A DNA stretch of 42,688 nucleotides from NCBI GenBank assembly GCA_026398615.1, contig JAPLSN010000037.1, forward strand, positions 1 to 42,688. The letters run 5' to 3'. The notes below the pieces were generated by a model. It made no database searches, was not told where the DNA came from, and saw only the letters and a program-made list of their open reading frames with translations. The position numbers were made by a program, and so were the translations under genes. This document shows, piece by piece, positions 1-42,688 of the stretch (positions are counted from its first letter, which is position 1; every line of letters begins with the position of its first letter). This DNA is from Spirochaetota bacterium. GTDB lineage: Bacteria > Spirochaetota > Spirochaetia > Treponematales > UBA12059.

Positions 1-496
1 TAGACCTTTTCTCGCGGAAGATACTTTCGTGGAAGATATCCAATACTCTCGATGCGGAGTTCTGCGTAGCGGCGCTCGAGGAGGCGATTGCAATCTACGG
101 CATTCCGGCGATCTTCAATACGGATCAGGGTTGCCAATTCACGTCCGATGCTTTTATTTCAGTTCTCGAAGGACAAGGTATCCGGATCAGCATGGATGGT
201 GTGAATCGGGCTTTGGACAACATCTACATCGAACGCTTCTGGAGGACCTTGAAGTACGAGGACATTTACCTCAGCGACTATAGGACGATGACTGAACTGA
301 AGACCGGGATCAAGCGGTACATGGATTTCTACAACGGAAAGCGATTTCACCAATCGCACGACTACCTGACACCGGACGAAATTTATGCGAGCAAGTTTCA
401 GAGAAAAGAGAATCAGCCATGTTCCGTTGCATGGAAACAGGAAGAAGGGAAGTTCACCTTATTTTCTTTTCGAATTTGTCTTGACAGATGGGCTCA
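1..496 (+). mobile_element. 3' end of an IS3-family insertion sequence
   Basis: The reading frame beginning at position 3 encodes the C-terminal half of an IS3-family (rve-type) DDE transposase. The second catalytic Asp lies in an NTDQGCQFTS motif, and exactly 35 residues later comes the catalytic Glu in IERFWRTLKYE, the DD(35)E spacing of the family. A typical tail with FYN..R.H....TP.EIY follows (around 330-400). The frame stays open to 605, but the element probably ends near 496, where a TCA trinucleotide suits an IS3 right tip. The left part lies outside the window. The element abuts a truncated chemotaxis receptor gene, so it may have caused that damage. Confidence 0.85.
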
Positions 497-605
497 TTAT
501 ACTTCGCCCTCCCGACTGGTCTCTATGTCTGCGGCCAGACGAGCACTGCGCCATTTCTCGAAAAATCCCTTGGCCCTCTTGGGACTCCGGCAGCACTCCT
601 TTTAG
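3..605 (+). CDS. IS3-family transposase OrfB, C-terminal part (partial at 5')
   Basis: DDE integrase-type transposase that would cut and join the IS ends. Only about 200 codons are present and the start is outside the window. The second Asp and the Glu of the DDE triad are intact, as is the conserved YNGKRFHQSHDYLTPDEIY tail. The last 35 or so codons (about 497-605) run past the probable IS tip into flanking DNA, so the exact native C-terminus is uncertain. First in-frame Met in the window is at 192, which lies between the two catalytic residues and is not a real start. Confidence 0.8.
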   Translation, partial: DLFSRKILSWKISNTLDAEFCVAALEEAIAIYGIPAIFNTDQGCQFTSDAFISVLEGQGIRISMDGVNRALDNIYIERFWRTLKYEDIYLSDYRTMTELKTGIKRYMDFYNGKRFHQSHDYLTPDEIYASKFQRKENQPCSVAWKQEEGKFTLFSFRICLDRWAHYTSPSRLVSMSAARRALRHFSKNPLALLGLRQHSF

Positions 606-646
606 TCTTCATAGGACTAACCTTCTTCAGGACTCTCTTCGGTAGT

Positions 647-1183
647 GTCGCGGCGCATGCCGGCGACGCGGGCAAGGGCTTCGCCGTCGTGGCCGACGAG
701 ATACGCAAGCTCGCGGAATCGACTGCGGAGCGGTCGGGCGAGATAGACCGCACGCTCATCGACGTGAAGGCGACCATCACCGCGATGAGGCAGCGCTCCG
801 GGGACGCCGAGACGTCCTTCGAGAAGATGAGGATGCTGATCGGCGACGCTGGCGTGCTCGAGGAGCGCATCCGCGCGGCCGTGGCAGACGAGAGGCGCGA
901 GAGCCTCCAGGTCGTGTCCGGCCTGGACACGATGTCGTCGCTGTCGGAGCGGGTGAGGACGGGCGCCGCTGGCATCCGCGAGGCCGGCGCGGCGATTTCA
1001 GGCGACGTGGGGAACATCACCGCGCTCAGCTTGCGGGTCAGCAGCCTGGCCTCCGAGGTCGTCGAGGAGGCCGACGGGCTCACCTCGGTATCGGTGTCGC
1101 TTGGCGAAGGCGCAAAGCGCAACAGCGCCCAGGCCACCCGCGCGATGGCGGACACTGAGCGGTTCATCGTCAGGGAGTCGTGA
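647..1183 (+). pseudogene. 5'-truncated methyl-accepting chemotaxis protein
   Basis: The frame reads AAHAGDAGKGFAVVADEIRK, the highly conserved tip of the receptor signalling hairpin that binds CheA/CheW. It continues with about 170 residues of Ala/Glu/Arg/Ser-rich heptad helix (the returning arm of the coiled coil) and a normal stop. The sensor domain, membrane segments, HAMP domain and descending arm are missing. Homology begins abruptly near 647; the 150 bases between the IS tip (about 496) and this point do not resemble a receptor. The frame is open upstream to the ATG at 488, but that start would add IS-flank sequence. I read it as a remnant that cannot signal. Confidence 0.8.
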
Positions 1184-1199
1184 TGGACCTGCCCCGCGT

Positions 1200-1237
1200 T
1201 TAACCGTTCTTTAACAGAGGCTTCATCGAATTTGAAT
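1200..1237 (+). promoter_or_regulatory. Candidate Pho box upstream of pstS
   Basis: TTAAC occurs at 1200-1204 and again at 1211-1215, an 11-base period. Weaker matches continue the register at 1222 (TTCAT) and 1233 (TGAAT). Direct TT(A/T)ACA-like repeats with 11-base spacing are the usual form of PhoP/PhoB operator half-sites. The pst operon and its own phoB lie directly downstream. The register is seen in the sequence; binding is inferred. Confidence 0.45.
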
Positions 1238-1276
1238 TTACCTCCTGTAGTTTCTTCCTCGAACAGGAGGAACGAC

Positions 1277-2254
1277 ATGAAGAAGACCGCATTGATCGTC
1301 GTAGCGCTCGCGCTCCTGGCGTCGAGCGCGTTCGCCCAGGGCAAGTTTACCTGGATATCGTCCAAAAGCGACGATCCCGACAGGATGCTCCCCGGCGTCG
1401 ACCCTTCGAAGGTCACGGGAACCATCGTCACAGCTGGCAGTTCCACGGTTTTTCCGGTCTCCGAGCTCATCGCGTCGATGTTCAAGGAAGACGGATTTAC
1501 CGGTCAGGTTACCATCGACTCGATCGGTTCCGGCGCTGGCTTCGAGCGCTTCACCAAGACGGGAGAAACCGACATCTCCAACGCCTCGGTCGCGATAAAC
1601 CAGAAGCAGATCGACGCGGCCAAGGCCATCGGCCGCACGCCCCTCGAGTTCCGGCTCGGCACCGACGCCCTCGCAGTGGTCGTCAGCAAGAAGAACACCT
1701 TCGCCAAGGACATGACCCAGGCTGAACTCAAGCTCGCCTTCTCCACGGCCGTCTACTGGTCCGATGTCCGCGCCAGCTGGCCGAAGAAGGAAATAAAGCG
1801 CTACATCCCCGGAACGGATTCCGGCACGTTCACGTACTTCGTCGAGCACCTGTACAAGAAGGACCCGAAACCGGTACTGGACGCCAAGAACCTCCAGCTT
1901 TCGGAGGATGACAACGTGCTCGTCCGCGGCGTGTCCGGCGACGCCTACGCGATCGGATTCTTCGGCTTCGCGTACTACCAGGAAAACAAGGCCAAGCTCA
2001 ACGTGCTCGCTATCGACACCGTCCAGGCGAACGCCGCCAACGTGGACGCCGGGAAGTATCCCCTCGCCCGCCCGATCTTCATCTACAGCGACGCCAGGAT
2101 CATGAACGACAAGCCCCAGGTCGCCGCCTTCATAGCCTACTACCTGACCTACGTCAACGAGGCGCTCAAGAAAGTCGGCTACTTCCCCGCTCCTGCCGTC
2201 GAGCAGAAGAAAGCCAAGCAGGCTTGGCTGGACGCCGTCAAGGGCAGATACTAG
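1277..2254 (+). CDS. pstS: PstS, periplasmic phosphate-binding protein
   Basis: High-affinity phosphate-binding subunit of the Pst ABC importer, exported to the periplasm. The 325-residue product starts with a clear signal peptide (MKK, hydrophobic stretch, AFA/Q cleavage near residue 21; no lipobox Cys). It carries family motifs AGSSTVFP (about residues 51-58), SIGSGAGFERF (about 81-91) and PGTDSGTFTYF, which supply phosphate ligands. I chose the ATG at 1277 because AGGAGG lies at 1265-1270. It heads seven co-directional genes (pstSCAB, phoU, phoBR). A dyad follows its stop, which may set PstS output above that of the membrane subunits. Confidence 0.95.
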   Translation: MKKTALIVVALALLASSAFAQGKFTWISSKSDDPDRMLPGVDPSKVTGTIVTAGSSTVFPVSELIASMFKEDGFTGQVTIDSIGSGAGFERFTKTGETDISNASVAINQKQIDAAKAIGRTPLEFRLGTDALAVVVSKKNTFAKDMTQAELKLAFSTAVYWSDVRASWPKKEIKRYIPGTDSGTFTYFVEHLYKKDPKPVLDAKNLQLSEDDNVLVRGVSGDAYAIGFFGFAYYQENKAKLNVLAIDTVQANAANVDAGKYPLARPIFIYSDARIMNDKPQVAAFIAYYLTYVNEALKKVGYFPAPAVEQKKAKQAWLDAVKGRY

Positions 2255-2277
2255 CCCGCGACCAACTCCCGCAATTC

Positions 2278-2320
2278 GACGGAGAAGGTCGAGAGCTCCC
2301 CGCTCCCGGCCTTCTCCGTC
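2278..2320 (+). promoter_or_regulatory. Hairpin between pstS and pstC
   Basis: GACGGAGAAGG at 2278-2288 pairs perfectly with CCTTCTCCGTC at 2310-2320, an 11-bp stem with a 21-base loop. No T-run follows, so it is not a classical terminator. It is more likely an mRNA processing or stabilising hairpin, or a partial attenuator, as is common behind genes for binding proteins needed in excess. Confidence 0.55.
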
Positions 2321-2340
2321 GGACCCGACGATGCCCTTGT

Positions 2341-3297
2341 ATGAAAGCGAGCATGATGAAACCGGAAAAAAACGCGCTCCATCCCGAAGAGGAACCCGGC
2401 GTGCTGTCATTCGGGAAACGCCCACGGCCACAAGAGATGATCATCCAGGCTTTCCTGATCTTCTGCGCCGCGGTCTCGATACTGACGACGCTTGGAATCA
2501 TCATCGTATTGGGAACGGAATCATCGGCCTTTTTCAGGGAAGTAAGCCTGTGGGAATTCTTGAGCGGAACGTCCTGGCAACCGACTGTCGGCGAGTTCGG
2601 CATCCTGCCGCTCCTCAACGCGACTATCGTCACCAGCCTCGCGGCGATGCTTGTCGCCCTGCCCCTGGGGATGGGAGTCGCCATCTACCTGGCTGAATAC
2701 GCGTCGGAGCGCGTGCGCGAAACACTCAAGCCGATCCTGGAGGTTATCGCGGGCGTTCCCACCGTCGTATACGGCTATTTCGCCTTGACGGTCGTCACGC
2801 CGCTTCTCAAAAAACTGTTGGGAGAGGATTCCGTCGAGGTCTACAATACGCTTTCCGCTGGCCTCGTCATGGGGGTGCTCATCCTTCCGCTCATAAGTTC
2901 GATGTGCGAGGACGCCCTGTCATCGGTACCTCGCAGCCTGCGCGAGGCCGCCTACGCGATGGGCGCCACCAAACTCGAAACGAGCACGCAGATAATCGTT
3001 CCGGCTGCTTTCTCGGGCATTGCGGCGGCTTTCATCCTGGGTCTTTCCAGGGCTATCGGCGAGACGATGATCGTGGCGCTGGCCGCCGGCGCCGGGCCGA
3101 ACTTCACCTTGAACCCGCTCAAGGCGGCCGAGACCATGACCGGCCACATCGTGCGCATATCAGGCGGCGACATTTCCTACGACTCGATGGACTATCGCAG
3201 CCTGTTCGCGATTGCGCTGGTGCTGTTCCTGGTCACCCTGACGCTCAACATGGTATCCAGGCGTATAGTCAAGAAATACCGGGAGGTGTACGAATGA
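2341..3297 (+). CDS. pstC: PstC, phosphate ABC transporter permease
   Basis: One of two inner-membrane permeases forming the Pst phosphate channel. About 318 residues: an N-terminal cytoplasmic stretch, a first membrane helix around residues 35-58, then the binding-protein-dependent permease core with GVPTVVYGYFAL and the EAA loop LREAAYAMGATKLETSTQII that docks on PstB. Start choice is uncertain: ATG codons at 2341, 2353 and 2356 are in frame and none has a strong ribosome-binding site. The open frame reaches 2224, but that would overlap pstS. The stop overlaps the pstA start by four bases (ATGA). Confidence 0.92.
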   Translation: MKASMMKPEKNALHPEEEPGVLSFGKRPRPQEMIIQAFLIFCAAVSILTTLGIIIVLGTESSAFFREVSLWEFLSGTSWQPTVGEFGILPLLNATIVTSLAAMLVALPLGMGVAIYLAEYASERVRETLKPILEVIAGVPTVVYGYFALTVVTPLLKKLLGEDSVEVYNTLSAGLVMGVLILPLISSMCEDALSSVPRSLREAAYAMGATKLETSTQIIVPAAFSGIAAAFILGLSRAIGETMIVALAAGAGPNFTLNPLKAAETMTGHIVRISGGDISYDSMDYRSLFAIALVLFLVTLTLNMVSRRIVKKYREVYE

Positions 3298-4562
3298 TGG
3301 GCTCAGGAGAATCCCGAGGCGGTGCCCGGCCCGACTTCGCCGTCAATCTGGCGTCAAGGTATGCCAGGGGCACCCGCTGGCGCACCATGTTCATGCTTTC
3401 TACCCTGCTTGCCATCTTTTTCCTGTGCGCCCTGATAGTCACCATCGTAGACGATGCTTTTGGTTACGTGGTGATGGTCGACGAGGTAGACCAGGATAGC
3501 CTGGTCATGGATGGCATGCGGCTTGAAACCATGGAAGCACCGGCATTGCGAACCGTCATCGCCGAGAACCTGTCCCCACGTCGCTACCGCGCTCTGGAGA
3601 GGGAAAAACCATTCAGCGAGCGGGCGCAGAGCGATCTCCATGCTGTCGTCTTGACTGAAATCGTGAAACCCCAGGTTGTTGCAACCTATACGCTGTTCGA
3701 GTCGCTCTTCGACAGAAACAGGATCATCCAGGAAAATCTCGAAGCCAATCCTGATGGTACGATCATTTTCCGTTCCTGGGTAACCATGCACTTCCTTACC
3801 GATTCCCTGACCGCCATTCCACTCAGCACTGGCGTGATGACCGCTATTAAAGGCACGCTCCTTACCATCATGATAACCGTTCTGTTCTCGTTTCCCACCG
3901 GAATAGCCGCGGCCATCTGGCTTGAGGAATACGCCACGGACAACAGGCTCAACAGGTTTATACAGGTGAACATCTACAACCTTGCCGGTGTTCCATCGAT
4001 CATCTACGGCATGCTGGGGCTCGCCATCTTCGTGCGCGGCATGGAGCCGATAACCTCGGGGTCGGCCTTTGGGGTGACGAGCGCCGGCGAAATGGCCAAC
4101 GGTCGCACTGTCCTGTCAGCGGGGCTGACGCTCGCGATCCTGATACTGCCGGTGATCATCATAAACGCCCAGGAGGCGATACGCGCCGTCCCGGGCTCGC
4201 TCAGGCAGTCGAGCCTTGCCGTTGGCGCGACCAAGTGGCAGACGATATGGCATCACGTACTGCCGGCCAGTTCCGACCGCATACTCACCGGTGCCGTACT
4301 CGCCATATCCCGAGCCATAGGCGAGACAGCGCCGCTCGTGGTCGTCGGAGCGTCGACCTTCCTGACGCAGGATCCTTCCAGCGTGTTCGCCAAATTCACT
4401 ACCTTGCCCATACAGATATACCAATGGACGAGCAGGCCGCAATCCGAGTTCAGGCACATCGCCGCCGCCGCCATAGTCGTGCTGCTCGCGCTCATGCTGT
4501 CTCTCAACGCCTTCGCCATCATCACACGCAATAAGCTGCGCAAGCAGAAGAGGTTCGGCTGA
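3294..4562 (+). CDS. pstA: PstA, phosphate ABC transporter permease with long N-terminal region
   Basis: Second permease of the Pst importer. The start at 3294 overlaps the pstC stop (ATGA) and has GGGAGG just upstream at 3281-3286. The C-terminal 260 residues hold the permease core, with [33 protein letters not shown] and an EAA loop [20 protein letters not shown]. At 422 residues it is well above the usual 280-300. The extra length is one early membrane helix (about residues 27-50) and a roughly 130-residue, mostly charged segment before the next helix, probably a periplasmic domain. The stop overlaps the pstB start (TGATG). Confidence 0.93.
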
Positions 4563-5377
4563 TGAATATCTTGACTCGACGCGCAAAGGTCTCAAGTCCC
4601 CTGGAAGTTGCGGTTGACTCGGGGGAATCCAGCTACGCACTCGAAGCCAAAGACCTGAGCGTCTATTACGGGGACTTCGAAGCGGTGAAGAAGCTGTCGA
4701 TGGGATTCGAGCGCAAGAAAGTGACGGCGCTCATCGGCCCATCGGGCTGCGGCAAGAGTACCGCTCTCCGCGCCTTCAACCGCATGAACGAGCTCATCAG
4801 CGGCGTAAAAACGTCTGGCGAGGTTCTCTTCCATGGAGTCAACATATACGACACCGACGTTGACGCGGTCCAGGTGCGTCGCTGGATAGGCATGGTCTTC
4901 CAGAAGCCCAATCCGTTTTCCAAGAGCATCTACGAGAATATCGCCTGGGGCGCACGCATCAACGGCTACAAAGGCGACTTCGACGAACTCGTCGAGAACA
5001 GCCTCAGGCAGGTTGCCCTTTGGGACGAAGTAAAGGACAAGCTCAGGGAGAGCGCCTACGCGCTTTCGGGAGGCCAGCAGCAACGCCTCTGCATTGCACG
5101 CGCCGTCGCCCTCAAGCCGGAGATACTGCTGATGGATGAACCGACGAGCGCGCTCGATCCGATATCGACCGCGAAGATCGAGGACCTCCTTGATGACCTC
5201 AAGAAACGCTATACTATCGTCATCGTGACGCACAACATGCAGCAGGCGGGCCGGGTGTCGGACAAAACGGGGTTCATGCTCTTGGGCGACCTCGTGGAGT
5301 ACGCGGACACCAAGGAACTTTTTTTCAATCCCAGGGACGAACGCACCGAGAACTACATCTCGGGACGTTTCGGTTGA
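4562..5377 (+). CDS. pstB: PstB, phosphate ABC transporter ATPase
   Basis: ATPase that powers phosphate import, bound to the cytoplasmic face of PstC/PstA. Walker A GPSGCGKS at residues 59-66, Q-loop in [13 protein letters not shown] signature LSGGQQQR near 171, Walker B ILLMDEP near 190 with DPTSALDP-type D-loop, and H-loop VIVTHNM. The product is 271 residues, with about 25 extra N-terminal residues relative to the E. coli protein. Start overlaps the pstA stop by one base. KPNPF and the D-loop match the PstB subfamily closely. Confidence 0.97.
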
Positions 5378-5393
5378 GTCACGGAGGCCGACC

Positions 5394-6050
5394 ATGATGC
5401 GAATACAGTTCAACGAAGAACTCAACCGACTCCATCACGACATCCTGGCGATGGGTAGCCGCGTGGAAGAAGACCTGCGCAAGGCCCTGCTCGCGCTCAA
5501 GACAGGCGACATCGAGCTGGTCAGCGAGGTCAAGGCGAGCGACCAGATCGTCAACGCCATGCAGATGAAGATAGAAGACCAGGCGGCGATGCTCATCGCG
5601 ACCCAGCAGCCGGTCGCCAAGGATCTCAGGCAGCTCGTGACCATTTTCAAGGTGACCGACAACCTCGAGCGCATCGGCGACCATGCGGTGCACCTGGCCA
5701 AGACCGCCAAGCGCCTGTCGGACTCCCCCTATCCCAGGCCACTGGACAGGCTGGAGCGCATGGCCGCCATCGATGTTGGGATGGTCCACGACGCCGTCGC
5801 GTCGTTCCTCAACCAGGACGAGGCCCTGGCACGCGCGACGGCCGCGAGGGACGACGAAGTGGACGCCGAACACAAGGCTTTCGTACAGGAAGTTCTGGCC
5901 TACCTGGCCAAGAATCCCGACAAGGCCCAGCAGGCCACCAGACTGATAGCCACCTCGAGTTACCTCGAGCGGCTCGGCGACCATGTGACCAACCTCTGCG
6001 AGGCGGTCGTCTTCATGCTGACCGGAGCGCATGCCGAGCTGAACGAATAG
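5394..6050 (+). CDS. phoU: PhoU, negative regulator of phosphate signalling
   Basis: Peripheral cytoplasmic protein that couples the state of the Pst transporter to PhoR and represses the Pho response when phosphate is plentiful. 218 residues of all-helical sequence with two PhoU repeats. The metal-binding signatures are DNLERIGDHAVHLAK in the first repeat and YLERLGDHVTNLCEAV in the second. Start ATG 5394 has GGAGG at 5382-5386; a second ATG follows immediately. It sits 16 bases after pstB and 9 bases before phoB. Confidence 0.96.
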   Translation: MMRIQFNEELNRLHHDILAMGSRVEEDLRKALLALKTGDIELVSEVKASDQIVNAMQMKIEDQAAMLIATQQPVAKDLRQLVTIFKVTDNLERIGDHAVHLAKTAKRLSDSPYPRPLDRLERMAAIDVGMVHDAVASFLNQDEALARATAARDDEVDAEHKAFVQEVLAYLAKNPDKAQQATRLIATSSYLERLGDHVTNLCEAVVFMLTGAHAELNE

Positions 6051-6059
6051 GAGTCAATC

Positions 6060-6758
6060 GTGGCCAAGGCGACCATCCTCGTCATCGAGGACGACCAGGA
6101 CATCCGGGAGCTGCTCGCGTACACGCTGGGCAAGGAAGGCTACGAGGTGGAGACCGTGCCGACGGCGGAGGCCGGGCTCGCGGCCATGGCCGCAAGGATG
6201 CCAGACCTCGTCGTTCTAGATGTGATGCTTCCCGGCATGGACGGCTTCGAGTTTCTGCGCAAGATCAAGTCGAAACCGGGGCGGGGCGACTCGGCGGTGA
6301 TCATGGTCAGCGCGAAGGGCGAGGAGGCCGACATCGTTGCGGGCCTCGAGCTGGGAGCCGATGATTACGTGACCAAGCCATTCAGCCCGCGGGTGCTCGT
6401 GGCGCGGGTACGCACGGCCTTGCGTCACGCCGTCGAATCCAGATCACCGCATCCAGCGGAACTGTCCACCATAACGATGGGTGATTTCATGCTTGACGCG
6501 GACCGGCACGAACTCAAGGTCAGCGGACACCCGATCGACCTGTCGGCGACGGAATTCGCCATCATTGAGCGACTCGCCAGGTCGCCCGGGCGCGTGTTCA
6601 CTCGGGCGCAGATCATTGATTCGGTCAGGGGCCGCGATTACCCGGTCACCGACCGCTCGGTCGACGTCCAGGTGCTCTCGATACGCAAGAAGCTTGGCGC
6701 TGCCTCCGACATGATCGAGACCGTCCGCGGGGTCGGTTACCGGTTCAGGGATGAATGA
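6060..6758 (+). CDS. phoB: PhoB-type phosphate response regulator
   Basis: OmpR/PhoB-family response regulator expected to bind Pho boxes and activate the pst operon. 232 residues, GTG start. The receiver domain (about 1-120) has acidic pocket ED at 10-12, phospho-acceptor Asp54 in VVLDVMLPGMDG, and Lys in YVTKPFS. A winged-helix domain follows (about 135-230) with ATEFAIIERLARSPGRVFTR and VDVQVLSIRKKLG. Its stop overlaps the start of the sensor kinase (ATGA), so the two are translationally coupled. Placement right after phoU supports PhoB over other family members. Confidence 0.93.
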   Translation: MAKATILVIEDDQDIRELLAYTLGKEGYEVETVPTAEAGLAAMAARMPDLVVLDVMLPGMDGFEFLRKIKSKPGRGDSAVIMVSAKGEEADIVAGLELGADDYVTKPFSPRVLVARVRTALRHAVESRSPHPAELSTITMGDFMLDADRHELKVSGHPIDLSATEFAIIERLARSPGRVFTRAQIIDSVRGRDYPVTDRSVDVQVLSIRKKLGAASDMIETVRGVGYRFRDE

Positions 6759-8509
6759 TGAAAAAACCCCGACTCGCTTTCAGGATATTCACGGTAATGC
6801 TCGCAGCGTCGGCCGCGTCGTTGCTCGTGCTCGCTGTATGGTCGGCGCTGGCGATGCGAAGTCTCTACGTCGATTCGACCTTGACTTCACTCGGACAGGT
6901 GGCCTCATCGCTCGCCAACGTCGTCCCGGCATCCGGAGCGGAAGCCTTCTTCTCCAGTGCCGCGGCGGGCACGGGACTCAGGATCACCTTGATAGCCGCC
7001 GACGGCTCGGTGGAAAGCGACTCGGAGGGCAATCCGCTTTCCATGGACAACCATTCGTCCAGGCCGGAAGTCGCCGGAGCGCTGGCAGGCAGGGTCTCGA
7101 CCAGCATGCGCCGGTCGCCGACGCTCGGCCTCGATATGGCCTACGCCGCGGCTCCCGTCACCGTGGACGGCGCCGTCACCGGAGTCCTCAGGGTGGCGAT
7201 GGCCACGACCGAGCTGTCGCGGCGGCTCACGCCGTTCATCATCGCTTCGAGCGCCGTGGCCGCCGCGATGATCGTGGCGATGGCGTTCGCCAGCGCCCGC
7301 CTGAGCGCGAGCGTCAACGGCCCGGTGTCGGCGCTGATGGAAGCCTCCCGCGACTGGTCCTCAGGCAGGCTCGAGCGGCGCTTGCGACGCTTCGACGACC
7401 CGGAGCTGGCGCCGTTGTCCGACACGATGAACGCCATGGCGGCCGAACTGGCGGCCCGCATCGTCGGCATGGAGCGCCAGGGAAGGGAGCTGGGCGCGAT
7501 ACTCGACGCCATGGGCGAGGCGGTACTGAGTACCGATGCCGATCTCGTCATCCGCCTGGCCAATCCTTCCGCGGTGGCACTGCTTGCCGCCGGCGGAGCT
7601 CCTTCTTCCATCGAGGGCCTGACCGTGCTCAAGGCGAGCGGCAATACGGCCCTCGACGCGATGGCGGGGCGTTGCGCATCGGGCAGCGGCCGCGACGAGG
7701 CCGAGGTGACCCTGTATGGCGACGATACGCGGCGGCTCCTCGTCCATGCCGCCCCGCTGCCACTCGAAGGCGGCCGATATGGAGCGCTCCTCGTCCTCAA
7801 CGACATCTCGCGGCTCAAGCGCCTCGAGCGGGTCAAGCAGGACTTCGTCGCCAACGTCTCGCACGAGCTCCGGACTCCGATTACGTTGATCAAGGGTTTT
7901 GCCGAGACCCTCGAGGAAGTGGACGATCCAGCCGAAGCCAGGCGTTTTCTGGCCATCATCAAGCGCCACGCCGACAGGATGGCCTCGATTGTCGATGATC
8001 TCCTGACTCTTGCCAGGCTGGAAGGACCGGAGCGAGGGCTCCTGGAAACCTCCACGGTCAACGCGGCGCAGGTCATCGCGCGGGCGGTGGAGTCGCTTGG
8101 CGACGCGCCGGCGGAAAGGGGCGTGTCGCTGACGACAGCCGTCGAGGCCGGGCTCGAAGCGCAGGCCAACGAAGGGCTGCTCGAGCAGGCCCTCGTCAAC
8201 CTGCTTGACAACGCGGTCAAGTACAGCCCCCGCGGTGCTGCCGTCCGCGCGGAAGCGGCAGCCGATGGAGGTTTTGTACGCTTCGCGGTCCGGGACGAAG
8301 GACCGGGCATCCCGGCGCGCGAGCTTCCGAGGCTCTTCGAGCGGTTCTACCGGGTCGACAAGGCCAGGAGCCGGGAACTCGGCGGCACGGGCCTCGGGCT
8401 GGCCATCGTCAGGCACATAGCTCTGGTTCACGGCGGTGACGCGTCAGTCGAGAGCAGGGAAGGTTCAGGCAGTACGTTCTACCTGCGCGTACCGAGATAT
8501 TGTCAATAG
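6755..8509 (+). CDS. phoR: PhoR-type sensor histidine kinase
   Basis: Membrane histidine kinase partner of the upstream PhoB. 584 residues: membrane helix 1 (about 9-30), an extracytoplasmic region of about 125 residues, helix 2 (about 158-180), HAMP linker, a PAS-like segment with ILDAMGEAVLSTDADLVIRL (about 245-340), HisKA with phospho-acceptor His370 in VSHELRTPITLIKGF, and HATPase_c with N-box NLLDNAVKYSP, DEGPGIP and GGTGLGLAIV. It is the last gene of the phosphate operon; no terminator is obvious before the IS remnant that begins 32 bases later. Confidence 0.92.
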   Translation: MMKKPRLAFRIFTVMLAASAASLLVLAVWSALAMRSLYVDSTLTSLGQVASSLANVVPASGAEAFFSSAAAGTGLRITLIAADGSVESDSEGNPLSMDNHSSRPEVAGALAGRVSTSMRRSPTLGLDMAYAAAPVTVDGAVTGVLRVAMATTELSRRLTPFIIASSAVAAAMIVAMAFASARLSASVNGPVSALMEASRDWSSGRLERRLRRFDDPELAPLSDTMNAMAAELAARIVGMERQGRELGAILDAMGEAVLSTDADLVIRLANPSAVALLAAGGAPSSIEGLTVLKASGNTALDAMAGRCASGSGRDEAEVTLYGDDTRRLLVHAAPLPLEGGRYGALLVLNDISRLKRLERVKQDFVANVSHELRTPITLIKGFAETLEEVDDPAEARRFLAIIKRHADRMASIVDDLLTLARLEGPERGLLETSTVNAAQVIARAVESLGDAPAERGVSLTTAVEAGLEAQANEGLLEQALVNLLDNAVKYSPRGAAVRAEAAADGGFVRFAVRDEGPGIPARELPRLFERFYRVDKARSRELGGTGLGLAIVRHIALVHGGDASVESREGSGSTFYLRVPRYCQ

Positions 8510-8540
8510 TTGTGGATTGGATGCATGAACGCATTTTCGA

Positions 8541-9538
8541 TCAGGCAGCCACTTCATCGACTTGCACTCCATTTATTAACTTGATTCCCGATTCAACGAG
8601 CGGGATTTGTTTGTAACCATCAAGCCTGCCGCGAAGGTTGATTCGGTGGGATTGGTGGTACGAAGGTGGAGCCAATGTGCCGCGGGGAAGTCATAGAACG
8701 CGAACAGGTCATCCTTACCCTTCACCAGGCATTCCACAGCCTTCGGGTACTTGTCCTTGAATGACGCGACAAAGAGATCGTATGCTTTGAACGCGTCCTC
8801 GCGCGTCGGCGCGAGGTATTGCTCATGCAGCATGCCCTTGGCCTTTCCCTGAAGCACTTTCGGGAGCTTGTCCAGGATGTTCCCGGACTTGTGGAACCAG
8901 CATCGCTGGATACGCGTCTGCGATCACACCTCCGCTACGGTGGTCTGGAATCCCATTGCTCCGTCGCATACCGCAAGTGCCGGTGCATTGTTCAATCCTC
9001 GGGATCGCAGGTCAAGGAGAACCTTTTTCCACGATTGCACGCTTTCCCTGAAGCCATCCGATACGGCAAGCAATTCCTTGTTACCCAAGGAATCCGCACC
9101 CATGACGACGAGCAGGCAGGAGCGTTCATCCTCGAGCCGGGCATTGCAGTACACCCCGTCCGCCCAGACGTAGACGTAGCGTTTTGACGACAGATCGCGT
9201 TTCGACCACTCCTCATACTCCTCGGTCCAGATATCCTTGAGCCGCACGACGGTACTCGCCGACAGCCCCTTGGCCTGTGGCCCCAGGATTGCCTCAAGCG
9301 CTACCGGAAAGTCGTCGGTCAAGATGCCCTTGAGGTAGAGCACGGGCACAAGCGTATCGATGCTCGGTGCCCGCCGCATGAACTTCGGCAGTATCCGACT
9401 CGTGAATCGTTCCTTCCCCAAGGCGTCCAAGGCTCGATCGTCCACGCGCGGCCGCGTGACGGGGATCGGACCCACTCCGGTGAGCACTGTATGCTCGGGC
9501 ATTGCCTCGATTCGAGTCTCGGTGGTAGTCTTGCTCAC
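8541..9538 (-). pseudogene. Degenerate IS256-family (Mutator) transposase
   Basis: Minus-strand transposase remnant. Family blocks include PRVDDRALDALGKERFTSRI, SASTVVRLKDIWTEEYEEW, YVYVWADGVYCNARLEDE and RCWFHKSGNILDKLP, then YPKAVECLVKGKDDLFAFYD and TNPTESTF. It is broken in two ways. An in-frame TGA at 8924-8926 replaces the Phe expected between AEV and SQTR. Near 8620 the sequence jumps from ESTFA to the normal C-terminal tail (RLDGYKQIPLVESG, ending at 8541) in another frame, deleting about 60 codons. The GTG at 9538 has an AAGGAG upstream, but about 80 N-terminal residues of the family are absent. Not functional. Confidence 0.88.
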
Positions 9539-9539
9539 G

Positions 9540-10140
9540 GACGTTCTCCTTCGGGCAAGTTTCGTTTGGCGACAAAACCTTACCGAAAAGAGGCGTCCTT
9601 TTTCTATCCCGTCCACAAGAATCGATCATGTCTCGGCGCTCTAAAACATCAGCTCTCGAACTGCCAAGGTATCGGTTTTCCTGCCGCACCTGTGCTTTCA
9701 GGGGCGAAGACCATCTACCAAGCGGCCTAAGATGCCCAGGCCAAGCGAGCGTCACATTCCAACCTCAAAGCCAAGCCTCGCCGCCGATCCAAGGCCACGA
9801 TCATGGACGATGCGGACGCTCTGGCTGAGAGTCATCACATCCTCATCCTCCTGAACACCCTCTTCGCCAGCGATCCCAACGCGACCCGCAGGGCCGACTA
9901 CAAGTCGGCTGCGACGATAGTCCGAAAGTGCCTACGCTGATCAATTCGACGCATTGCCTTTACATTTTCCTCGTCTCCTCTGGTGTCATCATCATCTTGG
10001 CGCAAGCCTGAGGATGGCTGCATCCGCGCCAAGGTGGAATAATGTCAACAGCCGGGAGGTGCCGCCCACCACTGCTCATAAGCCATCTTTCCGAAGCAGA
10101 TGCCTCCCTCTTGCCCCTATCTGTCTTTTTTCTTATTACT
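9540..10140. other. Gap of remnants upstream of the toxin-antitoxin module
   Basis: No convincing gene. On the plus strand, 9731-9940 is open and ends with ESHHILILLNTLFASDP and a TGA. Its only ATG is at 9803 (45 codons) and an in-frame TAA sits just before it at 9728. It may be the tail of a lost gene; I do not recognise the family. The part from 9540 to 9730 probably belongs to the decayed end of the IS256 element. From 9941 to 10140 I see only pyrimidine-rich sequence leading to the toxin promoter. Confidence 0.4.
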
Positions 10141-10173
10141 GGTATTGTGCGATACCGATACTTGGGGTATATT
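10141..10173 (+). promoter_or_regulatory. Promoter and dyad of the toxin-antitoxin-chaperone operon
   Basis: TTGTGC (10145-10150) and TATATT (10168-10173) are 17 bases apart, a good sigma-70-type pair. GGTAT-N6-ATACC (10141-10156) is a dyad over the -35 element, a plausible site for antitoxin autorepression. The -10 ends only two bases before the toxin ATG at 10176, so that start would lie at or before +1, and either the promoter or the start is slightly misplaced. Confidence 0.4.
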
Positions 10174-10175
10174 GA

Positions 10176-10538
10176 ATGATTGGATCGCTAGCGACCCAGC
10201 TTTTCCTGGTGCGCCTCATGCCACTTCTCGCGGCCCGGAAGGTTGCATGGAAGCCCCGTAATCGGCGCAAGACAAGGGAATTTATGCTGGAGGAAGGACT
10301 TAGCGAGGATGACGCCTACGAGATCATCTCCAAGCTCCAGCCCGAGCACTACGCCAAGGGACTGGACCCCGATGACGACGGAACGCCTGGGGATGTCATG
10401 GTGTTCTTTCTCCCGTACAAGCGGCAAACTCCGCCGGAGAACGAGATTCTGTTGTACATCAAGTTGAAGATTTGGACCGATATCAGTGGCGATGCCGGTA
10501 TCGTGATGTCTTTCCATGATGAGGGCAATTATGAGTAA
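10176..10538 (+). CDS. MqsR-like toxin of a toxin-antitoxin-chaperone module
   Basis: Probable mRNA-cleaving toxin of the MqsR/RelE-like fold. About 120 residues or fewer. The MqsR-type pattern is visible as GLSEDDAYEIISKLQPEHYAKG in the middle (about residues 40-61) and a C-terminal sheet ILLYIKLKIW...AGIVMSFHDE. Start is uncertain: ATG 10176 has no clear ribosome-binding site, and ATG 10218 is an alternative, though the family usually keeps the residues before it. The stop overlaps the antitoxin start by eight bases. Toxin-first order and the zinc-finger antitoxin next door match mqsRA. Family assignment rests on pattern and context. Confidence 0.72.
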   Translation: MIGSLATQLFLVRLMPLLAARKVAWKPRNRRKTREFMLEEGLSEDDAYEIISKLQPEHYAKGLDPDDDGTPGDVMVFFLPYKRQTPPENEILLYIKLKIWTDISGDAGIVMSFHDEGNYE

Positions 10539-11238
10539 TCGACTGCCATGTTCCCGCTGTGGCACGACCCGTGATGTAGAGGTCGTCGAGCGAGAGGAAC
10601 AGGTAACGATCAAGGGTAAGGAGATCTCCTTCCTCGCCCACTACTCGCGCTGCCTTACCTGCGGAGACGAGTTCGAGGCCCCTGGCCAGCTCGACGCGAA
10701 TCTCGACGCCGCGCGGGAAGTCTACGCCAAGCTCTATGAGGCTCCCTCTCCCGAGGCCTTGGTCGCCCTTCGTGCCCGATATAATGCGAGTCAGAAAGCT
10801 TTTGGCGCGATACTCGGCTTCGGTGAGCTCACTATGAACAGCTACGAGAAAGGCAATATTCCCGATCCGACGAACCGGCTTCTCCTCAGGCTCGCGGCCG
10901 ATCCGCTCATCTTCAAAGCGATGTATGAGATCAATTCCGGGAAGATCGGGACTACTCAACGTCGCAGGATAGAAGAGTCCGAGGGCTACGAGTCAGCGAT
11001 ACATTGGGAGGGACTAGCTGGCCTTTCTGCGCTTCTGGCGCCGCTTCAGCAGGAAAAGATCGAGGCCATCGCTCGGCGCAACGGCAGGACTGTTCCAGTG
11101 CAGATCGCGGCGTACGTCGGAACCGCATCTTTCCAGGACTACTCTCGACTGTACGCCGAAGCACGATGGTCCCATGAAAAGACAACGCCACTTCCCTCCG
11201 CCCCCGCACAACCCATCACCATCCAAGGAGCGGCGTGA
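10531..11238 (+). CDS. MqsA-like antitoxin with extended C-terminus
   Basis: Antitoxin and likely autorepressor. 235 residues from ATG 10531. A YgiT-type zinc finger has CxxC pairs at Cys7/Cys10 and Cys41/Cys44. It is followed by an Xre-like helix-turn-helix with LRARYNASQKAFGAILGFGE and the MqsA-typical MNSYEKGNIPDPTNRLLLRL. Ordinary MqsA ends near residue 131; this one has about 100 more, ending in a segment rich in Tyr, Phe, Pro and Ala. Since a SecB-like chaperone gene follows, the extension could be a chaperone-addiction segment that keeps the antitoxin unstable unless the chaperone binds it. Confidence 0.85.
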   Translation: MSNRLPCSRCGTTRDVEVVEREEQVTIKGKEISFLAHYSRCLTCGDEFEAPGQLDANLDAAREVYAKLYEAPSPEALVALRARYNASQKAFGAILGFGELTMNSYEKGNIPDPTNRLLLRLAADPLIFKAMYEINSGKIGTTQRRRIEESEGYESAIHWEGLAGLSALLAPLQQEKIEAIARRNGRTVPVQIAAYVGTASFQDYSRLYAEARWSHEKTTPLPSAPAQPITIQGAA

Positions 11239-11678
11239 TGCCCGGCGACATCAACGAACGACTTACCCGCTTCCTACATGCCTTGGAATTGCATGACATC
11301 AAGCCGATGCTTCTCCATTCCGAGAACACCGGTCCGATGCCACCTCCAGGCAGCGAACTCAAGCTTGAATGGAAGCAATCCTTTGCCAATGGCGACCCGC
11401 TTGCCACCGCACCTGAAACGAGAATATTCCGGCCCAAGTATAAGCTTTCGGTCAACTTCGAGGAAATACCTATCTTCAAGCAGGTCTCTGTCTTCATCAT
11501 TGGATTCACGGTCACTGATATGGCCGTATTCGAGGAACTCTGGGCCGATGAGGAGCTGCGAAAGGTCTTCATGGAGAAGCAGATCCAGAGGACACTATGG
11601 CCCCTTTTCCGTCAGCACACTCACGACGGGATGAGCCGCCTCGGCATGGTGCCCGTGCCGCTCCCCTGGCTCATGTAG
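11238..11678 (+). CDS. SecB-like chaperone of the toxin-antitoxin-chaperone module
   Basis: 146 residues. The C-terminal part resembles SecB: a strand pair KLSVNFEEIPIFKQVSVFIIGFTV, then FMEKQIQRTLWPLFRQHTHD and the closing SRLGMVPVPLPWLM, equivalent to the SecB PYARE...SRG.FP...L.P block. The ATG at 11238 has AAGGAG at 11225-11230 and overlaps the antitoxin stop by one base. Dedicated SecB-like chaperones occur in toxin-antitoxin-chaperone modules (for example Mycobacterium Rv1957), where they fold and protect the antitoxin. The housekeeping role in protein export is less likely given the operon. Confidence 0.8.
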   Translation: MPGDINERLTRFLHALELHDIKPMLLHSENTGPMPPPGSELKLEWKQSFANGDPLATAPETRIFRPKYKLSVNFEEIPIFKQVSVFIIGFTVTDMAVFEELWADEELRKVFMEKQIQRTLWPLFRQHTHDGMSRLGMVPVPLPWLM

Positions 11679-11719
11679 AGATTGTCATGCTTCGAATGGA
11701 ATTTGTAAGGAGTGCCCAT

Positions 11720-11911
11720 ATGCCCACCCTAACCTGGACGGGTGAAGGCCAGATACCAAGCGATTTCTCTGCGCTCTTCTCTGAAGGGCCTGTTATCGAT
11801 GAGCCAGCGGAAATGTTTGATTTTAGATATGCTTGCGGCGAGCGTTCAGGCGCGTATACCGCATTTACACGCAGGATGGAGGCGATAGAATGTCGATCAA
11901 AGGAGCTCTGA
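11720..11911 (+). CDS. Small hypothetical ORF (63 residues)
   Basis: ATG 11720 is preceded by AAGGAG at 11707-11712 with seven-base spacing, a better ribosome-binding site than many genes here have. The product begins MPTLTWTGEGQIPSDF and is acidic, with no signal peptide or membrane helix. I do not recognise the family. It lies between the chaperone gene and the methyltransferase operon and could be a remnant of the 5' end of a lost gene. Confidence 0.4.
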   Translation: MPTLTWTGEGQIPSDFSALFSEGPVIDEPAEMFDFRYACGERSGAYTAFTRRMEAIECRSKEL

Positions 11912-11966
11912 CTCCTAATTCACCAAGGAATCAGGGTTCAAATGGGGAATCGCAGGTAATACGCCC

Positions 11967-12638
11967 ATGAGCCTGGTAAAATCCAAACAACGCGTCGCCG
12001 ACCACGGGGAGGTATTCACGCCCCCGTGGATGGTCGAGGCCATGCTCGACCTCGTCAAGGACGAGACCGAGCGCATCGACTCACGCTTCCTGGAGCCAGC
12101 GTGCGGGAGCGGGAACTTCCTCGTCCCAATTCTGCAGCGAAAACTCGCCGCCGTCGAACTCAAGTTCGGCAAGTCCGAGTTCGAAAAACGGCACTACGCG
12201 CTGTTCGCGCTGATGTGCATCTATGGCATCGAGCTACTGCCGGACAACATCGCCGAGTGCCGCGCTAACATGCTGGAGATCCTCGCCTACTACCTGGCTC
12301 TGGATGGGTCGGACGACCTGTATCGAGCCGCCTTCCAGGTGCTGTCGCAGAACCTCGTTCACGGGGACGCCCTAAGTATGCACAGCAGCGATGGCCAGCC
12401 GATCACCTTCGCCGAGTGGGGCTACCTCGGCAAGGGCAAGTTCCAGCGGCGGGACTTTCGCTTCGACAGCCTCACCCAATCATCGGCCTACAGCGCCGAG
12501 GGGTCGCTCTTCGCCCACCTTGGCAAACACGAGATTTTTACGCCGGCTAAAACCTACCCGCCGATGACGGTGGGTGAATTGGCCGCCGTGCCGGGAATCG
12601 CTGAAATTTCTCGTTCCAACCGGAGGGCTGCGCCATGA
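11967..12638 (+). CDS. Small DNA N6-adenine methyltransferase subunit lacking the NPPY motif
   Basis: 223-residue protein with the cofactor-binding half of an N6-adenine methyltransferase: GEVFTPPWMVEAMLD (motif X, about residues 12-26) and LEPACGSGNFL (motif I, about 45-55), followed by YGIELLPDNIAECRANM. No NPPY/DPPY catalytic motif follows. The C-terminal part has GYLGKGKFQRRDFRFD and GSLFAHLGKHEIFTP. It opens the seven-gene operon; its stop overlaps the next start (ATGA). A second methyltransferase with NPPY is encoded at 13977, so the pair may act as a split enzyme. A stand-alone regulatory subunit is the alternative. Confidence 0.8.
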   Translation: MSLVKSKQRVADHGEVFTPPWMVEAMLDLVKDETERIDSRFLEPACGSGNFLVPILQRKLAAVELKFGKSEFEKRHYALFALMCIYGIELLPDNIAECRANMLEILAYYLALDGSDDLYRAAFQVLSQNLVHGDALSMHSSDGQPITFAEWGYLGKGKFQRRDFRFDSLTQSSAYSAEGSLFAHLGKHEIFTPAKTYPPMTVGELAAVPGIAEISRSNRRAAP

Positions 12639-13450
12639 GCAAGGAGAAAAAACTCCGAATCCGCAACGGCACGGCGGAGTTCCTCATCTTCACCCGCCAA
12701 GCCGGCGACCCGGGCATCGAGGTGCGGGTGGCGGAGGAGACTGTGTGGCTGACGCAGAAGTTGATGGCGGCGTTGTTCGAGGTCACCGTTCCAACCATCA
12801 ACGAGCATCTGGCCAATCTTTTGGGACAGGGCGAAATCGCGGCGGCGGCAACTATTCGGAATTTCCGAACAGTTCAAAGGGAGGGCAGCCGGGACGTTTC
12901 CCGCAACGTGGAATTCTACAACCTCGATGCCATCATCGCGGTCGGTTTCCGGGTGAACTCGGACCGCGCCACCCAATTTCGCCGGTGGGCCACGGGTGTC
13001 CTGCGCGACTTCGCCATCCACAGCCACACCGCAGCAGAGTTGATCGTGGAGCGCGCCGACAGCGCGAAAGAGCGAATGGGGCTGACGACGTGGAAGAACG
13101 CGCCGCACGGGAAAATCCTCAAGCCGGATGTCGTCGTCGCGAAAGACTACCTGACGGAAAAGGAACTCAAGGCACTCGACCGCATCGTGACCATGTATCT
13201 GGACTACGCCGAGGATCAAGCGGAGCGGGGCATCCCGATGACGATGCAGGATTGGGCCACGAAGCTGAACGCATTCCTCCAGTTCAATGAGCGCGACCTG
13301 CTGGATCATCCCGGCAAGGTCAGCGCCGAAGTGGCGAAGGCCTTTGCCGAAAGTGAATTTGAAAAATACCGCGTCGTGCAGGACCGCCTGTTCGAGTCCG
13401 ACTTCGACCGGGCCATCAAGAAGCTGCCGAAGAAAGGGAACAAGCCATGA
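12635..13450 (+). CDS. RhuM family protein
   Basis: 271 residues matching the RhuM family, first named in a Salmonella pathogenicity island and common beside restriction systems; the molecular function is unknown. Family blocks are EETVWLTQKLMAALFEVTVP, HLANLLGQGEI, NVEFYNLDAIIAVGFRVNS and ATQFRRWATGVLRDF, then a helical C-terminus with LTEKELKALDRIVTMYLDYAE. The N-terminal half resembles a KilA-N/Bro-like DNA-binding fold. Some homologues are about 330 residues, so the C-terminus may be short. Start and stop each overlap a neighbour by four bases, so it is expressed with the methyltransferases. Confidence 0.88.
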   Translation: MSKEKKLRIRNGTAEFLIFTRQAGDPGIEVRVAEETVWLTQKLMAALFEVTVPTINEHLANLLGQGEIAAAATIRNFRTVQREGSRDVSRNVEFYNLDAIIAVGFRVNSDRATQFRRWATGVLRDFAIHSHTAAELIVERADSAKERMGLTTWKNAPHGKILKPDVVVAKDYLTEKELKALDRIVTMYLDYAEDQAERGIPMTMQDWATKLNAFLQFNERDLLDHPGKVSAEVAKAFAESEFEKYRVVQDRLFESDFDRAIKKLPKKGNKP

Positions 13451-13980
13451 ACAGCTCACGCGGAGGCGCGGAGAACGCGGAGGAAGAGACGGTTCACGCG
13501 AAGGCGCGAGGATGCGAAGGTTCACGCGAAGGCGCGAAGACGCGAAGTGAAATCGAAACAGTTGTCCAAATAGTAATAGATACCGCGCTAGAACTACATC
13601 GAGGCCTGGGGCCAGGGCTTCTGGAATCCGTTTATGAGGCGATTCTCGCAAGGATGCTGGAACAACGAGGGCTTCGAGTCGAGCGGCAAAAAGCGGTCCC
13701 CGTCCGATTTCGGGATATCGAACTTGACGAGTGTTTCCGACTGGATCTGTTTGTCGATGATCAACTCATCGTGGAACTGAAATCTGTCGAAAACATCCAC
13801 CCCGTTCATCCGAAGCAGGTCCTGACGTATCTGCGGTTGATGGATTTATCCCTGGGCCTGTTGATCAATTTCGGGGCACCGCTTCTCAAAGACGGCTTGC
13901 GTCGGGTGGTCAACCATCACACCAACTTCGCGACTTCGCGACTTCGCGTGCACCAATATCCCGCGGAGGATCCCAAGTGA
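13447..13980 (+). CDS. GxxExxY family protein on a repeat-flanked cassette
   Basis: 177 residues. The core (about residues 37-160) has the naming motif GLLESVYEAIL (G-x2-E-x2-Y) and a PD-(D/E)XK-like arrangement RLDLFVDDQLIVELKSV, so a nuclease-like fold is likely, though activity is not established for the family. The first 35 residues are simply the translation of three tandem GC-rich repeats (13455-13547), and the last 18 are the translation of the inverted copy (13926-13950). Start (ATGA) and stop (GTGA) still overlap the neighbours by four bases. It separates rhuM from the second methyltransferase gene, so it looks like a later insertion kept in frame. Confidence 0.85.
   Translation: MNSSRGGAENAEEETVHAKARGCEGSREGAKTRSEIETVVQIVIDTALELHRGLGPGLLESVYEAILARMLEQRGLRVERQKAVPVRFRDIELDECFRLDLFVDDQLIVELKSVENIHPVHPKQVLTYLRLMDLSLGLLINFGAPLLKDGLRRVVNHHTNFATSRLRVHQYPAEDPK
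13455..13547 (+). repeat. Three tandem CACGCGAAGGCGCGAAG-type repeats
   Basis: Copies of a roughly 28-36-base unit start at about 13455, 13492 and 13520. The last (25 bases at 13523-13547) is the best match to the inverted copy at 13926-13950. They lie inside the 5' end of the GxxExxY reading frame. Confidence 0.85.
13926..13950 (-). repeat. Inverted copy of the GxxExxY-flanking repeat
   Basis: The 25 bases are the reverse complement of 13523-13547 at 23 of 25 positions. Together the two copies bracket the GxxExxY core like terminal inverted repeats. Confidence 0.85.
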
Positions 13981-15584
13981 CAGGACAAGCCCAATTTTCC
14001 CTGCGCGGTCGCAATCCCGATGTATTGACCTGCATCGCTAACCTCTCCAACGACGAGGTTTTCACACCCCCCGCGTTCGCGGGCAGGATGCTGGATACCC
14101 TCGCCCAGGCGTGGGCGACCGACCACGAGGGCGCGAAGATCTGGGCGGACAGTTCAGTGAGGTTCCTGGACCCGTGCACCAAGTCGGGCGTGTTCCTGCG
14201 CGAGATCACCAGCCGCCTGACCAAGGGCCTGGCGGACGAGATTCCGGACCTTGAGGATCGTGTCGACCACATCCTGACCAGGCAGGTCTTCGGTATCGGC
14301 ATCACACACCTGACAAGCCTACTGGCACGCCGCAGCGTGTACTGCTCAAAGCACGCCAATGGCGAGCATTCCATAGCGAAATCACTCACCAGTGATCACG
14401 GTAACATCTGGTTCGAACGCACCGAGCACCAGTGGGCAGATGGAAAGTGCGCGTACTGCGGCGCGAGCCAGAAGACGATGGACCGTGGCGAAGGGCTCGA
14501 AACCCACGCCTATGCGTTCATCCACGCCGACGACATCAAGACCCGCATGGCCGATTTGTTTGGAGGCGATATGCAGTTCGATGTAATTATCGGGAACCCG
14601 CCGTACCAGTTGGACGATGGTGGCTACGGCACGAGTGCCGCGCCGATCTACCAGTTATTCGTCGAGAATGCCATTCGCCTTGATCCGCGCTACGCCGTAT
14701 TCGTAACCCCCTCACGGTGGATGGCTGGGGGCAAAGGGCTCGACAAGTATCGGGAGCGGATGCTCTCAGACAAGCATCTGCGGAACATCGTAGACTACCC
14801 GAAGCTTTACGAGGGTTTTCCGGGTGTTAAAATACGCGGTGGCATCTCCTATTTCCTATGGGATCGCGACCACAACGGCCCGTGTGAGGTACAGACGATT
14901 TGGGACGGGCAGCCGACGGGACCAGCAGTTGCGCGCCAGCTTGATTCCTATGATATCCTTATTCGCCGAAACGAAGCCGTACCGATATTGGATAAGGTAA
15001 GAGCGAAGGGTGAGCCCACGCTCGTTGATCGCGTGTCAAGCAGAAAGCCATTCGGTCTACCTACCAATTTCAGAGGAAAGCCCTCAGCGGCGGGAGTAAC
15101 CAAGCCGATTCGTCTTTACGAAAACCAGCGTATCGGCTGGATCAGCCGCAAGGATATCCCGATCAACGAAGCTTTGATTGACGAGTGGAAAGTCCTGATG
15201 ACAAGGGTTCAGGGCACGAGTGCTGCAATCGAGACCAAGTTCCTCAGTAAGCCTATCATTGCCGAGCCAGGTACCGCATGTACTGAGACCTACCTTGTTG
15301 CCGGGCACTTCGACAACGAGGCCGATGCCTCGTACTACGCGAAGTACCTCAGTACTCGATTCGTTCGATTCTTGGTTTCTCTTCGCAAGCAAACCCAAGA
15401 CGCTGCTCGCGGAGTCTATGGTTTTGTCCCAGACTTACCGCTGAACCAAGAGTGGACCGATGCCAAGCTCTACAAGCGATATGGACTGACCAAGAAAGAG
15501 ATCGCCTTCATCGAGTCCCAAGTCGCCGAGCACAAGATCGAACTGTTTGATGAAGACAGCAGCCCTGAAGGTGACGATGAGTAA
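13977..15584 (+). CDS. Eco57I-like N6-adenine DNA methyltransferase
   Basis: 535 residues, GTG start overlapping the GxxExxY stop. It has NDEVFTPPAFAGRMLD (motif X, about 23-38), FLDPCTKSGVFLREI (motif I variant, near 62, with Thr-Lys where most enzymes have Gly), NPPYQ (catalytic motif IV, residues 207-211) and VFVTPSRWMAGGKGLDKYRE. The segment FPGVKIRGGISYFLWDR is typical of the Eco57I-type family. A zinc-ribbon-like CAYCGA near residue 159 is an unusual inserted element. The C-terminal third is probably the target-recognition domain. With the helicase-nuclease at 17844 it would form a restriction-modification system. Confidence 0.87.
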   Translation: MTGQAQFSLRGRNPDVLTCIANLSNDEVFTPPAFAGRMLDTLAQAWATDHEGAKIWADSSVRFLDPCTKSGVFLREITSRLTKGLADEIPDLEDRVDHILTRQVFGIGITHLTSLLARRSVYCSKHANGEHSIAKSLTSDHGNIWFERTEHQWADGKCAYCGASQKTMDRGEGLETHAYAFIHADDIKTRMADLFGGDMQFDVIIGNPPYQLDDGGYGTSAAPIYQLFVENAIRLDPRYAVFVTPSRWMAGGKGLDKYRERMLSDKHLRNIVDYPKLYEGFPGVKIRGGISYFLWDRDHNGPCEVQTIWDGQPTGPAVARQLDSYDILIRRNEAVPILDKVRAKGEPTLVDRVSSRKPFGLPTNFRGKPSAAGVTKPIRLYENQRIGWISRKDIPINEALIDEWKVLMTRVQGTSAAIETKFLSKPIIAEPGTACTETYLVAGHFDNEADASYYAKYLSTRFVRFLVSLRKQTQDAARGVYGFVPDLPLNQEWTDAKLYKRYGLTKKEIAFIESQVAEHKIELFDEDSSPEGDDE

Positions 15585-16800
15585 CCCGAGGAATAACGTC
15601 GTCGCCGGGCATTCGGACGCCCTCTTTGGACGCGTAGTGTCTATTCTTGAACGGGCGCTGGGTAGTGTCGTCAGGGCCGTGAATACCAATATGGTGCTGG
15701 CCTACTGGTTGATCGGGCGCGAGATTGTCCAGGAATGGCAAGGCGGCGAGGAACGTGCGGAGTACGGCAAGAAGCTTGTCGAAGAGCTGCCCACATGCCT
15801 GACGGTACGGTATGGGAAAGGGTTTTCGACCACAACTCTCCAGTATTTTCGAAAATTCTATTTGGCTTACCCGGCTCGGTGTACCGGAATTCCACGCCCG
15901 TCGGGCGTGGAATCTGTAGACCCCCTTATGGAACAGGAGATATCACGCCCGATAGGCGCAGAATGGACCGAGGCAGGGAATCCCTCCCCAGTTGGAAGAG
16001 AAATGGCCGCCACCCCACTTGCGTACCCAGCGGACGGCGATTTGTCACAAGGTTTCTCGCCGCAACTTTCTTGGTCGCACTACCGCGCCCTGATGCGAGT
16101 GGACAATACCGAGGCCCGCGATTTCTACGAGCGGGAAGCCAGGGAGTGCGGCTGGTCGAAGGCGCAACTAGAAAGGCAAATCCACAGTTTCTACTACGAC
16201 CGGATTGTCTCCAATCGCGGCGAGAAGGGGCTCCTGTCCGAGGACAGGGATCGTCTTCCCGGCGAAAAAGTCCAGCCAGCCGATCTGCTCAAGTCACCTA
16301 TGGTGCTGGAATTCCTGGGACTTCCCGATTCTCCTGAACTGCATGAAAGCAGGCTCGAACAGGCGATTATCGACAACCTGCAAAACTTCCTGCTGGAACT
16401 CGGTAAGGGATTCTCTTTTGTCGCTCGTCAGAAGCGTATACGATTCGGAGATGACGATTTCTATATTGATCTCGTTTTCTACAACTACGTCCTGAAGTGC
16501 TTCCTCTTGCTTGATCTAAAAATGGGGAAGTTGACTCATGCAGATATCGGGCAGATGGACGGCTATGTCAGGCTCTTCGAAGACCGTTTCAAGATCCCCG
16601 GCGACAATCCCACGATTGGCTTGTTGCTCTGCTCGGATAAAAGCGAGGCGGTCGCCAAATACTCGATCCTGAGCGAGAACAAGCAAATTTTTGCATCGAA
16701 ATACCTGCCGAACCTACCGACGGAAGAGCAGCTCCGACTGGAGATCGAGAAGGAACGGCATCTCATCGAGTCCGCCCTGGAAGACCGCACCCGTGTGTAA
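15577..16800 (+). CDS. DUF1016/YhcG-type PD-(D/E)XK nuclease
   Basis: 407 residues; ATG 15577 overlaps the methyltransferase stop by eight bases (ATGAGTAA). The N-terminal domain (about 1-100) has NTNMVLAYWLIGREIVQEWQ and KGFSTTTLQYFRKFY, typical of DUF1016_N. The C-terminal nuclease domain has KGFSFVARQKRI, DDFYIDLVFYN and LLLDLKMGKL with the D...D-x-K spacing of PD-(D/E)XK enzymes, then GQMDGYVR. Between them (about residues 105-165) is a Pro/Gly-rich insert that contains a perfect DNA palindrome. Proteins of this family often sit next to restriction genes; its exact role here is unknown. Confidence 0.87.
   Translation: MSNPRNNVVAGHSDALFGRVVSILERALGSVVRAVNTNMVLAYWLIGREIVQEWQGGEERAEYGKKLVEELPTCLTVRYGKGFSTTTLQYFRKFYLAYPARCTGIPRPSGVESVDPLMEQEISRPIGAEWTEAGNPSPVGREMAATPLAYPADGDLSQGFSPQLSWSHYRALMRVDNTEARDFYEREARECGWSKAQLERQIHSFYYDRIVSNRGEKGLLSEDRDRLPGEKVQPADLLKSPMVLEFLGLPDSPELHESRLEQAIIDNLQNFLLELGKGFSFVARQKRIRFGDDDFYIDLVFYNYVLKCFLLLDLKMGKLTHADIGQMDGYVRLFEDRFKIPGDNPTIGLLLCSDKSEAVAKYSILSENKQIFASKYLPNLPTEEQLRLEIEKERHLIESALEDRTRV
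15889..15913. repeat. Perfect 12-bp-arm palindrome inside the DUF1016 gene
   Basis: ATTCCACGCCCG (15889-15900) and its exact reverse complement (15902-15913) are separated by one base. It codes for part of a linker between the two domains. A decayed relative (CACGCCCGATAGGCG) lies near 15944-15958. Confidence 0.8.
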
Positions 16801-16836
16801 CGAACTTCGGCGACCAGATGCCCGAGGTGCAATCCT

Positions 16837-17843
16837 ATGACCGCGCTTGAGCAGTTCTATTCGGAAGACCCAAGCTGGCACGAAAAGATCGGCGATATCC
16901 ACGCCCTGCTCGAGCGCGTCAAGATCAGCGAGGAGCAGTCCGGCGACCTGCTGCGCCTGCGCACTCTCAATCGCATCCTTACGATCCACGCATCCACCGC
17001 CATAGAAGGGAACCGGCTCAGCCTTGCCCAGGTCACCGATGTCATCAACGGTAAACCCGTTTTGGGACCGCTCAAGGACATCAAAGAGGTGCAGAACGCC
17101 TGGCACGCATACGACGAATTGGCCGGCTATGAGCCCTGGGCAGTCGGCGATTTATTGAAGGCCCACGCTCACCTGACCGACACCCTCATCGGGGAGTCGG
17201 GCCGGTTCCGCACGGTCGGCGTCGCCGTCGTATGCGACGATGGCGCGGTGATGCACCGAGGCTCCCCGGCGGAAGAGGTCCCCGCCCTCGTGGAGCGCCT
17301 CCTCCGGTGGGGGAAGACCGCCGAGGCGCACCCCCTCATCAAGAGTTCCGCGGTCCACTTCATGCTGGAATACATCCATCCCTTCCGCGACGGCAACGGC
17401 AGGATCGGGCGCTTATGGCAGACGCTGATTCTTTCCAGATGGAATCCCCTGTTCGCCTGGATGCCGGTCGAAACCCTGGTCCACGACAACCAGGCGTTGT
17501 ACTACAAGGCGCTACAGGATTCTCATTCAGGTAGTCTGGATTGCCGACCCTTTATAAGATTTATGCTCGATGCCATAGGGAATTCGCTGTATAAGTACAT
17601 AGATATCGCGACAGAAACAGCGGCCGATGTACCTGTAAATGTCGGTGTAAATGTCGGTGTAAATGAAAAGATCCTAGATTTCCTGAAACGAGAGCCGGGA
17701 TTGTCGGCCAATGAATTAGCCACGTTGTTGAACAAGACTACCCGTACCCTAGAACGCCATCTCAAGGCCCTCCGAGAACAGGGACGGCTGAAACGCGTCG
17801 GCTCAGACAAGGCCGGCCACTGGGAAATCATGGAGAGGCCGCG

Positions 17844-17847
<4 letters not shown>
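16837..17847 (+). CDS. Fic family protein with C-terminal winged helix
   Basis: 336 residues. Fic proteins usually transfer AMP to target proteins. The catalytic loop HPFRDGNGRIGR begins at His181 and is complete. The auto-inhibitory motif STAIEGN (S53 to N59) precedes the core, marking a class II Fic whose activity is normally switched off in cis. A VNVGVNVGVN repeat (12-base DNA unit, 17635-17664) links to a C-terminal winged helix, ANELATLLNKTTRTLERHLK, so it may also bind DNA. It starts 36 bases after the DUF1016 gene and its stop overlaps the helicase start (ATGA). Confidence 0.92.
17635..17664 (+). repeat. 12-base tandem repeat in the fic gene
   Basis: GTAAATGTCGGT occurs twice in a row (17635-17658), followed by a third GTAAAT half. 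The unit length is a multiple of three, so copy-number change would alter linker length but not frame. Confidence 0.85.
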
Positions 17848-20384
<2,537 letters not shown>

Positions 20385-20405
20385 AAGAGCTACAGGAGGT
20401 GCGGT

Positions 20406-20497
20406 TGAACCGCCCCGGGATTGCCGGAGACTGAATTCTTTGAGAGGATACAGTCATGGGCAAAGAAAACAGGTTTTCACCAGAGGTACGGGACCTC
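20406..20497 (+). mobile_element. Left-end fragment of an IS3-family element
   Basis: TGAACCGCCCCGGGATTGCC starting at 20406 resembles an IS3-type left terminal repeat. It is followed by a spacer, GAGAGGA and ATG 20456, then MGKENRFSPEVR, the usual N-terminus of OrfA. Similarity stops near 20497 after about 14 codons. Because the right tip at 496 is unlike the complement of this terminus, it belongs to a different IS from the one at the window start. Confidence 0.75.
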
Positions 20498-20511
20498 GGG
20501 GCCGCACGCGC

Positions 20512-20591
20512 CCGTTCGACTCCCCCGGAAAAATAAAAGATCCGCAGGAAGCGGATCTCTTATTTTTGGAGGTGGGGGGAGTCGACTTCCG
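20512..20591. repeat. Partial copy of the tmRNA 3' end with its own terminator hairpin
   Basis: On the minus strand, GTCGACTCCCCCCACCTCCA (20572-20591 region) repeats the T-arm and acceptor strand of the tmRNA almost exactly. It is followed by a hairpin, AGATCCGC...GCGGATCT with A/T-rich flanks (about 20528-20570), that looks like a terminator in either direction. On the plus strand GTTCGACTCCCCC at about 20514-20526 mirrors it. The rest of a tRNA-like domain is absent. Confidence 0.65.
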
Positions 20592-20682
20592 GTCGCGCGC
20601 TCAGCGCGCTTCCTTCAGCCCGCCTGCGGCGCTCTCGGCGCGTCCATGCGCCTCGCGCTCGCTAGCTCGCGACGCGCCTCCG
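20592..20682. other. GC-rich palindromic spacer
   Basis: Short nested dyads (GCGCGCTCAGCGCGC-like, and CGCGCTCGCTAGCTCGCG-like) fill this stretch. No gene or RNA gene is recognisable. It separates two tmRNA-end-like units. Confidence 0.5.
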
Positions 20683-20708
20683 GTTCGACTCCCCCCATCT
20701 CCTTATCA

Positions 20709-20746
20709 AAAAACCAACCCCGCCAGAAGGCGGGGTTGGTTTTTTT
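20709..20746 (-). terminator. Rho-independent terminator of tmRNA
   Basis: AACCAACCCCGCC and GGCGGGGTTGGTT form a 13-bp stem around TTCT, ending in a T-run on the minus strand directly after the tmRNA 3' end. The complementary A/T-run on the other side could let it work on plus-strand transcripts too. Confidence 0.9.
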
Positions 20747-21101
20747 GGAGGTGGGGGGAGTTGAACCCCCGTCCCCGAATGCTGACCGTAGACATCTACA
20801 GGTTTATCCGTCCTTTTGAATTGTCGGATCCGGTGTAGCGAGACGGCGCGCGTTCCGGACCGTATCCCGATTCATGTTCCCTTGCCGTTCGGGCCCGGCT
20901 TCGGGTGAGCCCCGGTCGGTGTCGGACGCAGCGATCGCTCGGGGCAGCGCAACCGCGAATCCGTCGTTCAACGTCGCTTACGCGGCGAGAGCGAGAGTGC
21001 CGTTGTTGTTGGCACTTGAAGGTTTGCCGAATGTTAGGAGATCGGCGTCTCCACCTGCAACCCACGACCGAGACCATACGGATCGAAACCGGAACACCCC
21101 C
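20746..21101 (-). ncRNA. ssrA: tmRNA (SsrA)
   Basis: Rescues stalled ribosomes by trans-translation. The 5' strand GGGGGUG (21101-21095) pairs with CACCUCC (20753-20747) as a seven-pair acceptor stem. UUCCGGUUUCGAUCC follows at the 5' end, and the T-arm GGACGGGGGUUCAACUCCCCC sits at the 3' end. The discriminator A is 20746 and CCA is not encoded. The tag reading frame (21013-20978) gives ANNNGTLALAA then TAA, ending in the expected hydrophobic-Ala-Ala. Length is about 356 nt. The overlapping open frames in this region are artefacts. Confidence 0.95.
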
Positions 21102-21135
21102 CGGATCGACCGCGACGGAACGCGGTACATGATCG

Positions 21136-21164
21136 AATGTACCGCTCCCCGGGGGGATCGTCAA
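21136..21164 (-). promoter_or_regulatory. Promoter of tmRNA
   Basis: On the minus strand TTGACG (21164-21159) and TACATT (21141-21136) are 17 bases apart. The predicted start is about 30 bases before the mature 5' end, leaving a short leader for RNase P to remove. Confidence 0.6.
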
Positions 21165-21219
21165 GGAGAGCGCGGGGAAGGGGCAAGCGACGTGCCTGAC
21201 GCTGTTCTGAGATGGTTTT

Positions 21220-22311
21220 TCAGGAATGGATCGCGCGGTCGATGATCCCGCCGCCCAGGACGAACCCGTCCGCGTCGTAGAAGACGGCGGATTGGCCCGG
21301 CGCTACCGCCCGTTGCGGGATGTCGAACTCCACGCGCGCGGCGCCGTCAATGACGGTCACCGTGGACGGGACGGGCTTGTGGTTCTGCCTGATCCTGACG
21401 AAGGCCGCGAACGACGAGTCGCGCGAGAGGTCGGCAAGGACGGCGTCGCCCGCCTCGAAGCCGTCCGCGAAGAGCGATGCGTTTTTCGAGACGACGATGC
21501 GGTTCCGTCCGGCGTCGATGGCCGTCACGTAGAGCGCTTCGGGTCCGGCGCTCACCCCGATGCCCCGCCGCTGCCCGATGGTGTAATGGACGATGCCGCG
21601 GTGCTGCCCCAGGACTTGCCCCTCGTCGTCGACGATGTCGCCCGGTTCGACGCCCGAACCCTCGAAGACGGGGCCGTAGTCGCCGCCTGCGATGAAATCC
21701 TGGCTCTCGGGCTTTTCAGAGACTTCAAGGCCGAACGAGCGTGCCAGATCCCTGGTTTCCGCCTTGGTCAGTTCGCCCAGCGGAAATTCCGTCATGGAAA
21801 GCGTCGCGGGCGCCAGGCGGTAGAGGAAGTAGCTCTGGTCCTTGGCCGCGTCGAGCGCCATTCGGAGTCGCGGCCTGCCCGAGGAGAGGTCGATGCGCGC
21901 GTAATGACCGGTGGCAAAACGGTCGAAGCCGATCCCCGCCTCGCGGGCGCGGGACAGGAGGAATCCGAACTTCATCGTGTGGTTGCATGCCACGCAGGGA
22001 TTCGGGGTCCTTCCCCTGAGGTACTCGTCGCGGAAATAGTTCAGGACCGCTTCCTGGTAGTCGTCGGCCAGGTCGAGCACGTGGTACGGGATGCCGAGGG
22101 AAGAGCAGAGCCGTTCGCACGCGGCGATGTCCTCTTCTTCCCCCGGGCCGTAGCATGCGTGCTTGAGGTCTTCCTGGACGCGGATGGCCCCGTTCCATAT
22201 CTTCATGGTGAGGCCGATGACGCGCTGCCCCCGCGAAGCGAGGAGGGCCGCCACGACCGACGAGTCCACGCCCCCGGACAATCCCACTGCATAGACGGGT
22301 GTATCGTTCAT
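21220..22311 (-). CDS. mnmA: tRNA 2-thiouridylase MnmA, variant lacking the second catalytic Cys
   Basis: ATP-dependent enzyme that puts sulfur on wobble uridine 34 of tRNA Lys, Glu and Gln. 363 residues from ATG 22311, with AAGGGG nine bases upstream; an in-frame ATG at 22335 is less likely. It has the PP-loop SGGVDSS, RTPNPCVACNHTMKFG (first catalytic Cys plus a second Cys, CxxC), ATGHYARI, KDQSYFLYRL and TIGQRRGIG. Where E. coli has the second catalytic Cys (DSTGICFIG) this protein reads ESQDFIAGGDYG with no Cys. It may use a different sulfur-handling mechanism. It is convergent with nothing and stands alone. Confidence 0.93.
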   Translation of the reverse strand: MNDTPVYAVGLSGGVDSSVVAALLASRGQRVIGLTMKIWNGAIRVQEDLKHACYGPGEEEDIAACERLCSSLGIPYHVLDLADDYQEAVLNYFRDEYLRGRTPNPCVACNHTMKFGFLLSRAREAGIGFDRFATGHYARIDLSSGRPRLRMALDAAKDQSYFLYRLAPATLSMTEFPLGELTKAETRDLARSFGLEVSEKPESQDFIAGGDYGPVFEGSGVEPGDIVDDEGQVLGQHRGIVHYTIGQRRGIGVSAGPEALYVTAIDAGRNRIVVSKNASLFADGFEAGDAVLADLSRDSSFAAFVRIRQNHKPVPSTVTVIDGAARVEFDIPQRAVAPGQSAVFYDADGFVLGGGIIDRAIHS

Positions 22312-22464
22312 CCTGCCGTTCCCCTTCGGATGCACTCTACACCGCGCGGGCCCGGAAGGAAAGCATGGCTATCAGGCGGTGGTCACGGGGGTGCGTTTTG
22401 TATAAACTGGCCATGGCGGGTTCCGCGAAAACCGGACCGCCTGATTCCAGGTCCCGGAGCCATC

Positions 22465-23454
22465 ATGAAACACATTCTCGCGATGACCATGTTGCTCGCA
22501 TCGTCCGCCGGGGCTTTCGCCCAGGAATCGGCAGTTCCCCCCTATCTGGCACTGTTCCCCGACATCTACGAAGCCCGGCTGATCCATACTTCCGCCGTAC
22601 TCATGTCCCGGCTTCCCAGGTTCCTCCAGTTCCAGGAAAACGTGCAGGAGACCAGGTCTGGCCGCGTCCTGTCGCGGGTGGAACAGTCCGAGGGCTTCGC
22701 GTACGCCGAGTTCCTGCGCGAACGGGACGGCGAATTCCCCCTCGTCTCGGCGGGCAACACGATCCTCCAGCGGGAGACCGTGAAGGGTTTCATCACCTGC
22801 GCCAAGATTTTCCTGAACGACGATCCCTCCTGTTACATACGCTATTCGCCTATTTCCGACCGATCCAAATTCGATGTCGTCGTGTACGGCGCGGTCGTCA
22901 GGCAGGAGCTCATCACGGGGCTCAACTACATCCTGCAATTCGGCCGGCCGATCGACATGATGCTCTCCGCCTGGAACGAACGGGGTTCCGTCTTCAGGAG
23001 TGGGGCCGCCGAAGGCGCCCGGGAGCGCTTCGTCCGCTCGGCTGACGCCGGGGGTTCGGGCTCCTTTTTCGAAAAGCTGAAAGCGGCCGATCCCGGGCAG
23101 GGACAGGAGCTGGCGCCGGCTTCATGGGCGTTCTACGCCGCGGATGTCGATCCCCGCGCCACGAACCTGCCCTACGCCGCGTTCCCGAAGTCGAAGATCG
23201 GCATGCCGCTCGCAGCGGTTCGCGCGGCCATCTTCGAGCGCAGCTCCGCGAACGACGCATCGAGATCGGCCGCTGTCGCGTATGTCGCCACGAGCGGCGA
23301 TCTTGCCCTGCTGTTCATTCCCCATGTCGGCAGGTACGGGACCTTTGAAGTCGCCGTATTCGCCCTCGACACCCGGAAACGGGTCGATATGACGCCCCTC
23401 CTGGCGGCCAGGGGCACGGAAACCGTAACGGTACGGGAAGTCGCGCTGCCTTGA
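22465..23454 (+). CDS. Secreted protein of unknown function
   Basis: 329 residues. ATG 22465 has GGAG at 22456-22459, and the open frame upstream to 21226 is the shadow of mnmA. The N-terminus MKHILAMTMLLASSAGAFAQ is a signal peptide with cleavage after AFA. The mature part is mixed helix and strand with two Cys residues (in TCAKIFLNDDPSCYIRY) that could form a disulfide. I do not recognise the family. A TATAAA at about 22401 may be its -10. It is followed after 96 bases by the M48-like gene with its own promoter. Confidence 0.8.
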   Translation: MKHILAMTMLLASSAGAFAQESAVPPYLALFPDIYEARLIHTSAVLMSRLPRFLQFQENVQETRSGRVLSRVEQSEGFAYAEFLRERDGEFPLVSAGNTILQRETVKGFITCAKIFLNDDPSCYIRYSPISDRSKFDVVVYGAVVRQELITGLNYILQFGRPIDMMLSAWNERGSVFRSGAAEGARERFVRSADAGGSGSFFEKLKAADPGQGQELAPASWAFYAADVDPRATNLPYAAFPKSKIGMPLAAVRAAIFERSSANDASRSAAVAYVATSGDLALLFIPHVGRYGTFEVAVFALDTRKRVDMTPLLAARGTETVTVREVALP

Positions 23455-23515
23455 GTTCCGGTCCAGGGCGCAGCGCCGCCCGGGCATTGCCGTCCGAGGA
23501 TTCCGGGCGCGAGCG

Positions 23516-23544
23516 TTGCATCGATCCACGGGGAATCATATAAT
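23516..23544 (+). promoter_or_regulatory. Promoter giving a probable leaderless mRNA
   Basis: TTGCAT (23516-23521) and TATAAT (23539-23544) are exactly 17 bases apart. The ATG of the next gene is at 23551, seven bases past the -10, which is where transcription should start. There is no room for a ribosome-binding site. Confidence 0.65.
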
Positions 23545-23550
23545 CGACGT

Positions 23551-24495
23551 ATGACCCCGCAGAAGTACTTTCCCGATATCGCCGCAGCCGCCTGGGAACA
23601 TGCCGCGGACCGGGAAGCTTTCGCCGCTTTTACCTCCCTGCCGCTGTCTACGGGCATCGTCGGGCGCTTCCTGGGCCTGGCGAGCGACCGTTCCTTCAGG
23701 CTCATCGCCCTCGCCAACGGCCTCAGGGTGTCCGAAACCCAGTTCACGGGCCTTCATCACAGCGTCCGGGAAGTCTGCGACATCCTCGATGTTCGCTTCG
23801 AGCCCGAGGTATTCATAGAATTCTCGCCCGTGACCCGGGCTTACGCCGTCGGTTTCGACAAGCCGTTCATCGTGCTCACGAGTTCCGTGCTGGATCTCTT
23901 CGACGAGGCCGAGATCGTCGGGCTCCTCGGCAGGGAACTCGGGCACTGCATGTCCGGCAGGGCCGCCTACAAGACCCTCCTGTGGTTCATCCAGAGCGTT
24001 TCGCCGCACTTGTGCGAAGGGCTCACGCCGATCGACCGCGACGCCATGATCGCCCTGGCCGCCTTGCGAGAATGGGACCGGCGCAGCGAACTGTCCGCAG
24101 ACAGGGCTGCGCTGCTCGTCACCCAGGACGTGCTCGTCGTGCTCAGGATGCTCATGAAGCAGATCGCCGGCCTCCGGTATCCCGACTGCAACGTGCACGA
24201 GCTCATCCGGCAGGCCGAGGAATTCGAACTCGGCAGCGCTCACGTCGACAGCGCCGCCATGATCCTTTCGGCCGTGGACGGGATGCGCAATTTCCCCGTC
24301 TCGCGGATCGCCGAGATCAGGCGCTGGGAGCGTTCGGGCAGGTACCGCGAGATCCTGAACGGCGATTACCCGCGCCGGTCGGCGTCCCCCGCGGAACAGG
24401 ACGTTTCTGCCGATTCGATCAAGGCGATGATGGACAGCATCAACGAGGGGGCGCTCCGCGTGGATTCCTTCTTCAAGACCCTCCTGCGGGGCTGA
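23551..24495 (+). CDS. M48-type peptidase homologue with a broken HExxH motif
   Basis: 314 residues, cytoplasmic (no signal peptide or clear membrane helix). The middle resembles M48 (Ste24/HtpX-like) metallopeptidases: TRAYAVGFDKPFIVLTSSVL, then VGLLGRELGHC where HExxH is expected, then SELSADRAAL carrying the third zinc ligand Glu180. The first His is Arg128; Glu129 and His132 are kept. Zinc binding should be impaired, so it may be a pseudo-enzyme, unless another residue serves as ligand. The promoter lies seven bases from the ATG, suggesting a leaderless transcript. Confidence 0.8.
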   Translation: MTPQKYFPDIAAAAWEHAADREAFAAFTSLPLSTGIVGRFLGLASDRSFRLIALANGLRVSETQFTGLHHSVREVCDILDVRFEPEVFIEFSPVTRAYAVGFDKPFIVLTSSVLDLFDEAEIVGLLGRELGHCMSGRAAYKTLLWFIQSVSPHLCEGLTPIDRDAMIALAALREWDRRSELSADRAALLVTQDVLVVLRMLMKQIAGLRYPDCNVHELIRQAEEFELGSAHVDSAAMILSAVDGMRNFPVSRIAEIRRWERSGRYREILNGDYPRRSASPAEQDVSADSIKAMMDSINEGALRVDSFFKTLLRG

Positions 24496-24508
24496 TGCCT
24501 CCGTACGC

Positions 24509-24538
24509 TTGACAAGCCGGCCCGGGCCGCGGTATATA
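24509..24538 (+). promoter_or_regulatory. Promoter of tRNA-Met
   Basis: TTGACA (24509-24514) and TATATA (24533-24538) with 18-base spacing lie 19 bases before the mature tRNA 5' end. Confidence 0.7.
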
Positions 24539-24556
24539 TCGTCTCGCTTTCGGCAA

Positions 24557-24629
24557 GGCGGCGTAGCTCAGGTGGCAGAGCAAGCGGCTCATATCCGCTG
24601 TGTCGTGGGTTCAAGTCCCTCCGCCGCTA
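24557..24629 (+). tRNA. tRNA-Met (anticodon CAT)
   Basis: 73 nt cloverleaf. Acceptor GGCGGCG pairs with CGCCGCT (one G-U), the D stem is GCTC/GAGC, the anticodon stem is AGCGG/CCGCT around loop CTCATAT, and the T loop is TTCAAGT. The T stem has one U-U mismatch. CCA is not encoded. Similarity to elongator tRNA-Met of other bacteria is close. The CAT anticodon would also fit tRNA-Ile2 with lysidine, which I consider less likely. Confidence 0.92.
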
Positions 24630-24634
24630 ATACC

Positions 24635-24667
24635 GGAAAGCCCCGCGTCACCGCGGGGCTTTTTTTA
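24635..24667 (+). terminator. Terminator of the tRNA gene
   Basis: AAGCCCCGCG and CGCGGGGCTT form the stem around a TCAC loop, followed by a T-run. Confidence 0.9.
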
Positions 24668-24692
24668 CGTTCCCGCGCCAGCTCCGCGAACG

Positions 24693-24721
24693 TTGCGGAA
24701 CGGATCAGGCGATGCTAGAAT
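24693..24721 (+). promoter_or_regulatory. Candidate promoter of hutU
   Basis: TTGCGG (24693-24698) and TAGAAT (24716-24721) are 17 bases apart, upstream of the AAAGGAGAAAGAGC ribosome-binding site of hutU. Confidence 0.5.
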
Positions 24722-24763
24722 GATCCGCGATGCCCGCCGTATATTCCCGAAAGGAGAAAGAGC

Positions 24764-26794
24764 ATGACCAATGCCCGGAAAGCCGACGCCATGACCATCC
24801 GTCTCGAGTTGGACGAACTCCCGCCCGATCCCGTTTTTGAACCGGGCATACGCCGGGCTCCCCGTCGGGAAGCGGCCCTGACCGCCGCGCAGGAAGCCCT
24901 GGCGCTCCGCAACGCCCTGCGCTACATCCCGGAAAGATGGCATGAACGCCTGGCCCCGGAATTCCTCGATGAGCTCCGGACGCGGGGAAGGATCTACGGC
25001 TACCGCTTCAGGCCAGCGGGGAAGCTGACGGGCAGGCCGATCGACTCCTACCGGGGCGAATGCGTCGAAGGCCGGGCCTTCCAGGTGATGATCGACAACA
25101 ACCTCGACTTCGCCGTTGCCCTGTATCCCTACGAGCTTGTCACCTACGGCGAAACGGGGCAGGTGTGCCAGAACTGGATGCAGTACCGACTCATCGTCAG
25201 GTACCTGGAAGCCCTCGACGAGAATTCGACGCTCGTCGTGGAATCCGGCCATCCGCTCGGGCTGTTCAGGAGCCATCCCCTGGCGCCCCGCGCGATCATC
25301 ACGAACGGACTCATGATCGGGATGTTCGACAATTCGAAGGATTTCGCGGTGGCAGCCGCCCTCGGCGTCGCCAACTACGGTCAGATGACCGCTGGCGGAT
25401 GGATGTACATCGGCCCCCAGGGAATCGTGCACGGCACGTTCAACACCATCCTGAACGCCGGGCGCCTGAAGCTCGGCGTTCCCGAGGACGGAGATCTACG
25501 GGGCAAACTTTTCGTCACTTCTGGGCTCGGGGGGATGTCGGGCGCCCAGGGCAAGGCCGCCGTCATCGCCAACGCCGCGTCCATCATCGCCGAGGTCGAT
25601 CCCTCGCGCATCGAAACCCGCCACAGCCAGGGCTGGGTCGACGTCGTGGCCGGAACGCCCGAAGAGGCTTTCCGTCTCGCCTTCGAAGCCAGGGACGCCG
25701 GGGAACCGATCGCGGTGGCTTTCCGGGGCAATATCGTGGACCTCCTCGAACATGCCGCCGACAAGCATCTTCGCATCGATCTCCTTTCCGACCAGACGAG
25801 CTGCCACGCGGCCTACGAGGGCGGCTATTGCCCGGCGGGCACCACGTTCGAGGAGCGCACGAGGCTCCTGCGCGAGGATCCCGCCCGCTTCAGGGCCCTC
25901 GTAGACGCGTCCTTGCGCCGGCATTTCGAGGTGATCCGGAGGCTCAGCGCCCAGGGCGCGTACTTTTTCGATTACGGCAACAGCTTCCTCAAGGCGGTCT
26001 GGGATTCAGGCGTGCGCGAAGTCTCCAGGAACGGCACGGACGAGAAGGACGGCTTCGTGTTCCCGAGCTACGTCGAGGATATCCTCGGCCCCGAGCTCTT
26101 CGACTACGGCTACGGCCCCTTCCGCTGGGTCTGCCTTTCCGGAAAACCCGGGGATCTTGCCGCTACCGACGGGGCGGCGATGGACTGCATCGACCCGACA
26201 CGGCGCGGGCAGGACAGGGACAACTGGGCCTGGATACGCGACGCGGAGAAGAACAAGCTCGTCGTCGGGACGCAGGCGCGCATCCTCTACCAGGACGCTT
26301 TCGGACGCATGAAGATCGCCTTGCGGTTCAACGAGATGGTGAAGGAAGGGAAGGTCGGGCCCGTCATGCTCGGCCGCGACCACCATGACTGCGGGGGAAC
26401 GGACAGTCCCTTCCGCGAGACGAGCAACATCAAGGACGGATCCAACGTCATGGCCGAAATGGCCACGCAGATCTTCGCCGGGAACGCCGCACGCGGGATG
26501 AGCCTCATCGCGCTCCACAACGGCGGCGGCGTCGGCATCGGCAAATCGATCAACGGCGGCTTCGGCCTCGTCCTCGACGGGTCGGCCAGGGTCGACGCGA
26601 TCATCCGCATGGCCGTACCCTGGGACGTCATGGGCGGCGTCGCGCGACGTGCCTGGGCGCGGAACGACCATGCCGTCGAGACCTGCGCCGAATACAACAC
26701 GGAACACTCCGAACTCGGGCACGTCACGCTGCCGTACTCGGTGGACGACGGGCTCGTCGGGAAGGTCCTCTCCTCCGGGAAGGCGAAGCCGTGA
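24764..26794 (+). CDS. hutU: Urocanate hydratase
   Basis: Second step of histidine breakdown: urocanate plus water to imidazolonepropionate, using bound NAD. 676 residues, the longer form of the family (the enzyme in many bacteria is about 555). Family blocks are [73 protein letters not shown] and [18 protein letters not shown]. Start has AAAGGAG at 24750-24756. No hutH, hutI or hutG lies nearby, so the rest of the pathway must be elsewhere. The YchJ-like gene overlaps its stop by four bases. Confidence 0.97.
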
Positions 26795-27282
26795 ACGAAT
26801 GCCCCTGCGGCACGGGCCGAGCCTACGACGGATGCTGCGGCCGCTACATCTCCGGCAGGGAAACGACTCCGACCGCCGAAGCCCTCATGCGCAGCCGCTA
26901 CTCGGCCTACGTGAAGGGTGAGATCGACTATATCGTGAACACCTGCGTCGTCGACGAGGAGCATGGCATCGATGAGGACACCACGAGGCGCTGGAGCGAA
27001 ACGTCCCGCTGGCTGGGCTTGCGCATCCTGGGGAAGGCGGGCGGCGAACCCGGCGATTCGACGGGCACCGTGGAATTCGCCGCTACCTACGAGATGGACG
27101 GCCTTCGGGAGGAGCACCACGAGATCGCGTCCTTCGTCAGGAAGGACGGATCGTGGCTCTACGACTCAGGCGACGTCGTACCCACGACGATCGTCCGCAG
27201 CGAGCCGAAAGTCGGGCGCAACGATCCCTGCCCCTGCGGGTCGGGGAAAAAGTACAAGAAGTGCTGCTGCGGCGCGGCCTGA
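26791..27282 (+). CDS. YchJ family protein with two SEC-C motifs
   Basis: 163 residues, GTG start overlapping the hutU stop (GTGA). A SEC-C zinc-binding motif lies at each end: [15 protein letters not shown] (about residues 3-17) and [16 protein letters not shown] (about 143-158). The middle is the YchJ/UPF0225 core ([46 protein letters not shown]). Function is unknown. The coupling to hutU is probably chance or simple co-transcription. Confidence 0.92.
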
Positions 27283-27297
27283 GGGCCATGCCCGCTC

Positions 27298-28173
27298 CTA
27301 TTCCACCCTCTTGCCCAGGATGAGGATCTCCGCGATGCACAGGTCTTCGTACTTGGTTCCCTTGGTGGCCTCGGCCACGGTGATCGAGACCGACCCGGCC
27401 CCGGGCGTGCCCGGAATCCGCAGGAACTGGGGGGTGAAGGCATCCCCGACGGCGACTCGGGTCGGGATCTTTCCGCCGGCCACGACGTCCAGCGCCTTGG
27501 CCCGCGCGTTGGCCGCGAACATCTCCGGATTCATGGGAAAACCGTTCCACACGATGAGCATCCAGGGCGAGCATTCGGCCAGGCTGCCGCCGTCCCAGAG
27601 ATCCAGCGAAGCCGATATCCTGGATCCGGCGCCGGTTCCCCTGGCTCCTTCCGCCCAGAATTTTTCCAGGGTATGGTCCCCCAGGTACGTCGCGGAATAG
27701 GTGATCGTCTTTCCCTTGAGGGTTTCGCTCAGTTCGGACGACGCGGAAAAGTCGGGCGCATAGATGAAGACTCCGCCCTGCGCCACGTAGACGCCCCGGA
27801 TTTCCTTCGCGTCGTAGAAGACGAGTACATCTCCGCGTCCGGGCTCCAGGGCATAGTAGGTGTCATGCGAACCGTCCTTCCACAACGAGTCGCCCTCTTC
27901 CCGCCACTGGAATTCGAAGGACAGTTCGGTGCCGTACTGGCCCGCCTGAGTCGTACAGGTTCCTTCACGCTCGATGGACGAATCGCCCGTAATGACGGAC
28001 CATGCGAAGCTGCCGTCCTTCGCGAAGCTGATCGTTTCGCCGCCGTATTCCCAGCCTTCGACGCGGTCGAAAGCTTTCCCGGCCAGCGGGTTCGACTGGG
28101 CGGAGCCCGTCGCCGGTACCGCGGCAGCCAGCAGCATCGCGCCGAGCATCATCAAAATTGCCTTGTGGTTCAT
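27298..28173 (-). CDS. Secreted protein with a discoidin-like (NADase-type glycan-binding) domain
   Basis: 291 residues. The signal peptide MNHKAILMMLGAMLLAAAVPATGSAQ cleaves near residue 26. The C-terminal half (about 150-291) reads AEGARGTGAGSRI, DGGSLAECSPWMLIVWNG and TKYEDLCIAEILILGKRVE, the pattern of NADase-type glycan-binding domains frequent in spirochaetes. The N-terminal half (FDRVEGWEYGGETISFAKDGSF...) looks like a small beta-rich domain. ATG 28173 has GGAGGG nine bases upstream. It converges on the YchJ gene, with 15 bases between the stops. Binding partner unknown. Confidence 0.78.
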   Translation of the reverse strand: MNHKAILMMLGAMLLAAAVPATGSAQSNPLAGKAFDRVEGWEYGGETISFAKDGSFAWSVITGDSSIEREGTCTTQAGQYGTELSFEFQWREEGDSLWKDGSHDTYYALEPGRGDVLVFYDAKEIRGVYVAQGGVFIYAPDFSASSELSETLKGKTITYSATYLGDHTLEKFWAEGARGTGAGSRISASLDLWDGGSLAECSPWMLIVWNGFPMNPEMFAANARAKALDVVAGGKIPTRVAVGDAFTPQFLRIPGTPGAGSVSITVAEATKGTKYEDLCIAEILILGKRVE

Positions 28174-28475
28174 GGATCATCCCTCCGGAGAGGATCGGTC
28201 CGGAAAGCGGGGGATTCTTCCCCCGTTTCCGGTTCCGGTCTTCGCCTCAAGTCTGGTGCACGGGAATTTTTTTTCAAGGCCCCGGAATGCCGAACGCAAA
28301 ACCGCCACGGGAAGATACCGGCGTCCCTGAAGAGCTTTCCGCCCTGGCAAGCGCTGCGATGTAGTCCTTGATCCGCGCTTCGCCGTTCATGGCAGCCTTG
28401 CATCGTGATTCCGCCGGAATGGACCTGTAGGCCGGGGTGTGGTCCGGCAGGCGACCGTGCAGGGCCCGTCGGCGT
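28174..28475. other. Intergenic stretch with one strong hairpin
   Basis: A dyad at 28200-28232 (CCGGAAA.CGGGGGA paired with TCCCCCGTTTCCGG, one bulged base) lies in the leader of the secreted-protein gene on the minus strand, without a T-run. The rest has only short open frames; a 38-codon minus-strand frame (MNGEARIKDYIAALARAE...) is too short to support. I see no other gene. Confidence 0.5.
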
Positions 28476-29819
28476 TCAGAAATCGAAACGCAGTTCGACG
28501 AACAGCTCGTCCCCGGCGTCGGCCGCTTCGTTGCCGAAGACACCGTACTCGCGGTCGGGATCGTCGGGTATGGCGGTACCGTAGAGACTGCCCCCGACCT
28601 TCAGGTTGATCCCGTCGGCGAGGCTCCATGAAACACTGGCCCTGGTCATGCAGTCCCTGGCAGCGACGTTGTAGAGTCCCATCGCGTCCCACGAGACGCG
28701 CTCGTCGCTTGAGTTCCCGCGCAGGCTGAGCGAAACGCCGTTTTCGAAGGCGTAGCCCTGTCCGTTCCGTTTCCGCATTTCCTCCGCGTTGGCGCGGTCC
28801 TCGTCCGTCGTCCAGTCCGCCGGGGCCTTCCAGGCGACCACCCAGGCCGGCGACCAGCCGAGCCCGATCGTGAGCCAGGGAGAAAAAAGTTGCCTGCTGG
28901 CCTGGGCGACGGCCTGGAGGGAATGGTTTTTCGTGAAGATATCCGAACCATCCGTGTCGCCTGTAAGGAAGAACGCTCCTTCGGCGCGGAGGTCGAAGCC
29001 CGCGAGCGAGGCCTGCGCGTCCGCGCCGAAGACCTGGACGCGACGGTGTACGGGCGTGTATTCGTTCGTGGTCGTCGTTCCCGGGGGGGAACCGGTCGTT
29101 GTCGTGGAATAGCGTATGTCCGGATACCGGTCCCATGCATGGAGCCAGCTTGCCGAGCAGGAAAAGCCCCCGAAGTAGAACATCGCGCGCGCGCCGTACT
29201 CCATCCCGTCCCACGAGAATTCCGGAATCTCCTCCGCGAGGAAGTTGTTGAGGATCGTCGCCGGACCGGCCAGTATCGTGGCGCTCGAAACGGTGAGCGG
29301 CAGATCGTTGGTTCCAGGCAGGGGCATGACGAGGGCTTCGACCGAGCCCAGACTTCCGGGCAAAGCGTACGAAGCACGTAACATCAGCGCGGGTATCTTC
29401 CGTTCGTCCAGCGTGGACGTCGTACGCGTGCCGATGCGTCTGGCGTTGACGTTGTCGGTCGGGTTGAAGCCGTCGGCCAGGCCCCAGGCCAGGATCCGTC
29501 GGCCGAAGGAAAGGTCCAGCTCGCCCACGGTGAGCTCGGCATAGGCTTCCTTGAGCTCGATGCTGCCTGTCGGAAGGGCGGGATCGGACAGGTCGACGTC
29601 GGTTTCAGCCGATACGAAGGCATAGCCGTTGTCGCCGAGGATGCCGTCGGCGGCGATGCCCGCCGAGACGCCTGAAAAGGTCAGCCCATCGGCGGAGGGT
29701 TCGAAGAAGGCCTTGGGCGAGACGTAGAGCGACGCGCCCTCCGCGAAGGCCGGCGCGGGTGCGGCGGCTCCGAACAGGATGGCGGCCGCGGCGAGAGCAT
29801 GGAATCCGGCAACGCGCAT
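28476..29819 (-). CDS. Outer-membrane beta-barrel protein of the MMPL transporter cluster
   Basis: 447 residues from ATG 29819, which overlaps the stop of the upstream gene by one base (TGATG). A signal peptide (MRVAGFHALAAAAILFG...AFA) is followed by alternating strands with many aromatic residues, and the C-terminus ...LFVELRFDF ends in Phe, as outer-membrane barrels do. ELDLSFGRRILAWGLADGFNPTDNVNAR resembles DUF1302-type barrel proteins, which often accompany RND/MMPL transporters and LolA-like proteins. It would complete an inner-to-outer membrane export path. Substrate unknown; lipids are a reasonable guess. Confidence 0.8.
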   Translation of the reverse strand: MRVAGFHALAAAAILFGAAAPAPAFAEGASLYVSPKAFFEPSADGLTFSGVSAGIAADGILGDNGYAFVSAETDVDLSDPALPTGSIELKEAYAELTVGELDLSFGRRILAWGLADGFNPTDNVNARRIGTRTTSTLDERKIPALMLRASYALPGSLGSVEALVMPLPGTNDLPLTVSSATILAGPATILNNFLAEEIPEFSWDGMEYGARAMFYFGGFSCSASWLHAWDRYPDIRYSTTTTGSPPGTTTTNEYTPVHRRVQVFGADAQASLAGFDLRAEGAFFLTGDTDGSDIFTKNHSLQAVAQASRQLFSPWLTIGLGWSPAWVVAWKAPADWTTDEDRANAEEMRKRNGQGYAFENGVSLSLRGNSSDERVSWDAMGLYNVAARDCMTRASVSWSLADGINLKVGGSLYGTAIPDDPDREYGVFGNEAADAGDELFVELRFDF

Positions 29820-30631
29820 CAACGCCCCCTTTCCAGGAAGCGCACCGTGAAATAGTTCGGGTCGATCGAGTCGAGCGCCTTGGTGCCGGTGAATTCGAGG
29901 GTCGTCTTCGTGCCCGATTCGAGGTTCGCCATGGTCATGGAGGTGAAGATCCGGTACTTCCCGGCCAAGGTCTCGTAGCCTCCGACCGCAAGGCGCTTGG
30001 CGAGCTTGCCGTCGCGGTTGTGGTACTCGGCTTTCCGCAGCGCGTACCCGGAGGAGTCGATCCACTTTATCACCCTGGAGTATCCATATTTTTTTACCAC
30101 TTCCGGGTTCGCGGCCTTCTGCTCGATCTTCCAGCATCTTGTCCCGTCCACGGTCTCCTCGCCCAGGAGGACGGCCGAAAATTCCGGGGCGTCGAGGCTG
30201 CCCAGGTCGGCATAGGTGAAGTCGGAGCCGAGGAAGGCGCCGGTCTTGCTGTCGCCTCCGCTCGTACCGATGGACCGCACCTTCCTGAGGGCGGGGATGA
30301 AGATGTACTGCTCGTCGTCCTTCTCCGGCGCGTCGTACGCGATCGTGAGGAAGCGCGTCCCCCTGACATCGGCGGGCGCCTCGAAGACCATGGTCCGCTT
30401 GGTGTCCCCGTTCGGCAGCGAGACCGAGTACGAGGTGATGGTCCGTTCGCGCGTGCCGCCGTTGCGGTCAACGAGCACCATCTTCATGGTACCCTCGGTG
30501 GCCGGCGGCGAGGGCGACGCGGCGGCGCGGTCGAGTATGGCCTGGGCTTCCTCGGCCCCGGCCGCAACCAGCGCGATCGCCGCGAACGCGGCCAGCGCCG
30601 AGGCCTTCAATGTCTTCGTAGTGATGTTCAT
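29819..30631 (-). CDS. Outer-membrane lipoprotein-sorting (LolA-like) protein
   Basis: About 270 residues. ATG 30631 is preferred because GGAGG lies seven bases before it; in-frame ATGs at 30637 and 30652 are poorer. Signal peptide NITTKTLKASALAAFAAIALVAAGA. The mature part has the LolA-like barrel pattern of this family: EGTMKMVLVDRNGGTRERTI, FEAPADVRGTRFLTI, DDEQYIFIPALRKVRSI, FLGSDFTYADL and YSRVIKWIDSSGYALRKAEY. It sits between an MMPL transporter and a barrel protein, so it probably ferries a hydrophobic substrate across the periplasm. It is not the housekeeping LolA. Confidence 0.88.
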   Translation of the reverse strand: MNITTKTLKASALAAFAAIALVAAGAEEAQAILDRAAASPSPPATEGTMKMVLVDRNGGTRERTITSYSVSLPNGDTKRTMVFEAPADVRGTRFLTIAYDAPEKDDEQYIFIPALRKVRSIGTSGGDSKTGAFLGSDFTYADLGSLDAPEFSAVLLGEETVDGTRCWKIEQKAANPEVVKKYGYSRVIKWIDSSGYALRKAEYHNRDGKLAKRLAVGGYETLAGKYRIFTSMTMANLESGTKTTLEFTGTKALDSIDPNYFTVRFLERGR

Positions 30632-30681
30632 GTTCATTCCTCCAAGTTTCATTCCGGGATCAACAACTGCAGTATCGAGAT

Positions 30682-30811
30682 GCGAACGCGAAGGTCACGA
30701 AGTGAACGAAGTACGCGAAGGGAAAGAAACGGCATGGAAAGGAGTATCATTCCTGCCCGATCCCGATTCCTTCGTGGCCTTGGTGTTCGCCTTCGCGCCC
30801 TTCGCGGTGAA
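30682..30811. repeat. Inverted pair of CGCGAAGG-type repeats, empty
   Basis: Left arm about 30682-30722 (GCGAACGCGAAGG, then ACGAAGT and ACGCGAAGG) and right arm about 30770-30811 (CTTCGTGGCC, CGCCTTCGCGCCCTTCGCGG) are related to the repeats that flank the GxxExxY gene at 13455-13950. They enclose only about 47 bases and no gene. They lie between the LolA-like gene and the MMPL gene. Confidence 0.65.
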
Positions 30812-30830
30812 ATATTCGCATTGCCGGCCT

Positions 30831-33800
30831 TCATGCGTCCCCGACGTCGGGACCCTTGACGACGAATTCCGGTTCGAAGATGACGAGGAGCGCGGGCAGC
30901 GTGGTGATCGCCGCGAGGGAGCTCAGGACCATGATGAAGGCCATGAGGAGCCCCATGTTGACGTTGCCTGTGGATCTGGAAAAGACGAGGGCGCAGAACC
31001 CGGCGGCGACCGCGAGGGCGTTGAAGATTATCCCCTGGCCCGTCGTCTCCAGCGTGACGGCTACCGCTTCCTTGCGGCCGTACTCCTTCGCCGCGTGCTT
31101 GTAGCGTTCCATGAAGTGGATCGTGTAGTCGATGCCGATCCCGATCGCGATCGAGGCGATGGTGGCGGTGGAGATGTCGATGGCGATCCCGAGGTAGCCC
31201 ATCAGACCGAAGTTCGAGACGAGGGCGATGCCGAGGGGGATGACCGAGTACAACGCCTCGACGAAGGAGCGGGACAGCAGGAACATCACGAAAAAGCAGA
31301 TGATGAACGAGGTCGCGATGGACTTGATCTGCGTGTCCACGAGTAGCCCGAGCACGGCCGTCGTCAGGGACGACAGGCCCGTGATGTGGCCTTCAGCACC
31401 TTCGGGGAAGGTGGCGTCGATCCGTTTCGCGGCGATCTTCTGGATCGAGCCGAGGACCGTGGACGAACTCGACTTCACGAACACGTTGACTGCCGCCGTC
31501 CTGGCCGCGCTGTCCACGAAGGAGGCAAGATCCTCGGGATCGCCCGCGTTCGAGTAGAGGAGGACGTAATTGGAGATCGCCGTGCTCCCTTCGATGACGT
31601 CGGTGGCGGCGCCGGTTCCGAGCTCGACCCTCCGCTCCGCGACGCCCGGCCAGGCGAGTATGGCGACGCCGCCCGCCTCGGTGAACTCGCCGCGACGGTA
31701 TCCGCGCAGGCGTTCGCCGGATTCGGCGTCGTATTCGGAGAGAATCCCGGTGCTTGCGTCCCATGCGTAGCGCTCGAACTCGACGGGCGCGGTCACGCGC
31801 TCCGCCGGGATGGCGTTGAACGCGCTTCCGTCCGCGTGGACGGCCTTGTTGATGCCCTTCACGAAAGTGGCGATGGACTGCGTCCCGCCGACGATCGGGG
31901 TTCCCCCTTCGTACCCGGAAGCTCCCGGTTCGAGGACCTTTCCCTTCGATATGCGCAGGGTTTCGAGGTAACCCTGGAGCGAATCGATGGCCGACAGGGT
32001 GGCGGGTTCGTAGATGCCGCCGTCGCGCGCGCTCCTCACCACGACTTTCATCACCGTGATGCCCGTGAAATTGGCATTCAGGAATTCCGACGAAGTCCGT
32101 ATCTCGGTCCCCTTCCTGAAGCTGTTGAGGGTGTTCGTCTCGAAGCGGATATGCGGGACGCCGAGCGCGGCGGCGACGACGAGTACCGCGGAGATCGCCA
32201 CGACCGTCCGGGGTCCGCGGGCGATGAGCCTGCCGAGGCTCCCGAGCGCCCTCGCGAAGACGCTGCCGCCGTGGGCTTCCACTGCGGAACGCCTGGGCAG
32301 CGGGAGGACGGAGAGCACCGCGGGCGTGAAGGTGAGCGCGAGGGCCAGGGCCGCGACGATGCCGAGCGCCGAAAGGATGCCGAACACGGCCAGGGTGCGT
32401 ATCGACGAGACCGCGAGCGACCCGAAGCCGATGACCGTGGTGATGCCCGCGAGGAAGACCGGGAGCCGCACGCGCCGCAGTGTTTCGAAGAGCGCTTCCT
32501 TCTTGTCCGGGATGCGGGCGAAGTCCTCGTAGGAACGGTTGATGACGTGGATGGTGTACGCGGTCCCGACCGCGATGAGGATGATCGGGAGGATCATCGT
32601 CGCCATGGAGAGAGGCACCCCGGCGTATCCCATCGCGCCGAGCGCCCAGAGCACCGCGATGACCACGTTGGCGAGCGGCAGGAACACGCCGCGGGCCGTC
32701 CTGAAGCTCAGGTAGAGGCTCGCCGCGATGATCAGGATGACGACCGGGAAGAGCACGGACAGGTCGGCCGACATGAGCTGGGTGACGAGCGTGCTCGCCG
32801 CGCGGCTGCCCGAGACGTGGAATCGACCGCCTTCGCCGGGCGACAGCGAGGCCAGGACTTCCTTGACCCGGTAGAGGGATTCATGCTTCTTCTCGGACCA
32901 GTCCACCTTCGCCCCCGTGCCCGCCAGGGCGGCCTTGACCGCTTCGCCGAGGCTCGAAAGCCGGACGTTTTCCGTGGGCACGACGAGCGCCGTACGGCCG
33001 CCGTCCTTCGAAATATCGATCCCGTACACCACCCTGGCTCGGTACTCGGCGCCGGGATCTCCCGCCGCGAGTACGGCGCCTACCCCCGGAACCTCCCCCG
33101 AGGCGGCCGGGGCGAGCGCACGTTCGCAGGCCGCGGAGAATGCCGCCAGGTCGCGCGCCGTCCCTTCGGCGCCTTTCCCGGGCGCGATGGGAATGGTTAT
33201 CCTGAGTTCACTGGATGCGAAGGCGAGTTTCCAGTCCGGCTTGCCCTTGAGCCTGACGAAGGCCGTCATCGCGGCCTTCCATTGCGAAGGATCGACGCCG
33301 TCGGCCGCACGGACGAGCGCGGAGGCTTTTTTCGCCCCGGGGGCAGCCGCCGGATCGTCGTATGCGACCGAAGCGACCGCCGGGACGAGGGAACGGGCGA
33401 CGAGGCCGTCCAGGACGGACGCAAGCCCCGCCGCGGAAGCTTTCCCCGCGGGCAGCCGGACGCGCACGACCGGGAAGCGTTCGTCGTCGGTGCCTTCGCG
33501 CAGGGTGGCTATGACGGCGGAAGCCTTGCCGTCCGCGGAGACCAGGCTTTTCGTGAGCTCTCCAGATTCCACGAGCTTCCTGAAAGCCGCCATGGCCGCG
33601 GCGTCGGCCGGCACTTCCCGCATCGCGGCGCGGATCTCAATGCCGCCTTCCGTGCCCGAGATCACCCCTGCGTTCGCGAGGGAGATGACGCCCTTGATGC
33701 CGGGCACGGCTTCGAGCCTGGAAGTCAGTTCGCGGAGGGTTTCGAGGGCTGACGCATCGTAGATGCCGCCAACGCGCTCGAGGGCCACGAACAGGAAATC

Positions 33801-33998
33801 GTCGGACGGGAATATACGCCCGACTTCGTCGTAATAGCGTTTTTCCGGGAGGCTGGAGGGAATCTCGTCGGTGAGGTCCGTCTTCATGACGATGCCCCCC
33901 ATGCCGAAGGAGAGGACGACGGTCAGGACGGCGACGACGGCGATGACCGTGCGGGGCCTGCCGATCACGAAACGTGAAAAGGAGAGTTCAGGACGCAT
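30831..33998 (-). CDS. RND/MMPL-family transporter
   Basis: 1055 residues from ATG 33998, which overlaps the tetR stop by 11 bases; the longer open frame to 34040 is shadow. Two-fold RND topology: an early membrane helix (FVIGRPRTVIAVVAVLTVVLSFGM), a large periplasmic domain, five helices including LANVVIAVLWALGAMGYAGVP and VGTAYTIHVINRSYEDF, then the same pattern again with IGIGIDYTIHFMERYKH and ETTGQGIIFNALAVAAGF. This two-half layout with GTAYTIH and GIDYTIH matches the MMPL/HpnN-like group that moves lipids or hopanoids. LolA-like and barrel genes follow on the same strand. Confidence 0.92.
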   Translation of the reverse strand: MRPELSFSRFVIGRPRTVIAVVAVLTVVLSFGMGGIVMKTDLTDEIPSSLPEKRYYDEVGRIFPSDDFLFVALERVGGIYDASALETLRELTSRLEAVPGIKGVISLANAGVISGTEGGIEIRAAMREVPADAAAMAAFRKLVESGELTKSLVSADGKASAVIATLREGTDDERFPVVRVRLPAGKASAAGLASVLDGLVARSLVPAVASVAYDDPAAAPGAKKASALVRAADGVDPSQWKAAMTAFVRLKGKPDWKLAFASSELRITIPIAPGKGAEGTARDLAAFSAACERALAPAASGEVPGVGAVLAAGDPGAEYRARVVYGIDISKDGGRTALVVPTENVRLSSLGEAVKAALAGTGAKVDWSEKKHESLYRVKEVLASLSPGEGGRFHVSGSRAASTLVTQLMSADLSVLFPVVILIIAASLYLSFRTARGVFLPLANVVIAVLWALGAMGYAGVPLSMATMILPIILIAVGTAYTIHVINRSYEDFARIPDKKEALFETLRRVRLPVFLAGITTVIGFGSLAVSSIRTLAVFGILSALGIVAALALALTFTPAVLSVLPLPRRSAVEAHGGSVFARALGSLGRLIARGPRTVVAISAVLVVAAALGVPHIRFETNTLNSFRKGTEIRTSSEFLNANFTGITVMKVVVRSARDGGIYEPATLSAIDSLQGYLETLRISKGKVLEPGASGYEGGTPIVGGTQSIATFVKGINKAVHADGSAFNAIPAERVTAPVEFERYAWDASTGILSEYDAESGERLRGYRRGEFTEAGGVAILAWPGVAERRVELGTGAATDVIEGSTAISNYVLLYSNAGDPEDLASFVDSAARTAAVNVFVKSSSSTVLGSIQKIAAKRIDATFPEGAEGHITGLSSLTTAVLGLLVDTQIKSIATSFIICFFVMFLLSRSFVEALYSVIPLGIALVSNFGLMGYLGIAIDISTATIASIAIGIGIDYTIHFMERYKHAAKEYGRKEAVAVTLETTGQGIIFNALAVAAGFCALVFSRSTGNVNMGLLMAFIMVLSSLAAITTLPALLVIFEPEFVVKGPDVGDA

Positions 33999-34617
33999 TG
34001 AGGATCCCCCTGAAGAGCATGTGTTTGATGAGGAGGGCAAATTCCCCGTGCGGAAGTCCGGGAAGGACGGCCCCGCCCTGGAAGAAGACGCCGCCGAAAA
34101 TCATCCCGACGAACATCTCCGCGATGGCCGTGGGATCGTTTCCGGCGAGTTGGCCCGAAACTTGCCCCCGGGCGAACAGGCTTTCGATCCCCGCCATGAC
34201 CGCCTTGAGGCGGCCGATGAGCAGCGCCCGGTCTTCCGCGTCCGGGTAACGGATCATGAAAGCCTGTATCTGGTGATAGATCTGGAAGAGCCCCTTCCTG
34301 GCGAAACGCTCGTCGACGAAGTGATCGACGAGCGCCTCGAGGGCTTCGACCGGATCCGGATGTTCCGCTGCGATCCCGTCGAGCCGGGTCACGAGCGCGT
34401 CGAGGGATCCGATGACGATGGTCTTGAACATCTCTTCCTTGCCGTGGAAGTAGTAGTACAGCGAAGCCTTGGCATAGCCGGAGTTCTCGGCGATGCTGTC
34501 GAGCGTGGTACCGTCCAGGCCTTGCGCGGCGAAGACGGGCATGGCCTGTTCGAGGATGTCCGCGCATTTTCTCTCGCGGTCGAGTTCCTTCCTTGCATCT
34601 TTGGAATGAGCGGTCAT
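33988..34617 (-). CDS. TetR-family repressor of the MMPL cluster
   Basis: 209 residues. N-terminal helix-turn-helix: ILEQAMPVFAAQGLDGTTLD, then SIAENSGYAKASLYYYFHGKEEMF (about residues 20-65). The C-terminal ligand domain includes MFVGMIFGGVFFQGG. Start ATG 34617 has GGAGGG upstream. It is the first gene of the minus-strand cluster and shares its promoter, where a dyad (34641-34658) overlaps the -10, as expected for autorepression with induction by the transported compound. Confidence 0.92.
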   Translation of the reverse strand: MTAHSKDARKELDRERKCADILEQAMPVFAAQGLDGTTLDSIAENSGYAKASLYYYFHGKEEMFKTIVIGSLDALVTRLDGIAAEHPDPVEALEALVDHFVDERFARKGLFQIYHQIQAFMIRYPDAEDRALLIGRLKAVMAGIESLFARGQVSGQLAGNDPTAIAEMFVGMIFGGVFFQGGAVLPGLPHGEFALLIKHMLFRGILNAS

Positions 34618-34640
34618 AATTTCGACCCTCCGGTAGAATA

Positions 34641-34685
34641 TTCGAACGATTGGTCGAAGATATTATATTCTGTGACAGATGTCAA
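34641..34685 (-). promoter_or_regulatory. Promoter and TetR operator of the MMPL cluster
   Basis: On the minus strand, TTGACA (34685-34680) and TATCTT (34662-34657) are 17 bases apart. An 18-base imperfect dyad, TTCGAACGATTGGTCGAA (34641-34658), touches the -10 and covers the start of transcription. Confidence 0.6.
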
Positions 34686-34802
34686 GGCGGGGGGGCTAGA
34701 ATGTCGTAGTTTCCGTAACCGGGGGCAATACGGTCATGGGACAGCAACATTGCAGGGTGTCATGACAATTCCACGGTCGGTTGTTTGTCCGAGAAACGAG
34801 AT

Positions 34803-34831
34803 TTGACAGCAAGCCAAGCGGGAAGTAGTCT
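34803..34831 (+). promoter_or_regulatory. Promoter of the second defence island
   Basis: TTGACA (34803-34808) and TAGTCT (34826-34831) with 17-base spacing lie 31 bases before the helicase ATG. A perfect TGTCATGACA palindrome sits upstream at 34758-34767 and could be an operator. Confidence 0.5.
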
Positions 34832-34861
34832 AAGGAAGCTTTCCAAAATTCGAGTGAAAAC

Positions 34862-37774
34862 ATGCCAAGTTATATTGACCTAAACAAATATCAGTGTGCC
34901 GCAGTCGAAATGATCTCTGGCCCCCTCCTCATCATCGCCGGACCCGGGGCCGGCAAGACCAAAACCTTGGTCGAGCGTGTCATACACCTTATAGTGGACG
35001 AGAAGGTGGAAGCGCGGGCGATCCTCGTGGCAACCTTCACCGAAAAAGCGGCAAAAGAGTTGATTACACGGGTTTCCAACAGAGCGGTTGAGCTCGCAGT
35101 GGACATAAACCTCGCCGAGATGTACATCGGAACTCTGCACTCGATCTTCTTGCGTATCATCGAGGAGCATCGCCCCAAGACCACGCTCTTGCGCAACTAC
35201 CGCCTTCTGGATGAATTCGAGCAGAAATACCTTTTACACCGATCGCTCGCGGCATTTCAAGCTATAGAAGGATATGACACGCTTATCACTCGCCAAACCA
35301 AGAGATGGGACCAAGCCGAGAGTTTGGCAGAGCTCGTCAACAAGGCGGCCGAGGATGACTTGGACCACGCCAGGCTTATTTCCTCTCCGTCGACCGAATT
35401 GGCGGTTCTCGGCCGGATAACTCAACTTTATAGGACCAAGCTCATCGAGGCGAATGCACTCGACTTCTCTACGATACAATTGACGATGTGGAGACTGATA
35501 AGTGAAAACTCCGACGTGCTCGAGGAACTCAGGGGCTCTTTCGGGTACCTGATGGTCGACGAGTACCAGGATACCAACGCGATCCAGGAAAAAATCCTTC
35601 TAAAACTAGCCGCTCCACGAAACCGCATTTGTGTTGTTGGCGATGACGACCAGAGCCTGTACCGTTTCCGCGGGGCGACCGTACGGAATATCCTGGAGTT
35701 CCAGAGTAATTTCGCGCCTGGCGAATGCGGGAAGGTCGAACTCGTCACGAATTACCGTTCGCATCCGGGGATCATCGACTTCTACAATCGATGGATGCTC
35801 TCGATGCCAAGCAAGGGCTCCTGGGTCGGGGATAGCGGGGAGACCTACCGACACCCCAAATCCATTCTTCCACGCGAGGCCGATTTCCCCGTATACGAAT
35901 CCGTCGTAAAAGTCGCCGGACACGAAACGCAGGAATCCTGGAACGAGGAAGTCCTCGCGTTTATAAAAGCCTTAAGGGAACGCGGCATCCTGCGCGACAA
36001 CAACCAGCTCGCGTTTCTTTTCAAATCGGTTAAAGGCGAGAAGGCCATCGGACTGGCCAATTACCTTGAGGCTAACGGCATACCGGTATTCTCGCCCCGA
36101 TCGAAGCTTTTTTTCCAGAGGGAGGAAGTCATTCTTGCAATTGGCGCCTTAGTCTTCATATTTCCCGGCCTCATCGAGAAGCACCTAAAATGGAACGCGG
36201 AGGCTCATCTCGACGAATGGACCTACTACCAGTCTTGCCTGACCCGATTCACGATGGTGCTTCGAAGCGATACCGATACCCACAAGGAGCTGCGCCTGTG
36301 GTGTGCCCGGAAAGCCAAAGCCCACACCAGTCTCGTAGAAAACACGAACTACACATACACCGACCTCCTCTACAGTCTCCTCGCCTTCCCCATGTTTTCG
36401 CGATATGTGGACGTCGAGCTCGACACAGGAGCCAAAGACCTGCGCCCGGTATACAATCTCGCGCTTCTGAGCCAGCTGCTCACCCGCTTCGAGTACCTGC
36501 ACAACGTGATCGTCATCGGCAAAGACAGCCTGACTCAGGATCTGCGCTCTCTCTTCAACTACTATCTCCGCTTCCTTTTCGATGGCGGCATAGGCGAGTA
36601 CGAGGATTTCGATACCTACGCGCCTTCGGGTTGCGTCTCTTTCATGACGATCCACCAGTCCAAAGGCCTCGAATTTCCGGTCGTGCTCGTGGACTCGCTG
36701 AATGCCGTCCCGCGTAAATCGACCGAGATCATCGATCGCGCCCTGCAAGACCACTACTACGACGAACCGCCCTTCGAGCCCGCGGAGAAAATCAAGTATT
36801 TCGACTTATGGCGCCTCTATTACACGGCCTTTTCGCGGGCTCAAGACCTCCTCGTCCTGACAGGAGCGGAGAACCGCGATGGCAAGGGCATGTCACGCCT
36901 TCCCTCTGTCTATTTCAAAAGCGTGTACGATCCCCTGCCGGACTGGAAGGATGCGGGACTTGACGAAGAAAACCTCAAGCTTGAGAACGTGAAGCCGGTC
37001 AACATCAAGCACGAATACTCATTCACATCGCACATCCTGCTCTACGAAAACTGCCCGCTCCAGTACAAATTCTTCCGTGAACTCGAGTTCAGCCCGGTAA
37101 GGACCAACGCCATTCTTTTCGGCACCTTAGTCCACCAAACGATCGAGGACGCGCATAAGTCCGTCCTGGCGGGCCATCCGGAGGCGGTAACCCGCGACCA
37201 AATCGCCCTCTGGCTCCAAGGCAATTATGCGAGCCTTTCCAAGGCAACGCGGACCTACCTTGCACCAGGGGCGCTGCGTGCGGTCGAGAAACACGTCATC
37301 CGGTATGTGGACCACGCCAGCCGGGATTGGAGCTCGATTCAGGAAGCGGAAGTCCCCGTTACCCTCCTCAAATCCGACTACTTCCTCAAGGGCACGATTG
37401 ACTTGATTCGAGGCAAGGATGGAAGCGTCGAGATACTCGACTTCAAGACCGAAAAAAAGCCGGATGTAAACGAAGCGGAAGGGCGTATCAAGCTTGAACG
37501 ATACCGCCGCCAGCTGGACATCTACGCTCATATCATCGAAGAACGCTACGGCAAGCGGGTCAGCCGCATGCATCTGTACTACACCGGAGCGGAGAACGAG
37601 AGCCCCTATGTCAGCTACGATTTCGAACGGCCACGGATAGACAAGACCGTGGCGGCAATAGACGCCGTCGTCGGCAAGATCGAAAGCAAGGATTTCGACC
37701 ACCGGCACATCAAAAAAACCGAGAAGCAGTGCGGGGGCTGCGATGTACGGGCATTCTGCTGGCGAGAGATTTAG
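34862..37774 (+). CDS. UvrD/AddAB-like helicase fused to a PD-(D/E)XK Fe-S nuclease
   Basis: 970 residues. Superfamily 1A helicase: motif I AGPGAGKTKT (about 26-35), motif II VDEYQDTN, motif III VGDDDQSLYRFRGA, motif IV ELVTNYRSHPG, motif V MTIHQSKGLEFPVVLVDS and motif VI LYYTAFSRAQDLLVLTGA. C-terminal nuclease: GTIDLIRGKDGSVEILDFKTEK with catalytic Asp860, bracketed by four Cys (731, 957, 960, 966) in the AddB/Cas4 Fe-S pattern. So helicase, nuclease and cluster are in one chain, unlike AddAB. No strong ribosome-binding site precedes ATG 34862. The stop lies inside the next gene. It probably degrades or processes foreign or broken DNA ends. Confidence 0.9.
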   Translation: MPSYIDLNKYQCAAVEMISGPLLIIAGPGAGKTKTLVERVIHLIVDEKVEARAILVATFTEKAAKELITRVSNRAVELAVDINLAEMYIGTLHSIFLRIIEEHRPKTTLLRNYRLLDEFEQKYLLHRSLAAFQAIEGYDTLITRQTKRWDQAESLAELVNKAAEDDLDHARLISSPSTELAVLGRITQLYRTKLIEANALDFSTIQLTMWRLISENSDVLEELRGSFGYLMVDEYQDTNAIQEKILLKLAAPRNRICVVGDDDQSLYRFRGATVRNILEFQSNFAPGECGKVELVTNYRSHPGIIDFYNRWMLSMPSKGSWVGDSGETYRHPKSILPREADFPVYESVVKVAGHETQESWNEEVLAFIKALRERGILRDNNQLAFLFKSVKGEKAIGLANYLEANGIPVFSPRSKLFFQREEVILAIGALVFIFPGLIEKHLKWNAEAHLDEWTYYQSCLTRFTMVLRSDTDTHKELRLWCARKAKAHTSLVENTNYTYTDLLYSLLAFPMFSRYVDVELDTGAKDLRPVYNLALLSQLLTRFEYLHNVIVIGKDSLTQDLRSLFNYYLRFLFDGGIGEYEDFDTYAPSGCVSFMTIHQSKGLEFPVVLVDSLNAVPRKSTEIIDRALQDHYYDEPPFEPAEKIKYFDLWRLYYTAFSRAQDLLVLTGAENRDGKGMSRLPSVYFKSVYDPLPDWKDAGLDEENLKLENVKPVNIKHEYSFTSHILLYENCPLQYKFFRELEFSPVRTNAILFGTLVHQTIEDAHKSVLAGHPEAVTRDQIALWLQGNYASLSKATRTYLAPGALRAVEKHVIRYVDHASRDWSSIQEAEVPVTLLKSDYFLKGTIDLIRGKDGSVEILDFKTEKKPDVNEAEGRIKLERYRRQLDIYAHIIEERYGKRVSRMHLYYTGAENESPYVSYDFERPRIDKTVAAIDAVVGKIESKDFDHRHIKKTEKQCGGCDVRAFCWREI

Positions 37775-39017
37775 GGACGAACAGAGTCTAAGTCTCGTCC
37801 CTATCAAATCCAAAGAAGACAGGCTAGAGCTGATTACTACGAGAGTAGTATCCATACCTGCACTTCTCCCCTGTGCAGCGATATACGGCCCAAATGCCAG
37901 CGGAAAGACGACGATTGTCAAAGCGATCGATACTATGAAGCGCATCATCCGCGAATCATCCCATGAAAGCAATGAGGAAAGCCGCCTGCCTATCACACCA
38001 TTCCTCTTGAATGAGGAAAGTCCCAAAGAGCCAAGTCTTTTTGAGATCACGGTATTCCTTGACGGAGTTCGCTACCAATATGGTTTTAAGGCGGATGCAG
38101 AGAGGATTCACAGCGAGTGGCTGCTTGTATACGAGACCCGGCGCGCTCAGCGCTGGTTCAATCGAGACGAGGATATCGAGGCAGGCAAAGATCCTTATAC
38201 CTTCAGCCCGTCATTCAAGGGCCAGAAAGATGTTTGGAAGAGAGCGACAAGAAAAAACGCGCTTTTCCTGTCCACTGCGGTTCAACTTAATTGCGAACCA
38301 CTCAAGCGTCTTTATTCTTGGATCGCTTCCGAACTCATCGTCATGCCATCAGGCGAGCTATCCCATGTATTTTCCACGTCCCGGCTCGACGAGCCTGAAC
38401 GCCGTAGCGCAATCCTCGACTTTTTGAACGCGGCTGATTTCGGTATTAAAAATTTGGAGTCCGAAAAGCGGCATGTAAAAGGTTGGCGGCTGAAAGACGA
38501 AACGGGAAACGGGAAACGGGAGCCCGTTATCGAAGAATGGGACCAGCCTTTCCCTCTATTCGTCCATAAATGCGCCAAGGGCGAGGCTTCATTCGCGTTT
38601 GAACAAGAATCCCAGGGAACAAAGCGGTTTTTTTCCTTAGCCGGGCCGTTGCTTGATATTCTCGAAAAAGGCCGGACTCTGGTGATCGATGAACTGGAAG
38701 GAAGCATCCACCCACTCCTGTTAAAACGGATCTTTGAGCTTTTCCTTTCCAAAAGCAGAAATCCCCGAGGCGCACAGCTGATTGCCACAACGCATTCGAC
38801 ATCGCTTCTTCGCTGGAAAATTCTTGGCAGAGACGAGATATGGTTTACCGATAAAAACGGAGATCTCGCGACAACGCTTTTTCCGCTGAGCGATTTTGCC
38901 GCCCGGAACAATGAGGCAATCGAGAAAAGCTATCTTGACGGCCGATATGGCGCTCTACCCGTTCTTATGGACGATGGCCTTGACCTGGAATCGATACTCG
39001 ACATGGGATGCAGTTGA
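37743..39017 (+). CDS. AAA15-type ATPase (AbiLi/RloA-like) with abnormal N-terminus
   Basis: 424 residues. Walker A IYGPNASGKTT (about 48-58), Walker B TLVIDELEGSIHP and H-loop ATTHSTSLL show an ABC/SMC-like AAA15 ATPase of the AbiLi/RloA kind. Homologues begin with a strand such as LLEFSVENFRSFRDEQTLSL. Here the match begins only at RFRDEQSLSLV, and the first ten residues (MYGHSAGERF) come from the end of the helicase gene, which this gene overlaps by 32 bases. Either a deletion fused the two, or the family start differs here. It is followed by the partner rloB-like gene with a one-base spacer. Confidence 0.85.
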   Translation: MYGHSAGERFRDEQSLSLVPIKSKEDRLELITTRVVSIPALLPCAAIYGPNASGKTTIVKAIDTMKRIIRESSHESNEESRLPITPFLLNEESPKEPSLFEITVFLDGVRYQYGFKADAERIHSEWLLVYETRRAQRWFNRDEDIEAGKDPYTFSPSFKGQKDVWKRATRKNALFLSTAVQLNCEPLKRLYSWIASELIVMPSGELSHVFSTSRLDEPERRSAILDFLNAADFGIKNLESEKRHVKGWRLKDETGNGKREPVIEEWDQPFPLFVHKCAKGEASFAFEQESQGTKRFFSLAGPLLDILEKGRTLVIDELEGSIHPLLLKRIFELFLSKSRNPRGAQLIATTHSTSLLRWKILGRDEIWFTDKNGDLATTLFPLSDFAARNNEAIEKSYLDGRYGALPVLMDDGLDLESILDMGCS

Positions 39018-39018
39018 C

Positions 39019-39669
39019 ATGTCTTTGCCGCGCGAGCGTTCCAACCAAGAACGGGATAAGACAAAGGGCAAGCGGCTTACGTACGAACGTATTCTTATCG
39101 TATGCGAGGGAGCGAAAACCGAACCTAATTATTTCAAGGAAATTCGGCAGCTTTTACGTTTACCCGAGGTTTATATCCGCGTGATGAATTGCCCTACTGG
39201 TACTACTCCACTTCAAATAGTAACACATCTCGAAAAAATCTTTAAAGATTCAAACGCGTATGATCGTGGATATTGTGTATTCGATCGGGACGAGCATCCT
39301 GAATACCAGAACGCGATCACGAAGGTCGGCGCTTTGGACGGGAAGATCAGGAACGATGATGGCAATCGAATCGCTTTACAGGCGATATACTCAAATCCTT
39401 GTTTCGAGCTTTGGGTGCTCTCCCATTTCAAAGAACGGGTTACTCGGCATATTGAACGCAAAGAGGTTCTTGGACTATTGAAGAAATGCCTTCCTGCCTA
39501 CACGAAAGGATCTTCGGATATATTCGAACAAACGAAAAACGCGTTGGATGGCGCGTATGCACACGCTGAATTAATGCGCGCACTATGCCGTGATCGGGAA
39601 ACTGACAACCCCCAGACCCTCGTCGACATACTGGTCAAAAAACTGCTCTCACAGCGAAAAGATTTGTGA
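39019..39669 (+). CDS. RloB/AbiLii-like Toprim-fold protein
   Basis: 216 residues from ATG 39019, one base after the ATPase stop. It has a Toprim-like arrangement: ILIVCEGAKTEPNYFKEI supplies the Glu and YCVFDRDEHPEYQNAI the DxD, both in the RloB pattern; SNPCFELWVLSHF follows. The partner is the AAA15 ATPase just before it; this pair is the composition of the AbiL abortive-infection system. It likely acts as the nuclease effector and the ATPase as sensor. The mod gene follows 11 bases later. Confidence 0.88.
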   Translation: MSLPRERSNQERDKTKGKRLTYERILIVCEGAKTEPNYFKEIRQLLRLPEVYIRVMNCPTGTTPLQIVTHLEKIFKDSNAYDRGYCVFDRDEHPEYQNAITKVGALDGKIRNDDGNRIALQAIYSNPCFELWVLSHFKERVTRHIERKEVLGLLKKCLPAYTKGSSDIFEQTKNALDGAYAHAELMRALCRDRETDNPQTLVDILVKKLLSQRKDL

Positions 39670-39680
39670 AAGGAAAAACA

Positions 39681-41489
39681 ATGAAAGACAATGTCCATGA
39701 ACGCGCCCCCGCCTACGGCAAGACAGCCGCAGCCCCCGACCAGTTCACCTTCGACTACGAACCCATACGCGGCTACCCCGAGCTGCGCTGGACGGGCAAG
39801 CGCCCCTTCCGCGGCACGAGCTACTTCCCCGCCCAGCTGAAAGAAAGCCACGGCGACACGTTGGACGGCTGGCGCAACAAGATCTACTGGGGCGACAACC
39901 TCCAGGTCATGAGCCACCTCCTGCGCGAGCACCGAGGCAAGGTGCGCCTTATCTACATAGACCCGCCTTTCGACTCCAAGGCCGACTACAAAAAAAAGAT
40001 AGAACTACGCAGCGGAAACGCTGCCAGCGACATGAGCGCCTTCGAGGAAAAGCAGTACACCGACATCTGGACCAACGACGAGTACCTCCAGTTCATGTAC
40101 GAGCGGCTCATCCTTATGCGTGAATTGCTTGCGGAGGATGGGAGTATTTATATACATTGTGACTGGCATAAAGGTCACTATCTTCGCCTAATTTGCGATG
40201 AGGTTTTTGGTCCTACTAGTTTTAAAAACAATATCATTTGGTATTACTATAATAAAATGCAAGGCAATATTAATCGATTTGCCTCAAACCATGATGATCT
40301 ATATCTATATACAAAAAAAGCAAATTTTCTATTTAATAAAATTTTTGAGAGCAGAGGTGAAACAATTAAACAAATAAAAAGAGTATGGAATGGTGAATCT
40401 CAATCACTTGTTAACGCGAAAGACGAAGATGGTAAGGTTGTCTATATTGAAACTGATAAACGGACAATTGATGATGTTTGGCGTATGTCAATGCTCCAAC
40501 CTGCTGATAAAAAGGAACCTCTTGGCTATCCCACTCAAAAACCAGAAGCCCTCCTCGAACGCATAATTTCCGCCTCCTCCAACCCCGGCGACCTCGTCTT
40601 CGACTGCTTCATGGGTTCGGGCACTACCCAAGCCGTCGCGATGAAACTGGGGCGGCGTTTTATCGGGGCGGACATCAATCTGGGCGCGGTACAGACAACC
40701 ACCAAGCGCCTTCTTGGCGTAGCGGAAGAACTTAAGGACGGTGAGGCTAGACTTGGCATCGAGGATGATAAACCCACTAAGTTCTATATAGGATTCGAAG
40801 TCTACACGGTCAACTACTACGACTTTTTCCGGAACGAGCTCGAGGCCAAGGAGCTCCTTATCGAGGCCCTCGAGATACAGGAACTTCCAAATAATATGCT
40901 CTGGGACGGAGAGAAGGACGGCTGGATGGTCAAGATACTCGCCGTCAATCGTTTGGCTACCGCGGCCGACCTTAACCTCATCCTTTCCAACCTTGATTAC
41001 AAGGTTTGGGAGAAGCGCGCGAAAGAACACCCCGAGAAGGCAGTGGAGCGTATCCGGCTCGTCTGCATGGGCCATGACCCCGAACTCCGTGCGCAGTTTA
41101 CCGAGCAGATGGATAAAATGGGCTACCGTGTCGATATCGAGGTTCTGGATATCTTGCGCGACAAGCAGGAGCTCCATTTCAAGCGAGAGGCCGAAGCCAA
41201 GATTACCCTCACGAAGAAAAAACTGGAGATCAAGCGCTTCTACCCGATGAACCTCCTGCAGAAGCTCAGCCTCGAGAAGTCCAAGGTGGGCGACTGGCGC
41301 GAGCTCGTGGACTCGGTCCTCATCGACTTCAACTACGACGGCGTGGTCTTCAGCCCTGTCTTGGCGGATATTCCCGACAAGAAGGAACTTGTCTCCGGCG
41401 TCTATGATGTCCCTGCTGACGCTGGTACGATACGGGTAAAGATTACGGACCTATTGGCGGAGTCCTGGGAAGGGAATGTGGAGGCCTGA
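39681..41489 (+). CDS. mod: Type III restriction-modification methyltransferase (Mod)
   Basis: 602 residues. Adenine methyltransferase of the beta class: catalytic DPPF at residues 94-97 (IYIDPPFDSKADYK) comes before cofactor motif I FMGSGTT near residue 310. ATG 39681 has AAAGG upstream; the GTG at 39666 is an alternative. The target-recognition domain (about residues 155-290; DNA 40140-40510) is far richer in A and T than the rest of the gene and of the window, a sign of domain exchange. The C-terminal 200 residues are well matched to Mod proteins. The Res subunit follows one base after the stop. Confidence 0.92.
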   Translation: MKDNVHERAPAYGKTAAAPDQFTFDYEPIRGYPELRWTGKRPFRGTSYFPAQLKESHGDTLDGWRNKIYWGDNLQVMSHLLREHRGKVRLIYIDPPFDSKADYKKKIELRSGNAASDMSAFEEKQYTDIWTNDEYLQFMYERLILMRELLAEDGSIYIHCDWHKGHYLRLICDEVFGPTSFKNNIIWYYYNKMQGNINRFASNHDDLYLYTKKANFLFNKIFESRGETIKQIKRVWNGESQSLVNAKDEDGKVVYIETDKRTIDDVWRMSMLQPADKKEPLGYPTQKPEALLERIISASSNPGDLVFDCFMGSGTTQAVAMKLGRRFIGADINLGAVQTTTKRLLGVAEELKDGEARLGIEDDKPTKFYIGFEVYTVNYYDFFRNELEAKELLIEALEIQELPNNMLWDGEKDGWMVKILAVNRLATAADLNLILSNLDYKVWEKRAKEHPEKAVERIRLVCMGHDPELRAQFTEQMDKMGYRVDIEVLDILRDKQELHFKREAEAKITLTKKKLEIKRFYPMNLLQKLSLEKSKVGDWRELVDSVLIDFNYDGVVFSPVLADIPDKKELVSGVYDVPADAGTIRVKITDLLAESWEGNVEA

Positions 41490-41490
41490 T

Positions 41491-42688
41491 ATGGCTAAGA
41501 AAAAGCAGGCCGAAGCCGATGTCACCCGCCCCTTTTTCGAATACCTCTGGGCTTTTTACCGCGCGAGCCGTGGGCAGATACGTTTTTCGTACAAGGACCT
41601 CACGAAGAAGCTCCTCGACTACAACGATCCTGAAAAACCGAATGCCTTCATGCGGCGCCCGCAGTTCGAGGCTTTCGAGATGTATGTCTTTCTCAAGGAA
41701 TACCTCGACAACCCCCGCCTCGCGGACCTGATGGACGATTGGCGCAATAATCGGGGGAAGTTCCAGCTCAAGAACACTCCGGCTCTCGGACAGCAGGACA
41801 TGTTCAAACAAATCGACGCCGCAAGTTACGAAATCGCGCTTAGGAATCTCGAATCGGTTCGCCAGGATTACGCGAACTATATCTTTGCTCTCACCATGGG
41901 CGTGGGTAAGACGATCCTTATGGCGACCTGTGTTTTCTATGAATTCCTCCTTGCGCGCAAGTTTCCCCAGGATCCGCGCTTCTGCCATAACGCTATCGTC
42001 TTCGCCCCCGATACGACGGTGCTTCATTCCCTGCGCGAGATACAGGACTTCGACAAGACCAAGGTGATCCCACCGGAATACGCGCGGAGCATCGAATCCG
42101 AGATCAAGTTTCACTTCCTGGAGGAGAGCGGGGTCACCCTCAATACCCTCGATCGTTCAAGCTACAACATCGTCATTTCGAATGCCCAGAAGATAATCCG
42201 CAAGCGGCAGAATGCTATCAAATCTGCGACGGACAAACTCTTCACGCAAAAATACTGGGACAATGTCCTCTCCACGGACCCGAATGCCGATCTCTACGAT
42301 GTAGGGGATGAAGACAGCCTCTCGACCAATCAACGCTTCCGGAAACTCAGCCGGCTTCACCAGCTCGGGATATACGTCGATGAAGCCCACCATGCCTTCG
42401 GAAAGTCCCTCGGCAGGGATATGGCCGACCACGAGAGCAAGACGAGCCTCAGGCTCACCATAGACAGCCTGGCGAAGGAACTGGAAGCCGCGGGAACACG
42501 AGTGGTCGCGTGTTACAACTTCACGGGCACGCCTTATGTCGACAACCGCCTTATGCCTGAAGTCGTCTACGCCTACTCATTGAAGGATGCCATAGCCAAC
42601 CGCTACCTGAAAACCGCTAAAGTGACTCAAGTGAAGAACGCCCGCTCACTCGAGTTCCTGCGCAATTCCTTGAAGACTTTCATAGAGG
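41491..42688 (+). CDS. res: Type III restriction enzyme Res subunit (partial at 3')
   Basis: DEAD/DEAH-type ATPase that translocates along DNA and, with Mod, cuts unmodified sites. The first 399 residues are in the window. Walker A is TMGVGKT (about 136-142) and the DEAH-type box VDEAHH at Asp297; FTGTPYVDNRL follows as motif III. The helicase C-terminal half and the nuclease domain are beyond the window. GTGGAGG lies just before ATG 41491. The gene begins one base after mod ends. Confidence 0.92.
   Translation, partial: MAKKKQAEADVTRPFFEYLWAFYRASRGQIRFSYKDLTKKLLDYNDPEKPNAFMRRPQFEAFEMYVFLKEYLDNPRLADLMDDWRNNRGKFQLKNTPALGQQDMFKQIDAASYEIALRNLESVRQDYANYIFALTMGVGKTILMATCVFYEFLLARKFPQDPRFCHNAIVFAPDTTVLHSLREIQDFDKTKVIPPEYARSIESEIKFHFLEESGVTLNTLDRSSYNIVISNAQKIIRKRQNAIKSATDKLFTQKYWDNVLSTDPNADLYDVGDEDSLSTNQRFRKLSRLHQLGIYVDEAHHAFGKSLGRDMADHESKTSLRLTIDSLAKELEAAGTRVVACYNFTGTPYVDNRLMPEVVYAYSLKDAIANRYLKTAKVTQVKNARSLEFLRNSLKTFIE

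Follow-up and report, generated by a model that had tools for sequence, protein, structure and literature searches.

Hairpin repeats with host-matched arms behind tRNA and tmRNA genes of Spirochaetota

RtT is known from a single tRNA operon, in E. coli and its relatives. In E. coli K-12 tyrT (rttR, RF00391; read from NC_000913), three tandem 178-bp repeats each combine an inverted T-arm copy (GGGGAAGGAT), a hairpin core and a direct tRNA-Tyr 3' end (AATCC...CCA), with the direct 3'-end copies at +155, +333 and +511 (locus L230). Integron attC sites, as described in PMC2727003, conserve structure rather than sequence and form imperfect hairpins with pairing arms. The units described here, present behind the tmRNA gene of a Spirochaetota bacterium and behind tRNA genes across its phylum, share the plan of RtT, and their conserved structure, imperfect hairpin and pairing arms are features in common with attC.

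The tmRNA array

The window, the whole stretch of 42,688 nucleotides that was analysed, makes up all of contig C5 in a draft genome of 3.38 Mb. The nearest mnmA to its own, with 65% identity, comes from 'Spirochaetes bacterium RA.bin110', which places this genome in Spirochaetota. Going away from the tmRNA, the order is 3' end, terminator, inverted 3' end, core of ~100 nt, direct 3' end, second terminator and a cut-off second unit (Table 1). The type-B ends of two other loci (L018 and L030) suggest that the outermost segment is the remnant of a second core. The covariance-model match of unit 1 spans 20576-20694 and scores 107.8 bits with model R1 and 103.1 bits with model R2. Beyond the second unit the array runs into DNA beside the last defence-island ORF (17844-20384).

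Table 1. Features of the tmRNA 3' region and the adjoining array (window coordinates)
Feature	Position	Strand	Remarks
tmRNA gene	20746-21101	-	Tag ANNNGTLALAA; ARAGORN; Rfam RF00023, 135.5 bits
tmRNA 3' end	20747-20767	-	T-loop to last base
Terminator-like hairpin 1	20708-20745	bidirectional	17 bp; between tmRNA and unit; A-tract and T-tract; inverted repeat
Right arm of unit 1	20682-20702	+	Inverted tmRNA 3'-end copy (GGTTCGACTCCCCCCATCTCC); matches own tmRNA in inverted sense
Core of unit 1	20586-20681		GC-rich, structured
Left arm of unit 1	20568-20585	-	Direct tmRNA 3'-end copy; pairs with 20685-20702
Terminator-like hairpin 2	20529-20567		Sequence unrelated to hairpin 1; inverted repeat
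Inverted 3'-end copy of truncated second unit	20514-20526	+	GTTCGACTCCCCC
Putative core remnant of second unit	20490-20513		~24 nt left; type-B end ...GCGCCCGTTCGACT; cut off towards defence island

The motif GGAGGTGGGGGGAGT occurs exactly on the plus strand at 20568-20582 and 20747-20761, 179 bases apart, and with one mismatch on the minus strand at 20688-20702. The opposed TTCGACTCCCCC lies at 20515-20526 and 20684-20695, 169 bases apart, and the two 17-bp hairpins, perfect or near-perfect, each join a copy of GGAGGTGGGGGGAGT. A first-pass annotation of this DNA had described copies of the tmRNA 3' end recurring 170 bases away, each coupled to a hairpin and an opposed TTCGACTCCCCC; the recurrence and the coupling are borne out, and the spacing is corrected to 179. 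The count of three 15-mer matches (up to 3 mismatches) in the whole window is by itself unremarkable, with at least three also found in 19 of 100 shuffles. The excess over chance lies in how the parts pair and in their register: the direct repeat is 50 nt long and the inverted arms 18-34 nt. The single-stranded DNA fold of 20568-20702 reaches z = -6.0 against shuffles. Chance in a GC-rich region is rejected as the source of the repeats by the family and structure tests.

Elsewhere in the genome, TTCGACTCCCCC has only three further copies; the two that were read lie far from tRNA genes in what looks like coding sequence, and these copies are rejected as family members. The repeats of the window carry TTCGACT where the tmRNA carries TTCAACT, so the tmRNA probably changed after the arrival of the unit. 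The sequence GGAGGTGCGGTTGAACCG at 20396-20413, between island and array, looks like a decayed tmRNA 3' end, a likeness that could be chance. The defence genes at 10176-20384 are MqsA-like, a methylase fragment, RhuM (PDC-S05), PDDEXK_3, an Eco57I methylase, YhcG (PDC-S02), Fic (SoFic) and a T5orf172-helicase. Two of these, the methylase (13977-15584) and the helicase protein (17844-20384), correspond to separate segments of a single type IIG model, PDLC03626; YhcG and Fic are encoded between the two. A piece of an rve-type transposase lies at the contig end (192-605, plus strand).

Distribution of the family and fit of its arms

Searching the genome of the window and 22 other genomes of its family recovers the core many times outside tmRNA, nearly always behind a tRNA gene, in a single orientation and with arms equal to the 3' end of that tRNA. 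Covariance model R1, built from 21 units, finds units in 44 of 296 Spirochaetota genomes and 22 of 139 genera, finished chromosomes among them. Of 135 distinct units in the retrieved loci, 116 follow a tRNA or tmRNA gene in the expected strand orientation, mostly 20-70 nt behind the gene, with the remainder further along in arrays. The host genes comprise 26 kinds of tRNA/tmRNA, tRNA-Tyr not among them. The genome of the window holds 10 clear units against 42 tRNAs and one tmRNA, and eight of the ten lie directly (20-70 nt) behind one of these 43 genes.

The arms follow the host gene closely. The direct arm differs from its own tRNA by a median of 0 of 18 positions and from other tRNAs by 8 of 18. 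Where the last 15 bases of a given tRNA vary between species, the direct arm resembles its own genome's version more closely in 274 comparisons and less closely in 9; for the inverted arm the figures are 238 and 25. The family and its tRNA-matching arms are firmly established. It is apparently undescribed so far; no known Rfam family matches the units at the gathering score, and no prior description was found in the open literature.

Several units depart from the common arrangement. In the genome of the window, a solo unit with Leu-GAG arms stands near the end of contig C43 with no tRNA within 3 kb (L005 2832-2951), and a second solo unit with Glu-type arms, also without a tRNA, is found at C6:37727-37851 (L260 around 7727-7900). 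The terminator of the latter leads into a Glu tRNA tail that is broken at TAGCCCCTAGGG, with phage tail genes (collar, tape measure) following; this unit was likely displaced by a prophage in tRNA-Glu, and true tRNA integration may have taken place at this site, elsewhere in the genome than the tmRNA. Four loci (L030, L135, L154 and L013) carry a further repeat, GGCGGGGGNNNNCCCCCGC...GCTGCGAGTCTCGCGC, within the core or replacing part of it, as mosaic or nested repeats. In four others (L016, L020, L023 and L121) the array ends in an inverted 3'-end copy and a small hairpin, CAGTTCGCGC...GCGCGAAC, perhaps a minimal terminal unit. In an Omnitrophota MAG (L232 1350-1750), units in tandem have arms resembling tRNA (GAGTCCTCAGCGGGGTACC) and share identical terminators, and no tRNA lies within 2.1 kb. 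The search that reached this MAG covered 40 genomes, of which 37 were without units; the matches were RA.bin110, a Sphaerochaeta and that MAG.

Candidate mobilisers and carriers were compared with the distribution of units. An integron integrase above the cut-off is present in 36 of 296 genomes, and units occur in 21 of these 36 against 23 of the 260 others (odds ratio 14, p 4e-11). Inside the order the link vanishes (17/25 vs 20/34 genomes, p 0.59), so shared ancestry may explain the phylum-wide association. Y1 transposase is likewise not significantly associated with units in the order (15/20 vs 22/39 genomes, p 0.26), and two genomes with units, G004 and G214, have no Y1 transposase match. 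Neither enzyme is supported as mobiliser within the order. Phage and plasmid collections contained no units, viral contigs gave no match to any of four core patterns, and all three are rejected as carriers. The genome of the window encodes a full-length integron integrase at a contig edge (C33:84-1025, 471 bits).

Inheritance and insertion

Cores group by tRNA across genomes, both within family f1 (mean 0.652 vs 0.617, p 5e-4) and across families (p 0.002), and a Ser-CGA unit in a conserved Ser-Ser-Arg-Ser tRNA cluster is common to three families; many units are therefore old and were inherited. The best match of a core belongs to the same tRNA in another genome in 38 cases, to another tRNA in the same genome in 19 and to neither in 59; nor do the cores behind different tRNAs resemble one another more closely inside one genome than across the genomes of a family. 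Both results argue that movement between tRNAs is rare and that most units are inherited. Copies nevertheless do pass from one tRNA to another now and then, as individual cases of similar cores with differing arms show. One genome has Leu-CAA and Met-CAT units with 87% core identity, each with the arms of its own tRNA; Arg-TCG and Trp-CCA units are alike in the same manner, and by reading, a Sphaerochaeta MAG has Arg-TCT and Arg-TCG units with near-identical cores and separate tails.

In 26 of 65 first units, compared with 2 of 921 control pairs, the terminator of the distal 3' end matches the one that follows the tRNA and shares its orientation, indicating that the duplicated stretch extends from the T-loop through the terminator. 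One pair of genomes of the same genus, with the same downstream gene, provides an empty and a filled site. The empty site (G014) consists of the tmRNA, a single terminator and the downstream gene. At the filled site (G019), a tmRNA with a different T-arm, 3' end and terminator is followed by the core and then by a 3' end and terminator of the G014 type. The distal copy is 91% identical to the 3' end and terminator of G014 and the proximal copy 69%, and the two tmRNAs share 98.4% identity once the last 36 bases are set aside. In this pair the insert has replaced the tmRNA 3' end and displaced the original; it is the one clean empty/filled comparison, and gene conversion from a relative would leave the same pattern. 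The 5' strand of the T-stem has changed as well in G019, which points to later compensation or to recombination with the tmRNA of a relative, the single pair being compatible with both.

Nature of the units and comparison with known systems

The units are probably small non-coding insertion elements specialised on tRNA and tmRNA 3' ends, with insertion as their likely origin. A unit comprises an inverted host 3' end (T-loop to last base), a ~100-nt core of several hairpins and a direct copy, with terminator hairpins on both sides. Units would arise by insertion at the T-arm, and the insert would bring a replacement 3' end and terminator that leave the gene intact, as with much larger tRNA-integrating elements. 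Recombination between the direct 3'-end repeats would let arrays grow and shrink, and spread could proceed through a recombinase acting in trans or through ordinary homologous recombination. Since some sites have kept their units for a long time, a benefit to the host is possible.

The evolution of the core bears on the form in which a unit acts. An alignment by MAFFT only, with no structure model, has both-sided changes in 21 of 32 predicted pairs. A model-fitted alignment of 139 units, which by its construction leans towards structure, has both-sided changes in 32 of 32 pairs, with 92.6% of cells paired against 65% in the control; pairing falls to 47-54% when partners are shifted by one column. 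One-sided to both-sided changes stand at 7:117 in the MAFFT-only alignment and at 54:1093 in the model-fitted one, compared with 54:108 in the tmRNA of the same genomes, for which MAFFT and RNAalifold were applied just as for the MAFFT-only alignment of the units. One-sided changes in RNA helices pass through G-U. The near-absence of G-U intermediates suggests one of three things: pairing at the DNA level, a need for both strands to fold, or repair of each palindrome from its own arms; because the helices change in this way, a DNA hairpin or cruciform, not RNA, is probably the acting form.

This pattern, unusual for RNA, weighs against a second reading, in which the units are vertically inherited small-RNA elements, transcribed with or behind the tRNA and bound, for example, by a CsrA-type protein through GGA loops, their arms kept by gene conversion. 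Such a reading, possible though doubtful, agrees with the grouping of cores by tRNA across genomes and with the GGA loops: on the tRNA strand, 124 of 139 units have GGA in the hairpin 2 loop and 83 of 139 have it in the hairpin 1 loop. A five-unit array (L211 1314-2049) with GGA in both hairpin loops gives CsrB matches of 15.7-17.4 bits (E 0.45-1.5), weakly in its favour yet far under the gathering score of 71, and the similar plan of RtT in E. coli is annotated as an sRNA transcribed from tyrT. Against it, a terminator usually separates the tRNA from the unit, and the empty/filled pair and the exchanged arms point to insertion.

A more specific version of mobility is also conceivable, albeit rather unlikely: the unit could be a target-adapting mobile DNA hairpin, a folded single strand whose end helix is a double-stranded copy of the tRNA 3' end, joined to any tRNA gene by a recombinase according to structure, as integrons do with attC, and taking up the tail of each new host. 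RtT of E. coli would then be a stranded relative.

It is improbable that the units are by-products of DNA repair, produced by tandem duplication and template switching at tRNA-terminator palindromes, with the core no more than a palindrome that fold-back synthesis keeps perfect. Template-switch correction of palindromes would be expected to leave paired changes that lack G-U intermediates, and the 3' end and terminator are duplicated together. The terminators, however, are repeated in direct and not inverted orientation, and fold-back synthesis is accordingly rejected as the origin of the second terminator. The core consensus (CTCTCGGCGC, GGA loops, CTCGC-GCTCG) is common to many genera, a conservation not expected of repair products free of selection, and the exchange of arms between tRNAs is left unexplained.

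The first-pass annotation had read the repeats as an attachment-site scar of the defence island, left by repeated integration or excision at the tmRNA 3' end. Although the array breaks off ~100 bases after the last island ORF and tRNA-type integration seems to occur elsewhere in this genome, beside the phage tail genes of C6, a scar of this kind is very improbable, given the same tmRNA array in island-free relatives, the family behind 26 tRNA kinds, the intact tmRNA-proximal unit between gene and island, and the lack of both a far-side copy and a tyrosine integrase among the island proteins scanned. Repeated insertion at the tmRNA 3' end is supported by the G014/G019 pair; a link to the island is not supported. 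Relatives without the island had been expected to show a single tmRNA end, but arrays follow the tmRNA in RA.bin110/G002, G016 and G019 with other neighbours: in RA.bin110 (L040) an acetyltransferase-like gene, TsaD and TsaE, and in G019 (L265) a his operon in the same contig stretch. A matching att copy expected on the far side of the island is absent from the window and, as exact TTCGACTCCCCC in tRNA context, from the rest of the genome; in place of an integrase gene, the island ORFs scanned yielded only a Mutator-family transposase fragment, bordering the defence genes on their left (8924-9616, minus strand). The annotation had itself held that the same arrangement without the island, or a repeat family at unrelated sites, would speak against a scar; both the arrangement and a family are found, the sites of the latter being tRNA 3' ends rather than unrelated.

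If the units are insertion elements, very small inserts use tRNA 3' ends in the manner of integrating elements. The missing G-U intermediates make the units a natural case for separating DNA hairpins from RNA structures. For annotation, partial tRNA 3' ends beside islands are not necessarily attachment scars. RtT has hitherto been an oddity of a single E. coli tRNA operon; with the same plan now behind 26 tRNA/tmRNA kinds across a phylum, the nature and origin of RtT-like repeats become testable by comparison.

Common descent of RtT and the spirochaete units is suggested rather than proved, the statistical link being weak and convergence possible. On 2.5 kb of K-12 with filters off, the RtT copies rank first for both R1 and R2, in the same orientation; R1 gives 18.8 bits (E 7e-4) and R2 19.9 bits (E 2e-4), the E values applying to the 2.5 kb searched. 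In the reverse direction, RF00391 has no match in the genome of the window at E <= 0.001, and 11 unit loci likewise give none with the cut-off relaxed to E 10. Unlike RtT, the spirochaete units serve many tRNA/tmRNA kinds in many genera, with arms fitted to each and terminators between units.

Islands and prophages that integrate into tRNA genes through tyrosine recombinase att sites share with the units the target from T-loop to 3' end, the replacement 3' end and the displacement of the old one. The units differ from them in being ~150-200 bp, non-coding and structured, in holding an inverted 3'-end copy inside, in presenting one conserved core behind many tRNAs and in encoding no integrase. 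The arm boxes of attC read GTTRRRY and RYYYAAC; the unit arms GTTCGAC and GTTCAAG are tRNA T-loop sequence, depart from this box consensus and accompany no cassette gene. REP/RAYT repeats and MITEs are, like the units, short, non-coding, dispersed, palindromic and gene-less. Unlike either, the units sit at tRNA 3' ends, show no significant association with Y1 (RAYT) transposases and have ends that vary with the tRNA and match the host gene, in place of the fixed terminal repeats of MITEs.
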